NCBI GenBank assembly: GCA_025266875.1
Contig: JALLLT010000015.1
Span: 124,001-188,000 of the forward strand
Source of the DNA: Fennellomyces sp. T-0311
Taxonomy: Eukaryota > Mucoromycota > Mucoromycetes > Mucorales > Lichtheimiaceae
Direction: 5' to 3'
Length of the DNA stretch: 64,000 bases
Shown: positions 1-64,000 of the stretch, piece by piece
How positions within the stretch are numbered: position 1 is the first letter of the stretch
Layout of the letters: every line of letters starts with the position of its first letter
Program-made: the position numbers and the translations under genes
The notes under the pieces: model-generated
What the model saw: only the letters and a program-made list of their open reading frames with translations
Told to the model about the DNA's origin: nothing
The model's database searches: none

Positions 1-831
1 TCTTTGTAGAGTACGGAAGTGATATCCATAGAAGACCATTGTTTGCCCTCCACCGATGTTAATAGATCCACCAATTGCTTCTCTCGGAGTTCGCGGTGAC
101 TGATGTATTCTTTAATCTTGCCCACACCATCTTCAATCACTGGGCCATGACCGGGATAGAGCGTTGTTGGATTGAACTCCAACAACCGGCGCAATCCTGT
201 AAGATATTCATGCAGGTCCTCAAACACAGCTGTACCGTGACCCAAAACGCAATCTGCGGTGAACAAACTCTTTTCTTCTTCTAACCAAAACGTGCAATGG
301 TCGTTGGTATGGCCAGGCGTATACACGGTCCGCAGCGTCACCGAGTCGGCGGTGAATATCTGACCATCCGTCAATGGTTCATAAGGAATATCCTCGGGAA
401 ACTGGTACTGCAGTGGTGTATGTCGGTGAGCAGCTCCTGGGAATTTGTGCACTTTGATTTCCCGCTTATTCAGCAGAGAATCGCCCAAAATGCCCTTCAA
501 GCCGCCAAAATGATCTGGGTGACTATGCGACACAATAATATCTGAAATGTATGCGTCCGGCGATATCTGCTGCAGGGATTCGCGTAAAAGTGGAATGTAT
601 TCGGGAATGCCCTCACCCGTATCGAGAAGTAACTTCTTGGCTCCGGCTCCGAGCAAGTACGTATTGGTTCCTGAATGGAGCAGCAGATCTTAACAATGTG
701 ATTTGCAAAAAGGTGAATCGCAAATGGCGCATACCTTGAAGCGTGAATTTGCCTGGGTTTAGGCCGAGAACACGCCATACTCGCTCAGAAAGACGGGCAA
801 AGGTTGGCAAGGATACGAGAGCTTCGGTCAT
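1..831 (-). CDS. LACTB2-like metallo-beta-lactamase-fold hydrolase (3' end beyond window)
   Basis: Two exons are visible: 831..735 with ATG at 831, and 670..1, which runs off the left edge. A 64-nt GT-AG intron separates them and the splice restores the frame (LQ-G-TNTYLLG). Seen: TNTYLLGAGAKKLLLDTGEG (about residues 34-53), the zinc motif HSHPDH (81-86) followed by FGGLKG, then VYTPGHTNDH and LYPGHGP. The fold orders these ligands HxHxDH, H, D, H as in glyoxalase-II-like enzymes. Known: LACTB2 relatives are zinc-dependent single-strand RNA endonucleases, often mitochondrial. Some fungal relatives act in polyketide clusters as thioesterase-like enzymes, but no polyketide synthase is visible here. 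The C-terminal tail is missing only because the window ends. Family assignment is firm; the substrate is inferred. Confidence 0.9.
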
Positions 832-1719
832 GGTTGTGCAATTGAAAGAGCGTGTATTTTTCCCATCCTGCGGACCTGACAAATTTAAATGCGTTTTTGC
901 ATCATTCCAATGGGTTTTGCCGAGTGCCGATTCAGCGTGTTGCCATAGACGCTAGGCAAAACGAAACTACCATACTTGGTATTGTGATATCCGTCCATCA
1001 ACAAGTTTGGCTTTGAGGGTCAATTAATCAATACACTATTGGTAAACGTTGGACAACAGTATCCTCGCTGGACGATATGCGCAATACCTACACAGCCATG
1101 ATAGACACTAGCGGATAACCTGTACGTGCAACCCCATCTCCATGATAACTGTGAGTTACCATGTGAATGGGGATTTCCAAGACCGAAGACGCAATCCACA
1201 AAGTTGTTGTAAATATGCCTAGTCTCACTTCCATCTTTCAATATCTCAACATTAGTGGTATGATTGTTCAATCAAACAAGCGATAGATGTCCGCATGTGC
1301 TAAAATGGCTTTATACGTAGATTTCAGCCAGTGCTTATAGCTAGATCTCCCATTGTTCATCGTATTTTCGAGTATGTTGACGGTCATGTTCCAGTTACTC
1401 TCATGGGGCAAGGGCTCGCCAGAAGATCGAGATACTCAGGTGAATTTGTAAGATAAACACGTACAGTTGGAATATTGCCCAGTGAAGTCTATCTTTCTCT
1501 ATGAGCCTGGTGTTAGTGCCGCTCCTTTAAAAAACTCGCTGGTGCGGTTGCGTTGAAAGTCAAATTCCATAAAGAGTAATATTATTGCCTCTGGTATCTG
1601 TTTACGGAATACTATATTTCTCTTAAAACATAGAGGGTCATAGTTATAAACTTCTCCGTTTCCGAGTGATTGTAAAGAACTGACTGCACAAAATGACTAG
1701 ATCAAGATTACCTGATCTA
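832..1719. other. AT-rich spacer upstream of LACTB2-like gene
   Basis: No convincing coding frame, RNA gene or repeat is seen. It holds the promoter side of the LACTB2-like gene, but no clear TATA box was found. Confidence 0.5.
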
Positions 1720-2395
1720 AATGTCGAGATCACAGACTCACGTAAATCTCACAATTTTACATGCAAAGTGGAACTGTAAATAAGTAGGTGTATTCCTTGG
1801 GTCACTGCCTTTAATTCTGATCAGAAGAAAGTGAGGAAAAGCGGAAAGAGACGAGTGAAAATGGGAGAAGACGGCCTTTAAATAGTGGGGCGTCAAAAGT
1901 TGTCCCGACCAAACCTTACTTTTTTGTTTCTCTAAGTAACCTATGTTTAAAATTGGTATACTGGTAGTCCTTGACCATGGTATTATACCTTTGAAGTATC
2001 TACGCGCAGTAGCGTGTTCTCGATTGGGGATGGCTTTCTACAGAAGAAGCCTGTAAAAACTGGTAAAGAAGTATAAAGCAGCTCCAAGTAACTCTTACGC
2101 TTTGATACTTCAAATATACAGTAAGATGCTCAATAACTACCAGTATGCCAATTTTAAACATAGGTTACTTAGGGAAACAAAAAAGTAAGGTTTGGTCGGG
2201 ACAACTTTTGACGCCCCACTATTTAAAGGCCGTCTTCTCCCATTTTTACTCGTCTCTTTCCGCTTTTCCTCACTTTCTTCTGATCAGAATTAAAGACATT
2301 GACCCAGGGAATACATCCATTATATTTGCAGTTCCATTTTGCATGTAAAATTGTGAGTTATGTGACAATCTTTGCTTTGGTCTGTATGATCTCCG
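1720..2395. mobile_element. Foldback (large inverted-repeat) element
   Basis: Two arms are near-perfect reverse complements. Left arm 1748-1968 matches right arm 2136-2357 with only scattered mismatches; for example GCATGTAAAATTGTGAG at 2341-2357 is the complement of 1748-1764. Weaker similarity continues inward (TTTGAAGTATC at about 1991 versus its complement near 2103) and outward (GAGATCA...CAGAC at about 1726 versus its complement near 2395). The loop between the arms is roughly 90-170 bp and codes for nothing recognisable. The structure is that of a foldback transposon or a long non-autonomous element, or of an inverted duplication. No clear target-site duplication was found, so mobility is inferred. 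Confidence 0.7.
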
Positions 2396-2749
2396 TTTAT
2401 GTGCCAAGATCACAACCTTCCTGATACAATATCCAGTCATGGCATAGGAAATGAAAGAGACATATTAAGTTGTTCGATTTATTAAGAGAATATGGAGGAC
2501 TCGTAATATATAGTAGTTGTCGTATTCCCTGGATGCACAGATGCCATAGGAACTCCATGGAAGCCGTCCCAAAATCACCGGCCCAAGTAGGGGGATTAAT
2601 TTTGGCTGCGGCAGGACTCAATCAAACCGTCGCTCTTTTGCATATTGTCCCCATGGCAAATCGTCACCAAGTAGAGCACTCCTGCAGTAAGTTAACAATG
2701 GCTGGCTTGGATAAATGAAACAACGTTATCAACGTGATTCGTGTATTTA

Positions 2750-3600
2750 AGAAAGAGCAAGTCGCGCGCAGCACGCGAAGTTGACCGATTCGTTGACTGT
2801 GATCAGGGTAAGCGAAGCATTGTGGTCTCTCGCTGTCAACCAGGTAACTAACTGATTCTGAACTGCTTCTCTCCCTCGCTTTCTCCGTGGGGCCGGTATG
2901 CCCCAACCCTCTCTTTCCGTGGATTCTCCGTTTAATCCAGCAGTCGACCTTGGGTCCATTGTTGACTAGGTGCTTTAGGCATCTTGGCACCGGCTGTTGG
3001 GACCGCTGTCTGTTCCCCATTGGGGCGAGCGTGCCGTGTCGGGGCCTACTTCCCATCTGCGATGACGGCGGGCTCTCCTGATGGACAAGTCGAGACCTAG
3101 AACTGACACGTGGTACCTTTTCTGAGAGATAAGGGAAAGAACCAAGGCCATCGCGAGGTTGCTGAATGTACCGTGTTCCGCTGGGTAAGAGCAGCCCGCA
3201 ACGATGCAGATGCCTCACGGAATTCCGTGGCCCGCGGCCGGGCAAGTCGTGCTCGGAATAATACTGGAGCACGACGAAACGGCTAAGAGCGCCTTACACC
3301 GCGCTAATACAAGAGGCTAAAGTGATCGTACGATCCCAGATGCTGGGTGTTGCGGATACCATCCAGTGGTAAGCGGGCTGGATCGTGTACTCTGATGCGC
3401 CTCGGACAGATGGCCGCCGTATCGTATGGAGCATTCAGATAAGTTATCACGGTAATGTGGATTTCGGATGATGGCTCACTTTTCGGACGGATTGGTAGGA
3501 ATACCGGTATGGTTATGGGTCGTCCCCGGACGACTCAAGATCTGATTTATCAGAATACCCAGAGAATGATATCAAAGATTCAAGTGCAGAAGCAAGTAAG
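2750..3600. other. GC-rich island, probably degenerate coding/transposon DNA
   Basis: Base composition changes sharply from the AT-rich flanks to GC-rich between about 2750 and 3560. Protein-like stretches occur in several frames but are broken by stops. On the plus strand, GWIVYSDAPRTDGRR (about 3377-3421) is followed, in another frame, by a run starting MWISDDGSLFGRIGR at 3455. On the minus strand an open frame of about 200 codons spans 3272-2664. None of these matches a family I recognise. Decayed transposable-element coding sequence is my best guess. Confidence 0.3.
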
Positions 3601-3783
3601 TGCTGATGCTCTCTCTGTTAATTTCCCCAAACTTATTCTTGGTTACAGACAATTAACAATTGGAAATGGAAGCGTAGTTCTTTTTGCGAACATCATATAC
3701 CTTCATGGCTGGTCCTGTATCCGAAAGCTTTCTATCTATCAAAATCAATCAACTCTCTATATTGCACCCTCTACATCTGCAAT

Positions 3784-3895
3784 CTCTTTATATATTTGCA
3801 TCCTCTACATATTTGCATCTTCTATATATTTGCATCCTCTATATATTTACACCCTCTATATATTTGCATTCGCTGTATACTTGCATTCTCTTATA
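3784..3895 (+). repeat. 17-bp minisatellite
   Basis: About six head-to-tail copies of a 17-bp unit, consensus CTCTATATATTTGCATC, with one to three differences per copy; looser copies precede it from about 3750. No spacers are present, so it is not a CRISPR array. Confidence 0.8.
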
Positions 3896-4176
3896 TTTGA
3901 AGATTTTATACGCAGACAGTTAGAAACTTATATATAAAATATATATTCATATTACAACCTAATCCATGAAATCTACGACTACGATTCTGTGGATCCATTT
4001 TGCCCAAGGTCCTTATTGGTAAGCAACTATTGCACATGTAGCTTAAATATTTACACATGTTTGATTGAAACGGGATAGTCAAGCATTGTGTAACAAACTG
4101 TTTCGTAACAGTGGTTGTTCGACATCCTGTTAAGGTGCACATGACGCAACCCTCTTTTTTTCTCTTTGACACCAAC

Positions 4177-6023
4177 CATGGATCCCGTGTATCAAGTAAT
4201 AGAGTCAGCAGTTTCACGTACTCAGGAAACTACCTCTAGTTTTTCAGAGCAGAATGACGAAAGTGATACATTTGAAATGCTACCCCTGATTCCTCAAGTG
4301 ATGGTAATTCTAAAAATTTCGAATCGCATTATATTCTGCTAAGCAACAACTGATGATGACCAGAATATATTGACAAATTAGATTCCCAAGAGGTGTCGCT
4401 GATTGGATCACTGCCTTCAATCCCTGTGAAAAGCACGAAGATATAGTCCAGAGCAACTCTAAGGGCCGTGTCAAACGATATCCAATCCAGTCGAAGTGAT
4501 AACGATAATCCCACTCCGTCATCTTGTATGTGCAGGACCATCTAAGAAACCATAGGCAAAAAATAGGACAAGGCGAAACTTGGGATACGTAGAACTAATC
4601 AAGCATGTTTGTTGTAGAGATTTCGATAGTCCTTTTTATAATTTGACAGCCGTTACCTACATCTAATCATCAAAACTTAAGCAAGGCGATGGTACCTTAC
4701 CATCCAAAGATATTGAAGCAGTAGGCCTGGATTCAGAAGCGCACGAAACAGATATACGTACGACGTATGAATAGCAAAGCTTTGCGTTCTTACTAACATC
4801 GGCAGTAGAGCGGCACTTCTGCCAGTACAAAAAATAAGTAGCAGCTGTTATACGTACTACCAAAAACTTGTATTTGCACACATCAGAGTTGTGGTGAAAC
4901 AACCACAGATAACAATAATAGAAGATATTTTCTATCGGATAGCACATATCGGCTCAGCATCATCACGAAGCGTACTTACGTAGAAACTTGTCTCACGGTT
5001 AAAGGATTACACCATATGAACGAATGTGATAAACTCAACAGGACATGGAATTGACTCCAATATAGAAGTTCAGTTATTACACTTTCGGGCAGATGTCAAA
5101 GACATCGTCAGATCCGTATGGTCAGAACAAAGGAAACGACCCTATACTTCCTTTATCCACTCAGGCAATTCTGCAAATGAAATACTATCTAAACTGCCAT
5201 CGCTGATTCAATACACAGACAGATATAACAGCAAAGGACTTTACATTTAATAAAGCACACCTGAAACTTCAAAGGTACTTTTCTAAGTTCCTTTTATTCT
5301 TTGTACCGTTTGATCCGCCTCAGTCCTTACAAAGGATGTACAAAGACGACCCTTTTCGCTAGTTACTTATACAAGCACATATGAAATCCACACTATATGG
5401 ATTTCCCATTGTTGGGTACGAACACCTATAGAGTTATGCTACTGTTGAAGGCAGGCTTATGACATTGGATGGTATGTACTATGTAGTCACTTATCGCGTT
5501 TTGTTTCCAAAGGCCATCTGACACTGCGGAGCCAGGGGATACTCGTGATCTATTTGGAAAGACCAGCAACTTGTTGCTGTATGTCCTCCAACAGTTAGTA
5601 AAAACGGCAATTCAGAATTTACATACATTGATGGTTTATATGCGCAACTGTCAAGGCACAAACTTCTGCCATACAAAATTTGTGAATGCATATCAGATAC
5701 AGGTCAAGTTAAAATTTTCTACGATCATATCTGGAACCGGCATGGCTATAGCCTTCCTCGATTCCAATAAAAATTCTCCTTGGTTCATTACCTTTGTTAA
5801 GATCAGCTTTTTTTTCAAAGCTATGCATACGTATCGCAGTATCCTCTTTGGATCGGAAGGACAGAAGGAGAAAGGAAAGTCTCACTTTTGTTCCAGGATA
5901 ACGCTTACGCGACTGGCGCATTTGACATCCAAAGGATTGTGGTATCATACTCTGCAAAGCAAACGAAGAGTTTCGTTGATTTTTTTTAATATATACGTAG
6001 GTGTAAAGGTTTGTGTATTTTGA
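4177..6023 (+). pseudogene. Decayed multi-exon gene, family not recognised
   Basis: Protein-like segments lie in order on the plus strand but are separated by stops and frame changes that introns do not fully repair. They include MDPVYQVIESAVSRTQ at 4178, EYIDKLDSQEVSLIGSLPS at about 4360, NRRYFLSDSTYRLS at about 4916, an open stretch 5026-5250 (VKDIVRSVWSEQRKRPYTS), FNKAHLKLQRYFSKFLLFF at about 5245, FTYIDGLYAQLSRHKLLPY at about 5614 and LLFQDNAYATGAFDIQR at about 5890. The consistent strand and order suggest one former gene of about 1.8 kb. It could instead be a real gene with introns I failed to place. I do not recognise the family. Confidence 0.3.
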
Positions 6024-6174
6024 TTCTGAATTTCGTAACCATGGGATTGTAACCAAAGCATGTGCTTAGATACATAAATTCAAAGAATTTTAATTGATCA
6101 CAGAAGTTTATTTAAATTGCCCTTATGTAAATTATCGCGGTATATTCGGAAACAAAAGAAATTCTATAGCTAAT

Positions 6175-7354
6175 TTACTGCTGGGCAGTTGGGTCATAGT
6201 TAGCCCAATCAGTATATCCCTGTGCACCGGTATGGTTCGTGTAGAAAGTGCTTCTATCGTAGGGGGTCAAAGGCCATCCGTTCTTCAATCGCTCCACAAG
6301 ATCAGGGTTTGATGTGTATGTGCGACCAAAGGCGATCAGATTGCCAGTCGAGTCAGCCACTTCACGAGCAAGTTCTTGTGAGTAACTGTAGCCGCCACCC
6401 GAAATGAAGGCACCAGACCATTTGGCACGGAACGGATCCAAAGAATCTTCAGTCACGGCGTGACCTGCGCCGAGCAAATCGGTACGTGGCTCGACCATGT
6501 GGATATACGCCAAGTTGGGATGCCTCTTTTGTAGCTCCTCGATAAAGTAACCCCAAGTTTCATATGGAGTATCGTCTTTCATGCCCTATTAAAGTATTCC
6601 GATAAGTATTTAAAGCAATAAATCCAACAAGATCAACTCGTACCTGAAAGCCACCAAATGGAGAAAGTCGAATCGAAGTTCGGTCTTCTCCGATTTCCTT
6701 TGAAATAGATTCAACAAGTTCCAAACCGAAACGGCTACGGTTCTCAATAGATCCACCATACTGATCGGTACGTGCGTTACTGGAGGTGTTAAGGAATTGA
6801 TCAACCAAATAACCGGTGGCGCCGTGGATTTCAATACCATCAAAACCGGCCTTGATCGCGTTCTTGGCAGCTTGTGTGTAATCCTGGGTGATACTGGCAA
6901 TCTCTTCGACTGTAAGAGCATGGGGGACTTCATAATCAATACCACCCATCATCATATCCTTTCCTGGAATTGCAATAGCTGATGGTGCAACCGGTTTGGC
7001 GTTATTGGGAAGCAGCATGGAGTATGTTGTACGGCCCTGATGCCAAAGCTGATTGTAGATGATGCCACCCTTGGCATGTACCGCGTCTGTAACCTTCTTC
7101 CATCCGGTGATTTGCTCTTCATTGTATAGGCCCGGAACGTTGGGAGTTCCACCACTAGTGGGACTGATCAAGGTCCCTTCGGTGATCAGTAGGCCGCCAT
7201 CGGTTGCGCGTTGCTCGTAGTGCTTGATAAGCAAATCAGTAGGAACACGGTTAGTGTCGGCTCTGACACGAGTCATGGGGGCCAGAACGACACGGTGTTT
7301 GAGTTGGGAGGCACCGAGCTTGATGGGTTGGAAAAGCTTGGAGGTAGTAGCCAT
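6175..7354 (-). CDS. Old Yellow Enzyme family NAD(P)H:flavin oxidoreductase
   Basis: Exons 7354..6644 and 6585..6175 are joined by a 58-nt intron in phase 0 (GGFQ-GMKDD), giving 373 aa, the usual OYE length. FMN-dependent ene-reductases of this TIM-barrel family reduce activated C=C bonds of enones using NAD(P)H. Seen: LFQPIKLGASQLKHRVVLAPMTR at the N-terminus, ITEGTLISP, YNQLWHQGR, the active-site loop EIHGATGYLVDQFL with His177 and Tyr182, RTDQYGGSIENRSRFGLE and, near the end, IAFGRTYTSNPDL for flavin phosphate binding. Oddity: the residue three after the catalytic His is Thr180, where classical OYEs have Asn and others His. The upstream in-frame extension past Met 7354 is ignored because this Met fits the family N-terminus. 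Confidence 0.95.
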
Positions 7355-8147
7355 CGAGATATAACTGTCAAATTTGAATTTGTTGATTCGCAGATTCGCC
7401 TTTCTTATATAAGCCAAGGCCCAAGGAATACAATTGGCGGATGCAATTTCACCGTATTTCTCCGTCTGCTCAATCCAAAAAAGGGAAGTCCACGCAAGGA
7501 AAAAAGGAGCCCTTACTGCGACGATTAGAAATACACACAAAAAAAGTCGATAAACTTCTTCTGAGGCTATTATACGGTTAAATATTGACAATGACCTATT
7601 TCCAGCATGGCTATCTTCGAACATGGCTATCATATGAAATGAAAAAAATACAGGCTGAATGCACTGTAAAATGGTAATTTACATATTTGACACAAGTTTT
7701 GTTTCGGCGCTCATCCCTTAATGCTCACTGATACGTTCCATCTTTTGATCTCTATTTTTCGAATGTTTTACATCGGCGTGCATCCCATAATTCTCAGTAA
7801 TACGTTTATAGGAATATGCTTTGATAGAGTACGAAACACTACTTTCAACCATATTGTACAGTGTACATAAGTTCAAGCTAAAAGTCAACTCGCATATGAT
7901 AACACTAAGTCCCAATTGACCAGGTTGATAACTCCGTGATAACATTGTGACATAGAACAATGCCCAACCGACGCCATTTGATTGGCAATGGGTGTATAAT
8001 AGTGTTCAAGACACAGTCAGTTACCTTGCTTTCTTGCATAATAAAGCTGTCAAAGTAATGATCCCCTTCATCACAGTCTTGGTAAATTGAGTCAAGCAGT
8101 TGACAACTATTGATCTTAATATAAGCGGAAACTAAAGCAACAGTGTG
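7355..8147. other. Spacer between OYE and small-protein gene
   Basis: AT-rich divergent intergenic region. No gene or repeat is recognised. Confidence 0.4.
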
Positions 8148-8154
8148 TATAAAG
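8148..8154 (+). promoter_or_regulatory. TATA box of Tyr/Arg-rich protein gene
   Basis: TATAAAG lies 59 nt before the ATG at 8213. A CT-rich leader (8160-8205) follows, as is typical for highly expressed fungal genes. Confidence 0.5.
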
Positions 8155-8212
8155 ATACATTGTCTCTTCTCTGCTGGTATTTGTCTCCCTCTCTCTCTTT
8201 TTCATTCTCTAA

Positions 8213-8585
8213 ATGTTCTATATCACAACGTACTATGATTCTACTGGTGTGCCTCGCACTCGCTTCGTTCAGGAACATCGCAATACCGGTAGGCGATGCC
8301 GACAATATTATCGATGGTATCGCAACAATCTTCACAGACCACGCTCGGTAAACATTTGTTTTTTTGTTAGTATTCATTGTATCTCGTACTGATATATTCT
8401 GTGTATAGCATTACTATAACACCTATAGGCACTACTACGGTCGCCGTCCAAACTATCGTCGTTCATACTACCACAATTACCTTGTTCGTGCTGACCATGC
8501 AACTCGTGCGCGCAATCATTACCAAAGCAGAAGCTCCAGCGCATACAGCAGCTACCGCAACGACCGGCGTTTCTACAGCGTTTAA
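8213..8585 (+). CDS. Small basic Tyr/Arg-rich protein (hypothetical)
   Basis: Two exons, 8213..8347 and 8409..8585, are joined by a 61-nt GT-AG intron in phase 0, giving 103 aa. A TATA box and pyrimidine-rich leader precede the ATG, and the frame stays open across both exons in a strongly biased composition. Tyr, Arg, His and Asn dominate, for example RRCRQYYRWYRNNLHRPRS and HYYNTYRHYYGRRPNYRRS. There is no signal peptide, membrane segment or known domain. Other frames in exon 1 are also open, so the call rests on promoter placement and the matching splice. Low-complexity Tyr/Arg-rich proteins can bind RNA or phase-separate, but that is only a suggestion here. I know of no named family. Confidence 0.55.
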
Positions 8586-11395
8586 ATAGCTTCGTCGTAC
8601 TTTGCTTTACACAACGATTCCTTCTGTCATATCATGCATCGGTGCACTTTATGTGCCCTTGCAAATATACTCGATCGATACTATCTGATATTTTGTTTTC
8701 ACGCTTTTGAATCAACTGCAGCTGCCATCCGTTTTCATTTTCAACATTCGATGGAAGTTGCTTCCTAAAATGGAATAATTATCTAATTTAAGCTTGGTAG
8801 CTGCATGAGATTTACTTTGCTGACTAAAAGTTGATTTTGCCATCCTTCTTCCACAAGATTGGGAGCAAAACGAACTGCGATTCAAACCAGAGATTATTAC
8901 ATAACCAATTGTTTTTTTTTCGTAACTACATAATACAATGATGGATGTGTTAGGTTACGCGGCCAAGCTGTCATCATTGAAATCAAGACATGCAGCAGGT
9001 AGACTTGCCAAATTACCTTTTCCATTAAGTTTATCCATTATGTGCGTGTGGTAAGTTAATATTACAATGACTACGGTTTCCATTTTGCAGTTTTGTTCAA
9101 GTTTGAGTTGTTTGTGGCGAAATCTCTGTGGGGTATAAGGAGTAAGAGACGACGGCACAGTAAATTGTTACTGCAAATAACTTCGATGGTTAAAAGTGGT
9201 TACAGCGGTTAAACATAAGTTTTTTAACCACTTGTACTGCCATTTTTAGCAACGCATACGGTTAAGAAAGCTTATGTTTAACCACTTCAAAAAGCCATTC
9301 CTCAAAATCCTCCAAAAGTTTTTTGAAGTGTGTGCATACTGCCTCCATCAACACCGACTGCTTGCTCTTGGTTGGAGGTTACTCAGTAGACCAAGCGGGA
9401 TATGCCATATGCAGGATAGAGCAAGAGAGATGTATCTTTGTTGGCAGGTTGAATAATACAGATGGGAACCGAAGCATTTGATCATTGAGATAGGAAAGCT
9501 TTGCTGATGGAGGGCCAACGTAAATTTCCTTTCTCTTTGATAAGTACACTTTTTCCTTTTAATATACTGTAGTGCTTATTGAGGAATACATGCTACAGCA
9601 GCCTTGGTACGGGTATGGTAGTGTTTTTAATGGCCTTATTCTACTCTCAAGTTTCACAAAGACACAGCTATTGGGTTTTGGAGGGTATCTTTTAGATCGT
9701 GGTACCATGCCCTGTCGTTCTACTAGGGTTATCATAGGTTGAAATCCTGTTGGGTTGCGATCACCGATGCTTGGATTAATGTGCGATTGTATCATTTACG
9801 CAATCTTACCTCTATGGCTACTGGATAACTCGTATTGAAGCGGTGGCCATATGACTTTTTCACGTGCGTAAGCAGCTCTGTTAAATAGAGAGCGGTACTG
9901 TATAGAAACTGTCACGGGTAGCATATTCCGAAAATCCCATCCTCTAAGAGACTCCGTTGTCCGTAATATTGGATACGCTCTTTGTCTTGTCGGGCAGCCA
10001 ACAATTCCACTTACCCATAAAGCATCACCGCACTAAAGTACCAAACCCAGTCGTCATCATAGAATGATGTTCAAGCTGAAGCCAACTACGTTTCAAAGGA
10101 TGTCCCGGTTACATCCAGTTCCACTCTTATCGCTACGTATCAGATATAAGCTATACGTATGCTAATCGATAGCTTGTAAACGCTTGTATTTGTGCTCCTA
10201 CTAATGTATACCGAAAGAGAGGTTGGAATTGCATGCAAATGGCGTGATTGCATGCGGACTCATCAATTAAGTACATATTGATGTAGCTTCTCTAACGCTT
10301 ACAAAGCCTTACAGATCGAGTCTATTTATTTTTGGTATGAAGATATATGCTCTCACGAGAAACATTCCCGTGTGTAATAAGTATTGTGCTTGTGTGAAAT
10401 GAGCGGAACATTTACTATTGGAGCTAATCTTGAAAAGTATGCAACCCTTCGGCCGATGGACATTTCAATATCGGATAAAATCAGTGGTCGTAATGTGGGG
10501 TTATTACCAGCGAGCGGGGTAACTAGATCTCCTCAGAAATCTGACATTTTGCTATATAGCTTGCATGACTGATCCCAATATGGAGAAAATATGCCGAACG
10601 ATATGCACTGCACTCTAATCCGACGTGCGAACTTTATCAACAGCCATCTAACATATGCTGGTATGTCATCGTATATGTAAGACGAATGACTGGCACATAT
10701 GTAAGAAAAAAAGTTGCCGTGAGTCAATAACATTTAGTACAACGTTACCATTTCCCTATTGTTTATGTCCTTCACATCTTGTGTGGGTGCGAGAAGTGAT
10801 TTTGTCATGAAAATAGACAGCGTGAGAAAGGGAAAGATTTTGAATCGGAGTAGTGTATACCCCACACGGGAAACGGTCTTTTTTTGCGTAGTTTCTATAC
10901 AATCGAATAAAAAAAATCATGTTTTCTCGTAAAGAAAAATCGAATAATCGTTTGTCAATTAACCAAGATGGGGTCCAAGTTTGGACAAGGCGTGTCTAAT
11001 GCTGATGGAACGTTATGTAATCCCGAATGAACCTTGTGCGGGTAACCGAGTATTTTCCGGAGAAAACGGAACAAGGACTTTACACTGTTTAAATAAAGCC
11101 AAAGAGTGCATACGGACCAGCCGTTCGGCTTTCAATGACTAGTCAATTCTATATGAATGGGAAGCCTTCTTTTGTACAGTGAGGGAATGCTTGATAACCA
11201 GTTGCATTTAATTAGAGTAAGTTTTTTTGTCAACAAGTGAGATTTTTCGCACGATCAGGGCCATAAAGGTGGTCGTGCACGCGTTACTAATCGAAATCGC
11301 AAAGCGACCAAGCCAACACGTTCCGCAATATTTATAGCGGATACTTGCTTCCTTTCTTTTTCTCTTTTTCTTTTTTTCTAAACCCATATATTTCG
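8586..11395. other. Long gene-poor spacer
   Basis: About 2.8 kb without a convincing gene. The only structure noted is the GGTTAA-type inverted repeat at 9205-9285. Short open frames (10384-10572, 9559-9795) lack coding character and promoter context. Confidence 0.4.
9205..9285. repeat. Short inverted repeat with nested palindromes
   Basis: Arms 9205-9230 and 9260-9285 share GGTTAAACATAAG and its complement CTTATGTTTAACC, with TTAACC/GGTTAA nested inside each arm. They could form a hairpin with a loop of about 30 nt. Function is unknown. Confidence 0.6.
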
Positions 11396-13645
11396 ATGGA
11401 TTCCGAAGGAGATTTGAACAAGCAAACGTTGGAACTTCCCAACACTGCTAATGCTGGTGCAAGTGGTACGTGTGTGTGTGTGTGTGTGACCATGGCGACA
11501 GAGCCGTTGCAGCATTGTTTGTGGAGACGAAACCCCTCTCTCTAATTTTATGCGCCTCTTTTATTTTTATTAGGTATTCGTCGCAATGCTCAATTCCCTG
11601 GCCTTCTCGATGTTTTCTCTCCCGAAATCAACACAATCTATGACCTTTTCTACAATGGTAAAGAAAAAGTTCAAACTCGCAAGCGCTTTTTTCTTTACTG
11701 ACGTTTTTACTGCAAGGTTACAAAATCTCAAAGGACAAACAATGCATGGGCATTCGACCCATTATCAATCCCGTAACCCGTGAACGCGCCAACTATTACG
11801 AATGGGAAACATACGAACAAGTCAATCAGCGTATTACGTGGTTCGGAAGCGGTCTTTTGGATTTCTTCAAAAATGATCTTGGATACACTCGTCTGGAGCA
11901 AATCCCACTTGGTATCTGGACAGTCAATCGACCAGAATGGCATATTTCCGAACTTGCTGCCGCCGCATACAGCATGTACATTGTTGCGCTGTACGATACT
12001 TTGGGTCCCGAAACCGTCGAATATGTCATCAACCATGCAGAGCTCGAAACCGTCATCTGCTCCAAAGACCACGTGGTCGACCTGTTGAAACTTCGCGAAA
12101 AGATTCCTCAGCTCAAGGCCATCATCTGTCTCGACGATTTCTTGAATGCCGAGGAGGAGAAGGCCATCAAGGGCTGGGCAGAGGAAAAGGGCGTTATTGT
12201 TGCACAGTACGCGGATATTGAGGAGCGTGGCAAGCAAAAGCCATTGCCTCACAACTATGCAAAGCGTGATGATTTGTCATGCTTGATGTACACCAGTGGC
12301 ACTACGGGTATGCCAAAGGGTGCCATGATTTCCCATGGAAATCTGATTGCCGCCGTCAGTGCATCGAGACAAGGCACCGAGACTCAGGACACCGATGTCG
12401 AACTGTGTTACTTGCCTCTTGCCCATATCTACGGTCGACTAGTCGATCTGGTCGTCTTTACAGCTGGTGGCAGCTTGGGATTCTTTAGCGGTGCCGTCGA
12501 GACTTTAATGGAAGACATGCTTATTTTGAAGCCAACCATGTTCCCTGCAGTTCCCCGTTTGCTCAACCGTATCTACGCCAAGATTGTACAAGTGACACAG
12601 GAACCCGGTGCCAAGGGCGCTTTGCTGCGTTGGGCCATTGCCACCAAACTCAAGAATTTGGAGGAAGGACGTGGTTTCCAGCACCCGGTACTGGATCGCC
12701 TCGTGTTCAACAAGATCAAACAGGTTATCGGTGGACGTGTGCGTTATATTGTCAGTGGCTCAGCTCCCATTGGTTCCGAAGTCCTGCAATTCCTTCGCGT
12801 CGTCTTTTCCTGCGATATCCGTGAGGGCTACGGCGCTACCGAGACAGCAGCCGCTTGCTCCAACACAATGTACAACGATGGCCGTGCCGGTCACGTCGGC
12901 CGTCCCGTCAGCTCCAACGAGATCAAGCTTGTCGATGTCCCCGAGATGGACTACCTATCCACCGATAAGCCTAACCCCCGTGGTGAAGTGTGTGTCCGTG
13001 GCTACAACGTTATCAAGGGCTATTACAAGGACGAAGAGAAGACGCGCGAGGCGTTCGATGAAGATGGATGGTACCATACTGGCGATATTGGCATGTTCGA
13101 CGAACGCGGTAGCTTGATCTTGATCGACCGCAAGAAGAACATTTTCAAGTTGGCCCAAGGTGAATACATTGCACCTGAGAAGATTGAGGTTGGTTATCTT
13201 GTTACATGTCCATGATACATATTAATCCACAGTGTAGAACGTTTACACACGTGATCCTATTGTCGCTCAATTCTACCTTCACGGCGATTCGTTGCACCAT
13301 CAATTGGTCGGCATTGTTGTTGCCGACGAAGAGGTTTTGCGCGCTTTGGTCAGCAGCAAGTTGCCTGCATTGGCGGGTGCTAGCTACAGCGAGTTGATCA
13401 ACAACAAGCAAGTGACCAAGTTGGTTTTGGAACGGTTAACGTTGGTTGGCAAACAGGGTGGACTTCGTGGCTTCGAATTTGCAAAGGCCATCCGCCTTGT
13501 GAATGAGCCTTTCACCATTGAAAATGGTCTGCTGACTCCAACGCTCAAAGTCAAGCGACCGCAGGCTCGGAAGCACTTTGAAAAGCAGATCGCTGAATTG
13601 TATGAGGAATTGGGCTCTGCAACCCAAAACGCTGCAAGACTGTAA
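11396..13645 (+). CDS. Long-chain-fatty-acid-CoA ligase (ACSL/FAA type)
   Basis: Four exons (11396..11465, 11574..11657, 11717..13188, 13238..13645) give 677 aa with all phases matching; this is the normal ACSL length. The enzyme activates fatty acids with ATP and CoA to acyl-CoA for lipid synthesis, remodelling or beta-oxidation. Seen: the ATP/AMP motif YTSGTTGMPKG near residue 242, LPLAHIYGR, GYGATETAAA near 422, and the FACS signature DGWYHTGDIG...IDRKKNIFKLAQGEYIAPEKIE around 500-540. No peroxisomal SKL-type C-terminus is present (it ends NAARL) and no N-terminal membrane helix is obvious. Intron 1 carries a short TG-dinucleotide run at 11466-11488. A TATA-like TATTTATAG lies near 11328. 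The reading frame upstream of the last exon continues into intron 3, so retention would truncate the protein. Confidence 0.95.
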
Positions 13646-15276
13646 AATAATAATAATAATAATAAACAAATTCCCGTGTTGCAGTGTTTTATGTATCACT
13701 TACCTATCCCTTGAACCTATCACTTCAATTGACCATCTATTCCGGTTTATTTTTTCTATTTACGGCTCCCCACATGGACTGTACATTGCTCTTTCCACAT
13801 TTAGGTAATATGAACTTTAGTTTGGGCCATTGTAGCCTGCTCGGATATACAAACACCATCGGAACAGGTATGTGCATCGATTGTACAGCAGCCGATACGA
13901 ATGCAATGCAATGCATAATTCGATCTAATCCGAAGATATACGTACATGATGTTAAATCAGTTGGGGAATGATCAGATTAGTGCCTTCGTCATTAATACTG
14001 CCTAGTGAAAGTGTCCGCCGAGGTTGAAAGTACGTATCCTATCGGTAGTTATCCTATCGAATATGCATGTGCAATACGTACCTGGGTCACGGCGCAGAGC
14101 CGAAAGGACGGATTCAGACTTATTAGTCAAAGTGCATGGTTGCCATGATGCTCGATGGCCCAAAAATGGACTTGACCGACAGCGCCAATACGAAACTCGA
14201 TGTGGCAGAACGATCGGCAATAGAAGATGGTGGCGCCATCAAGTGAAATCAAGGGTTTGTTTGGTGCAAAGCCCTCTTTTTTGAAATGGTAGACAGGTGA
14301 CACTGGTGTCACGCAAAAAGTATCCACGGTCTAGATGCTCGGAAGTGGTATAAAAGATTCCTAAACTTTGCAAGGTAGTTTGGATCAGCAAAGAGTAAAC
14401 AAAATCCAGAAGAATAGAGTCTTTCTAGCACCCCTTATCAATTAATCTGCAGACCAATCATCCCCTTTTTCTTTCACCTGCGTTAATTATCATTTGCGCA
14501 CGGAACACACGCCCTTTCCACATATAGCCAACGTCAAGCACAAAGTTTGGAAAAAAAAGTCTAAAATCTAGATAAAGAAAAACCTGCAACTCGAACTGAA
14601 CCGGTTTACGATAAGAAACGTTGGAACGAGTTTGCTGTGTATCACTTGATCCCATTTTTACGGCGAATACTGACATACTGACAGGTTACAATGAAAAGGT
14701 GTTGTGCCTGAAGATACAGTAGAATGCTCTAAATCTGCTTGGTGACGATTACATGTGATAATAATTCAGCAGCAACAAACCAAAAAAAAAACACAAAGCG
14801 TTTTCTTGAACGATTGAGGCGCAACATTTCGGCGATGGTGACAATGAAGGATCTTTCAGGACGATAAGTGCGGCGCTCCAGGCCAAACGTGGACTTTGTA
14901 CGACTTGATAAGGTACATAGCCAATGTCGTAAAACCAGCATGATCTACACATGCAACGAAAGCCAGCAAGCAAGCCCAAAGGAAGCATGCGTGGGTACAA
15001 ATGCTAGTCCCACGGTCCACAAGGGCTTTTGCAGCCGTATGTGGTAAAATCAAATGCCAACCACAGGCGTTTATGCATTAAAAGGTAATGATCCACCATT
15101 ATCAGGCACGTCAGCACGCTACCAGATGAAGACACGGTCAACAGGCAGGCGGGAGAGAAGTTTATGAAGTATACACATATAGCACAAGGGTATATATAGG
15201 CTTTATTTGCGGATGAAGTGCGTGGTTTCTATGTATAAAGGAAGGGCGGAAAATGCAAAAAATAAACAAAGGGAAA
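13646..15276. other. Spacer downstream of acyl-CoA synthetase
   Basis: Begins with an AAT-repeat run (13646-13664). Overlapping minus-strand frames at 14729-15053 and 14002-14327 are open but have no recognisable family or promoter. I see no supported gene. Confidence 0.4.
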
Positions 15277-15570
15277 TTATTCAAACGGATTGGTTTTGCC
15301 GTCTTGCGGTCGTTTTTCTCGTCGAGTGGCACGTCGATGCGCCCACGATTGCTTAAAGTGATGGATCATGCCTACAAAGTTTCGTTTAGGACAGCGACAC
15401 TGTGTTCGACTGAATTGCTGCTTCTCATCCACGAGGTTTATTTGTTCTTCAGGCGCGCTGTAGGGTGGTGGAGGCGGTAAGCTGATATGCCAGTCATCGT
15501 CGCAGTCATTGAGATAGGAATAAGGAGCCATCGGAAAATCGGTATGTCGCGATGGTCGATATGCAATCAT
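15277..15570 (-). CDS. Small PPxY-motif protein (hypothetical)
   Basis: A single-exon frame of 97 aa with ATG at 15570. A TATA box (TATATAAAAG, 15633-15624) lies about 55 nt upstream, followed by a pyrimidine-rich leader. The N-terminal half is acidic and ends in ISLPPPPPYSAPEEQ (about residues 30-44), a PPxY-type ligand for WW domains such as those of Rsp5/NEDD4 ubiquitin ligases. The C-terminal half is basic (SWAHRRATRREKRPQDGK). There is no signal peptide or membrane helix. Inference: a small adaptor or regulated substrate. No named family is recognised. Confidence 0.6.
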   Translation of the reverse strand: MIAYRPSRHTDFPMAPYSYLNDCDDDWHISLPPPPPYSAPEEQINLVDEKQQFSRTQCRCPKRNFVGMIHHFKQSWAHRRATRREKRPQDGKTNPFE

Positions 15571-15623
15571 GAGTTGGAGAAAAGAAAAAGTTAAAAGGAA
15601 AAAAAGGAAAAATAGGTGGGTTA

Positions 15624-15633
15624 CTTTTATATA
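15624..15633 (-). promoter_or_regulatory. TATA box of PPxY-protein gene
   Basis: TATATAAAAG on the minus strand, about 55 nt upstream of the ATG at 15570. Confidence 0.55.
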
Positions 15634-15746
15634 GTTTGCTTCTGCTAGGTTACATCTGTACGTGACCCCTTAATCGGAAAGCGCTGGGTCACAGGGTCTG
15701 CCCAAGTGGCGGTGGGGGGTATTGGGGGTCAAAAGCGTTGGATGAT

Positions 15747-18700
15747 TTATTGTTCCATTTGTCTCGCTCGAAGTTTTCTAAAAGCAGCTTAACACACAGA
15801 CAAACCGGCTTAAACTTTATACGCATCACATACCTTCTCCGTCTTGGCGGCCGTTCGGGCCATTGCATTGACGTCTCATCATCGCTGCTTGGCAACGGTA
15901 GTGCGGGCGCTTCCATAATAGGACTGAATGCAGCAGATGACGCTAACCGTGGTGAGGCCGAAGTAGACTAAAAAAGTCGAGTTCAGCTCGGGTTTTAGCA
16001 ATAGATGAGGGGTGGGCACACGTTCATACATTCTCGGCTGACTCCGGATTCTGCACCGATGGTGTGCCGGCGGATTCTTCAAGTGGTTGCATACTTGACG
16101 CAATCGACACATCACTTTTGGCCTTTTCGAATGCTTGCTTTAGCCGACGCTGACCCTCATGCATTGCCTACAACACGCATGTGCGCTTAGTCTAAGACTT
16201 CCATCCTGTTCGATTGGCATATATTACTTTGACTCGGCTCTTCAATTTGCTGTTCTCGTGCTGCAATGTTTCAAGCGCCACGCGCATGTCTGATATTAAT
16301 TCCTCCTCTCTGCCTGCATCGATGCTAACAAGCACAGTGCGTGTGTTACGTGGAGGCGGCTTGGCTGGAGCTAAAACATCGATTGAGAGGCGCGCAAATC
16401 GTTTGAACAGGCTCTTGGCACGTTCCTGAATATGGTCGGGGTCATTGGTGAACTTCTTTTGGGCAATAAGTTTCAAGAGACGTCCCATATTGGTTTCCTG
16501 TGCTTTCAATTCAGTAAAGGGGAACGTTGATTTCCCTTTTGCTTTTTTTGTTACCTTGATAAGCTCAAACGTAACTCCTTCAAACTCCTCCACCTGCTTC
16601 ATGACGTCTCCTGTATCCTCATCGTACTTATGCATGTGAGTCTTTTTGTCACCACGAGAAAAAAAAAAGAATGGCCCACAATTACCTCTTCTCCACCTTT
16701 GAATACGCTACGACGTAATCGTTTCCGCAAGTCAAGCAATTCGATGAATTTGGGATCCTTTGCATCCAAATCCATGGCAGACTCGGCCTTCTGCAACGTT
16801 GGCAGTTCATCTTCTTCCATTGGATCAGGGACCTTGAGTTGCTCGTTGAGACGCAATTGTTGCGATAGCTGTCGATTGGACTCTTGTTCGCGACGCTTGT
16901 CATTTTCCAGCTCTGCAATCTAAGGGTTTTTTTTTTTGTTTTGGTTTAACCGAAACTCTAACCGATGGAACCATACCTTTTCCAACAAACTGTGTTTGGT
17001 AGCCTCGTGATCACGCATGATGGCACGTAACCGTTCCATCTCGGCAGTCAGGGTCTGTTGTCTCTCATGGAGCTGCAAAAATAAACACTCTGTTAAGTCG
17101 CAACCTTTTTCAAAAAAGAAGAAAAGAATCTTACGTCGGCCCAAATACGCTCATGCACTTGATCTAATGACCTTGAGTAAAAAATCCCGCTCTCTCTCTT
17201 TTTCTCTTTCTTTTTACGCAAACTTACCGGAAGCATCTTTTTGCATAGACTCGATATGTTCTCGGATTTCCGTTTGGTTTATATCATTCTGTCATGTTCC
17301 GTTAAGTCATTGTTTGATCACGCTAATAGGACTCGTACCTTTTCCTTCAATGCAGACATGTAAATATCTTCCATTTTGCGCAACTCCGTCTCCATCTCCT
17401 TGGCAACCTGCTGTCGAATTGTTGACTCGATCGTTGCACAACGCGTTTCCGCCTCAATCCACTTTGAAGCGTTCAAATTACTTTACGTCCTCCCCTTAAG
17501 AATGTTCTTTATTACCTTTCCATGTAGATCTTCGAGTTGACATATAAGATTATCCACAAATGGGTCGGCATTTTCATCGTCGTCGTCGTCTTCGTCGTCA
17601 CTTGGCAACGGAAGCTCAATGTCACGCAGCGATAAGTAGCCCTCTGATACAAGTTGTTATTGTTTTTCATGTCACAGAAAAAACAATGGCGCATACCTTG
17701 CTGCTGCTGCTGTTTCTGCTGCTTGTCATAGGACTGAGTGCGGAGTCGCTTGGCTGCATAGAATAAGTAACCATGACGAAAAAAAAGTGTGTAACGCAAT
17801 TGTTTACCAGAGCCAGAGATGCCGCGCAGATCGAGTTTCGGATGGATTCGTCGCCAAGTGGCCACGTTCTTTGCGACCGCAGCAAACTTCATGACATGGC
17901 TATTTTCATCAAATCCTGTATCGAAGGGATTGACATTCACCACCATCACCTATTCTTGGTCAATAATCCAAATTACCCTGTTACTGCTTCGCTTACAGCT
18001 TTCCCATCGCCCTCAAACGAGCTCTTGAATAACTCAGTCAGCTTGCTATGACGAAATGGGACGATCGCTGGTCGCTATTCAGATTTTAGTTGAATGCACC
18101 TAACCATTTTTTTCCACAAATCGAGTCATACCTTTCCCATTTCCGTTTTGAGTTGATTCAGTCGAAGTGTTTCCATACATTGACCAAGCACCATCAGTGA
18201 CTTGTTGATATTGCCTGCCTCTTTCAAGCGTTGGCCTAATAGCTTGATTTTAGCAAAGGAGACTCAGCGTGCGTCACAGACTATTTTTTTTACCAGTATT
18301 AAGCGTATTTCGATGTCGTTCTGAACCGGCCAGATCAACGATCGACATTTTGGATACGGTTGCATAAGCCGGATCCTTTTAAAACGCGGGTCAGAGATCG
18401 ACATGTGTCTATCTGTGTCTATAAATATTACCTCAATGACATAGTTTTCGTCATCAATGGGTGTGCGGACAATCTTTATGGTAAAGATGCTATGGCTTCG
18501 GCTGCTGGTATGGTTCATCAGTGTAGAGTAAACAGCTCGGTTCCGTTGACTTTCGTGCAGCAACGCATAGGCTTCCTATGTACGCTTCTTAGTCAAGTTA
18601 TTCTCGAAATCTCTCTCTCTCCTTTATATATATATATACCTCGATCGTTTGTACTTTGACTTCGGTTAGCCCTGCAATGTACTTGTGGCCGCTGCGGAAT

Positions 18701-19913
18701 TCATATTTGAGTGATAAGGATTGCCGCTTCAGTTCCTTGTTGGGCGGCACAAGCAGATCGTATATCTTTTCCGTGTAGATCTCTGCAAACGAGACCCAAA
18801 TGCCGTATTCGAACTTTTCACTCACGTCCAGCACTGTGAAATTGTTTGAGCGTACGCATTATGATACGTTTCGGTACGTTACCAGTTGGATCCCGCTCGG
18901 TTGGTATTTGAAACCCTTCCCATAGACCAGGATTCTATCACAAAAGATGAGCTTATGGTCCCGCAATCTCTTTGAAAAAAAAGATGAGTTCGTTACCGAT
19001 GTTCCGGGATGTGGATGAGGTGTGCTCTGATTGCCCACCTGATCCAATACGTGTCGCTTCTCCTCCGCTGAATCATCGTAGGGTTGGACCAAGCTATGCA
19101 TTGCTGGCTTGAGCTAGAGTACACAGTATGCATGAGCTGTTAACACTTGTTCCAATCGTTGCATACCTTGGATTCACTTATGTATCCATCGACACTGTTA
19201 AAGATGACATCCAATGTTCTGGGCAGTATACCGGGATCCTGCTTTGTGCCCATTACCGAATATGTTTTGCCGGAATTGGTGACACCGTAAGCAAACACCA
19301 AAGCATTTTCGCCGGTCAATACATCCTGAACAAGCGGCAACGTGGTCTTGTTGAAGAAGTCCTGTTGCATGATACCTTCAGTGAATATCTTTGTAAACTT
19401 GTATCGTTCAGGAGCTCGATTGCGAGTTCTGTAAGCGTTCGAATCCTGTGCATCCAGATTGAGATAAGCTTCTTTCAACTATTGCAAAGCATACCTCGGG
19501 TGGGGTCATGGACACTTCAAGATCATCGACAACTTGAAGATACGGCGATTGCGTAGATTCATATTCTGCAGCGCGTGGGCGTATTCGTAGGTATGCCTGT
19601 CGACGAAACATTAGGTCTGTGCGAGGAAGAAAAGAAGAGCGTCTTTTTTTACTTTGATAGGTTCTTTTTCGGGATTATACGCTACGAAACTATCGTCGTT
19701 CCGTTTGCCAAGAATTGATTTTCGAATGACTGAATCATTATTGGCCATTGCAGCGAAATCGGGCGGTGTTGGTCTCATGGTGGGTTTTAGATTGGAAAAC
19801 GATCGTTGTTGCGTAGGTGTTCGTGTGGGTGTACGATGCGGTGTACGATGAGGGGTTCGTTGAGGTGTCCTCGTTGGCGTTCGTGGTGTTGCATCATTTT
19901 CTCTGGGAGACAT
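15747..19913 (-). CDS. Kinesin-6 family motor (KIF20/MKLP-like)
   Basis: Twenty-two exons give 999 aa: 19913..19653, 19596..19495, 19445..19167, 19113..18997, 18934..18883, 18833..18640, 18575..18432, 18375..18294, 18235..18132, 18074..17997, 17949..17808, 17753..17697, 17643..17516, 17461..17339, 17288..17228, 17163..17135, 17072..16977, 16919..16686, 16641..16228, 16167..16030, 15967..15834, 15777..15747. All phases agree. Seen: motor start AYLRIRP (about residue 88), P-loop FAYGVTNSGKTYSVMG, switch I NHTSSRSHS, switch II DLAGSE and the kinesin-6 hallmark VVNVNPFDTGFDENSHVMKF. The DPG/LLP region carries an insertion in the L6 loop. A coiled coil spans about 560-720; the C-terminus is basic (RRRKLRARQMEQ). 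Known role: plus-end motors of the spindle midzone in cytokinesis. The N-terminal 40 residues are an array of RTP repeats, candidate CDK sites. Small exons 5, 16 and 22 are least certain. Confidence 0.93.
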
Positions 19914-20014
19914 GATCGCGTTCCTGAAATATCGAGTAAAAGAACAAACGCTCGCTTTTTTTTTTGGTTCGCGTAGCACCGCGCTTTGCGTGTGTAACTT
20001 TTTGAGTTTCAATC
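19914..20014. promoter_or_regulatory. Divergent promoter, kinesin-6 / REXO2
   Basis: Only 101 bp separate the start codons of the kinesin gene (-) and the oligoribonuclease gene (+). The interval contains an A/T-rich run (T9 at 19958-19966) but no clear TATA in either direction. Shared regulation is inferred. Confidence 0.5.
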
Positions 20015-20907
20015 ATGTTTTTGTCGCGTTTGTTCTCTACACGACTGGTGAACACAATGGTCAAGAACCCACTTGTTTGGATCGACTGCGAGGTTGGACT
20101 ATTTACTCACTCTCTCGGGCTGAATACATGCGTTTTTAACGCTTTTGATAAAGATGACCGGTCTCGACATTGGTAAAGATCGGTTGATCGAGATTGCTGT
20201 ATTGATCACCGACGGCGATCTTAATATTGTCGCTGAGGTAGTCTTTTTTTTTATTTTATCCGCGAATTGTCACATATTTACAAAGATAAACAAGGGCCCC
20301 GAGCTTGTTATTCATCAACCTCGCGAATTGATGGACAATATGAACGGTAATAGCTAGGGGTTTTTTTCTGTCTAATATGCAACTCGACATTCATACGTTT
20401 CTATGTAGACTGGTGCAAAGAGCATCACGGTGCTGTAAGATTTATATTCTGCAGAAAACGAAGAACAACGAGTTGACACATCAAATGCATAGTCTGGTTT
20501 AACGCAAGCCGTACTGGATTCTAAAGTGTCCACAGCCGATGCCCAAAGCCAAGTCCTAGCCTTTCTGAAGCAACATATCAAGCAAGGCGAAGCACCGCTT
20601 GCAGGCAATTCCGTGCACGCTGATAAACGTTTTCTTGAAAAAGAAATGCCCGATATTGTCGATTACTTGCACTACCGTATCGTTGGTAACGTATATAATT
20701 CCATAGAAACTATACTGTACTCACGCAAACACGCACACGCATACTTTTTTAGATGTCAGCACCGTCAAGGAATTGGCTCGACGATGGTATCCAGAAGTAG
20801 CCAAGGGTGTCTCAAAGAAAAACTGTCACCGCGCACTGGATGATATCAAGGAGAGTATTGCTGAACTTGAATACTACCAAAAGCATGTATTCGTTCCTCG
20901 TTCATAA
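20015..20907 (+). CDS. REX2: Oligoribonuclease / REXO2 (3'-5' exoribonuclease)
   Basis: Six exons (20015..20092, 20154..20237, 20295..20346, 20409..20434, 20493..20685, 20753..20907) give 195 aa. It degrades RNA oligonucleotides of two to five residues to mononucleotides; in eukaryotes it acts in mitochondria and cytosol. DEDDh catalytic motifs are seen: WIDCEMTGLD (Exo I, split by intron 1 after E), [16 protein letters not shown] (Exo II) and HRALDDI (Exo III), plus [15 protein letters not shown] and SGLTQAV. The first 14 residues [14 protein letters not shown] resemble a mitochondrial presequence, and a second in-frame Met ([12 protein letters not shown]) sits exactly where cytosolic forms begin. 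This suggests dual targeting by alternative starts. Length matches the family. Confidence 0.95.
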
Positions 20908-21545
20908 ACAATGATGCTTTGTTTTACCCTTGAGTTTAAATGGATTTCGGCCCGATGCTGAGCCAAAATATGGTCCAAGTGAGCGGTACGATCATTTATC
21001 TGCAGCTATAGTACATAATGAAAGGCCCCGATGGGGGACTGCATTTGATTCACTTTTGCAGAACGCATGTTTTCCCCGGTATAAGCACTTTGAATATTTG
21101 ACAGATAATGCACTGCAAAAAAAAAAGCTCTGATGGACGTTGAGCTTATTTTGAAACTCTCGTACTACAATGGAATGAGACAAATGCTTCTGTGTTGATG
21201 TTTCTATGTGTCCGCATCTGAGCTTATGCGCTTAAATCGTAATCTTAACTGCAGCAAAGGGGTACGGTAACTGATGAACTCAAAATCCGAAACGACGGAT
21301 CAACAACAATCATGTAATACTAAATGTAACCCGCTTCGCATATTCTGCACTGAGCAGCTCCTAACAAGTGAGATTGGATCCCTCTCGTTCAATGCAGCTC
21401 AGCTTACCCGTATGTACGTAGGAGTAGACAACAGAAAATCAACTGCACTACTTTTATATCAAGCGGTCCGTCCCAGTAAGAATGAACCCACCTGGGTCCT
21501 TCATTATGCGTATATATATGATTTATATGATCTTTAGCTGACAAA

Positions 21546-21809
21546 CTACAACGTGTGCAGTTGTAAGAGGCGTACAATCGAACCAGAACAGCGGATGGGC
21601 ACAAACGGACCCGAACCAAATCGGAAGTCGGTTCCCACACGATCAAGATCTGGATTGTTGGCTAATAAAGACGAGTAAGCCGATGTTTGGTTTCTATAAC
21701 CCGTAAACTCGCCAATAAGATACCACTTTTCTGTAATATGACGATATTTCTCTAGAAATGTATTTTCGTCTACAGGCAAATATGCCTCAAAACTAGCTTA
21801 TTGAGACAT
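21546..21809 (-). other. Possible gene fragment, unassigned
   Basis: A minus-strand frame reads through FEAYLPVDENTFLEKYRHIT and GEFTGYRNQTSAYSS to VGTDFRFGSGPFVPIR before a stop at 21546. It extends in frame upstream of its first Met (21779), and its composition looks protein-like. No promoter or matching exons were found and I do not recognise the family. It could be an exon of a lost gene. Confidence 0.25.
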
Positions 21810-22277
21810 TAAATCACTTTTAAACCTGATGACCAACAGCTTTCGTTAGGCGAACAAATATCAGCGTTAAATAGTAAGCTTTTTACCAAGAATCTCCATC
21901 TGACATTGGTGTTACCATGGTGACAAGTGAAACAAGACTTTAATAAAAAAAAGTGAGGGGCGACAAGGATGGCCCTTGCGATTACGCGATAGGTTTGTGA
22001 TACATGAGAAGCTCATTCCCCGCTTTTTTCCAATCGGCTTAAGCCGGACCCACCACAATTATTCCGATTTTGGATTGGTGTGCCACTTGTGCTTTCTAAT
22101 AGACTTTTGGCGATGCCGAAGATCTTATCTGTTACGAAAGGTATGTACTTAGATAATAATCAAAGGATCTGTGGATAAGAAAGACATGATATGTGATAAA
22201 GAAGAAAACTGAGGCTACGATAGGCGAGTTAAAAAAAGGAGTGGGGTAATCGAAATGACGTATTTGATACGCAGTGT

Positions 22278-22317
22278 GCGCACACACACGCACACACACG
22301 CACACACACACACACAC
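22278..22317. repeat. CA-dinucleotide microsatellite
   Basis: CACACACG-type run of about 40 bp, ending about 120 bp before the C9orf72-like ATG. Confidence 0.9.
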
Positions 22318-22436
22318 CGCATGATTATATTTCTCTCTCCACTTGGATTCACACCAACCCACTTTTTCTTTTGGTTCTCTACCAAAAATAGCGCGCGATT
22401 TGCGTGTTGTTGCTTCTTTCTTATTACCTTTTTGTC

Positions 22437-24729
22437 ATGAGTTTAACACCTAACGATAATCAAGAGCCTCGATCGCGCATAACCAAGGCAACAGTATCGA
22501 CGACTGCTGTGCAACCATTAGAGATCACAACTACAGCTGTTGTCAATCGCAATGAAGAGCAAGAACAGCCTGAAGACAAGACATCAGGAAGCGATACTGG
22601 CAACAAATCAGACGATCGTGGGGAATCGGATCAACGACGAAACGATGTTCGAAGAAAACAATCACATCACCATCATCGACATCACATCAAGTCACCCGTC
22701 TTTCAGCCAGACGGATCCGTTTCTCCGTTGTCTTCGCCGCTCAGCTCCGCCGGCGGCAGCACGGTCGTGACACCCTCTATCAATCATGATAACGTTATCT
22801 TTACGGAACTACCCCCGCCCATCGTCAAAGGCGGGCTTTCCGAAGCCGTTGTTGCGCTTCAGGATGCCGTAAATGGTAAAAAAAATAGGAAGCTTGTGTA
22901 ATCACCCATAATGTGTGTTTAATAATCATTCCTTAGAATCGAATGCTCCCTCGTCAACGCAACAGCCGCAAAGCAATACAGCAACAACTCCACCAGCATC
23001 GGTTGCCACGACCCCTTCGGCTATCATCGAAGGCCATCGACCATCGCGTCGTATTCGCAATAAAAAGGCAACAAAGCCTCAGGAAGAGGAAACGCTCGAT
23101 CAATTGTTTGAGTCATGTTTCTTCTCAGCTGTGTTATTGCTTCAATGGTCGAACGTGATGGGACCCAAGATGGAAAAAGTATGGTCGGCTGACGAAGCTT
23201 CCATGGATGAAAAGCTGCAGACGCTGATAGGACGACAAGTGTTGAATGGCGAGATGGGTCGACCTCTATCTGGGGTGGAGCTAAAGTGGATCACTTTGCA
23301 TCGTCAGGCCATTATGTGTGCTGCGTTTCTGTTTAATGACAGCAATGCGTTGCGTGCTCTCGTCTTTGTCTTGCCTCTTCGTTATTTGCGCAACTTCTCG
23401 CCTTATTTCCATGTCCTCAGAGACCGCGTGCCCTTGTTATTGGTTGAGCCGCTGCAGCAATTGCGTAAACTCTATCGGCGGCGTAACATTGTAAGCATAT
23501 ATCGGTTCATTAGATGTACAAATGGTTTAATAATTAAAAAAAAAGGGATGGTCTACTGCGTTGGACTTTTTTGCTTCGAGATGCCTGTCGCCGTTTATTC
23601 GATCCATCATGAAGATTGATACTGTTTCGTTGCCTCTCGAGTGTAACAAGGTATTTGGTTCATAACCGTATCATATCTGAACCGCTTTTTTTTTATTTTC
23701 TCATACGCATTCGAAGATCAGTTACAACTTACTCGATCAGGAATCACGGCAATTGTTTGAATCACCATTTTTTGGGAGGTTTGTTGCTTGTTACGTAAAA
23801 AGAAAAGCCATCAAAACTGATAACGATGGATGATTAGGGTGGTTACGTCGCATTTGCAGACACTTGCATCGTCAGTGCTCCTGGGCAATAGTTTGACCAC
23901 GATGAACATGGTAAGTGCAACGAGATCTCATATGAAACGTTTTGGCTTATATATATATGCCATGCATTTTCTCAGATGATCAATACGTTGAGCTTATTTC
24001 TATCACCTGACGAAAGGAATCGCTCCAGTCATGCCAGAAAAAATCTCAAATACATGGCCGACCTGTATCTGCAAGGACTGTTGATTCAAGATCTGGAGAA
24101 TATGCATGTGCGATTGGAAGTGGCAGTCTTGGATTCCAATGTACCTACCACAGTGGTTGACATGACACGTCTCACAGTCAAACAAACCCCGCTATTGCCT
24201 TCCTACCGGAAAATCCAGCAGGAGTATCGCGACTGGCGCAAAGCCCAGCTGGAAGATGATCTCGCTAGGTTCCTGCAGCCGCCTTCCGAACGATCTGTAA
24301 CAGCCTCAGAGTGGAAGTAAGGAGGATTTGTTTTATTTGCAAGTCAGTTACTCATAAAATTGATTCATAGGAAACAATCCACCGTGTTTCATAAAGTGGA
24401 TAGTACGGCTCCGATGGTCAAAACTTTGCTCAATGAAGTCAGAGCCGTTCCCACTCGGTTACGCGAAGCCTACGTGAGACAGTGGCGTCGATGGCTTGTT
24501 CGTCGGGCAGTTGCCTTTATACAATTTTGCAAGGAGGAGGGGCGAGTTTTGGTCTAGTTCATTGAGAGAAGTTGCTAATAAGATATATAGATTTACGCAT
24601 ATCACCAAACTCAAGGACGCGCTGCAGTTGCATGATCAAAACGACTTTCTGATTGTTCTGGCACAAGCCGAAAAGCTCAAGCCAGGACTGATGGAGAAGC
24701 TCAACACTCACGAAGCCAAATCACATTAA
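22437..24729 (+). CDS. C9orf72-like DENN-domain protein
   Basis: Eight exons (22437..22875, 22937..23490, 23546..23650, 23717..23778, 23838..23910, 23976..24316, 24371..24541, 24591..24729) give about 627 aa. After a disordered Ser/Thr/His-rich N-terminus (about 200 aa), the protein follows animal C9orf72 in order: VLLLQWSNVMGPKMEKVW and LNGEMGRPLSG, QLFESPFFGR, VTSHLQTLASSVLLGN, TLSLFLSPDERNRSS, YLQGLLIQDLENM, LTVKQTPLLP and LAQAEKLKPGL. Known: C9orf72 is a DENN-type protein that complexes with SMCR8 and WDR41 and acts in autophagy, lysosome signalling and Arf/Rab GAP activity. The extra N-terminus is absent in animals. The last intron is ambiguous: either GC-AG (24542..24590), which keeps conserved LK, or GT-AG (24546..24615). 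Family call strong, details of exons 7-8 moderate. Confidence 0.88.
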
Positions 24730-24847
24730 GCATTTTGTACATTTTACACATACACACACGCACACAACATATCCCTGCCTCTCTTTTATCCCTTCTTTAT
24801 TATTTGATGCAAAACAAATATACCATTTTTTTAACGCATAGCTACAA

Positions 24848-26863
24848 TCACTGAAGTTCGGGACGAAGCTCCAAAACTCGGGTGTTTGGATCATCGGTAG
24901 TGTTGTGTCTGGCTACCTTTTTGAGCAAACTGGTAATGATATCACGGTTACTAGCATTCTTCTTGATCCGTTTGCGGAAATGCATCAGGAACTCCTTGGT
25001 AGTCATTCGCTTGCCACGCAACAGATCGACCACTTCCTTTTCCGTGATCAAATCATCCGAAGCGCCGCCCGCTGCCGGAGCAGGAGATGAGACGGTTCGG
25101 TGACGATGCTTGGCATCAGGACTACTTGCGCCATCTTCCATCTTTCGCTTTTTACTTGTAACGGCCACTGGACTCGCTTCCCGAGTAGGCGGTGGCGAAT
25201 GCTCCTTTTTAACCAAAGATGGCGAGCCAGGACGACCGATGGGTCGAGATAACCCTTCTTTCTTGACCTTGGCCGCCAAGTTTTTCTTTGGCATGGGCTT
25301 GCCAGGTACAGGTCCCTTTTTCTTAATCGGTATCGAGCTTTTCTTTTGTTGCTGCGAATTCTCAGCTTCGGACTTGGACTCTTCCTTGTCGCCTTCAGAG
25401 TCGGCCTCATCCTCCTATTATAGCAATTACATCGTCGAATACTTACTAGATCCTTTCCCTTTTTACTACTTACACTGCTTGCATATGGATCTCCTTCTTC
25501 ATCACTGTCGTACGCCCGGTTCTTCTCCAACGTACGCACCAGCTTTTTCATTTGCTGTCGTGCTTGTCAGTCTTTCTTCTCTCTCCTCATCTTTGAGTAC
25601 AACCAAACTTACTTTGCCTTCGGATGTAAGCTTGTTAAAGTCCTCATCATCCTCTTGGTCATCATCATCATTTTCACCACCAAGGGTATATCCTTTTGTC
25701 TCGCGTCTCAAACGCTCCTACATTGCTTCCCGTGTTATCCTCCGCTTCTTTGTTTTTATCCAATAAACAAACAGTACCTTGCTGTCCTTCATATCTTCAT
25801 CCTCCAACTCATGTTCTGCTCCACCTTCCTCGTCGTCTTGGAATACGTCATCAAAGTCAAGATCATCAATGTCGGAATCCTGTCGACTTTTCCGCCGTGA
25901 TTCATCTTCATCGTCAGATGCTGGCTTTTTCATCTTGGCGGCCGTTTTGGCTTCTTCATCATCTTCCGCCAAGGCCTTGTTGCGTTTCAGCATCATCCAT
26001 CGACTTTGGTCTCGCTTTTGCAGATTTTTCAGCTATTCATGGTGGCATCAGACAAGGCTCCTGATCCATTCATCCTTGCTAGCTACCTGTTCCTCCGCTT
26101 CTTCCAGCGTGAACGTCTTAAAGTTTCTCTTTGGCTGAAAGCGATACCACCGATCCACGGGCACTACCTTGAATTCATTGCCCTTTGCAAAGGAAATGAA
26201 CAAGCCATTCGAATATATAGCTCATATACTAACCGAGACGACAAAGAAAACATAATCCGACCGTTGACCACCTTCGTAAGTGCCCGTAAAACAGTTTTGC
26301 TGATCGTAATCCTCTAATATCCAAGGCTTATGCTCCTCCTCCTTCAACTGTCTGGTATCTTCCTTTGCCAAATAGATTTGTTTTGTTCGCTTCTTGAACA
26401 ACATTTGTTTGTTGCGAGTGGCACCGCCCATTGGAGCAATTAACGAAGTATCAGCACCTGTCTTTGGACCATGTTGTTGCTGTTGCTGTTGCTGTTGTTG
26501 CGAATTGCCGGCTTCGGGCGTTGTGTTTGGACTGGCATTGCCATTGCTAGGTGACCCTTTGTTGAGAAATGATCGGGTAAAAGTTTGATTTCCATCCTTG
26601 CGCTGCAGTTTGACAGGACGAGTAAAGTTGCTGAAATCGACTTTTTTGGCTGTTTTGAAATCCATGACATGATTTTTGCCTTTCCGTTTCGACGACATTA
26701 ACTGAAAGTCATTGTACGGAATGTTGTGTGGTACTTCAGATTGAGACTGCATGGGCCGTCGCAAAGGCTGTCGTGGCCGTTGCATGGGACTATTTCGTGA
26801 GGGTATACCACGTCCTCTTCCTTTGGCAGGAGAGTGAGTTGTATTGTAAATGCTGGAGGACAT
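24848..26863 (-). CDS. TFG1: Transcription initiation factor IIF subunit alpha (RAP74/Tfg1)
   Basis: Six exons (26863..26234, 26182..26087, 26032..25778, 25717..25613, 25554..25474, 25414..24848) give 577 aa. TFIIF-alpha pairs with TFIIF-beta, escorts RNA polymerase II to promoters and stimulates initiation and elongation. Seen: KNHVMDFKTAKKVDFSNF and the dimerisation region with KPWILEDYDQQNCFTGTYEG (about residues 150-220), VVPVDRWYRFQPKRNFKTFTLEEAEE, the basic QKRDQSRWMMLKR, a long acidic Asp/Glu region, then a C-terminal winged helix beginning LITEKEVVDLLRGKRMTTKEF. A poly-Gln run lies near residue 125. The donor at 25473 has an in-frame alternative 30 nt downstream, adding ten residues. 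The gene ends 118 bp from the C9orf72-like gene, tail to tail. Confidence 0.95.
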
Positions 26864-27840
26864 GTGTAAAGGTAAAAAGATGTAAAAGTCTAACTTGCGT
26901 CGTAACCAACTTTACGTATCCGCGCCGCTGGATTTGATCTCCGCGGATAACAATGGATTGGCACATTAGATTGCCAGAAGCATTTTCTTTTCATAAACAA
27001 GTGAAAGCGTCTCTTTTCGTTCCTTGCATTAGCTTGGCTGGAGAGTCTTTCTCTGTTTCCTTGTTGTTACGCAGTATATGTATGGGTGCGCAGCAACTCA
27101 CTCTTGCAAATGTCACTCCACCACGCAAGTCATATGACATTAACCACGTTGTTCATCAAATTCAGGTACTCTCGTTTATTAATGCTTAATCACCCAAATT
27201 GCGGACCAAGTCGCAATATGATTGTTCAGCGGTCAAGACTTTTGGCCCTAAACAGTAATATTGTCAGTACTAAATACCGGCACAAAATAAGAAGAGTTTT
27301 TAATGCGCGGTCCAAGCAGATTGATGGTGTACAAAGCCAAAATCTAAATATATACTTCATCATATGCACTGCACCAATTTCATTGTACTCACCACTTTTA
27401 CATAAGCACCATGAATATTTGACCAGGCTACCATATACGATCGAAAACAGATACCATTTTGAAAGTCTATGATATAGCATTGACAACCGTTTCCATGTCA
27501 CCTGCTGACCACAAAATACGCATCAATTACCAAGTAACAAAAGACGGTCATATATGATAAGTGACAGAAGAACCCAGAAAGCCTTTTTTCATAAGCTCAT
27601 TATGGAAAGCATAATTTTTGAACAACAGCCTACTAAACCAGCCGAAAGCATAAAACTTGAATAAAACGACAGCTACTTTATTTCAAGAGACTGGCACGCA
27701 GCGTTCGACTACTGCACTATATAACGATCACTTTTTTTCGGAGCAAGAATGATCCGCAGCGTTTTTGGGTGGCTTGGAAATCCAAGTTAAAACCTTTTGC
27801 CTTTACGGGTGAGGCTCTCCCCTTTCCACAACAATACATC
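26864..27840. other. Spacer between TFIIF-alpha and eS30
   Basis: A divergent intergenic region of about 1 kb. Open frames at 26953-27189 and 27226-27501 have no coding support. The stretch before 27841 is presumably the ribosomal protein promoter. Confidence 0.4.
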
Positions 27841-28197
27841 ATGGTACGCAACCGTTTCGATTTTGCAACTTGAAAATTAGCGTTTCATTCGACAATTTTT
27901 ATTTAAAAAAATATGCTACATTGAACAGGGTAAAGTCCACGGTTCTTTGGCTCGTGCCGGTAAAGTCAAGTCGCAAACCCCCAAGGTTGCCAAGCAAGAA
28001 AAGAAGAAGGCCTTGACTGGTCGTGCTAAGAAGAGACAAATCTACAAGTATGTACTGTTTTTTATTTTTTTTTAAAAAAAAACAAAAAGAAAACGTGAAT
28101 ATTGATGGATCCACTTAATAGCCGTCGTTTCGTCAACGTTACCACCTCGTTCGGTGGCAAGCGCAGAATGAACCCTGCTCCTACCCAAGGCCCTTAG
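27841..28197 (+). CDS. RPS30: 40S ribosomal protein eS30
   Basis: Three exons: 27841..27843 (only the ATG), 27929..28047 and 28122..28197, giving 65 aa. The mature sequence [20 protein letters not shown], then [18 protein letters not shown] and a tail ending MNPAPTQGP, is a complete eS30. Unlike animal FAU there is no ubiquitin-like fusion, as in yeast RPS30. An intron directly after the start codon is a common feature of ribosomal protein genes and was needed to find the start here. It converges on the unrecognised 499-aa gene with 143 bp between the stops. Confidence 0.97.
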
Positions 28198-28340
28198 ACA
28201 TACAATAAATCCAATGTCTTTTGTCTCTCTTTTTTATTTTTGAGGATATTAATTGAATGCATCTAATGTGTGGTGTGAGGAGAGGGAAAGGATGGGGTAT
28301 ACGTATATAAATATATAGATAAATATAAAACATGTACAAG

Positions 28341-29840
28341 CTAAGCGGATGAGATGGAGGGACGTAACGGCACGCTGCTGTTGGTGGTTGGAGTGACGGG
28401 TCGGTCGTCCAAGAGAGTCAACTGCTGTATTACATTCAGTATTTTTTGTGTGTTGGATCGAGCTGTTTCCAGTTGCAGACTCATGTAGATTTCCACGAGA
28501 TCCTGGCCTATGCCCTGCAAAGCCCGGCTGTCCTGATGATAGCCAAGCCGTGCGTTGTTTGTGACATCTTCGTAAAACTGGTAACCAACGCGTGCGAGGT
28601 GCTGACATAACTGATCAACAGACATGGTGGCAAACGGCGTATTTTCCTTGACAACAACTTCCGTTCCCCATGTGGACGGCTCAGCCCGCTGGCTTAAATC
28701 CTCTGCGTCGTCGATATTGGTTCTGCTGGTTACGACTGCGGTAGTGCTTGGCGTTGGTACGACGGCGGCGACGTGGGACGATCGTCGTTTCTTGATCAAA
28801 CCAAACAGGACTGGCTGGTAAGGTTTCCGTGGCTTGAGTAAATCGAGCCACTGCCATGGTGCGGGAACAAAGGTTGGTGCCGGCATGGTCAGTATAGGGA
28901 AGTCGGCGGCCGTTTCACGCGTGGGATACCAAATGAAGGATGGCGTTGTCATGGCGGTCGTTAATCGAAAAGGCGTTGTGGCGCCTTGACTCAGCACCCG
29001 TCGCCGGCTTGGTGGAGGGCTGTTGTTGTTTTCGCTATTGCTGCTATTCTCACTATCGTGAACGTAAAACACACTATCATAGAGCCGTTTCAATTTGCGT
29101 GCCAGCGCGGACGGTCTCGCCAGACTGATCTGGCCTTCAATCTGTGAGAGGTTGTGTTGTGCGTTCTGCATAAAGATAGTGGAGAACCGATGGCACAAGT
29201 CCACCACAGCATCAATTTGTTCGTGTCGGTTCAGTCGTCCGCATTCGAACACAATTTGTCGAGTATGCAATGCCTTCCGCTTCAATCCGAGCTGTGCGTA
29301 GTTTTGACGATCAATCGTAGCAACGTACATGCCTTGTCGCGTCTCTCCAGATGCCAGCAATGACGTGACAATGCTTTCGACTTGATCGGGTTTGCGCCAC
29401 GCCTTTTTTAGTTGTGATACATCGGCCAACAGACGAGTCAACGTGGCGTGCTCTTTGCTTTTATCGTCATAGGATTGGCTGAGGGCGTGCCAGTCGGTCA
29501 TGAGTTGTTCGACGGTTTCTTCTGAAAGGGTTCGTATTCGTCGTTGACGGCAAGCGGTTTCATAGCACTCGAGAACCTCGTAGGTGGTGCGCGTCAAGGT
29601 TTGGCGTAGACTGTCTGCATTAGGAGTTCCGATAAGACCTACAACGGGCACGAATCGTTGGACCTGCTGCATGGTCTGCCGGATACGCTGCAGCTGTGGC
29701 GGGCTGGCGACATGCTGATCGGCATTGAATTTTTGCTGAGCATCAGAGACAAAGAGCTGTAGCAGGCTTTCCAGCTCCTCGTACAATTTGGCTGTACTCT
29801 CGGTGTGTTGGACAGTGCCCGGCGGCTCCTCCTCGGCCAT
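28341..29840 (-). CDS. Unrecognised 499-aa helical protein
   Basis: An intronless frame of 500 codons from ATG 29840. The frame stays open for a further 225 nt upstream but has no ATG there; a TATA-like TTTATAATC near 30073 and a CT-rich leader support 29840 as the start. Residues 1-230 look mainly alpha-helical (KLYEELESLLQLFVSDAQQ; LTRLLADVSQLKKAWRK). A Ser/Asn/Pro-rich linker (about 255-280) follows, then WYPTRETAADFPILTMPAP, a second linker with poly-Thr/Val stretches, and a helical C-terminus (SVDQLCQHLARVGYQFYED). There is no signal peptide or membrane segment from this start. The composition is typical of a real nuclear or cytosolic protein. I do not recognise the family. Confidence 0.8.
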   Translation of the reverse strand: MAEEEPPGTVQHTESTAKLYEELESLLQLFVSDAQQKFNADQHVASPPQLQRIRQTMQQVQRFVPVVGLIGTPNADSLRQTLTRTTYEVLECYETACRQRRIRTLSEETVEQLMTDWHALSQSYDDKSKEHATLTRLLADVSQLKKAWRKPDQVESIVTSLLASGETRQGMYVATIDRQNYAQLGLKRKALHTRQIVFECGRLNRHEQIDAVVDLCHRFSTIFMQNAQHNLSQIEGQISLARPSALARKLKRLYDSVFYVHDSENSSNSENNNSPPPSRRRVLSQGATTPFRLTTAMTTPSFIWYPTRETAADFPILTMPAPTFVPAPWQWLDLLKPRKPYQPVLFGLIKKRRSSHVAAVVPTPSTTAVVTSRTNIDDAEDLSQRAEPSTWGTEVVVKENTPFATMSVDQLCQHLARVGYQFYEDVTNNARLGYHQDSRALQGIGQDLVEIYMSLQLETARSNTQKILNVIQQLTLLDDRPVTPTTNSSVPLRPSISSA

Positions 29841-32800
29841 GCTCGAAATTGTATTATTAGGGTGGTGCACAGATGCTGAATAAAGGAGGTCGGCGTAGAA
29901 AGGAAGGGAAGCAAAAAAAAGAAGAAAGAGCCCAGTGGCAAAGGGGAGCAATAGAATAACGGGAGCAAGAACTGAAGGAAGGGAAAAACAGCGTTTTTTT
30001 TTGGTGCTGCTGGTAAAAAGAGCCGGGCTCACAGCTTTTTGTTCCTGAGTGGTTTTGGTAAACAAGCAAGATTATAAAAAAAGAAAGCCGTGGTCTGCAT
30101 CTTATCCAAAAAGAGGCTTCGGAAATCGTGAACTAGTCAGTATGCAAGCAAAGGGAGAGGGCAGAAAGAGGCCCGTTACGGTGCCAAACAATGGATAAAT
30201 CAAGAACAAACCCACTCTGGACTTCCTGTTGCTGTTCAGGGAACCATCGTTTCCCTTTCATTATCCTTTCGCTTTTGAAACATGATCACATGTACCCGAT
30301 TTTTGTTTAATTGTCGCGGTTACACTGGCACCAGCGCTTGTCGTGCCTGGAATTTTTTTGGCTTGCTCGTTGGAAACCTCCCAACCCCCTCCCCCCATAC
30401 ATGCTCTCCTAATCTTCTTTTTTTTTCTGCCCAACCGTTCTCGTTTATTACCGCACTCCTTCAAACGTCCTCTTTTGGCCGTGTCAACAACAACAACAAT
30501 AAACACCTTGTTTACACTTCCGACAATGGAGCGGAGAACAACAAATCCTTCTTTAGTGCGAAAAGACAGTAGAACACTCAACACATTAACAACCGAAGCC
30601 TTGGTTACCAATTCCCTAATTCGGCCGTAACAATGGGGACCCGATCTGCCCGCCAACGATCGTCATGGTAATTAATGTTTGCGTGCACCTACCATAGAGA
30701 ACTATATTCGTGATGTCTGTAAATCGATCATGGGTATCTCTTTTGTATTCAATATGTCCACTGTCTAAAAAAAAATATGGCTCGTCGGTAAAACGTTTCG
30801 CCACTAAACTTTATCGAGCGCCAGGAGGCCTAGCCCGCTTTGTGTTGTGGCAAAAAAAAATTTGCATTATGCATATTGCCTGTGTGCAGGAACACAATAC
30901 TAGTGGAGATACTCTCACAGGAACACAAAGGTAACGACAACTTTCTTCTCTTAAAAATTATAAAGAAACCTGCAGTTGTCTGTGCGTGTTCATGTTTATG
31001 CTAGCTGAAGTATGTAAATACACATTCCATGCATTGACGCCAAGCGTAACGAAAAGACAAACATAAAAGTATCCCTGAGCGTCTATTCTAAGTAACATCT
31101 GCACCGCATGTTGTCTAAATGGTAAACGTAGCTATATATATATATAACGGGATATGGCCAAAATTCATTCTACCTCTCTCTTTTTTGCTTAAGATTCCAA
31201 ATTTTTGCTCCCCCCGATATTCTTGATCTTGCAATGAAAAAAGTCAGCCTGCACCTTTCCCTAATTAAGTGCGGTCATTTTTCTAGAGACTTCACATGAA
31301 CTAAACGGCAATGTTTCAAAAGTAATAAATTTGTGCGGCGCACACACACCGAGGCAATAAGTTATAAACACGTGTTGAATATAAAAAAGAATTTATTGCT
31401 CTGCATGTATATACTTACTACACGGTATACATCACGCTGTCGAAGGAAAGCTTTTTTGTTTGATCCCAGAAAAAAATGCACCCCTAGAAAAACAAAAAGT
31501 CGCGTGGGAATGCAAGTAAATTTGAACAGGGCCATTCGAGCACGGATAACTAAGAACAAAATCTTTATATCCGCGCGCAAAACGCGTGCATTTACGTGCT
31601 TCGCGCGCGCTTACCACATGTTGTAGAACGATGCTTATCTTCCATCACAATCCTCAAACGTTTCAGATTTGATGCACGACATCTTCTCTCTTTATGCGGA
31701 CATATGTTGCATAACAAGATACCATCATCGGATTTCCATTTCGCTCCAAATCCCCAATATGGGAAGTGATACCGACACTATCTTCTTTGTTCGATCCGGT
31801 CGAGTACAAAGAGATAAGTGATGCCATTATATAACACAAGGAGATCAAACTTTTGGTGTCACCTACGAAGGGTAGCACATGCATAAACGCGTCGACTTAC
31901 CAAAACTGGCATGCGACATCAATGTCTTTTATCCTCTAATCACTATTGCTAAGCGGATCCAATTATTGTTTCCGTTTGTGAAACATATGTCTTATAAGTG
32001 AATCTACTGTCTATTCGCTCAAAGAGTTTCACAGTGTCTGATTCCCAAAAATTACACAACACAACCTCGCTAAAACGACGTACGAAGTTGATGAATAAGC
32101 TGCTTGGCTGTATCTCATTTGTGGATTGATGCAAGGTATACCACTTTCTTGTCCGATATTATCTCCTGAGAGAAGATCATATCCGTGATGCAAGTTGTCC
32201 CCCTTGTTTCATACTACATGAGAATATTAATATGTACGCGGCTCTTGTCTACCTACTAGTTTAGTAATTTTCCCTACACTTAACGTGTTGCTGGTACCTG
32301 CACCAGTGGCAAACGCACATGCGATCTGATATTAAATAGGCAGGGGTGCATAGCAAGCCGGTGATGGTAAGGTTCTGGAAGCGCTCGTCTCTTCATGTTG
32401 AAAGTATAGATTGCATAGGTGTAGACTGTGGCACTCTTTTTGTGGTATTTGAACAAAAGATTAACCTGAAATCCTCTTTATATATATTATTTACCAGTGA
32501 GTTGCAAAAGCTGTATGACAAAAGCACCCTCTTTTAATGAACAAAAGAAGGTGTGACTTAAGCACGATAAAGCCTCAGTTACTTTGTACTAGTACAGTTT
32601 TATCGGATGAGCTTGTAGCACCAATGCGCAGCAAAAATTGTTGGAATATATACAATACAGTAACTATAAGGTAACTTTTACAGGATTATAATTACGTAGA
32701 ACGTAGTATATATAAAAGCAATGTTAGATCGATCATGGATTTTCCTTCTTTTTTCAGTACAGTTTGAAGTATAATTAGTTCAAACGCCAAAATACTCATT

Positions 32801-34500
32801 CACTCTATACATACATCAGCTCTTATCAGCCGCTCTGCAAGTGAAGGATTGTAAACCCTAGTATTTATTATGTCGTAGAAAATGAGGATGCAAATGATAT
32901 CATGATCGATTCTCAAAAGGGTAGTGAGTGTCATATATCCTGAGTTGAAGATACCTAGGAGGTGTACTAAAGTGAGTGTACATAGGACATCATTTTTTCC
33001 CGGATTTATTACAATACTTCCATACTCGCTACCGTTTATTCCTCCATCCTTCCAGCCATTTACGCAAACGACCTTCTGCACACGCTGTTTTGTAACGCAT
33101 CACCGCCTCTTGTAAGTGGCTGGGCCTTCTCCAGACAGATTTCTCGTTACTCAATATGATCCCATTCTCTCATAACTCTTGCTAATGACATATCGCTCGG
33201 CGATGTCCTTCACATTAGGGATCGATGTGGAAGCTTGAAACAAACAAGAAGCTGTACGACATTCTTTAAGTGATCATGGACCAAGTTGCCACCTTTCTCA
33301 CTGACTTTGTTTGAAAAACCTGAGTACCTATTGACATGTCTTTGACTAGCGCTTCTCTTGTTCAAACGTCTCTTTTTTTTATAAGTGCTTTTTGTGATGA
33401 GAGGGATAGAATGGGCAAATAGAAAACAAGAATAGAATTCGTTGAGAATCAGAATAATTATCTGTTCCTTATATATTATGAATGAATTCTCCCTTTTTAT
33501 ATCATTAACTGGCGATTATAATATTCGTTCATGGATAAAAGATACTTGGTCAAGGACGTATCGGGTTGCGTGTTTGTCTTACGTTTTACCGACGACGGTC
33601 GATGTCGACTTCGTGTAGTCTGTGATAGGCGCATATCCTATAGAACATCATGCAGCTTCCTTTAAACAGGTGTAAGGTAATACTGTTTGGATCTTAGTCA
33701 TCAATGCTCTTCTAGAGAGTTCATTTGGTGGAACGTGCTACAATGAATGTTTGATCGGTCTCCATTATGTGCATACATATAGTGGTTCACCACACCTTTT
33801 ATTCAAAAGAAATTTTCGCGACACCAACTTGTCACATACAGGCAACATAACCATCAATATTCGTACCAGAACACACGCTCTGCATTACATAAAAACTTAA
33901 TACTTTACTAATTGGCGTTACCTAATGATTTTACCCTGTTGTGGACAGTAAGAATTTGCAAAAGAAAAATAGTAGTAATTTTTAAAAAAAAATGTTGGTC
34001 TGGAATACACTATCCTGCCCACTTATCGCAGTTGATCTTCATTTCATGACGAGTACTACGCAGCTGTGCGTGAAGCCAAAATTCCCATCTAGTTATTCTG
34101 AACATCAGGTCACAAACTTCCAATCGTCCAGGTAGTATGAAAACGGTTTGGCTCCATAAATTAAGCCAAATATGACAAGCGACAATCCGGTTTAGAATTA
34201 ATGGAGATCACCTGAATCATCTTAGGTTATCTGAAGAACTGGTGCTAATAACTTACTTGAGAACGGAATGTGATGATTTGAAAAACTACATTCAGGTGGC
34301 ATCCGTCACCGTTGATACATAGCCATCAAGAAAGAAATACCGTAACTTGAAGAAGATTAACATAATATACATCACAATTATAAAAGAGAACAACCGAAAG
34401 AATTGCAAACTTGCACATACTGCTGTAACAATACTTTAACATAAATATTTCACGAATAAGCATTTACATGATACAAATCAGTTATATCAAAAACATATGT
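29841..34500. other. 4.6-kb gene-poor region
   Basis: Upstream part (29841-30100) is the leader and promoter of the 499-aa gene. From about 30.9 kb the sequence is strongly AT-rich with only short, unsupported frames. A protein-like stretch ENYIRDVCKSIMGISFVFN (about 30698-30755, +) overlaps an equally open minus frame (30804-30616), so neither is called. Confidence 0.4.
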
Positions 34501-34539
34501 ATATGTTTCATTAACCATGACTAATTCGAAAATTAGCTA

Positions 34540-35318
34540 TTTGTGCTTTACTATGTTCGCTTTCGGCTGCAGAGTAGGCCAACTCTACCAAGGGATCCGG
34601 TTCAAGCAGCAGTCGACAGTAAGCGAGATGAAGAATTTGAAGCAAGAGCCGAAGCTTCCAAAACAGTATGCAGCTTACGACGGACACGAATAGTTGATCC
34701 AATACTGTACCTCGAATCAACGACGAACGATCGGCATCGGCTAATAAACTGGAGACTTCACTGGCTTCCACCGACGTACAACCCACCAGATTGTCCCTGT
34801 AGACAAATCAAGGCTAAGCGTGAACACTTTGCTACTTGCCAGCTTGTGGCGACACAAATGCAAGAACTAAAGGACGCATTCGGAAATATGCCAGAACTAG
34901 ACTCTGACACACATCCCATCGACCATATCACGTACTGCCTCCCGCGCACCGATGTCGGCCTCACCCGCGGCAAATGGGAGAAAGTTTGGCCAACTCTGCT
35001 CTGAGATCTTCACGAAATCGACAACATGATCCACCCGAACGACGAAGACAACCAAGAGCTATCCGATCCTTCTGAAGGGACTCACATATGACACGTGTGA
35101 TCATGCAGGTCTCTTAATTTGTGTAAAAGGTTTCATTTCCAGTATTACTATTTATTACCGCAGTCCTGCTTTTTCCCCATTATGGTTTTTTCCAAGTATG
35201 TCTCCTCTAAACTTTTATAATTTAAGCAACACATACGTACCGCAAGGGAGAGACCTATTACCAATAGGATCAGGTCTAATAACTCTCAGAAATAAATAAT
35301 ATCTTTTGAACAATATCC
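34540..35318 (+). mobile_element. 5'-truncated LINE (non-LTR retrotransposon) remnant
   Basis: The frame 34543-35004 encodes the extreme C-terminus of a LINE ORF2: LINWRLHWLPPTYNPPDCPC, then CRQIKAKREHFATCQL. This is the His/Cys knuckle that follows the reverse transcriptase in non-LTR elements of these fungi. A stop at 35002-35004 is followed in frame by about 29 more codons (DLHEIDNMIHPNDEDNQE). A 3' untranslated tail then runs to an AAATAAATAATA-type end at about 35292-35318. The tail is shared with the copy at 58360-58716. Reverse transcriptase and endonuclease domains are absent, so it is a dead 5'-truncated copy. Confidence 0.75.
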
Positions 35319-35361
35319 GCTTTCGCATACATATGGTATTGGTAGTTATTATTCTTGCTAA

Positions 35362-37263
35362 CTAAAAAATATTATTGGCTCTATGAGCAAATCGTGCTTC
35401 AAATGGAGGTGGTGATACGACGACACCTCCATCACGAATGTCATCTAGATTAGGCATTGTACCATCCGTAGGTGGCAGTATGTCACACCGTGTCAATAGA
35501 CACGTTATAAAAGTAAATAGCTGAGCCTCAGCCTAACAAAATAGTGTTTAGGACTGTAATTTAGGAAGTCAGAAAAGGTATTACTCACGAGATAAATTCC
35601 AGGGCAAGCTCTTCTTCCCCATCCAAACATATAGAGTGAGCGCTATAGTTATCTTATAAATTATTGCTTATAAAATATGCCGATGTAAATGGCGAGTACC
35701 TCTTCAATTTTTCCAGTCATATCAGCGGCCAAGGACTTGGGGTTGCTTACAAATCGCTCGGGTACGAATTTTTCAGGATCTGGATACTGAGCGGAATTTC
35801 TGTGCATTGCATAAGATGCTGGAAGGATCAGCACACCTTTCGGAAAGATATAATTTTTGTAATGTACTGCAATATAGGCAGCAGTTAGAAAAGGGGGTTG
35901 TACGAGCTTACAGAAGATGTATAAGACTTACTATCTTTTGTCAAAACATGAGGCAAAGTAGTATAGTTTGTTCCACGGTAGCGCATTGACTCCTTAAGTA
36001 CTGAGAGGAATAGAGGAAAAGAATCTTTCTCCGAGAAGAGGGGAAGACGACCATCATGTTCGCGAATAAATTCGTCAACTTCTTCACGGAGTCGTTTGTG
36101 TAAATCCGGATAATGCAATAAAATGGCAATCATCCATTTCATAACTGCCGTGACATTATCAGCTGCACCTAGCAGAAGATCAGCTGCTTAAGCTAGTAAG
36201 TCAATGCATGTCATACTTTTGGTACTTTCCTATATGTACTAACCTAGCGCAACTAACAAGTCCGCTTCTTCAAGTCCAAGCTGCTTCTGTTCATAGTACA
36301 AATGCTTAAACATATTATTATTTTCTGCATTTAATGCAATATACAGCAGCTCCCGGAGCAGCGGATCCTTTTCTCGCAAGAATTTCTCTTGTCTCGAGTT
36401 ACGACCAGGAAGCTTATCCAGGAAAGATAAGATAGGAAAGAAGCCTCCATAGTCATTATGTGCGCCTGCCAACACCAACCCCTCGTGTGTAAAATCAAAT
36501 ACTCTTTGAAGAAGTGTCTCGCTTATTGCATCAACATCAATTCCAATGCAGGTACGAAACGTATGGCTTATGTCGGCACGTTTCAATAACAGTAAGGGAT
36601 CGACTGCGCCGTGCTCTTGAGAGGCAGATACCAGACCGTCAACTAGTTTCATCGCGTCGGCTTGAATGGCATAAATTTCCTTGTTAATTACGGTGGGAGA
36701 CATGGACATAGAAGATGTTACTGCTCGTAGATGCTTCCATCTGGCGTTGGCTCCTTGAAATACTATTCCCCTGCAGAAATTCTCTCCTTGAGCATTTATC
36801 GTTAATTGCAAGAAAATTCCGCTTTACCGTCCACCATTAGAGTATCCTTGTGAAGTAAATCGTTGATATGGGCGATTGGATGCAACTGCACCGTTCACAG
36901 TCAAAACATGATGTACAATGTTTGGATCACTAATAGTAATCCATTGCTGTACACCCATTTGAATCCTAATAACAGGACCTAGTTCGTCGTGCCACTCCTT
37001 GAGTTTAGACCCCGGTAATTTATCAAAGGATAAAAAATGGCCTATAGTTATATCAATGTCATTGTACCGATGCTACCATATCATATTACCAACCACCTAC
37101 CAAAGTACGGGTAACATCCTTTCGGTGTCGGAATTAAATCCAAGGTGTTTTGAAGGTGTCGAGGCTTGGATGGAAAAAGGTAGTGCACTAACACCAGTAT
37201 AACAGCTACTACAGCCGATGTTGGTGCAATACTTATAAATGAAAATGTGTCTAACACAGTCAT
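35362..37263 (-). CDS. Cytochrome P450 monooxygenase, paralogue A
   Basis: Seven exons (37263..37101, 37041..36828, 36770..36244, 36183..35932, 35866..35700, 35642..35589, 35532..35362) give 515 aa with matching phases. Seen: an N-terminal membrane anchor (IAPTSAVVAVILVLVHYLF), I-helix GAADNVTAV, ExxR in KESMRYR (about 368), PERF (FVPERF) and the haem loop FGWGRRACPG (Cys near 453). These are ER-bound haem monooxygenases fed electrons by a P450 reductase; the substrate is unknown. The conserved I-helix Thr is Asn here. It is a tandem copy of the gene at 39481-41369 with identical exon lengths. The two are identical over 246 bp (36721-36966), intron included, but only about 85-90% alike elsewhere. 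Confidence 0.93.
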
Positions 37264-39480
37264 TTTATGAAGCTCCTGTATACGTGCTCAGTAAGTACGC
37301 TGATCTGGGAAAACTGTGGTTACTTTATATGTTTCGTCCAATAAAATAATACCTTCTACTCAAAATCAGAAAGGGTTGTGTGAAGCGTGTGCATAAGTAT
37401 AATACATACTATCTTTCTCTTTATATATACTTTTATCATCCGTTTAGGTAAGTGTATGCATGGATGGAGATACATCTAGTCATTCGATCACGATGGCGGA
37501 AAAAGTTTTTTCATGCATAAAGCAAGTCGGAATACTCCTAAGAAAAAGGACGTGAGGAGCATAAGCGTAGTATTGTGGGTAATTCGGTGTAATAACCTTA
37601 AAATAGCAATAGCTTTACTTCAGAGAATTCCAAGTTTTTTGCTATCGTGATCTATGGTCAGATGTCATTGTATACGTATCAAAAATGTGAAGTATGTTAC
37701 TACCAATCTAGGCTCCCTCACGACCACAAATACCTTTAAAAGTTAGATATGCTACTGCTATACCTCTTTTACCGCTAAATGTATAACTATTATATACGTT
37801 GCATTGTTTACCTATATTTTGCACTGTAATGTAATTTGCTTTTGCCGTAATCACGTTTTATTTTTGAAACTACATTAGTCGTATTGCGGAAAACGAAGAG
37901 ATACGACTGCGCTTGAGGAATATCGTTTTGCCGTGTGCAAAAGCAATTCTGTTGCGATTGTAATAAAAAAAAAAAACCTTAGCATACAGTCAACGTAAAA
38001 TTAACCATGTCTAACTGGCTCTACTTGAAATTAGGCCTACATGTATCCCATTTCGCAGCGTTGAAATGCGATGAAAATGTAGCTATAGTATAGTGGCATC
38101 CTGTTTTTTGTTGGCAGAAATTAGGAAAAACAAGGGGAAGGGAACATGAGATCAAATCGATAGTAAAGTTAAGCATATGGCACTGTCAGGATAGAAGAGA
38201 GGTCAATGAAGGAAAAAGTAGGACTTCACTGTAGATGTGCAATATGCACATGATGCATAGCATTGCACTTATAATTGATAGGAAATTGCAAGTCATAAGT
38301 ATATAGTACATTATCTACTGTAACGAATAACAAGTAATCATATAAAAATTACGGATGGTCTGGTGGATCATTGGTAGTATGCAGGTCTACGTAAGCAGTA
38401 TACAAAAAGTAGCGATGTAAACCTGATAGTGAACATGCGTGGCAACACAAAATGGCCGGAATTTTTTTTCCGTACGTTATACTTCGACTTTACTTATTAA
38501 TAACGCTAATTTACGTATCAGGTCAACTCAAGTATTATTGCAAGATTCTAATAGATATATACGTATACTCCTCGGGTATTAGTGTAAACCTAAACCCCAT
38601 GTCCATACGAGAAATTCACACGTCTTGTACTTCATCTGGATATAGGAAATACCTGAATGTAATGCAGTTTACTGAGCCAAAAATAGTACATGTATGTGTG
38701 CTTAAGTGATGACTCCTTTTCTTGTTGACGTTCTGCGAGGTGACTGTATACCACCCTTTTCATAATAACTTTCATCCAGTATCAAGCAACCTTGTCATAT
38801 ATGATTATTCAATAGCTTAAAACAGGCCACAGATCTTTTGTACCTCAGCCATCCTATTGAAGAAATTCAATGACAGGAAACACTCTGGAAGTAAGTCCAG
38901 TGCATATGGCGTTGGATCCTTGAACCATGGAAAATTTTCGTCCCCGATTAAGGACCACTAATACGCCACCTGTCTCCTAAGCGCGGCTGAACGAGATCCT
39001 TCCCCTGGGGCAATTAAACAATAAGTCAGCTCGGAACCTAAACCTTACGCTCGAGGCGTCACCTGTCTCCCCTTGTTCAACTGATTGACGTTGCGTTCCT
39101 GAAATAACATTATCTATGGTTACATGCCATTTCATTGTCACTTCTATATCCACTCTTGTTATAACATCACCAAAAGTCGTACACTTATCGAGTTCCTCAT
39201 TTGCTGGCAGCATGTACAATTTTGGTCTGGATTTACATATCAAACAGGGCAACTCGGGCTGTTGACAGTCGCTGCATAATCTTTGGCCTCCACCACTCTA
39301 CAGAAAGCATTATTTTCGTAAAGCATGTATACATATCATGATCTCCACTCTAGATACCTATTTGTTATTTAGGGATAATACAACACAACCCTTTTGAACA
39401 TCTTGAAAAGCTTCTATTTGCTTTTTTAAACGAATGTATTTGCTTCCGTATGAATGTATTATAGACAATTATTATTCCTG
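37264..39480. other. Spacer between the two P450 genes
   Basis: About 2.2 kb, mostly AT-rich, containing the promoter of P450 paralogue A. A more GC-rich patch at 38960-39290 carries the possible fragment listed next. Confidence 0.4.
38977..39297 (-). other. Possible coding fragment with paired cysteines
   Basis: A minus-strand frame open for about 105 codons reads SGGGQRLCSDCQQPELPC, then LICKSRPKLYMLPANEELD, to a stop at 38977. The CxxC..CxxC spacing resembles a zinc-binding element, and GC content exceeds the flanks. No start codon or promoter is evident. It may be a remnant of a mobile element or gene. Not recognised. Confidence 0.25.
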
Positions 39481-41369
39481 TCAATAAAGATTGTCGTTCC
39501 TACGAGTAAATCGTACTTCAAATGGTGGTGGTGACATGACGACACCTCCGTCGCGAATATCGTCTAGATCGGGCAGAGTACCATCCATAGGAGGTACTAT
39601 GTCACATCGAGCCAATAAACTTGTTATAAAAGTAAATAGCTGAGCCTCAGCCTAGAAAACGGTATTCAGAACTATAATTTAAAAATCGCTATCACTGCTA
39701 CAACTTACTAAGTAAATTCCTGGGCAAGCTCTTCTTCCCCATCCAAACATAAAGAGAGAGCGCTGTAATGATTAATTTCCTAAGCTATTGTGCATAAAAT
39801 GCGACGGTATATGTGACAAGTACCTCTTCAATTTTTCCATTCATATCGGCGGCCAAAGACTTGCTGCTGTTTATAAAGCGTTCTGGTACGAACTTTTCAG
39901 GATCTGGATACTGAACGGAATTTCTGTGCATAGCATAAGCTGCTGGAAGAATCATCACACCTTTCGGAAAGATGTAATTTTTGTAATGTACTATAATATA
40001 AGCAGCAATTAGATAAATTGTGTGGTACGAACTTATAGGAGATGTATAAAGCTTACTATCTTTTGTCAAAACATGAGGCAGGGTTACATAATTTGTTCCA
40101 CGGTATCGCATTGACTCTTTAAGCACGGACAAAAGCAAGGGAAGTGAATCTTGTTCGGAGAAAAGGGGTAGACGGCCATCGTGTAAGCGTATGAATACAT
40201 CAATTTCTTCACGAAGCCGTTTGTGTAAGTCTGGGTAGTGTAGTAGAATGGCAATCATCCATTTTGTAACTGCTGTTACATTATCAGATGCTCCTATCAT
40301 AAGATCACCTACTCAAAATAGTAAGTATATGCGATCCATTCATTTTGGCATTATCCGAACCTAGTGCAACTAGCAAGTCCGCTTCTTCAAGTCCAAGCTG
40401 CTTCTGCTCATGGTACAAATGTTTGAACATATTATCGTTCTCTGCATTTAATGCAATATGAAGCAACTCCCGAAGTAGTATATCTTTTTCTCGCACAAAC
40501 TTCTCTTGTCTTGAGTTACGGCCGGGAAGTTTATCCAGGAAAGATAAGATAGGTAAGAAGCCTCCATAGTCATTGTGTGTGCCTGTCAACACGAGTCCTT
40601 CATGCGTAAAATCGTAAACTCTTTGAAGAAGTGTCTTGCTTATTGCATCAACTTCAATTCCAATGCAAGTACGAAATGTATGACTTATTCCGGCACGGTT
40701 CAAGAACAGTAAGGGATCGACTGCGCCGTGTTCTTGAGAGGCAGATACTAAATCGTCAACTAGTTTCATCGCATCGCCTTGAATGACATGAATCTCTTTG
40801 TTAATTACAGTGGGAGACATGGACATAGAAGCCGCTGCTGCTCGTAGATGCTTCCATCTGGCGTTGGCTCCTTGAAATACTATTCCCCTGCAGAAATTCT
40901 CTCCTTGAGCATTTATCGTTAATTGCAAGAAAATTCCGCTTTACCGTCCACCATTAGAGTATCCTTGTGAAGTAAATCGTTGATATGGGCGATTGGATGC
41001 AACTGCACCGTTCACAGTCAAAACATGATGTACAATGTTTGGATCACTAATAGTAATCCATTGCTGTACACCCATTTGAATCCGGATAACAGGACCTAGT
41101 TCGTCGTGCCACTCCTTAAGTTTATACCCCGGTAATTTATCAAATGAAAAAAGATGACCTATAATCATTTTAGTATCAATATCAAATTATATAAGGAAAT
41201 AACTACCAAAGTATGGATAGCAGCCTTTCGGTGTTGGTATTAAGTCCAAGGTGCTTTGACTGCGGAGGGCCTTGGATATAACAAGGTAGCGTAGTAATAC
41301 CAGTACAGTAGCTACCACTGCTATTATCGGCGTAATGCTTATAAGTGAATATGGGTCTAACACAGTCAT
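39481..41369 (-). CDS. Cytochrome P450 monooxygenase, paralogue B
   Basis: Seven exons (41369..41207, 41158..40945, 40887..40361, 40308..40057, 39990..39824, 39762..39709, 39651..39481) give 515 aa, the same exon lengths as paralogue A. Seen: membrane anchor ISITPIIAVVATVLVLLRYL, I-helix GASDNVTAV, KESMRYR, FVPERF, FGWGRRACPG and the tail FEVRFTRRNDNLY. All haem-binding and ExxR residues are intact, so it is presumably functional. Introns differ from paralogue A except intron 2 (40888-40944), which is identical because it lies within the shared 246-bp tract (40838-41083). Family membership is certain; the CYP family number and substrate cannot be told. Confidence 0.94.
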
Positions 41370-43293
41370 TTTGTGAAAGAAGCTATATATATTATTAGTA
41401 CGGACAGTGGTCTGAAAGACCGTGGTTCTTCACATACGTAGATATCTCGTCCAATTTAATAGCTTCTGCTTAAAACCAAAAGGAAACTCGATGTTAGTGC
41501 GGGCATAAATATATGCGATCTTACTTTATATACCTTTTTCCATCACTTGTTCATGTGACTGTGTATGTAAGGAGATACATCCTGTCATTCACCGGTGGAT
41601 GGCCATCATTGTGTAACCAAATGTATACGACTCTACTTTTACTATCCACTCACAAAATACTGTCAACTTAAATGTACACTAGAGAATAAAACGATCGCAA
41701 CCTACCAGTTCCATTCCTACTAGCAAAGAAATTTTTCCAACAATGGTTGATCTTGGCGATAGATCTTATTGTTACAGAGCTTCAGTTGCTAACGATTAGG
41801 TTATACTTGTACCTGCATATGTAACCACAATAAAAATCGATCTAACTGCGCTCGTACTTTATTTCTTTGGACCACACCAATCAAGTAGCGTAAGAAAATC
41901 GAGAAGAAACATGACTCCCTTTGAGAAATTGAGTTTCATGTTATGCATATGCAATGCCGTTGCGATGGTAATCAAAAGAATTGTAAGCAAACAGTTAAAG
42001 TAAATGTTATCGTGTCGAATGGTCCCAGTTGCTTACAAAAGATATCTTTAATGACGGTTCCTCAAAACAGGACAACCATAAAAGTTGTGTAAGACTCAAC
42101 TTTACACATTTTATATATTTTTAGACATTCGATTTAAGTTGAAATGCTCTTACAGGTTTATAATCCTTTCCAAAATTGTTTTTTCTGAATATCTACTATA
42201 TCTCGCTATTAGTTACTAAAGCTTTTGCTTCCTTGGTCAATTTTCTTGTCTAGTTCAATCCATTATATGTCAACGACCGCTCTCGTCGAGATTTTTTATG
42301 GCTACCGTGATATTTTTAAATGCAACGGAAGCGAGACTTTAGTAAAGGTGCAATATGTGGTTGAAGCACAAAAGGTGAGTAATCTTTTGTATGCAATACG
42401 TAAACTAGTAGTAGCATCACTAATTATAAACATACCATCAATGGTAATGCGCTCATCCCCGCCCCTCTTGGTGTTACTCCGTACTTCGGACTGGCTCAAG
42501 TATTGTCGCCCAATTGATATTTATTTCCGATAAAAGTAGATTAATGAACTACTATGTTTACTCAGATGCCAGTATAAACCCAAATTTCATAAGAGCAACT
42601 CATATTTGCACGCACAACCTACATGTAAGTATATAACTCCAAGTACACATAATACGTATGCACGCATAAATACTACCCCTTTTTGCATGTTGGAGGCCTG
42701 TCAGGCAGCAATGGTAGGGTACTATATCATTTTTCAGATGCACTGCTAAATATTCATTGACACAGGCATTATGGCTATATTAGCCTTTCTATACAGTACT
42801 TGTAATGTGCATCACAGCAGTATCACGATGAAGATATCTTATAAGTAGGATAGCATTGAATTTATTATCCTTGGCTAACTAAGTATTAGCATTAAGCGAT
42901 GAAAAAAGCAGTATAAAGAAAAGGGGCCCATCTCTCTATGCAATAGCATTCGTTACATTATAGCCTTAGAATCTGCATGCAATCGATTACGTGATTGCAT
43001 ATTAGTACATGTGTATAAATTTCATACTTCTATCGTATTTTCGTAAAATAGGCTGCTTTGAAACTGTTCCAGGATGTGTCATCTTTGTATCTGCAGCAAT
43101 ACACATGCATATAAGATTGAAACAGAAAAACCTGAAGATACTGAATACAAAGTAACACTTTTACCGAAAAAAGTCATTGATATTACTCAAATAATCTACT
43201 GAAATACTGATAGTAAAAAGTAAAACGCAATCACGAATTGTCAAGCACCACATACAAGATAATGTGAATGCAGAGGATAACACACTCGAAGAG
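41370..43293. other. Spacer between P450 B and MFS pseudogene
   Basis: AT-rich, about 1.9 kb. The frame at 42225-42533 has no support. No repeat or RNA gene seen. Confidence 0.4.
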
Positions 43294-44958
43294 ATGGAGC
43301 TGTCACCATCACCTTATGGAGGCTATAGCTGGCTTGTTTTGCTTGGAACCTTTTTCGCGTGTCTTCTGGGAGGCGGTCTACCGTATACTGGTGGTATGAA
43401 ATTTGCAACTAAGATAAAATTTGCTTTAAAGGAGTAAAAAAGCTTTTCTTAGGGGTATGCCACTTTTTAATCCAGATCTACGTGCCATTGACGGCAGTTC
43501 TTTGGTAAGTACTAACCTGTATTTTGTTGTAGGAATAATGCAGTATTATTATGAGCGAGAAGTATTTGGTAATTCCGGTAATACTACAGTGCAGTTGTCA
43601 GTTGTTGGCAAGTTAGTTGCAGCGATGATATACATCTTCTCTTTGCCGATCGGCGTACTATACAATTCATTTGGTGCAAAATCATGTCTTTATATTCGAA
43701 CACTTATGGCATCCAGTGGATTAATAGCAGCTGGAGAAGCAACCAAAGTACGTATACAGAAATACATCTATACAAGCTTCGTAACAACAGTGATCTATGT
43801 AGCAGATCTTGCACCTCTATCTCTCAATGAGTATATGTAGTGGTATTGGGATTGCGATTCTCTTTAACGTGCGGAAATATCTTGAATAGTCTTTACATCG
43901 CTAATTTCATATATTCATCACACAGACTACTATTCGGATCTTTGCATTCTGGTTCGATAAAAAGAGAAGTACAGCTTTCGGTATGTTCGCTAGCGCTCAA
44001 CCGTTTGCGGGTCTTGTAATCCCCGTTTATCATGACTCCAAAAAAATAATTCTCTCTGGGCATCATGGTATGCTCTGACAGCACTTTTGTCTTTTATATA
44101 TCTATTTCCTATGGGTATAATTTTGTAGGACATTTCGTATACTTGCGCTTACTTTCTTGGTGATAAATCTGACCGCATGTATTCGTATTAAACACCGGCT
44201 GGCATACGATCCCGAAAGAAGGCGAAACAATCAAAATTTAACTGTCAACCATTTCTTCTTATTCTATGGACGATTCAAGCCCCTATCCAAATGGGTTGTA
44301 TGCTTCTTCCGTATACATTTCTTCCATGTAATATCTTGCCTAATAATTATTCTGCGAAAGTCACTAACATTTTTGTTGTTATAGCTTATGCCACGTACAT
44401 GGACTTTCGAATATATAAGGATCTCAGTAATTATAGTGATTTATGCCATGGATGCCATAGGTCGTTCTAGTACGGGGTAAACAAGTGTAAATATACTACG
44501 TTAAAAAAACTGCTAATATTTTCTGTGAGCCTAGATTAATTACAAGTCGTTTTGGGCTATTGAACACTCTAATTCTTACATCAACTATCGGTAGTTTAAG
44601 TTGCTTTTTGATATGCACTTTTGCATACAGCATTGGGTCACTCATGGCTTATTGTGCTTTATATGGTCTTTGTTCCGGAGCATTTACTGCGACATGTAAG
44701 CTTATCCACATCGAACCGAATATTTACTCATCATGTCTTTCGTCAGGTGGGCCTATAACAGCGCTAGTGATAGGCATGGATCGGTACTCTGCTGCCCTCG
44801 GAGTGGCCATAACTATCAGTGGTGTTGGTTGCTTGAGGAGCACAATAGCAAGAATTATTGAATCGGCTAGCTTTGCCGAATCGTTCCTCGCCTATAAATT
44901 GATGACTGGGAGTGGGTGCAAATTGGCTACCTTTTCGGTAACTACTTTGAGGCTATGA
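43294..44958 (+). pseudogene. Monocarboxylate-type MFS transporter, frameshifted
   Basis: Successive segments match a fungal MCT-like major-facilitator protein in order: PYGGYSWLVLLGTFFACLL (43306), IMQYYYEREVF, VVGKLVAAMIYIFSLPIGVL, YLSMSICSGIGIAILFN, IFAFWFDKKRSTAFGMFAS, TFRILALTFLVINLT, IYAMDAIGRSSTG, TSRFGLLNTLILTSTIG, ITALVIGMDRYSAALGV and IESASFAESFLAYKLMTG. Several introns splice cleanly, but the frame is broken at a C4 run (about 44020), an A7 run (about 44040) and again near 44420. All three losses lie between otherwise well-preserved transmembrane segments. Either the gene is dying or the runs are sequencing errors. Transporters of this group carry organic acids or metabolites; here it follows two P450 genes. 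Confidence 0.8.
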
Positions 44959-45836
44959 CTGGATAGAAATATCCTCTCAAAAATATAGATATATCCCTTT
45001 AACAGCTTGTAGATGAGAAATTTTTCACGCTTTATTATATTACATACGACACGCCTGACGCTTGAGCATTCGAAATTGATCCTGAAACATGTGAAATTAG
45101 TCAAAGAACATTCAAATTCATACGCCGCATTATATTACTTGGAATCACACTATTATACCGAATATTGCATTACGCCCCTTGGGTATCAAACAAGACGACC
45201 GTTTTATCTATCGTGGGTAGATGCGTCTTTGTTGCCTTTTCGGAATGGGTAAAGATACGGACTAAAAAATTGCGCTGATGATCCACTACTTCTGTAGTGT
45301 TCGCTGGAAAAGAAACTCATGGAATTGGATTTCGACATGCAGCGGCAAGATGCTGATTAATTCAAAGAAGTTTAGTAAAATTTGCAAAAGAAGGAAAATA
45401 CGCACCCGGTTCTCTCCTGAAGTGTCATGACAACAAATGCGGCGATCGTTCGTCTGTGGAACAGCAAAGCATTCGTGCAACGTTCCCAATGATTACTGCT
45501 TTCATTGGTAATTGCCCTCATCGGGACCAGTTCCTCCATTACATCACGCGAGAGGAAGAAAGTTTAATTTTGCGGTTAAGAGTTAGTCTCACACGCGAGT
45601 ATTAATGACGTAAATGCGAGAATGAGCAAAATGTAGTTCATATCAAGGACAATGTTGTCGCAATATTTTGTCAGATACTAGCTAACCATGAATACAAAGT
45701 GCTGACCAAGGGATGTATGGTCTAATGTTTCTCGAAAGATAAACATGTTTGATAGACTCTGCAGGTACCCCAAAAAACGAGGTTCTCGAGACCCTCGGGA
45801 AAAAAGTTCATGACATACGATGATGCATGACACGAA
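44959..45836. other. Spacer before RVxF small protein
   Basis: No gene or repeat is recognised; short frames only. Confidence 0.4.
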
Positions 45837-45844
45837 TATAAAAA
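45837..45844 (+). promoter_or_regulatory. TATA box
   Basis: TATAAAAA, 93 nt upstream of the ATG at 45930, followed by a pyrimidine-rich leader (45856-45912). Confidence 0.6.
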
Positions 45845-45929
45845 GGCGCCATTTGTTTTTTTCTCGGTCGGAATAACTCTTTCTCTTCTTATCTTCTTGC
45901 TCTCAACTTTTTTTAACAACATTTACACT

Positions 45930-46229
45930 ATGCGCTCCAAAGACTTTATTCGATCTCAACATCAACGATACTATGACCGCCATGATGCTGCCGTCCGCGA
46001 AAAACAACTCGAAGATGACCAATTCGATCAAGCTATATGCAAGCTGTTGATGACATATTTGCCGCCAAAGCCTGCGACGGACACCCGGGAAAACAGTAAA
46101 ACAGAACGCCGCCCTGTGTCATCTCCGCGGCAAAACTCCAAGAGCCGCACGTGGTTTGGAAAAGCCAAAACTGACAACCCAGGAAAGGCTGTTACATTTG
46201 ACGATACTGTAAAGCGCATGGTGTTTTAA
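45930..46229 (+). CDS. Small protein with C-terminal RVxF-type PP1 motif (hypothetical)
   Basis: A single exon of 99 aa with a TATA box and CT-rich leader. The N-terminus is MRSKDFIRSQHQRYYDRHDA, then a helical, charged stretch (VREKQLEDDQFDQAICKLL). A Ser/Arg-rich middle follows (RRPVSSPRQNSKSRTWFGK), and it ends KAVTFDDTVKRMVF. KAVTF fits the [RK]x[VI]x[FW] docking consensus for protein phosphatase 1, and such motifs usually sit in disordered segments like this one. There is no signal peptide or membrane helix. Inference: a small regulatory subunit or substrate of PP1. I recognise no named family; the gene itself is well supported. Confidence 0.65.
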   Translation: MRSKDFIRSQHQRYYDRHDAAVREKQLEDDQFDQAICKLLMTYLPPKPATDTRENSKTERRPVSSPRQNSKSRTWFGKAKTDNPGKAVTFDDTVKRMVF

Positions 46230-47278
46230 TTTGTATATATTCTGTTGTCTTTTGTCATCTTTTCATCCACCCATACCCCGCCATCTTTGCATCTCTTTGT
46301 TCATGTGTACAAAAAATCATAGTTCATTAAAAAGTAACATTCGGACCATTTGTCGCCGAAAAAAATTTTGCTGCCCTGTTCATGCTCACCGAAACGGTTA
46401 AAATGTACCTCCGTATGTGCCGACAAGGATGCATACCGTTCCGATTTGTTTGTCTTCTATCGAAAGCAAATGTTTGCTTGTTTGTGTGTTTGATATGGAA
46501 TCGGATCTACAGGAATCAATGTTGTTTTGAATTTTCAGGATACTGTAATAAGCAAGACATCATCTGCCAAAGGCAACAATTCTTTCGCCGTGGAGTGTAT
46601 TGCTGAAACAAATTAAACTTTGACAATTGAAACCTGGATGCTTATAGGCAAACATTATAGATATAATAAATATAAGAGTATCTCTTCTATAAAGTGCTTT
46701 CTTCAACTCGAGCATTCCGTTAGCTATTTCACTAACTGGTTGGGTATGTACGTATCCTGGGTATCGCAAAACTTTGGACGGATTTTTTCGGAAAGGGTAC
46801 CGCTTATGTGTCATAGTTTATTTGCACCCGTTCACTGTGGGATTTTCACTGGCAGTGCTACTTCCAAATGGCCACGCTTCCGGCCTGGAAGCTAAACCTG
46901 CTTTAATAGCCTTGTTTGAGCATAGCCTGTTCTAAGGTTGGAGTTGGTCGCATAAAAGCTGGCGAGAACAACTTTGTACTTTGGCAATACCGTACTATGT
47001 ATGTGCCATTATTCGGATCGGTACTTTCAGGCCTCCCAATTGAATTCAGATAAATAAACTACTCTCCGCTGTTTACATATCGCATTGTTTGTATGGTATT
47101 GATCTAATATTATTTGCCACATTTAAGGGGATATGCAACAGAACTTCTGCGTTCCCACCATCTCGATAATGAGTAGGAAGAAAAAGAAACATAAAAGAAA
47201 AAACTATCTCGCCATCGTCTCTATAAAAAAAGTATAATATACAAACTACTCGACGACGCTGGAAAAGTACTTTTTGCT
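46230..47278. other. Spacer upstream of the M13 protease 3' end
   Basis: About 1 kb AT-rich. Frames at 46382-46606 and 46560-46895 overlap on both strands without support. Confidence 0.4.
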
Positions 47279-50085
47279 CTACCATACAGTACACTTTTTG
47301 ACTGGATTCATTGGCGTTCCAGGAGCGCATTTGAATGCTTGGGCAAAATCGTTCGAATTTTGACAAACGCCGTTAATACGATATTTACTCGGTGCGTGAG
47401 AATCGACATAGATCTGTACAATACAATACTTTTGTTTACTTTTCATATTATGTTGAAAAGCACAAATAATTACCTTTTCAGTCGTGACATCGGTTCTCGC
47501 GTTCCAGCACCATGATATTCCAACATTGACGAAGAATAATTCTTCTGGTGTGAGATCAATCCCAGGTAATCGATCATGGCTCACTCCATGAAGGTTGTTG
47601 CGCGAATTCTTATATGCATGGAGTGCAACGGGAAGACCACCACTATCAGCAAGATTTTCATCCAAGGTGTACTATATTCAAAGGGAGGAAATCGTTAAAA
47701 ATGACGCATTTCTCATTGCTCTAGGCTCTCTTTTTTTTTACCTTTCCGTTAACGTGAATTGATTTGTTATTTCGTCCTTCCACTGTAAAACCATTATACT
47801 GTTCGACAAAGCATTGTGATCGCTCTTCGTACTCTTTGGCTGCTTGAGGTGACCACCACGAATCCAGTTTGCCATCGCCATCATACATTCGGCCACGATT
47901 GTCAAACGCATGCTGAAACAAAAACAATATCAATAAATCTGTTACCAACGGTTTGATAAAGGGAGTAAGAGAAAAGCGTACACTGAATTCATGACCAACA
48001 ATAAATCCCAAGCCGCCATAATTGAGGTAGGATGGTGCACCATCAGTGTAAACTGGAGACTGTGCGATTCCAGCTGGCACAATGATCTACGTGTAAGTGT
48101 GTGAGTAACACTTCATCAACGAAGAAAGAATGAAAAACAATACCTCATTAAAGTGATCATTGTAATAGGCATTGACTGTTTGTGGTACTGCGCCCATTTC
48201 ATTCTTATCGACAGGCTTGCCATACTTGGACCGGAATCGGTTTAATACTAATTCACGTAGGGCCACTTCATTTGTGAAAAACGAGTTGCGATCGATCGTC
48301 AGCGGGCTGTAATGCTTCTTTAAGGACGCTGGGGAGCGAATATCAGGAGACACAGTACTGTATCCGATTTTATGTCGAATCTTTTCAAGTTTCTGAAGAG
48401 CTGCTTTGCGTGTTGCATCATCGAGCCATGTTGTCTGAGACAGTCGATCCTTCCAAGCCTCGTGGATACTTTTGATATAGTTTTCGATTTGGGAACGTTC
48501 GCTTTCGCCTCGGGAAGTGCGCATAACAAAGTATCTACCCATCATGTTGCCCAGGTTCAAGTTGATCCGATCGATGCACCACGTGTACTGCTTGGTCGTA
48601 CCCATAAGACTCTTTGCGCTGTCATCCTCTTGCATGATTCGATTGGAGAAGAATTTTGCGGCGCCGGACGACTTGACAGGCCCCAGTGCATACGCCCAGT
48701 TAGCCATAGCTGCGACTGTGAGATACTCGCGCATTGTGTGCAGATCAACTCCTGAGACTCCTTTGGCATTTTGGTTTGGCGAGTTTGAAGAGCTGGTAGT
48801 TGGGAGTAATAGTGCTGTTAAACTTGCGAAATACGACGGGGACTCGACAATGACACTGTTTGGTACTGGGGTTCCAGGTGGAGCAAATGATGTAAAGAAT
48901 TGGGTCCAGTCAATGATGGGATATTTGGCTTGTAGTTCTTTGATCGTCATGGGGTTATACTTCTTTACCGGATCTTGAAGATCCTCACTGTGAAATAGGA
49001 TAAGCTACACGTTCATATGCACACCTTTTCATTAACATACCCTTTCATGCTAATGGAAGCCAATGTTTTCTCAAACCAGATAATGTGGTCGACCATAGTA
49101 GCAATTTCGTGCTTCGATAATAGCTGGATATTGGCTTCTTGTGCCTTTTGGAATCGAAATGCCGAATTCTCCTCCTTCCCGATGCCAATAATTTCATAAA
49201 TTGCATTAATAAGTTTACCGCGATACGACTTGAGCTCTTCTGGTTCTTCGTATGCTTCTTTGTGGAGCCCGAGTATGGGTTGCTGGAGCTTGATAGCTAT
49301 AGTATCGGACTGCTTGTCATCGGCGTCAATGATGGTGCTAAAGAAAGGGCCAACTCCTTGATGATCCAGCTCGATCATCGTTTTGGTAAAGGAATCCACG
49401 TGTTCTGTACCAAACTTGTGTTCGCTGTCGTTGGGAAAATGAGACAACATTTTGGAGAGAAGCGGATAAATCGGGGTTGGACCAGCGGTATTGAGAGCAT
49501 CAACATCCATACAGGAACCGTAGTAATCTTGCAAAGTCTTGAAATTCTCCTTGTCAATATCCATCTGATCGTCCATATGGAACTCCTTGTATTCTTCCCA
49601 GCCATCTCGAAACAGATCTTCGTAGTTGCCTTCCAAAATTTCGCGCAGGACAGTGGTAGTTTCATCTTCAACAGCCAAAAGTGTTCCTAGTGCTAAGAAT
49701 ACCATTGAGTTCTTTGTTCTCTCTAAACAAAGTGACAGAAAAATAAAGTGGCAGGAATGAAGAATAATGCACCACACTAGATCTCAGGGGTTCCTGTTGC
49801 TTTTCTCCGCTATTGACAATGACACTTACCACCTGTTTTGCTATCGCTCGGTATGTCCATATGTGATTTCATCCAGGAACCACCTATGGTTGTGGAAGGT
49901 TACTTTTGATACATAATTGTAAGCAACAAAATGACGCGTAACTTACACGAATATTGATAAAAGTCGGTGCACGGATCAGCATTCAAGTCAACAAACTCCA
50001 TAATCTTTTTCGCGGCGGCATGACATGCCGGTGTTTGGCATTCCATGTTTGGCAGAGGGCTTGCCTCGACAAGAATTCCCCACAT
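47279..50085 (-). CDS. M13 family (neprilysin/ECE-like) zinc metalloprotease
   Basis: Eight exons (50085..49947, 49883..49830, 49722..49041, 48987..48144, 48086..47982, 47912..47742, 47671..47474, 47413..47279) give 775 aa. Zinc endopeptidases of this family cut peptides up to about 40 residues, usually outside the cell. Seen: PCTDFYQYSCGGW near the N-terminus, the substrate-binding NAYYN, HEFSH (HExxH, about 605-609, split by intron 5 after Ser), ENLAD (670-674, Glu as third zinc ligand), SHAPSKYRINGV and the terminal CTVW. Most M13 enzymes have a signal anchor; this model starts MWGILVEASPLPN without one. TATAAATAG near 50150 favours the start used, but a CTAAC branch point and AG just before it leave room for an upstream exon. 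Confidence 0.92.
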
Positions 50086-50618
50086 ATTCTCGACAAGGTT
50101 AGTGAAAAGTGATGAAAACGCAGAAAGGAATGAACGAAATTAATATCTATTTATATGTGACCACAAAAAAGGAGTATAAATGGAAGCAGCTTGAGCAATT
50201 CTTACTATATCTATATGTTGCTTCTGATATGCCCCTGTTTTTATTAAACCCTGAATTTGCTTATGTTTTCTCAAAGTGGCAACAATAAAACAGCACTGTT
50301 TTAATAGTTGACTTAAAAGCTTACATTTCATCTTTTTCAAGAAGAACAACGGTGCCATGTATTCGTGGCAACATAAAAAAAAGCTGTCATTCGATGCAAA
50401 GTTGCTTTTTTCATTATTATGGCCCACAGACGACGTCTTTCCCTGCCATATATCTCAAGCACAGACGTGTCCTTAGGAGCCAAGTGCATATTATGGTCTT
50501 GATTAGGCTTTTCACATGGTTATAGCGATGAAGCATGATTACCTGGATTACTAATTACTCTCGGAGTGATTTTTTATCGGAAAGCTCGGTTTTTAGCCTA
50601 AAACTATTTTTTTTTGAC
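50086..50618. promoter_or_regulatory. Divergent promoter, M13 protease / YAE1
   Basis: 533 bp between start codons. TATAAATAG on the minus strand near 50150 may serve the protease. No clear TATA is seen for YAE1. Confidence 0.4.
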
Positions 50619-51177
50619 ATGGACGATGATATTTGGGCTTCAAGCGATGACGACATGGTCAATTACGATCGCAAGATCGCACAACGTGAATGGGACAAAA
50701 TGAATATAAACCATGGCAACGTAAGCAATGAAAATTGTGGTCAGATCGCTATTTGTACTGAGTCGCTGATTAGGAAGGTTATAAAGAAGGAATCACGGAA
50801 GGCAAAGAGCAACACATGCAACGTGGCTTTGATCGCGGGTATACGGAAGGATTAGAAATGGGCAAAGCGATTGGCAAGCTACGCGGCATTGTCAGGTAAA
50901 AAAAAAGAAAGCGCAGCAGAAAAATAAGGTGTATGTGTTATTCGAGCTGCTTGCTAAAATTGAACACAGTACATATATGACGTTTTATCGGGATATAGTG
51001 CATGATCAGGACAAGGCACAGCAGCTCCAGAAGATCCATGACGAGCTATGTAACGTCGACGTGCAGCATCTCTTTACCAAGGAGTACTTCCAAGATGACA
51101 AGGACGCAGATCCGCGAGTACAATTGAAGCAGTGGCAGGATAAAGTCTATTCATTTCTTGACGCTGTAAAAAAGTGA
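50619..51177 (+). CDS. YAE1: Yae1-like Fe-S cluster targeting adaptor
   Basis: Exons 50619..50720, 50774..50890 and 50929..51177 give 155 aa. It starts MDDDIWASSDDDMVNYDRKI and continues with the deca-GX3 repeat typical of Yae1: EGYKEGITEGKEQHMQRGFD and RGYTEGLEMGKAIGKLRGI. Known: Yae1 with Lto1 links the cytosolic Fe-S machinery (CIA) to the ABC protein Rli1/ABCE1, needed for ribosome recycling. The second intron is awkward. The good donor at 50896 gives the wrong phase, so the model uses ATT|GTCAGG at 50891, which keeps the plausible C-terminus (YFQDDKDADPRVQLKQW). Using 50896 would truncate the protein soon after. It ends 22 bp from the stop of convergent ISD11. Confidence 0.85.
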
Positions 51178-51199
51178 GAAAAAAGTTTTATTAAAAAAA

Positions 51200-51484
51200 T
51201 CAAGCAGTTCGTGGAGCAACAGGCTTTTCAATCACAAGCTTCTCGCCGCTGGAGTAAAGGCTGCTGATAATGGCTTGACGCTTGACAACTTCGAGATCCT
51301 GCTTGGCCTTGTCAATCAAAGAGGCGATCTTGGTGGGATCCGATTCGTCAGCATGAGCACGGAATGCATCTCTTGACCGTCGGACGGCGTATGCTCGAAA
51401 GTTGTACGAGGAGAGTTTGCTTCCGTATCGAATGAAATCGCGGTACAGTGACAGAACTTGGGCTCGTGTTGCAGGAGTTGCCAT
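51200..51484 (-). CDS. ISD11: LYR-motif protein ISD11/LYRM4, Fe-S cluster assembly
   Basis: A single exon of 94 aa. Seen: MATPATRAQVLSLYRDFIRY with the LYR tripeptide at residues 13-15, SSYNFRAYAVRRSRDAFRAH, and the tail SLYSSGEKLVIEKPVAPRTA, matching human LYRM4 along its length. Isd11 binds and stabilises the cysteine desulfurase Nfs1 with acyl carrier protein in the mitochondrial matrix, the first step of Fe-S synthesis. No classical presequence is present, as usual for this family. The 3' end nearly touches that of YAE1, so their transcripts must overlap or share terminator DNA. Confidence 0.96.
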   Translation of the reverse strand: MATPATRAQVLSLYRDFIRYGSKLSSYNFRAYAVRRSRDAFRAHADESDPTKIASLIDKAKQDLEVVKRQAIISSLYSSGEKLVIEKPVAPRTA

Positions 51485-52204
51485 TTTGTATGTGTGTTGG
51501 TTGGAAAAAGGTCAAGAGCGCCAGTTCGCGGTGTTGCGGCCTGGATTTCCATAGCAACGAGGAGTAATGTTTTACCGCGTCATCAGTGTCCCCAGAGCCT
51601 GTTTTCCACCCCAGTCAGCAGGCCGTTGGGTTCAGCTGCGAAAGGTTCTTTTTTTTTCACTTTCAGAATTCGCTTTTAGGCAATCTCCCCTCTCATGCTT
51701 AGCACGTTTTGAGCAAAGTGCGAAATAAGAGTGAGAAAAGGGGTAGGACGGGTGTTCCGTGAGGGTCTGCCAGACCCTGCCTGATCCTCAAGCGATACCA
51801 TGAGCAGATGGGGTCAAAAGGTAAAACAACGGAATACCAAGCTGGACTGGTGTGGTTTTACGAGCTTTTCCAATTAGGTATGTTTTCACGCAGACGAACG
51901 AACCCAATTAATCAAAGTTTGTTAGAGCCAGTTGGGGATCCCCGGACGACGATGCAGCACAGCAGGCCCACGGTGGACGATGCACGTCAGCGTATTCTCC
52001 AGCTGCGGGGCCAAACTGATTGCACAGGGAAGCGCAAGTGAGGGGTGAGCGTAGAGGGGTTGAGGATAGAGTGCGGATGTGTATGTATGTGTGGTACTCA
52101 AAACCTGGCGAATGATCGAAAAAAGAAAAAAACACATAAAAAACTTTTTCTCCTTTTCTTTTACTCTTTTTCTTTTTTTTTTATTCTTTCATTCCTTCTC
52201 TTAT
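51485..52204. other. Region between ISD11 and GPS2-like gene
   Basis: Contains the ISD11 promoter, the small frame at 51808-52041 and a pyrimidine-rich leader (52141-52200) of the next gene. GC content is higher than in other spacers. Confidence 0.4.
51808..52041 (+). CDS. Possible small protein (77 aa, hypothetical)
   Basis: ATG at 51808 opens 77 codons: GLVWFYELFQLGMFSRRRTN, then LLEPVGDPRTTMQHSRPTV and DDARQRILQLRGQTD. The second half looks conserved-protein-like and basic. An alternative model starts at ATG 51799 and splices (51811|51866 region) into the same frame at GMFSRRR. There is no clear TATA box and no family match. Weak call. Confidence 0.35.
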   Translation: MGSKGKTTEYQAGLVWFYELFQLGMFSRRRTNPINQSLLEPVGDPRTTMQHSRPTVDDARQRILQLRGQTDCTGKRK

Positions 52205-53140
52205 ATGGCCGAACGCATCTTTGACGTGAACGATACCGTGCCGACTCCAACGCCAATCGCATATGATCTCGACCCCTCGCCTCATATCCACTCCATTCGA
52301 AACGTCATCGTCAAGCGCTATGCTGCCAAAAAGCGCAGACTGTCAACCTCCAAGATCGATCATAGGCCGCTGAAGAAAAAGCATGTCCAGAAACAAAACG
52401 AGCTGGTCGCCAATGGTGGGTTGCCGTCACCGCCTGTTGACAGTCCAAGGAGCGAGTTTCCAGGTGACGACCATGTCGACGAAGAGCCGACCTCAAAATC
52501 TGTAGCCACGACAACAAAATTGACAGCGAGCGACATTGTCAAGAAGCTTGATGAACTAAAGGAGGAAAAGCATCGTCTGTTTCAGCTCATTAAACGGTTA
52601 ATGCAGCAAGAGCAAGATGAACAGCAACAACAGCAGCAGCAAGTGGAAGCACCCCCTCCTCCTGTCGTAGTAGACAACAAGCCCAACAGCAGTCCTTGGT
52701 CGGTCAATGAAAATGATATGGCTGCCTCTTCAACACAACTACCACCATCGCCCGCACCGCCAACCGCACCTGCCTACCGTCCTTCCGCGCCCATGCCTCC
52801 CCCACATCAACCAAACGATCACTTCCGCAGACCTCCCGTATATGGTCGACCGTTCAACAATAATAATAAAAGGGTAAGCCTAAAATGGCGATGGTGGTGA
52901 CACCGAAACTGACTTGTGTTCACCCCTCCTTTTTTTCGTACTTGTACTCACACGCGCTCCTTTTTTTTTGCTGAACCTTAGCCTTACAGCAGTAACAGCA
53001 GTAGACCGCTGGGCACGCCGCCTCCTCATCCTCAGATCCATGCTCCTCGCTACTTCCATCGCCAGCGTCCGATGTATCGTCCATCGTATACACCTCGTGA
53101 CTACGCGCCACAGCCTTGGTCTTCGCCTGTTCAACCCTAA
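52205..53140 (+). CDS. GPS2-like coiled-coil, Pro/Gln-rich protein
   Basis: Exons 52205..52873 and 52982..53140 give 275 aa. The N-terminus is basic and nuclear-like (VKRYAAKKRRLSTSKIDHR, PLKKKHVQK). A coiled coil at about 115-140 reads VKKLDELKEEKHRLFQLIK, then RLMQQEQDEQQQQQ; it resembles the EEKHQLFxQLKKVL helix of G-protein pathway suppressor 2, a subunit of NCoR/SMRT-type histone deacetylase corepressors. The rest is Pro-rich and low-complexity, ending with Tyr/Pro/Arg repeats (FHRQRPMYRPSYTPRDYAPQ). The gene is well supported; the GPS2 relationship rests on one short helix and is tentative. Confidence 0.75.
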
Positions 53141-53428
53141 CAAAAAGAATAAAAGCTATCCTCACCCCTCTCTTTCTGCTTCCCTCACCAGCCACCCTTC
53201 TCTCCCTTCCCTCTGTAATTATCATCTGTACCATAGCCGTGTCTGTTCTTGACTTTATATAATTATAATATACGCATTATACAAAACTGTATTATCAAGC
53301 TGCCAGTTTTTTGAGGGGGCGATTGTATACAGGTAATCTAAGGGAAAAGAAGAAAGGGAAGGAGACTCTAGAAAAAGAAAATGTACAAGAATGCGTTTTG
53401 GTTGTATGCTGTGTGAGTGGAGTATGCT

Positions 53429-54849
53429 TTAGGGTTTTCGCGCTATCCAGCAGTTGTAACGAGTAAAGCCGTGATAATCTTCAAACTCCTCGAGCACTTC
53501 CTGAATAGCCATGTCGTAATCCTCGCTCGAGATGCCCCAATTTGCCAAAAAGAAGGTTTTTCGGTTGCGTAGATACGATTTGTGGATCTCCTTGTTGATG
53601 AAACCAAATTGCTTGAGTTCTATATGCGACAAACAGGATGAGTCATTCCGCTACGAAGATTGTATATGGTAATTCTATTACCTGTATCTCTCGGCCACTC
53701 GCCAATAGGAACGTCCAGCGGTCGATGCTCCAAGCTTTCGAATCCGGCTTCCTCGATTTGTGAGCTAAGCGATTCGGTGAACACAAAATCCAAGCCCCAC
53801 TCTGTGCACTGTTCCTGCATAAAGCTATCGAAAGCCTGTTGCACAGCTCCTGCAATGATTCAGGTACATTTGTTAGCGATAAGATTGCTGTTTGTTGTTT
53901 TTCCGCGCGCTTACCAGGATTGTGATGCCACAGGTCGGCCTCGACAAGTTCAATGTACCCCCCAGGCTTAAGCACACGATACATTTCTCGTAACACATGC
54001 ATCCATTTATCTTTGCGAATGACGTTTCCCATGGCCCGTTGGAAAATGCTGATCATCACTATAATGAGCCATCAAATAAAACTTTGAATATATATCGCAA
54101 ACTTACAAATCGACCGACGCGTCTTCTAAGGGCAATCGCTCGAATATATTGGCCTCAACATACCGCAGATTCTTGGGACCGGTCTGCTGGATCATGGGAG
54201 GCTTGAGATCGATGCCAATGACCTGAGCATTGGGGTGTTCCGCAGCCATTTCGAGGGCCCAGATGCCATTTGCTGTGCCAATGTCAACAATCATCCCAGG
54301 TTCCTGGATAGGGGCCCAGACGTTTGTTTTCCGTGCACTTTTTAGTAAGTAATGCTGAAACAGATATGGATTTGGAGTTATTTGTTTGTTGTTTTTTGTG
54401 GATTAAAAAGCCTGCAATACCTGACGTTGTAAGCGATCATATTCACGGAAATCATCTTGCTGATTTGCGGTCGGACGAGAAAAGCTTGCTTTACGTTGCT
54501 TGTTGTGAAGGACTTCACTGATGGATTTGCGTCTGGGGGTATCTGTGGGCTTCAAGATCGGGGCTGTGAGTGTGGCAGAGTCGCTGGTGACACTCGAGGT
54601 GGTTGTCGTACTGGGCGTCGTGGTCGAGGAGACGGCTGCCGCGGCTGCCATGGCATTGTCGATGGCTCCACCGCCTGTAGGGAACGGTTCGATCCAGTCG
54701 TAGTTCCCGTGCGAATAGGAGCTGCTTGCATGCGAGATAGAAAGTGATGAATGCGATCGAGCACCGACGGTGGCTGTGCTGCGTCGACGTGTCTTGTTGC
54801 CTCGTTTTTCTTTGGTTTTTTCGATGACTTTGCTGGTTTGGTTGCCCAT
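53429..54849 (-). CDS. SAM-dependent methyltransferase with myristoylation-type N-terminus
   Basis: Five exons (54849..54421, 54354..54107, 54048..53915, 53849..53682, 53619..53429) give 389 aa. Residues 1-140 are disordered and Ser/Thr-rich; the class I Rossmann methyltransferase domain follows: MIVDIGTANGIWALEMA (motif I), VIGIDLKPPMIQ (acidic loop), LRYVEANIFERLPLEDASVD, and MYRVLKPGGYIELVEADLW after motif III. The first residues MGNQTSK fit the N-myristoylation consensus (Gly2, Ser6, Lys7), suggesting membrane attachment. Related fungal proteins act on small molecules or are LaeA-like regulators; the substrate here is unknown. Exon 3 uses the AG at 54050-54049, since the nearer TATAG gives the wrong frame. 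Confidence 0.9.
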
Positions 54850-55529
54850 GAATGCAGGTGATTAGTGGTTTGCGTGCCGGCTAGGGTTACTTTTAGGAAG
54901 AGAGAGGGAATAAGAAAAAGAGGAAAGAGAGAGTGATGGAGAGAGGGAAGGGGAAAGGGGAAAGGCCGTATATGCTATGTACAGAGCCAAGGAGGAAAAG
55001 AAGAAAAAGGGGCGCGCAAGAGTGAGCAAGAGATAAAGAAAATGCGCATCCCCACGGAAGGACCAATCCGGACTACCAAGCAAGTTCGTTACACGGGACG
55101 GAGTCTGCGCGAATCGATCGTTCTACAAATGGGCGAGCGCACCATGCTGTTTTCCTTAAAGCGTCGCCCAGGCAATTTACCGAAATGTCGGATGGGCAGT
55201 GCTCCTCGTTCATACCTGACTAGTGGATGAACGGCGCACGCACCTGCTTCATGTTTTCAAGAAACTACGCCCGTATTGTGCCGATACACACACGCTCTGC
55301 GGTATCCAAATCTTAATCTCTTGGGTTACGACGTCATACTTGTCTCTTGGTCGTTTTCGATCATGCAACACACCTTCTTCCTCGTTCCACAAGCATCCGT
55401 AGTGCAAGATGAAATGAACACAACCACTTTCTTGTCGTAGCTCGGTGTGTCATCCGCCTTCCTTTACTGAAATAAAAAATATATAGCTCTTTTACGTGTG
55501 TAACATGCGACACCTTGTGTATCCTCCTT
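54850..55529. other. Spacer between methyltransferase and ALG1
   Basis: The part next to 54850 is the purine/pyrimidine-biased leader of the methyltransferase. The plus frame 55042-55230 (62 codons, basic) has no promoter and is not called. Confidence 0.4.
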
Positions 55530-57335
55530 TTAAGATTGATCTGCTGGAGGGACAAATAAGTCGCTGATTGTATTCTTCCATTGCCTCTCCCAGCTCTGAT
55601 CCTTGTATTCGTCCACGACGTTCTGGTGGAGTTGATGGAGCGTGGCTGGGCTCCGCACAAACAGATCCTAGCGATGGAAAAGGAAATAAGCAGCTAATCG
55701 AGATAAAAAGAAGAATCTAGTACCATCCAATGCTCCGCCAGTTCCGCACTACTTGAGAAAGTCAGACCATTCTTTCCATGAACGACAAGCTCATCCAAGC
55801 TAGAAACGGTTTAGTGTCTTACGAGATCACCATATATTCCGACGCCCTTACCACTCGAATGACACCGCGCACACCGGCAAGCCACAGCCAAACATATCCA
55901 CCACTTTCATTGGTAAGTCCATCCCGCTTGTGCTCGTATGAAGCGATATTCCAAGGTCAGCGCTGCCCAGCAGTAGTGGATAATCCGCCGTTTCCAACCA
56001 GGCGGTCACGATGCGTGTCCGTTCGAGGGGCATTCGAGAAATCTGCTCCTCGTACATGCTTTTGAGCGGACCTTTGCCCGTGATTACAAACAACAGCTTG
56101 GGACACTGTTTGTTGTCCTTTGCATACACCTCGTACTGCTCGACCGCCCGCAGCAGGATGGAAAAGTCCTCGTCCTCCGTCCACGAGGTGGATGAGACGA
56201 TGAGACGAACCTCGTCTCGGAATGCAGCCGAGGAAAAGTTTCCTGAGTTGGGCTCATTAAGAAAGTGGGACGCGTTGAGTGTTTGCTGTCTCACAAGCGT
56301 GTCAAGTCGCACAGCACCTAGAAACTTTGTTATGCATTATTCTCCCGCCCCCGCAAGTTTAATTTAGCTCATGCCCCCCTCCTTCCTTTTCCTTCCATCT
56401 ACCTCGTGGATTCGGTCGCTAGATAGCCGTGCAAAGTGATAGGGCGGACGATCTTTGAACGTGATAACCCGCCCACTTTTCAATATATGAATAACCGCAC
56501 TCTCCGCTTCGTTGCGACCCCTTACCTGACGCCCCACTTGTCCAATTCGCCATGCATGCGATCCGTCACCGTCAAATGCGCATAGGCCGTGTTTCCGAAA
56601 TACTGCTCGTAACGTTTCGCAAACTGTACAACTTTGTTTGCCATACCAAGCTTAATCCCCAAAACAGAATAGCCAAAGTTATGCCAATCAATAACAAGTC
56701 GCGCCTGGCGCAACGTTGCAATGACACGCGCAATAACCAGCGTCGGAATAGCCGGCGGGTTCTTTTATTTAAGCGAAATTAGTTACATGTGCGTGTGTGA
56801 ATGTGATGAGGCTCTCTTTACCTGGACGAAGATGAAGTCGGGATGTTGTGTGATACCGCCCATGATCCAGACGAGCTGACACGCGACAAACACCGCCTTA
56901 AATGGCGCCCATAGAAGGTAGAGCAAACGTGGCATTCCTTCGGGCACTGACCATGCCGAGTGGATGCGCCGAATACGGATATGACGATTCGTGGTGACAC
57001 GACTGCCAGGGGACGTTTCTAAGTGATACATTCATATTTGGTTAACCTTCTTCGCTACCTCTTTTTTTCTTCTTCAACCACATGCCAACATATCCAATAA
57101 GATCAACTTGACAGCCAGCATCTGCCAGCGACACTGCATGACAACGCATACGCGGTGATCGACCAATGTCGCCTAAAACTACTACTTGGACGATCGGTCG
57201 AGGTCGCATAATCGACGTCCCCGTACTGTCGAAAATGTACAAGCGCAGAATCCGCATGCCGAGTAAATACAAGCAAATGACCACCAGAAGCATGCCTCCC
57301 ATGGAGAGATTGCCATTGTCAGTGAACCAGCCCAT
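55530..57335 (-). CDS. ALG1: Chitobiosyldiphosphodolichol beta-mannosyltransferase (ALG1)
   Basis: Seven exons (57335..57086, 57018..56822, 56761..56526, 56475..56403, 56324..55852, 55799..55724, 55667..55530) give 480 aa. Alg1 adds the first mannose, from GDP-Man, to GlcNAc2-PP-dolichol on the cytosolic ER face. Seen: membrane anchor [139 protein letters not shown] and [30 protein letters not shown]. Intron 1 appears to be GC-AG (donor GCATGT at 57085), restoring GYVETSPGS. A GT donor at 57058 is also in phase but inserts nine residues (GMWLKKKKR). Confidence 0.95.
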
Positions 57336-58359
57336 GATCCACCGGATTATGCAAAGGTTAGAGAGAGCAACTTTTCGTCAGCGCGTTGGCTGAAATATAT
57401 CAATTGAAGATCCGCAGTAGATTTCGTGTACAGATCCCTATCGACTTAGCAACGCTGTACAACTACATAGTTATTCTTTTGGATGAAAGTAGAATATGCG
57501 AGTATCAACTATTTTATAATGCTAATAGCTGGTTTTTGACTGTATGTAGTACCTTGAATGGATGCGTGCATTGTGGTGTGTACTATGAAAGTGTAGGTTT
57601 TCATACCTCGATTGCGCATAAGGATAAAACCATCCGGCCTGTACCAAATTAGACTGTACGAATATGACCGATGTGTCGCTAATTTCATGCAGTGGCATGG
57701 CTAATAAAGTTTATGGATGGAGCAATTTTTTATATGTTACATATCGCATGCTCACAGCTACTGGCAAACGTATCACACCAAGTGGAACTACTATTCCTTC
57801 TTTATAAAGCAGCTTTTGGATCACAGTGAGAGAGGATCGAGTGTCGACATTGTGTATAGATTATCAAAATTGAAGCAAAGGGAAAATGTGCGTAATCAGT
57901 TTATTATTGCAGTAGCTTCTATACCCGTCTACTTCGTACGAACGTATGGAAATTGATTAATTGGGTATAGAATACTGGTGACGAAATTGTATGCAATGTA
58001 AATAACTTTGCGGTGATGTAGGCTACTCGTTGAGAAACGAAAAAGTAATAGCGTTGTGCTTTTTGTACTCGGATATTATTCTGTAATGCTTTTGAGTGCT
58101 ATTTACTCTTTTTTTTTAACAGTCTACGTACAATCCTGCTTAGAACATATTAACTTGCCTTTTTCACAAGCTCACATAATTGGATAAAAAAAACCGCGAA
58201 TAGAAAATGCCGAATGCAGACAAAGACCTTAATAAATCAACGATAGTGATAAGAAGCACACGTCGGTACTAAATTCTAATATCTTCGTTTGATGGCCCTC
58301 TAAAACATTTAAGTATATATATTCCTTATCAGGATCATGCTTGACCAGCTCTACTCCGA
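57336..58359. other. Spacer upstream of ALG1
   Basis: AT-rich, no supported gene, repeat or RNA. Confidence 0.4.
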
Positions 58360-58716
58360 GTTCTGCACCGGATCGATTACCTGATCCACCCGCAAAATGA
58401 CAACGAGCAAAGCGGTACATCGAGCAACACCCGACTCATCCCAGAATCGACCGCTTCCCCCAAGGAAATCACATATAAAATATAGAATTCTGCAAGGCTC
58501 TCAATGGAACTATGGCAGCGGCCATTCCCACTACGTATCTTCCGCCTCTAACTACACCGACCTGCTTTTTTTCGCCTTTATGGTTTTTTTTTTCAAGCAT
58601 GTAGCTCGTCATACTTTTGTAATAATGTAACAAACATTTGAACCACAAGGGAGAGTCATAATACCTTTAGGAGCAGGTCTATTACCTCCCATAAAAATAA
58701 ATAATAACTTTTGAAC
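58360..58716 (+). mobile_element. LINE 3' tail, second copy
   Basis: Matches the end of the element at 34540-35318. Both carry (C/A)TGATCCACCCG soon after the ORF2 end, a TTATGGTTTTTT block, CCACAAGGGAGAG versus CCGCAAGGGAGAG, AGCAGGTCTATTACCTC versus ATCAGGTCTAATAACTC, and an AAATAAATAATA...CTTTTGAAC terminus. Coding sequence is almost wholly missing. A 5'-truncated copy in the same orientation. Confidence 0.7.
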
Positions 58717-61301
58717 TATATTCCTTATCATCTCATAGTAAGTAATCTATTTATATTATGTTATGGATATGATCTGCAGACACCATGTACTTGTGTTGTT
58801 GCACAGTTTTTCAAGAATAGATGCGAACACTTTGAAGTTACTTTGTCTGGCGATGAACTTCATTTAACACATAACACACAATATATGTATAGTTTATTTA
58901 TTATCTATCAATTAATATAGTGTCTACTTGCGCGTTTGCGTCATGTGTCACTACAATATCATCATGTCCAGTACCGCAAATAGACCATCATCTATGAGTT
59001 GATGTTCACTGGAACTGATCGGATGCTTTTTTTAGTCCGTTGGAAACATTGCACAGCAAACGTACTTTCTTATATAGTATGGTGTGAATAAAAGCAATAT
59101 GATGACACCATAACAATACTTGATCACGCTGTGTTGATCTTCATCTTTCCTTTAACCGATGTAGGGTACGATATGCGTTGCAGATAAATGTAAATATGGG
59201 CAGTTTTGAAACAGAAAGCATGACATGGCATATTGAAGGTCTCTACATTATCTCTGTGCATGCTTTCCTAACAGCAGTAGCAAAATGACAGAATCTGGTT
59301 ACCATCTTGCAGCTCAATCGTCATTGCTGAATGTCGCCTTTTTTCCCCATTCCACTGTTGGAAACATATACCGCTATTTCGGTGACAGGAGTGGGAAAAT
59401 CCACGGAATAGGAGCTTCCCTAACGACAGTTAAGACACGTGTCTAAGATGCCGACAATAGCTGGATGCGTGCAAACAAAAAAAAAAGTGTGGTACTGCCA
59501 CCAAAAGTGGCAAATACAGTGTGCTATTAATGTCCTAAACGGGCCTTCCCCAGTAACATGGTGGATCAATTAGAGATGAATATGGACAGCTGACTTGTAC
59601 ATGGTAAGTGATAGATCCTCTTCGTCGTCACAAAATTCCTATACTGAAACAATAAAGGAATTCTGAGCTGGACGGGTGCTACATACAATGCAAGGGTGGC
59701 ACATTTTTATTTGCGCTTTTGTGTTTTTATCATCATGACATCGGTATTTCCTTATTTCTTTAACATATAATGCCTTTACAGTGCCATATGGCTCGCCCCT
59801 CTCATTTCTCCAACACTGATCCACCTCGCTGGTATTATCAGCCTGCGTTACACAGCGCACAAGATAGTATAAATGGTGAAGCAGGAACCCGAGTCGTGGG
59901 AACAGAAACGCCAAGTACCGAGTAAGCACATGACAAGAACTTGATCTGTGCATAAGCCATCTGTTCGATTTTACGCTCAGACTTTAAGCACAACGCTGAC
60001 GAGGATCCGACCGGGGTTTCCCGTTGATAAGCCAAAAAAAAAGGATGCGCGAGGTATACTAACGCCACCTATATAACACAGCTGCACATGAGCTTTACAG
60101 TTTATGTTCCTCTGACAAGTTGTTTCTTAGTGTTTGTTTCACCAGCAACACAGCATTTTCTTACTGGTGTATATGCATATTGCGCAATTGTTCTCTACTC
60201 TCCATACCTTTCCCTATAAAATTTAAGCTTTTTTTTTCGGATTGATCGGTAGGACGAAGATGGTTATATTTAGCCAGTGTGACCTTAAACTTAATACTTT
60301 CGTTCACGCTGATCATGTTCATCACCTACTATTTGCTTCCACCTTCATCAATATCAGGATGAAAAGTTGGCACCAAATAATATCCATAAGGAGCGGTCTG
60401 TCCTTTTTAAATGCCGTAAATAAACCAGTACAATCTGCACGGCTCATCGTATTGTGACAAATACTGGTATGTGGTTCCCAAATACCAGCACACTTAAGCC
60501 CTGCGGATTGCTCGAATGGAACAAGCTTTTCGAACGCACTAAGTGCCGGCTACTAACGACCGCTTTTATGAAAAGCGTCATTGTTCTATAAAAAAACTTT
60601 TTAGTGTCTGATTATTCAGCAAAACGGAACACATCTTGGTATTCTTTGCTGCACAAACACGTTCCTTACAACTATAAAGTCGAAAGGTGATCTGCCCTTC
60701 AAAGATATTTTTAAACGTGGAACCACGTTGCGCTCATCACCTCCCCGGCGTTGTCCAATATCAGGTGCTTTTTTTGCTTCAACGGAAGATCGTTGAAGTA
60801 TAACACGGATGCGCGGGCCTCATGGTCCGCCGCATGTAAACGAGGGTGCCTTCTTTAAGTAGTTTGACTATCACCCGATTCGATCACCGCTAAACAAAAA
60901 CACAAAAAGAGGACATATACTCAATAGCACTATCACGGTATATTTTTAATCGATTGACAAGAACTAGTGCGAGAACGAGGGGCAACATTGTGTGCTATTT
61001 TGAAAGGGACCGAGGAAAGGGACAATTGGTAGAAAACTTTCTGCTTTTTTACCTCATTTCTATTTTAAAACCGTAACGTCACACGCACTTTCAAAAGACA
61101 TATGCATTCCGGCTCCCCTCTTTTTTTTTTTCTTCATTTCTTTTTTTTCTCAACTTCCTTGACTTTCTCGTCGACACGTAACGGTGGTCTATTACTTTAC
61201 TGCTCAGATAACAAACGATACAAGTGTAGTAGGCTGTATGTTTCTATTTTTCCATAGCTAGCTCCCTGTCGCTCCCCCTAACAACTGTTTTTATTTAGAA
61301 A
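58717..61301. other. Gene-poor spacer, 2.6 kb
   Basis: Overlapping minus frames at 59639-59953 and 59838-60068 lack coding support. The last 250 bp, rich in C and T (61105-61160), is the likely promoter and leader of the next gene. Confidence 0.4.
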
Positions 61302-62786
61302 ATGAGAATTCCCTCCGGCTGCTCAAAGCTTGATCGTACTGAGATTATCGACCGTGTAAAGGGCCTGATTTTTGGTAAGTTGGCAACAGATCATGCGGGT
61401 GTCATGTTGGTTGACAATTGGTCCGTAGGTGCGGTATTGGGCGATAGTCTCGGTATAGCTACGCAAGGTATGACTCGGGGTGAAATCAGGCAAGCCTATG
61501 GCAAAGGCCCCATCAAGTTCGGGCTTTCCAATGACGATGTTTCCGACGGCCAAGTGCCGTTTCGACGCGACGGCTATCGTAGCTTGTTTGATGACAAGTA
61601 AGGATATTACATTTTGTTTCTCCGCACCCGCTTTATTGACAAGCAAAAAAATAATAATAATAGCGATTACAGTGGCGACATCGAACAGTTACTGTTGGTT
61701 ACCCAGACGCTTCTCGAGAATGATGGTCAGTTCAACCTAAAGTCCTTTGGGAAAAAGCTTGTGCAACATTTAGCCAAAGACGTACGACAGCGCACATCGG
61801 ATCAGGTAACGGAGTGAAGAGCCCGATAACATTGACAGATAGCAAATGTTAATACGATCCATGCTGAATAGAAACGCGACGGTTATAATGGTGCGTTAGT
61901 GCGATCGGCAATATTGGGAGTGCCAAAGTTTTGGGATGGCACAACAGTGATTGAGAATGCTGCGGAGAGTTGTCGTGCTTGCGTCGATCGGCCCGATCCT
62001 CGGTGCATGATTACTTGTGTCATTCTTTCCACATTGGTTGCACGGTAATGAACTGACAACAGTTTTTTTTTATATTTGAGTGTTGGGAGGAATGGGAAAC
62101 TACGGGACCAGGTTTAGTGCATCCAAAGAGAGAAGTGGGAGACTGACGTAAAGCCATAACATATTAGGATACTCCGCGCTCAGGACCTGGAGATCAGGCA
62201 AAGAGTGTTGAACCACGACACTCCGCTACCTTCACCGAGTCTTCATCCGCCTCCTACACACACCGCAGCCGGTGGCCTTGCACAGCCAGCTTCCGATTAC
62301 TATGTCGACACCCTCGCGACAGATGACCACATTCTCTCTCTTGTACACGCAGTGATTGACCTCAACAAGCACCTCCTGATCGAACCATCCCAAGATCGGC
62401 TGTTTCGACTATTTGAGACGGACCAGGAGAGTGCACAGGCTTACTACAAGCAGCTACTAGATTATTGTTACTATGCGCCAGCCAATCTCGAAGCTCTCAA
62501 TCTCGACCATCCCGACCATCAGACCTTCAAATGTCTTGGTGTCAGTATCTACGCCTTTACCCGTCAAATCCCATATCAAACCGAAGACGAAACCTCATCA
62601 GCCTTCAAGAAGATCCTTATGGATGTTATCATGCAGGGTGGAGATGCAGGCACAAATGCAGCCGTCGCCGGAGCCTTGCTTGGTGTGCGTGTTGGGTATG
62701 GTCGCTTGCCTAGCGATTGGGTTATTGGTTTGAAGCGTTGGGAATGGCTCGAAGATCGTGTTGATGAGTTTTGCAATCTTCTTTAA
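61302..62786 (+). CDS. ADP-ribosylglycohydrolase (DraG/ARH) fold protein, divergent metal sites
   Basis: Five exons (61302..61374, 61429..61597, 61664..61805, 61872..62044, 62168..62786) give 391 aa. Seen: VKGLIFG-AVLGDSLGIATQ (glycine-rich start, restored by intron 1), QAYGKGPIKFG, NDYSGDIEQLLLVTQTLL (82-99), NGALVRSAILGVPKFWD, the DPRC segment and MQGGDAGTNAAVAGALLG (341-358). ARH enzymes use two Mg ions held by a TDDT motif and a DxDT motif. Here TDDT is replaced by SGDI, and the second Asp of the last motif is Gly347. Both changes are read directly from DNA. Activity is therefore doubtful; a pseudoenzyme or changed chemistry is possible. Intron 1 is 54 nt without a stop, so retention would insert 18 residues. 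Confidence 0.9.
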
Positions 62787-64000
62787 CGTCATTCAATTGC
62801 ACCTTCATTTCTTTTAATTCTTATGCCTTTTTACATAACTCACACGCAATACATACACACAATTACGGCCCTTTTATACATATTTTTCACACCACACTCA
62901 CACTCTCTCCCACAGACCGACACGTACATAAATAATGAACTCCTACTGTATTATGCCTACCCCTTTCCCCTTCCTTTCATTTTCTTTGTTTGGTATTTGG
63001 TTTATTTCTCTTTTGTTTAGTCGACAGCATCCGTGTTTAACCAACGGTCCAAAATTATTGTTTCTACGATATAATAGCATAATGTGAAATCACAGACAAC
63101 ATCAACAATATTAATGCACCATTTGTTATTATAACAGACGACGTGTTCATTAAAGCGCATCGCGCAGGAAGCTAATTTCATTGGATGACATATATTCGTC
63201 ATTGGTGCATCTGATCCAAATGAAAGCGTACTATTACAGAGCAACGAAACAGTATGGAACGTTGTTATATGTATGTGCAAGCCAATTGGCAACATATACA
63301 AGTACTTGTTACATTCCAGTTATCATTGTTATATATGCTTGCAATGGTACCGATGGCGATCACGGAGCAGAAGCTCGGATGAGATATGTAACACGACGCA
63401 TGATGCAAATTCCCCACGTCGCCATGCATGAAGCTTTGGATCCCGTCGTTTTGTTGTACTAGCATCACATGTGTCTTTTCATAGAGCGTTAGATCATGCA
63501 TATTTTCTCAGCATTGAGCCATTCAGCAGATTTCAAATGGTACATATTATTTACCTTTGCGTTTCCACACGTTTCCATTTATGCGAAGGTTTTCTGGTAA
63601 TGCTATATTCGGTAAGCATGCATATACATATTTCTTTTTAACGTGTTGAGAACATGAAATGATGATCCGCAGTGCTCATCCACTAGAACGATTTTGGTAA
63701 GGCCAATACAATATGCTTACACGCTTGCATATTTTCCTTCTTGGATCAATCCTGTTTGGTGATAATCAAGATGCCGGTTAAAGCATGACAAAATTAGACA
63801 CAACTAACAAAATGTCAAATAAAGTAAGGCGTGATCTCTACTTATGCAAAGTAACTTCAATACTGCGTGCTCCGTACGCCTTAAATAAAGCCAGCAGTTG
63901 TCATTAGATTGAGAATGTCATGTCGGCTTAGGAAAGTTAAAACGTCATAACTTTTTTTTTAATTAGCCTTTGGTGATCCATCGAACCTGCTATGTGTCAG
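62787..64000. other. 3' flank to window end
   Basis: AT-rich. The frames 62823-63020 and 63181-63462 show no coding character. No RNA gene or repeat is seen. Confidence 0.4.

Follow-up and report, generated by a model that had tools for sequence, protein, structure and literature searches.

The window analysed here, a stretch of 64,000 nucleotides of the Fennellomyces sp. T-0311 genome (C57:124001-188000; assembly of 45.6 Mb in 182 contigs), harbours a gene of eight exons at positions 22437-24729 of the + strand. Judged from its sequence, the encoded longin-DENN protein of 627 amino acids is the C9orf72 orthologue of Fennellomyces. A sequence-only reading had placed a C9orf72-type DENN gene at exactly this position, which our gene model confirmed. 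Exon 1 (22437..22875; this and all following exons on the + strand) encodes residues 1-146, all within the N-terminal tail, and was defined by the gene model and by motif conservation. It contains a first conserved motif at residues 21-36 (STTAVQPLEITTTAVV), the RKQSHHHH/SP stretch and a second conserved motif from residue 135 (SEAVVALQDAVN). Exon 2 (22937..23490) completes the tail and encodes the greater part of the longin (uDENN) domain, including W217, which aligns with human W33. Exon 3 (23546..23650), whose junction is read identically in the public model P0001, covers the end of the longin domain and the linker to the cDENN domain. The latter starts in exon 4 (23717..23778) and continues through exon 5 (23838..23910), with the SHLQTLASSVLLGN segment, and exon 6 (23976..24316), with the segments LSLFLSPDER and TVKQTP found in sequence and profile matches. 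Exon 7 (24371..24541) encodes a long helix that aligns with human helix alpha-11 (residues 392-418), described in PMC8336837 as a wedge into SMCR8. Exon 8 (24591..24729) encodes the C-terminus with LAQAEKLKPGL and ends with the stop codon at 24729.

Introns 1-6 are all of the GT-AG type, and only intron 7 (24542..24590, + strand) is a non-canonical GC-AG intron. The resulting C-terminus is supported by the Circinella minor orthologue P0002, which has the same continuation. The public model P0001 (586 residues; "C9orf72-like protein family-domain-containing protein", Fennellomyces sp. T-0311) is 100% identical to our model across the overlap, but runs on into intron 7 and terminates with KEEGRVLV. 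Because the GC-AG intron was missed, the deposited protein lacks the last exon. A GT donor at 24552 was rejected for intron 7, since it results in a frameshifted end. We also rejected a frame artefact or pseudogene, as the eight-exon frame is open and relatives occur in 19 fungal genera.

A CA dinucleotide repeat (window about 22280-22318) precedes the start codon of C9orf72 by approximately 120 bases. On the other side, a convergent neighbour (24851-26911, − strand) contains two frames matching TFIIF-alpha, one above and one below the Pfam cut-off, and its stop is located about 120 bases from that of C9orf72. Elsewhere in the window, two open frames on the − strand (36242-36823 and 40308-40940), 4 kb apart, are nearly alike over 70 residues and probably represent a tandem duplication; neither had a Pfam match at E 0.001.

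Among solved structures, human C9orf72 (6lt0_C) was the best match of the protein (E = 1.6e-27), covering residues 211-616, in which the segments quoted in the earlier reading follow in the human order. The Pfam C9orf72-like profile PF15019 matched at 140.5 bits (cut-off 27; E 8.7e-41), far beyond chance. In addition, the longin-DENN fold predicted for an orthologue resembles C9orf72 more closely than it does FNIP, FLCN or NPRL2. That the gene is mislabelled as C9orf72 and in fact encodes a divergent longin-DENN protein of the FNIP/Lst4, folliculin or GATOR1 (NPRL2/3) type deserves practically no credence. The sequence and profile searches returned C9orf72 and none of these families, and the margins by which folliculin, FNIP and NPRL2 score below C9orf72 in sequence, profile and fold comparisons already refute it; another DENN family was rejected on the sequence and fold comparisons. 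Moreover, the genome has folliculin/Lst7 and FNIP_N loci of their own. The folliculin/Lst7 locus (C79:4773-6032) encodes a longin domain only (349 aa), and the FNIP_N-type locus on the same contig (C79:492899-493369) is interrupted by five in-frame stops when translated raw in six frames. The Folliculin_C profile PF16692 gave no match here and none in any control genome, which makes its null result uninformative.

Of 7996 candidates scored in a protein search, 27 were relatives at E ≤ 0.001, and PF15019 was found in 27 of 27. These comprise 26 fungal proteins in 19 genera (counted by eye) and one from a tick. Fennellomyces belongs to the Mucorales (Lichtheimiaceae) and Actinomortierella to the Mortierellales; the other genera were assigned to the orders to which we take them to belong. 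The presence of C9orf72 in fungi, the headline of the sequence-only reading, is right in substance and already known: Zhang et al. 2012 named Rhizopus C9ORF72 as the fungal exception (PMC3521125). S. cerevisiae is listed in PMC5822839 among the species without the gene. A 2025 survey that covers TORC1 components of non-Dikarya fungi (PMC11836306) describes FLCN/FNIP1 as conserved in Mucoromycota, and the words C9orf72, WDR41 and SMCR8 are absent from its main text. Among the titles listed by our literature searches of open-licence papers, there was no study of fungal SMCR8 and no functional study of fungal C9orf72. What the present analysis usefully adds is an SMCR8 partner that keeps the catalytic arginine, a corrected C-terminus and the conserved motifs of the tail.

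The longin domain is preceded by 207 residues. Serine, threonine and histidine make up 26% of the first 205 residues, compared to 15% of the rest. Of the roughly 200 additional Ser/Thr/His-rich residues claimed earlier, both the extension and the overall enrichment stood, but histidine forms a local cluster (8 in 205) and is not enriched throughout the tail. The disorder claimed for the tail is predicted in orthologue P0002. The second motif (SEA..AL) was found in 22 of 23 Mucorales rows, and the strict pattern of the first in 17 of 23. The first motif is degenerate in P0018 (LEITMTAVV) and P0025 (LQVTMTAV), and it is absent from P0007, P0012 and P0013, whose short tails start past it, and from P0016, which has an unrelated N-terminus. 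We calculated mean pairwise identities for 13 rows, one per genus, picked for carrying motif 1. Identity was 0.88 at residues 21-30 (STTAVQPLEI), a value inflated by this choice of rows, and 0.67 at 31-40. Further conserved blocks lie at 71-100 (0.49-0.53; RKQSHHHH and SP sites) and at 121-150 (0.45-0.63; motif 2), and they are separated by regions of low identity at 41-70 (0.04-0.11), 101-110 (0.23), 111-120 (0.08) and 151-200 (0.01-0.09). At the start of the longin domain identity was 0.78. Even allowing for the choice of rows, a tail conserved in this way is more than a free spacer. The short motifs are probably docking or phosphorylation sites, readings that we presume from consensus patterns (RKQS and SP in the case of kinase sites).

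The sequence-only reading had proposed searching the same genome for SMCR8 and folliculin, and loci for both are present. The SMCR8 gene (C46:781501-778753, 755 aa) has human SMCR8 as its best PDB match. On the genome, the Pfam folliculin profile PF11704 matched only the Lst7 locus and missed this gene; the absence of SMCR8 that PF11704 alone would suggest is overturned by the gene on C46. Compared to our model, the public model P0028 (Fennellomyces sp. T-0311) is missing 96 residues at the N-terminus, among them the DFILISEFSE segment. In an alignment of human SMCR8, the Fennellomyces protein and 22 further SMCR8 matches out of 44, the catalytic arginine (human R147) was present in 23 of 24 rows; among fungal rows it was found in 19 of 20, P0031 having a gap at this position. 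In the SMCR8 tree, a branch with 100/100 support parts FLCN/Lst7 (2 rows) from SMCR8 plus the fungal rows (13), although long branches were flagged and the three rows of animal SMCR8 do not come out as a single group. By its sequence, the C46 gene thus groups with animal SMCR8 and not with folliculin. If the tree holds, the split between SMCR8 and folliculin predates the separation of fungi and animals. The duplication date suggested in PMC3570213, "early metazoon or pre-metazoal", would then fit only in its older, pre-metazoal form.

For C9orf72, we aligned the human protein, our model and 14 of the 26 other matches (16 rows). The ARF-contacting W33 of human C9orf72 is a tryptophan in 16 of 16 rows, and the adjacent D34 is replaced by serine in all 14 fungal rows and by asparagine in the tick. 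The residues of interface 1 listed for the human complex in PMC8336837 gave a mixed picture, with several differences in C9orf72: Trp takes the place of F84 in 13 of 14 fungal rows, H128 is Phe or Leu, L125 is Ser, Thr or Ala, V82 is Leu, Pro or Ser, and V86 varies (Thr here). On the SMCR8 side, the fungal rows covering these sites have Phe for L115, Ile or Val for F117, an aliphatic residue or Met at M166, and Phe, Tyr or once Ser at F169.

In the human complex, the longin pair cups ARF1 and R147 of SMCR8 is inserted into the active site, and the W33G/D34K substitution in C9orf72 nearly abolishes activity (PMC8213707). Since the fungal pair retains both the arginine and the tryptophan, a GTPase-activating protein (GAP) is the best reading. 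By analogy, we consider it likely that C9orf72 and the SMCR8 orthologue form a heterodimeric, nutrient-linked GAP at vacuolar or endosomal membranes, with docking or phosphorylation motifs in the tail. The two proteins would bind each other, and their longin domains would cup a GTPase, presumably of the ARF or Rab type. The invariant tryptophan would lie on the face supplied by C9orf72, and the catalytic arginine would come from SMCR8. The dimer probably acts according to nutrient state, and the tail motifs may serve in docking or as phosphorylation sites.

Several C9orf72 residues of interface 1 are unlike their human counterparts and Lst7 and FNIP loci are present in the genome, both of which would fit a true C9orf72 that acts alone or mainly with the longin-only Lst7/folliculin instead of SMCR8. 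By eye, 19 genera have C9orf72 and 24 have SMCR8, and 7 of the 19 fungal genera with a C9orf72 match lack an SMCR8 match. However, 12 genera are common to both lists, and missing genera are no evidence of absence, since scoring in either search was limited to the candidates with most words in common. Furthermore, the same genome encodes SMCR8 with the catalytic arginine, and the known partner of yeast Lst7 is FNIP/Lst4 (PMC11836306). We regard this alternative as improbable. Equally improbable is a retained C9orf72-SMCR8 pair that lost GAP activity and serves as a scaffold, for example in autophagy or TORC1 signalling, with the tail for docking. That human D34 is not conserved and the tail motifs strongly are agrees with such a role, but all fungal rows covering the site retain the catalytic arginine and all rows retain W33, which suggests that catalysis is selected.

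Human WDR41 as a query gave 44 matches in the genome, of a generic WD40 kind (best 1.6e-7). Five of the six loci kept were translated and by eye resembled F-box/WD40 proteins. Among the best 120 of 430 WDR41 relatives at E ≤ 1e-20, the species-named ones were vertebrates. Two WD40 loci on different contigs (C114:369809-370378 and C124:327169-327738) have identical scores and are either a recent duplicate or one region assembled twice. A bolder version of the GAP model, which we put forward as a rather doubtful conjecture, is that the Mucorales pair works as a GAP without WDR41, that the two-protein core is ancestral, that in these fungi the motif STTAxQxLEITTTAVV of the C9orf72 tail replaces the lysosome anchor, and that phosphorylation at the nearby RKQS and SP sites is a possible switch.

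Alterations of C9orf72 in humans are associated with the most frequent inherited form of ALS and frontotemporal dementia, its normal role is debated, and baker's yeast lacks the gene (PMC5822839). A mould could thus serve for studying the two proteins at the core of the human complex. In a mould that has C9orf72 and SMCR8 as well as folliculin/Lst7 and FNIP loci, each arm could be deleted separately, and the ancestral function and the need for WDR41 would become directly testable.

Compared to known systems, the Fennellomyces protein belongs to the same family as Rhizopus C9ORF72, and the Rhizopus matches found here are P0009, P0013 and P0017; the parts of PMC3521125 considered here make no mention of fungal SMCR8 or the tail motifs. 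Folliculin/Lst7 and FNIP/Lst4 share the longin-DENN superfamily and have loci in this genome, but these are other loci and other families than C9orf72 and SMCR8, and Lst7 here is longin only. The human complex includes WDR41, which was not found here with the human query (generic WD40 matches). With human SMCR8 (6lt0_B), the C46 protein shares the catalytic arginine, the DENN part and a longin domain in which the segments DFILISEFSE and ARGxVxP occur, whereas it is shorter (755 vs 937 aa), is missed by PF11704, and the bridging helix is unaligned, with a gap in 20 of 20 fungal rows. The fungal C9orf72 differs from the human protein (PDB 6lt0_C, 7o2w_A, 7mge_C) in the serine at D34 and in the position of the tryptophan, W217 instead of W33, which corresponds to 184 more N-terminal residues with their own motifs. 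Nevertheless, both are full-length longin-DENN proteins with this tryptophan and the same order of segments, and in both cases SMCR8 is encoded in the same genome.
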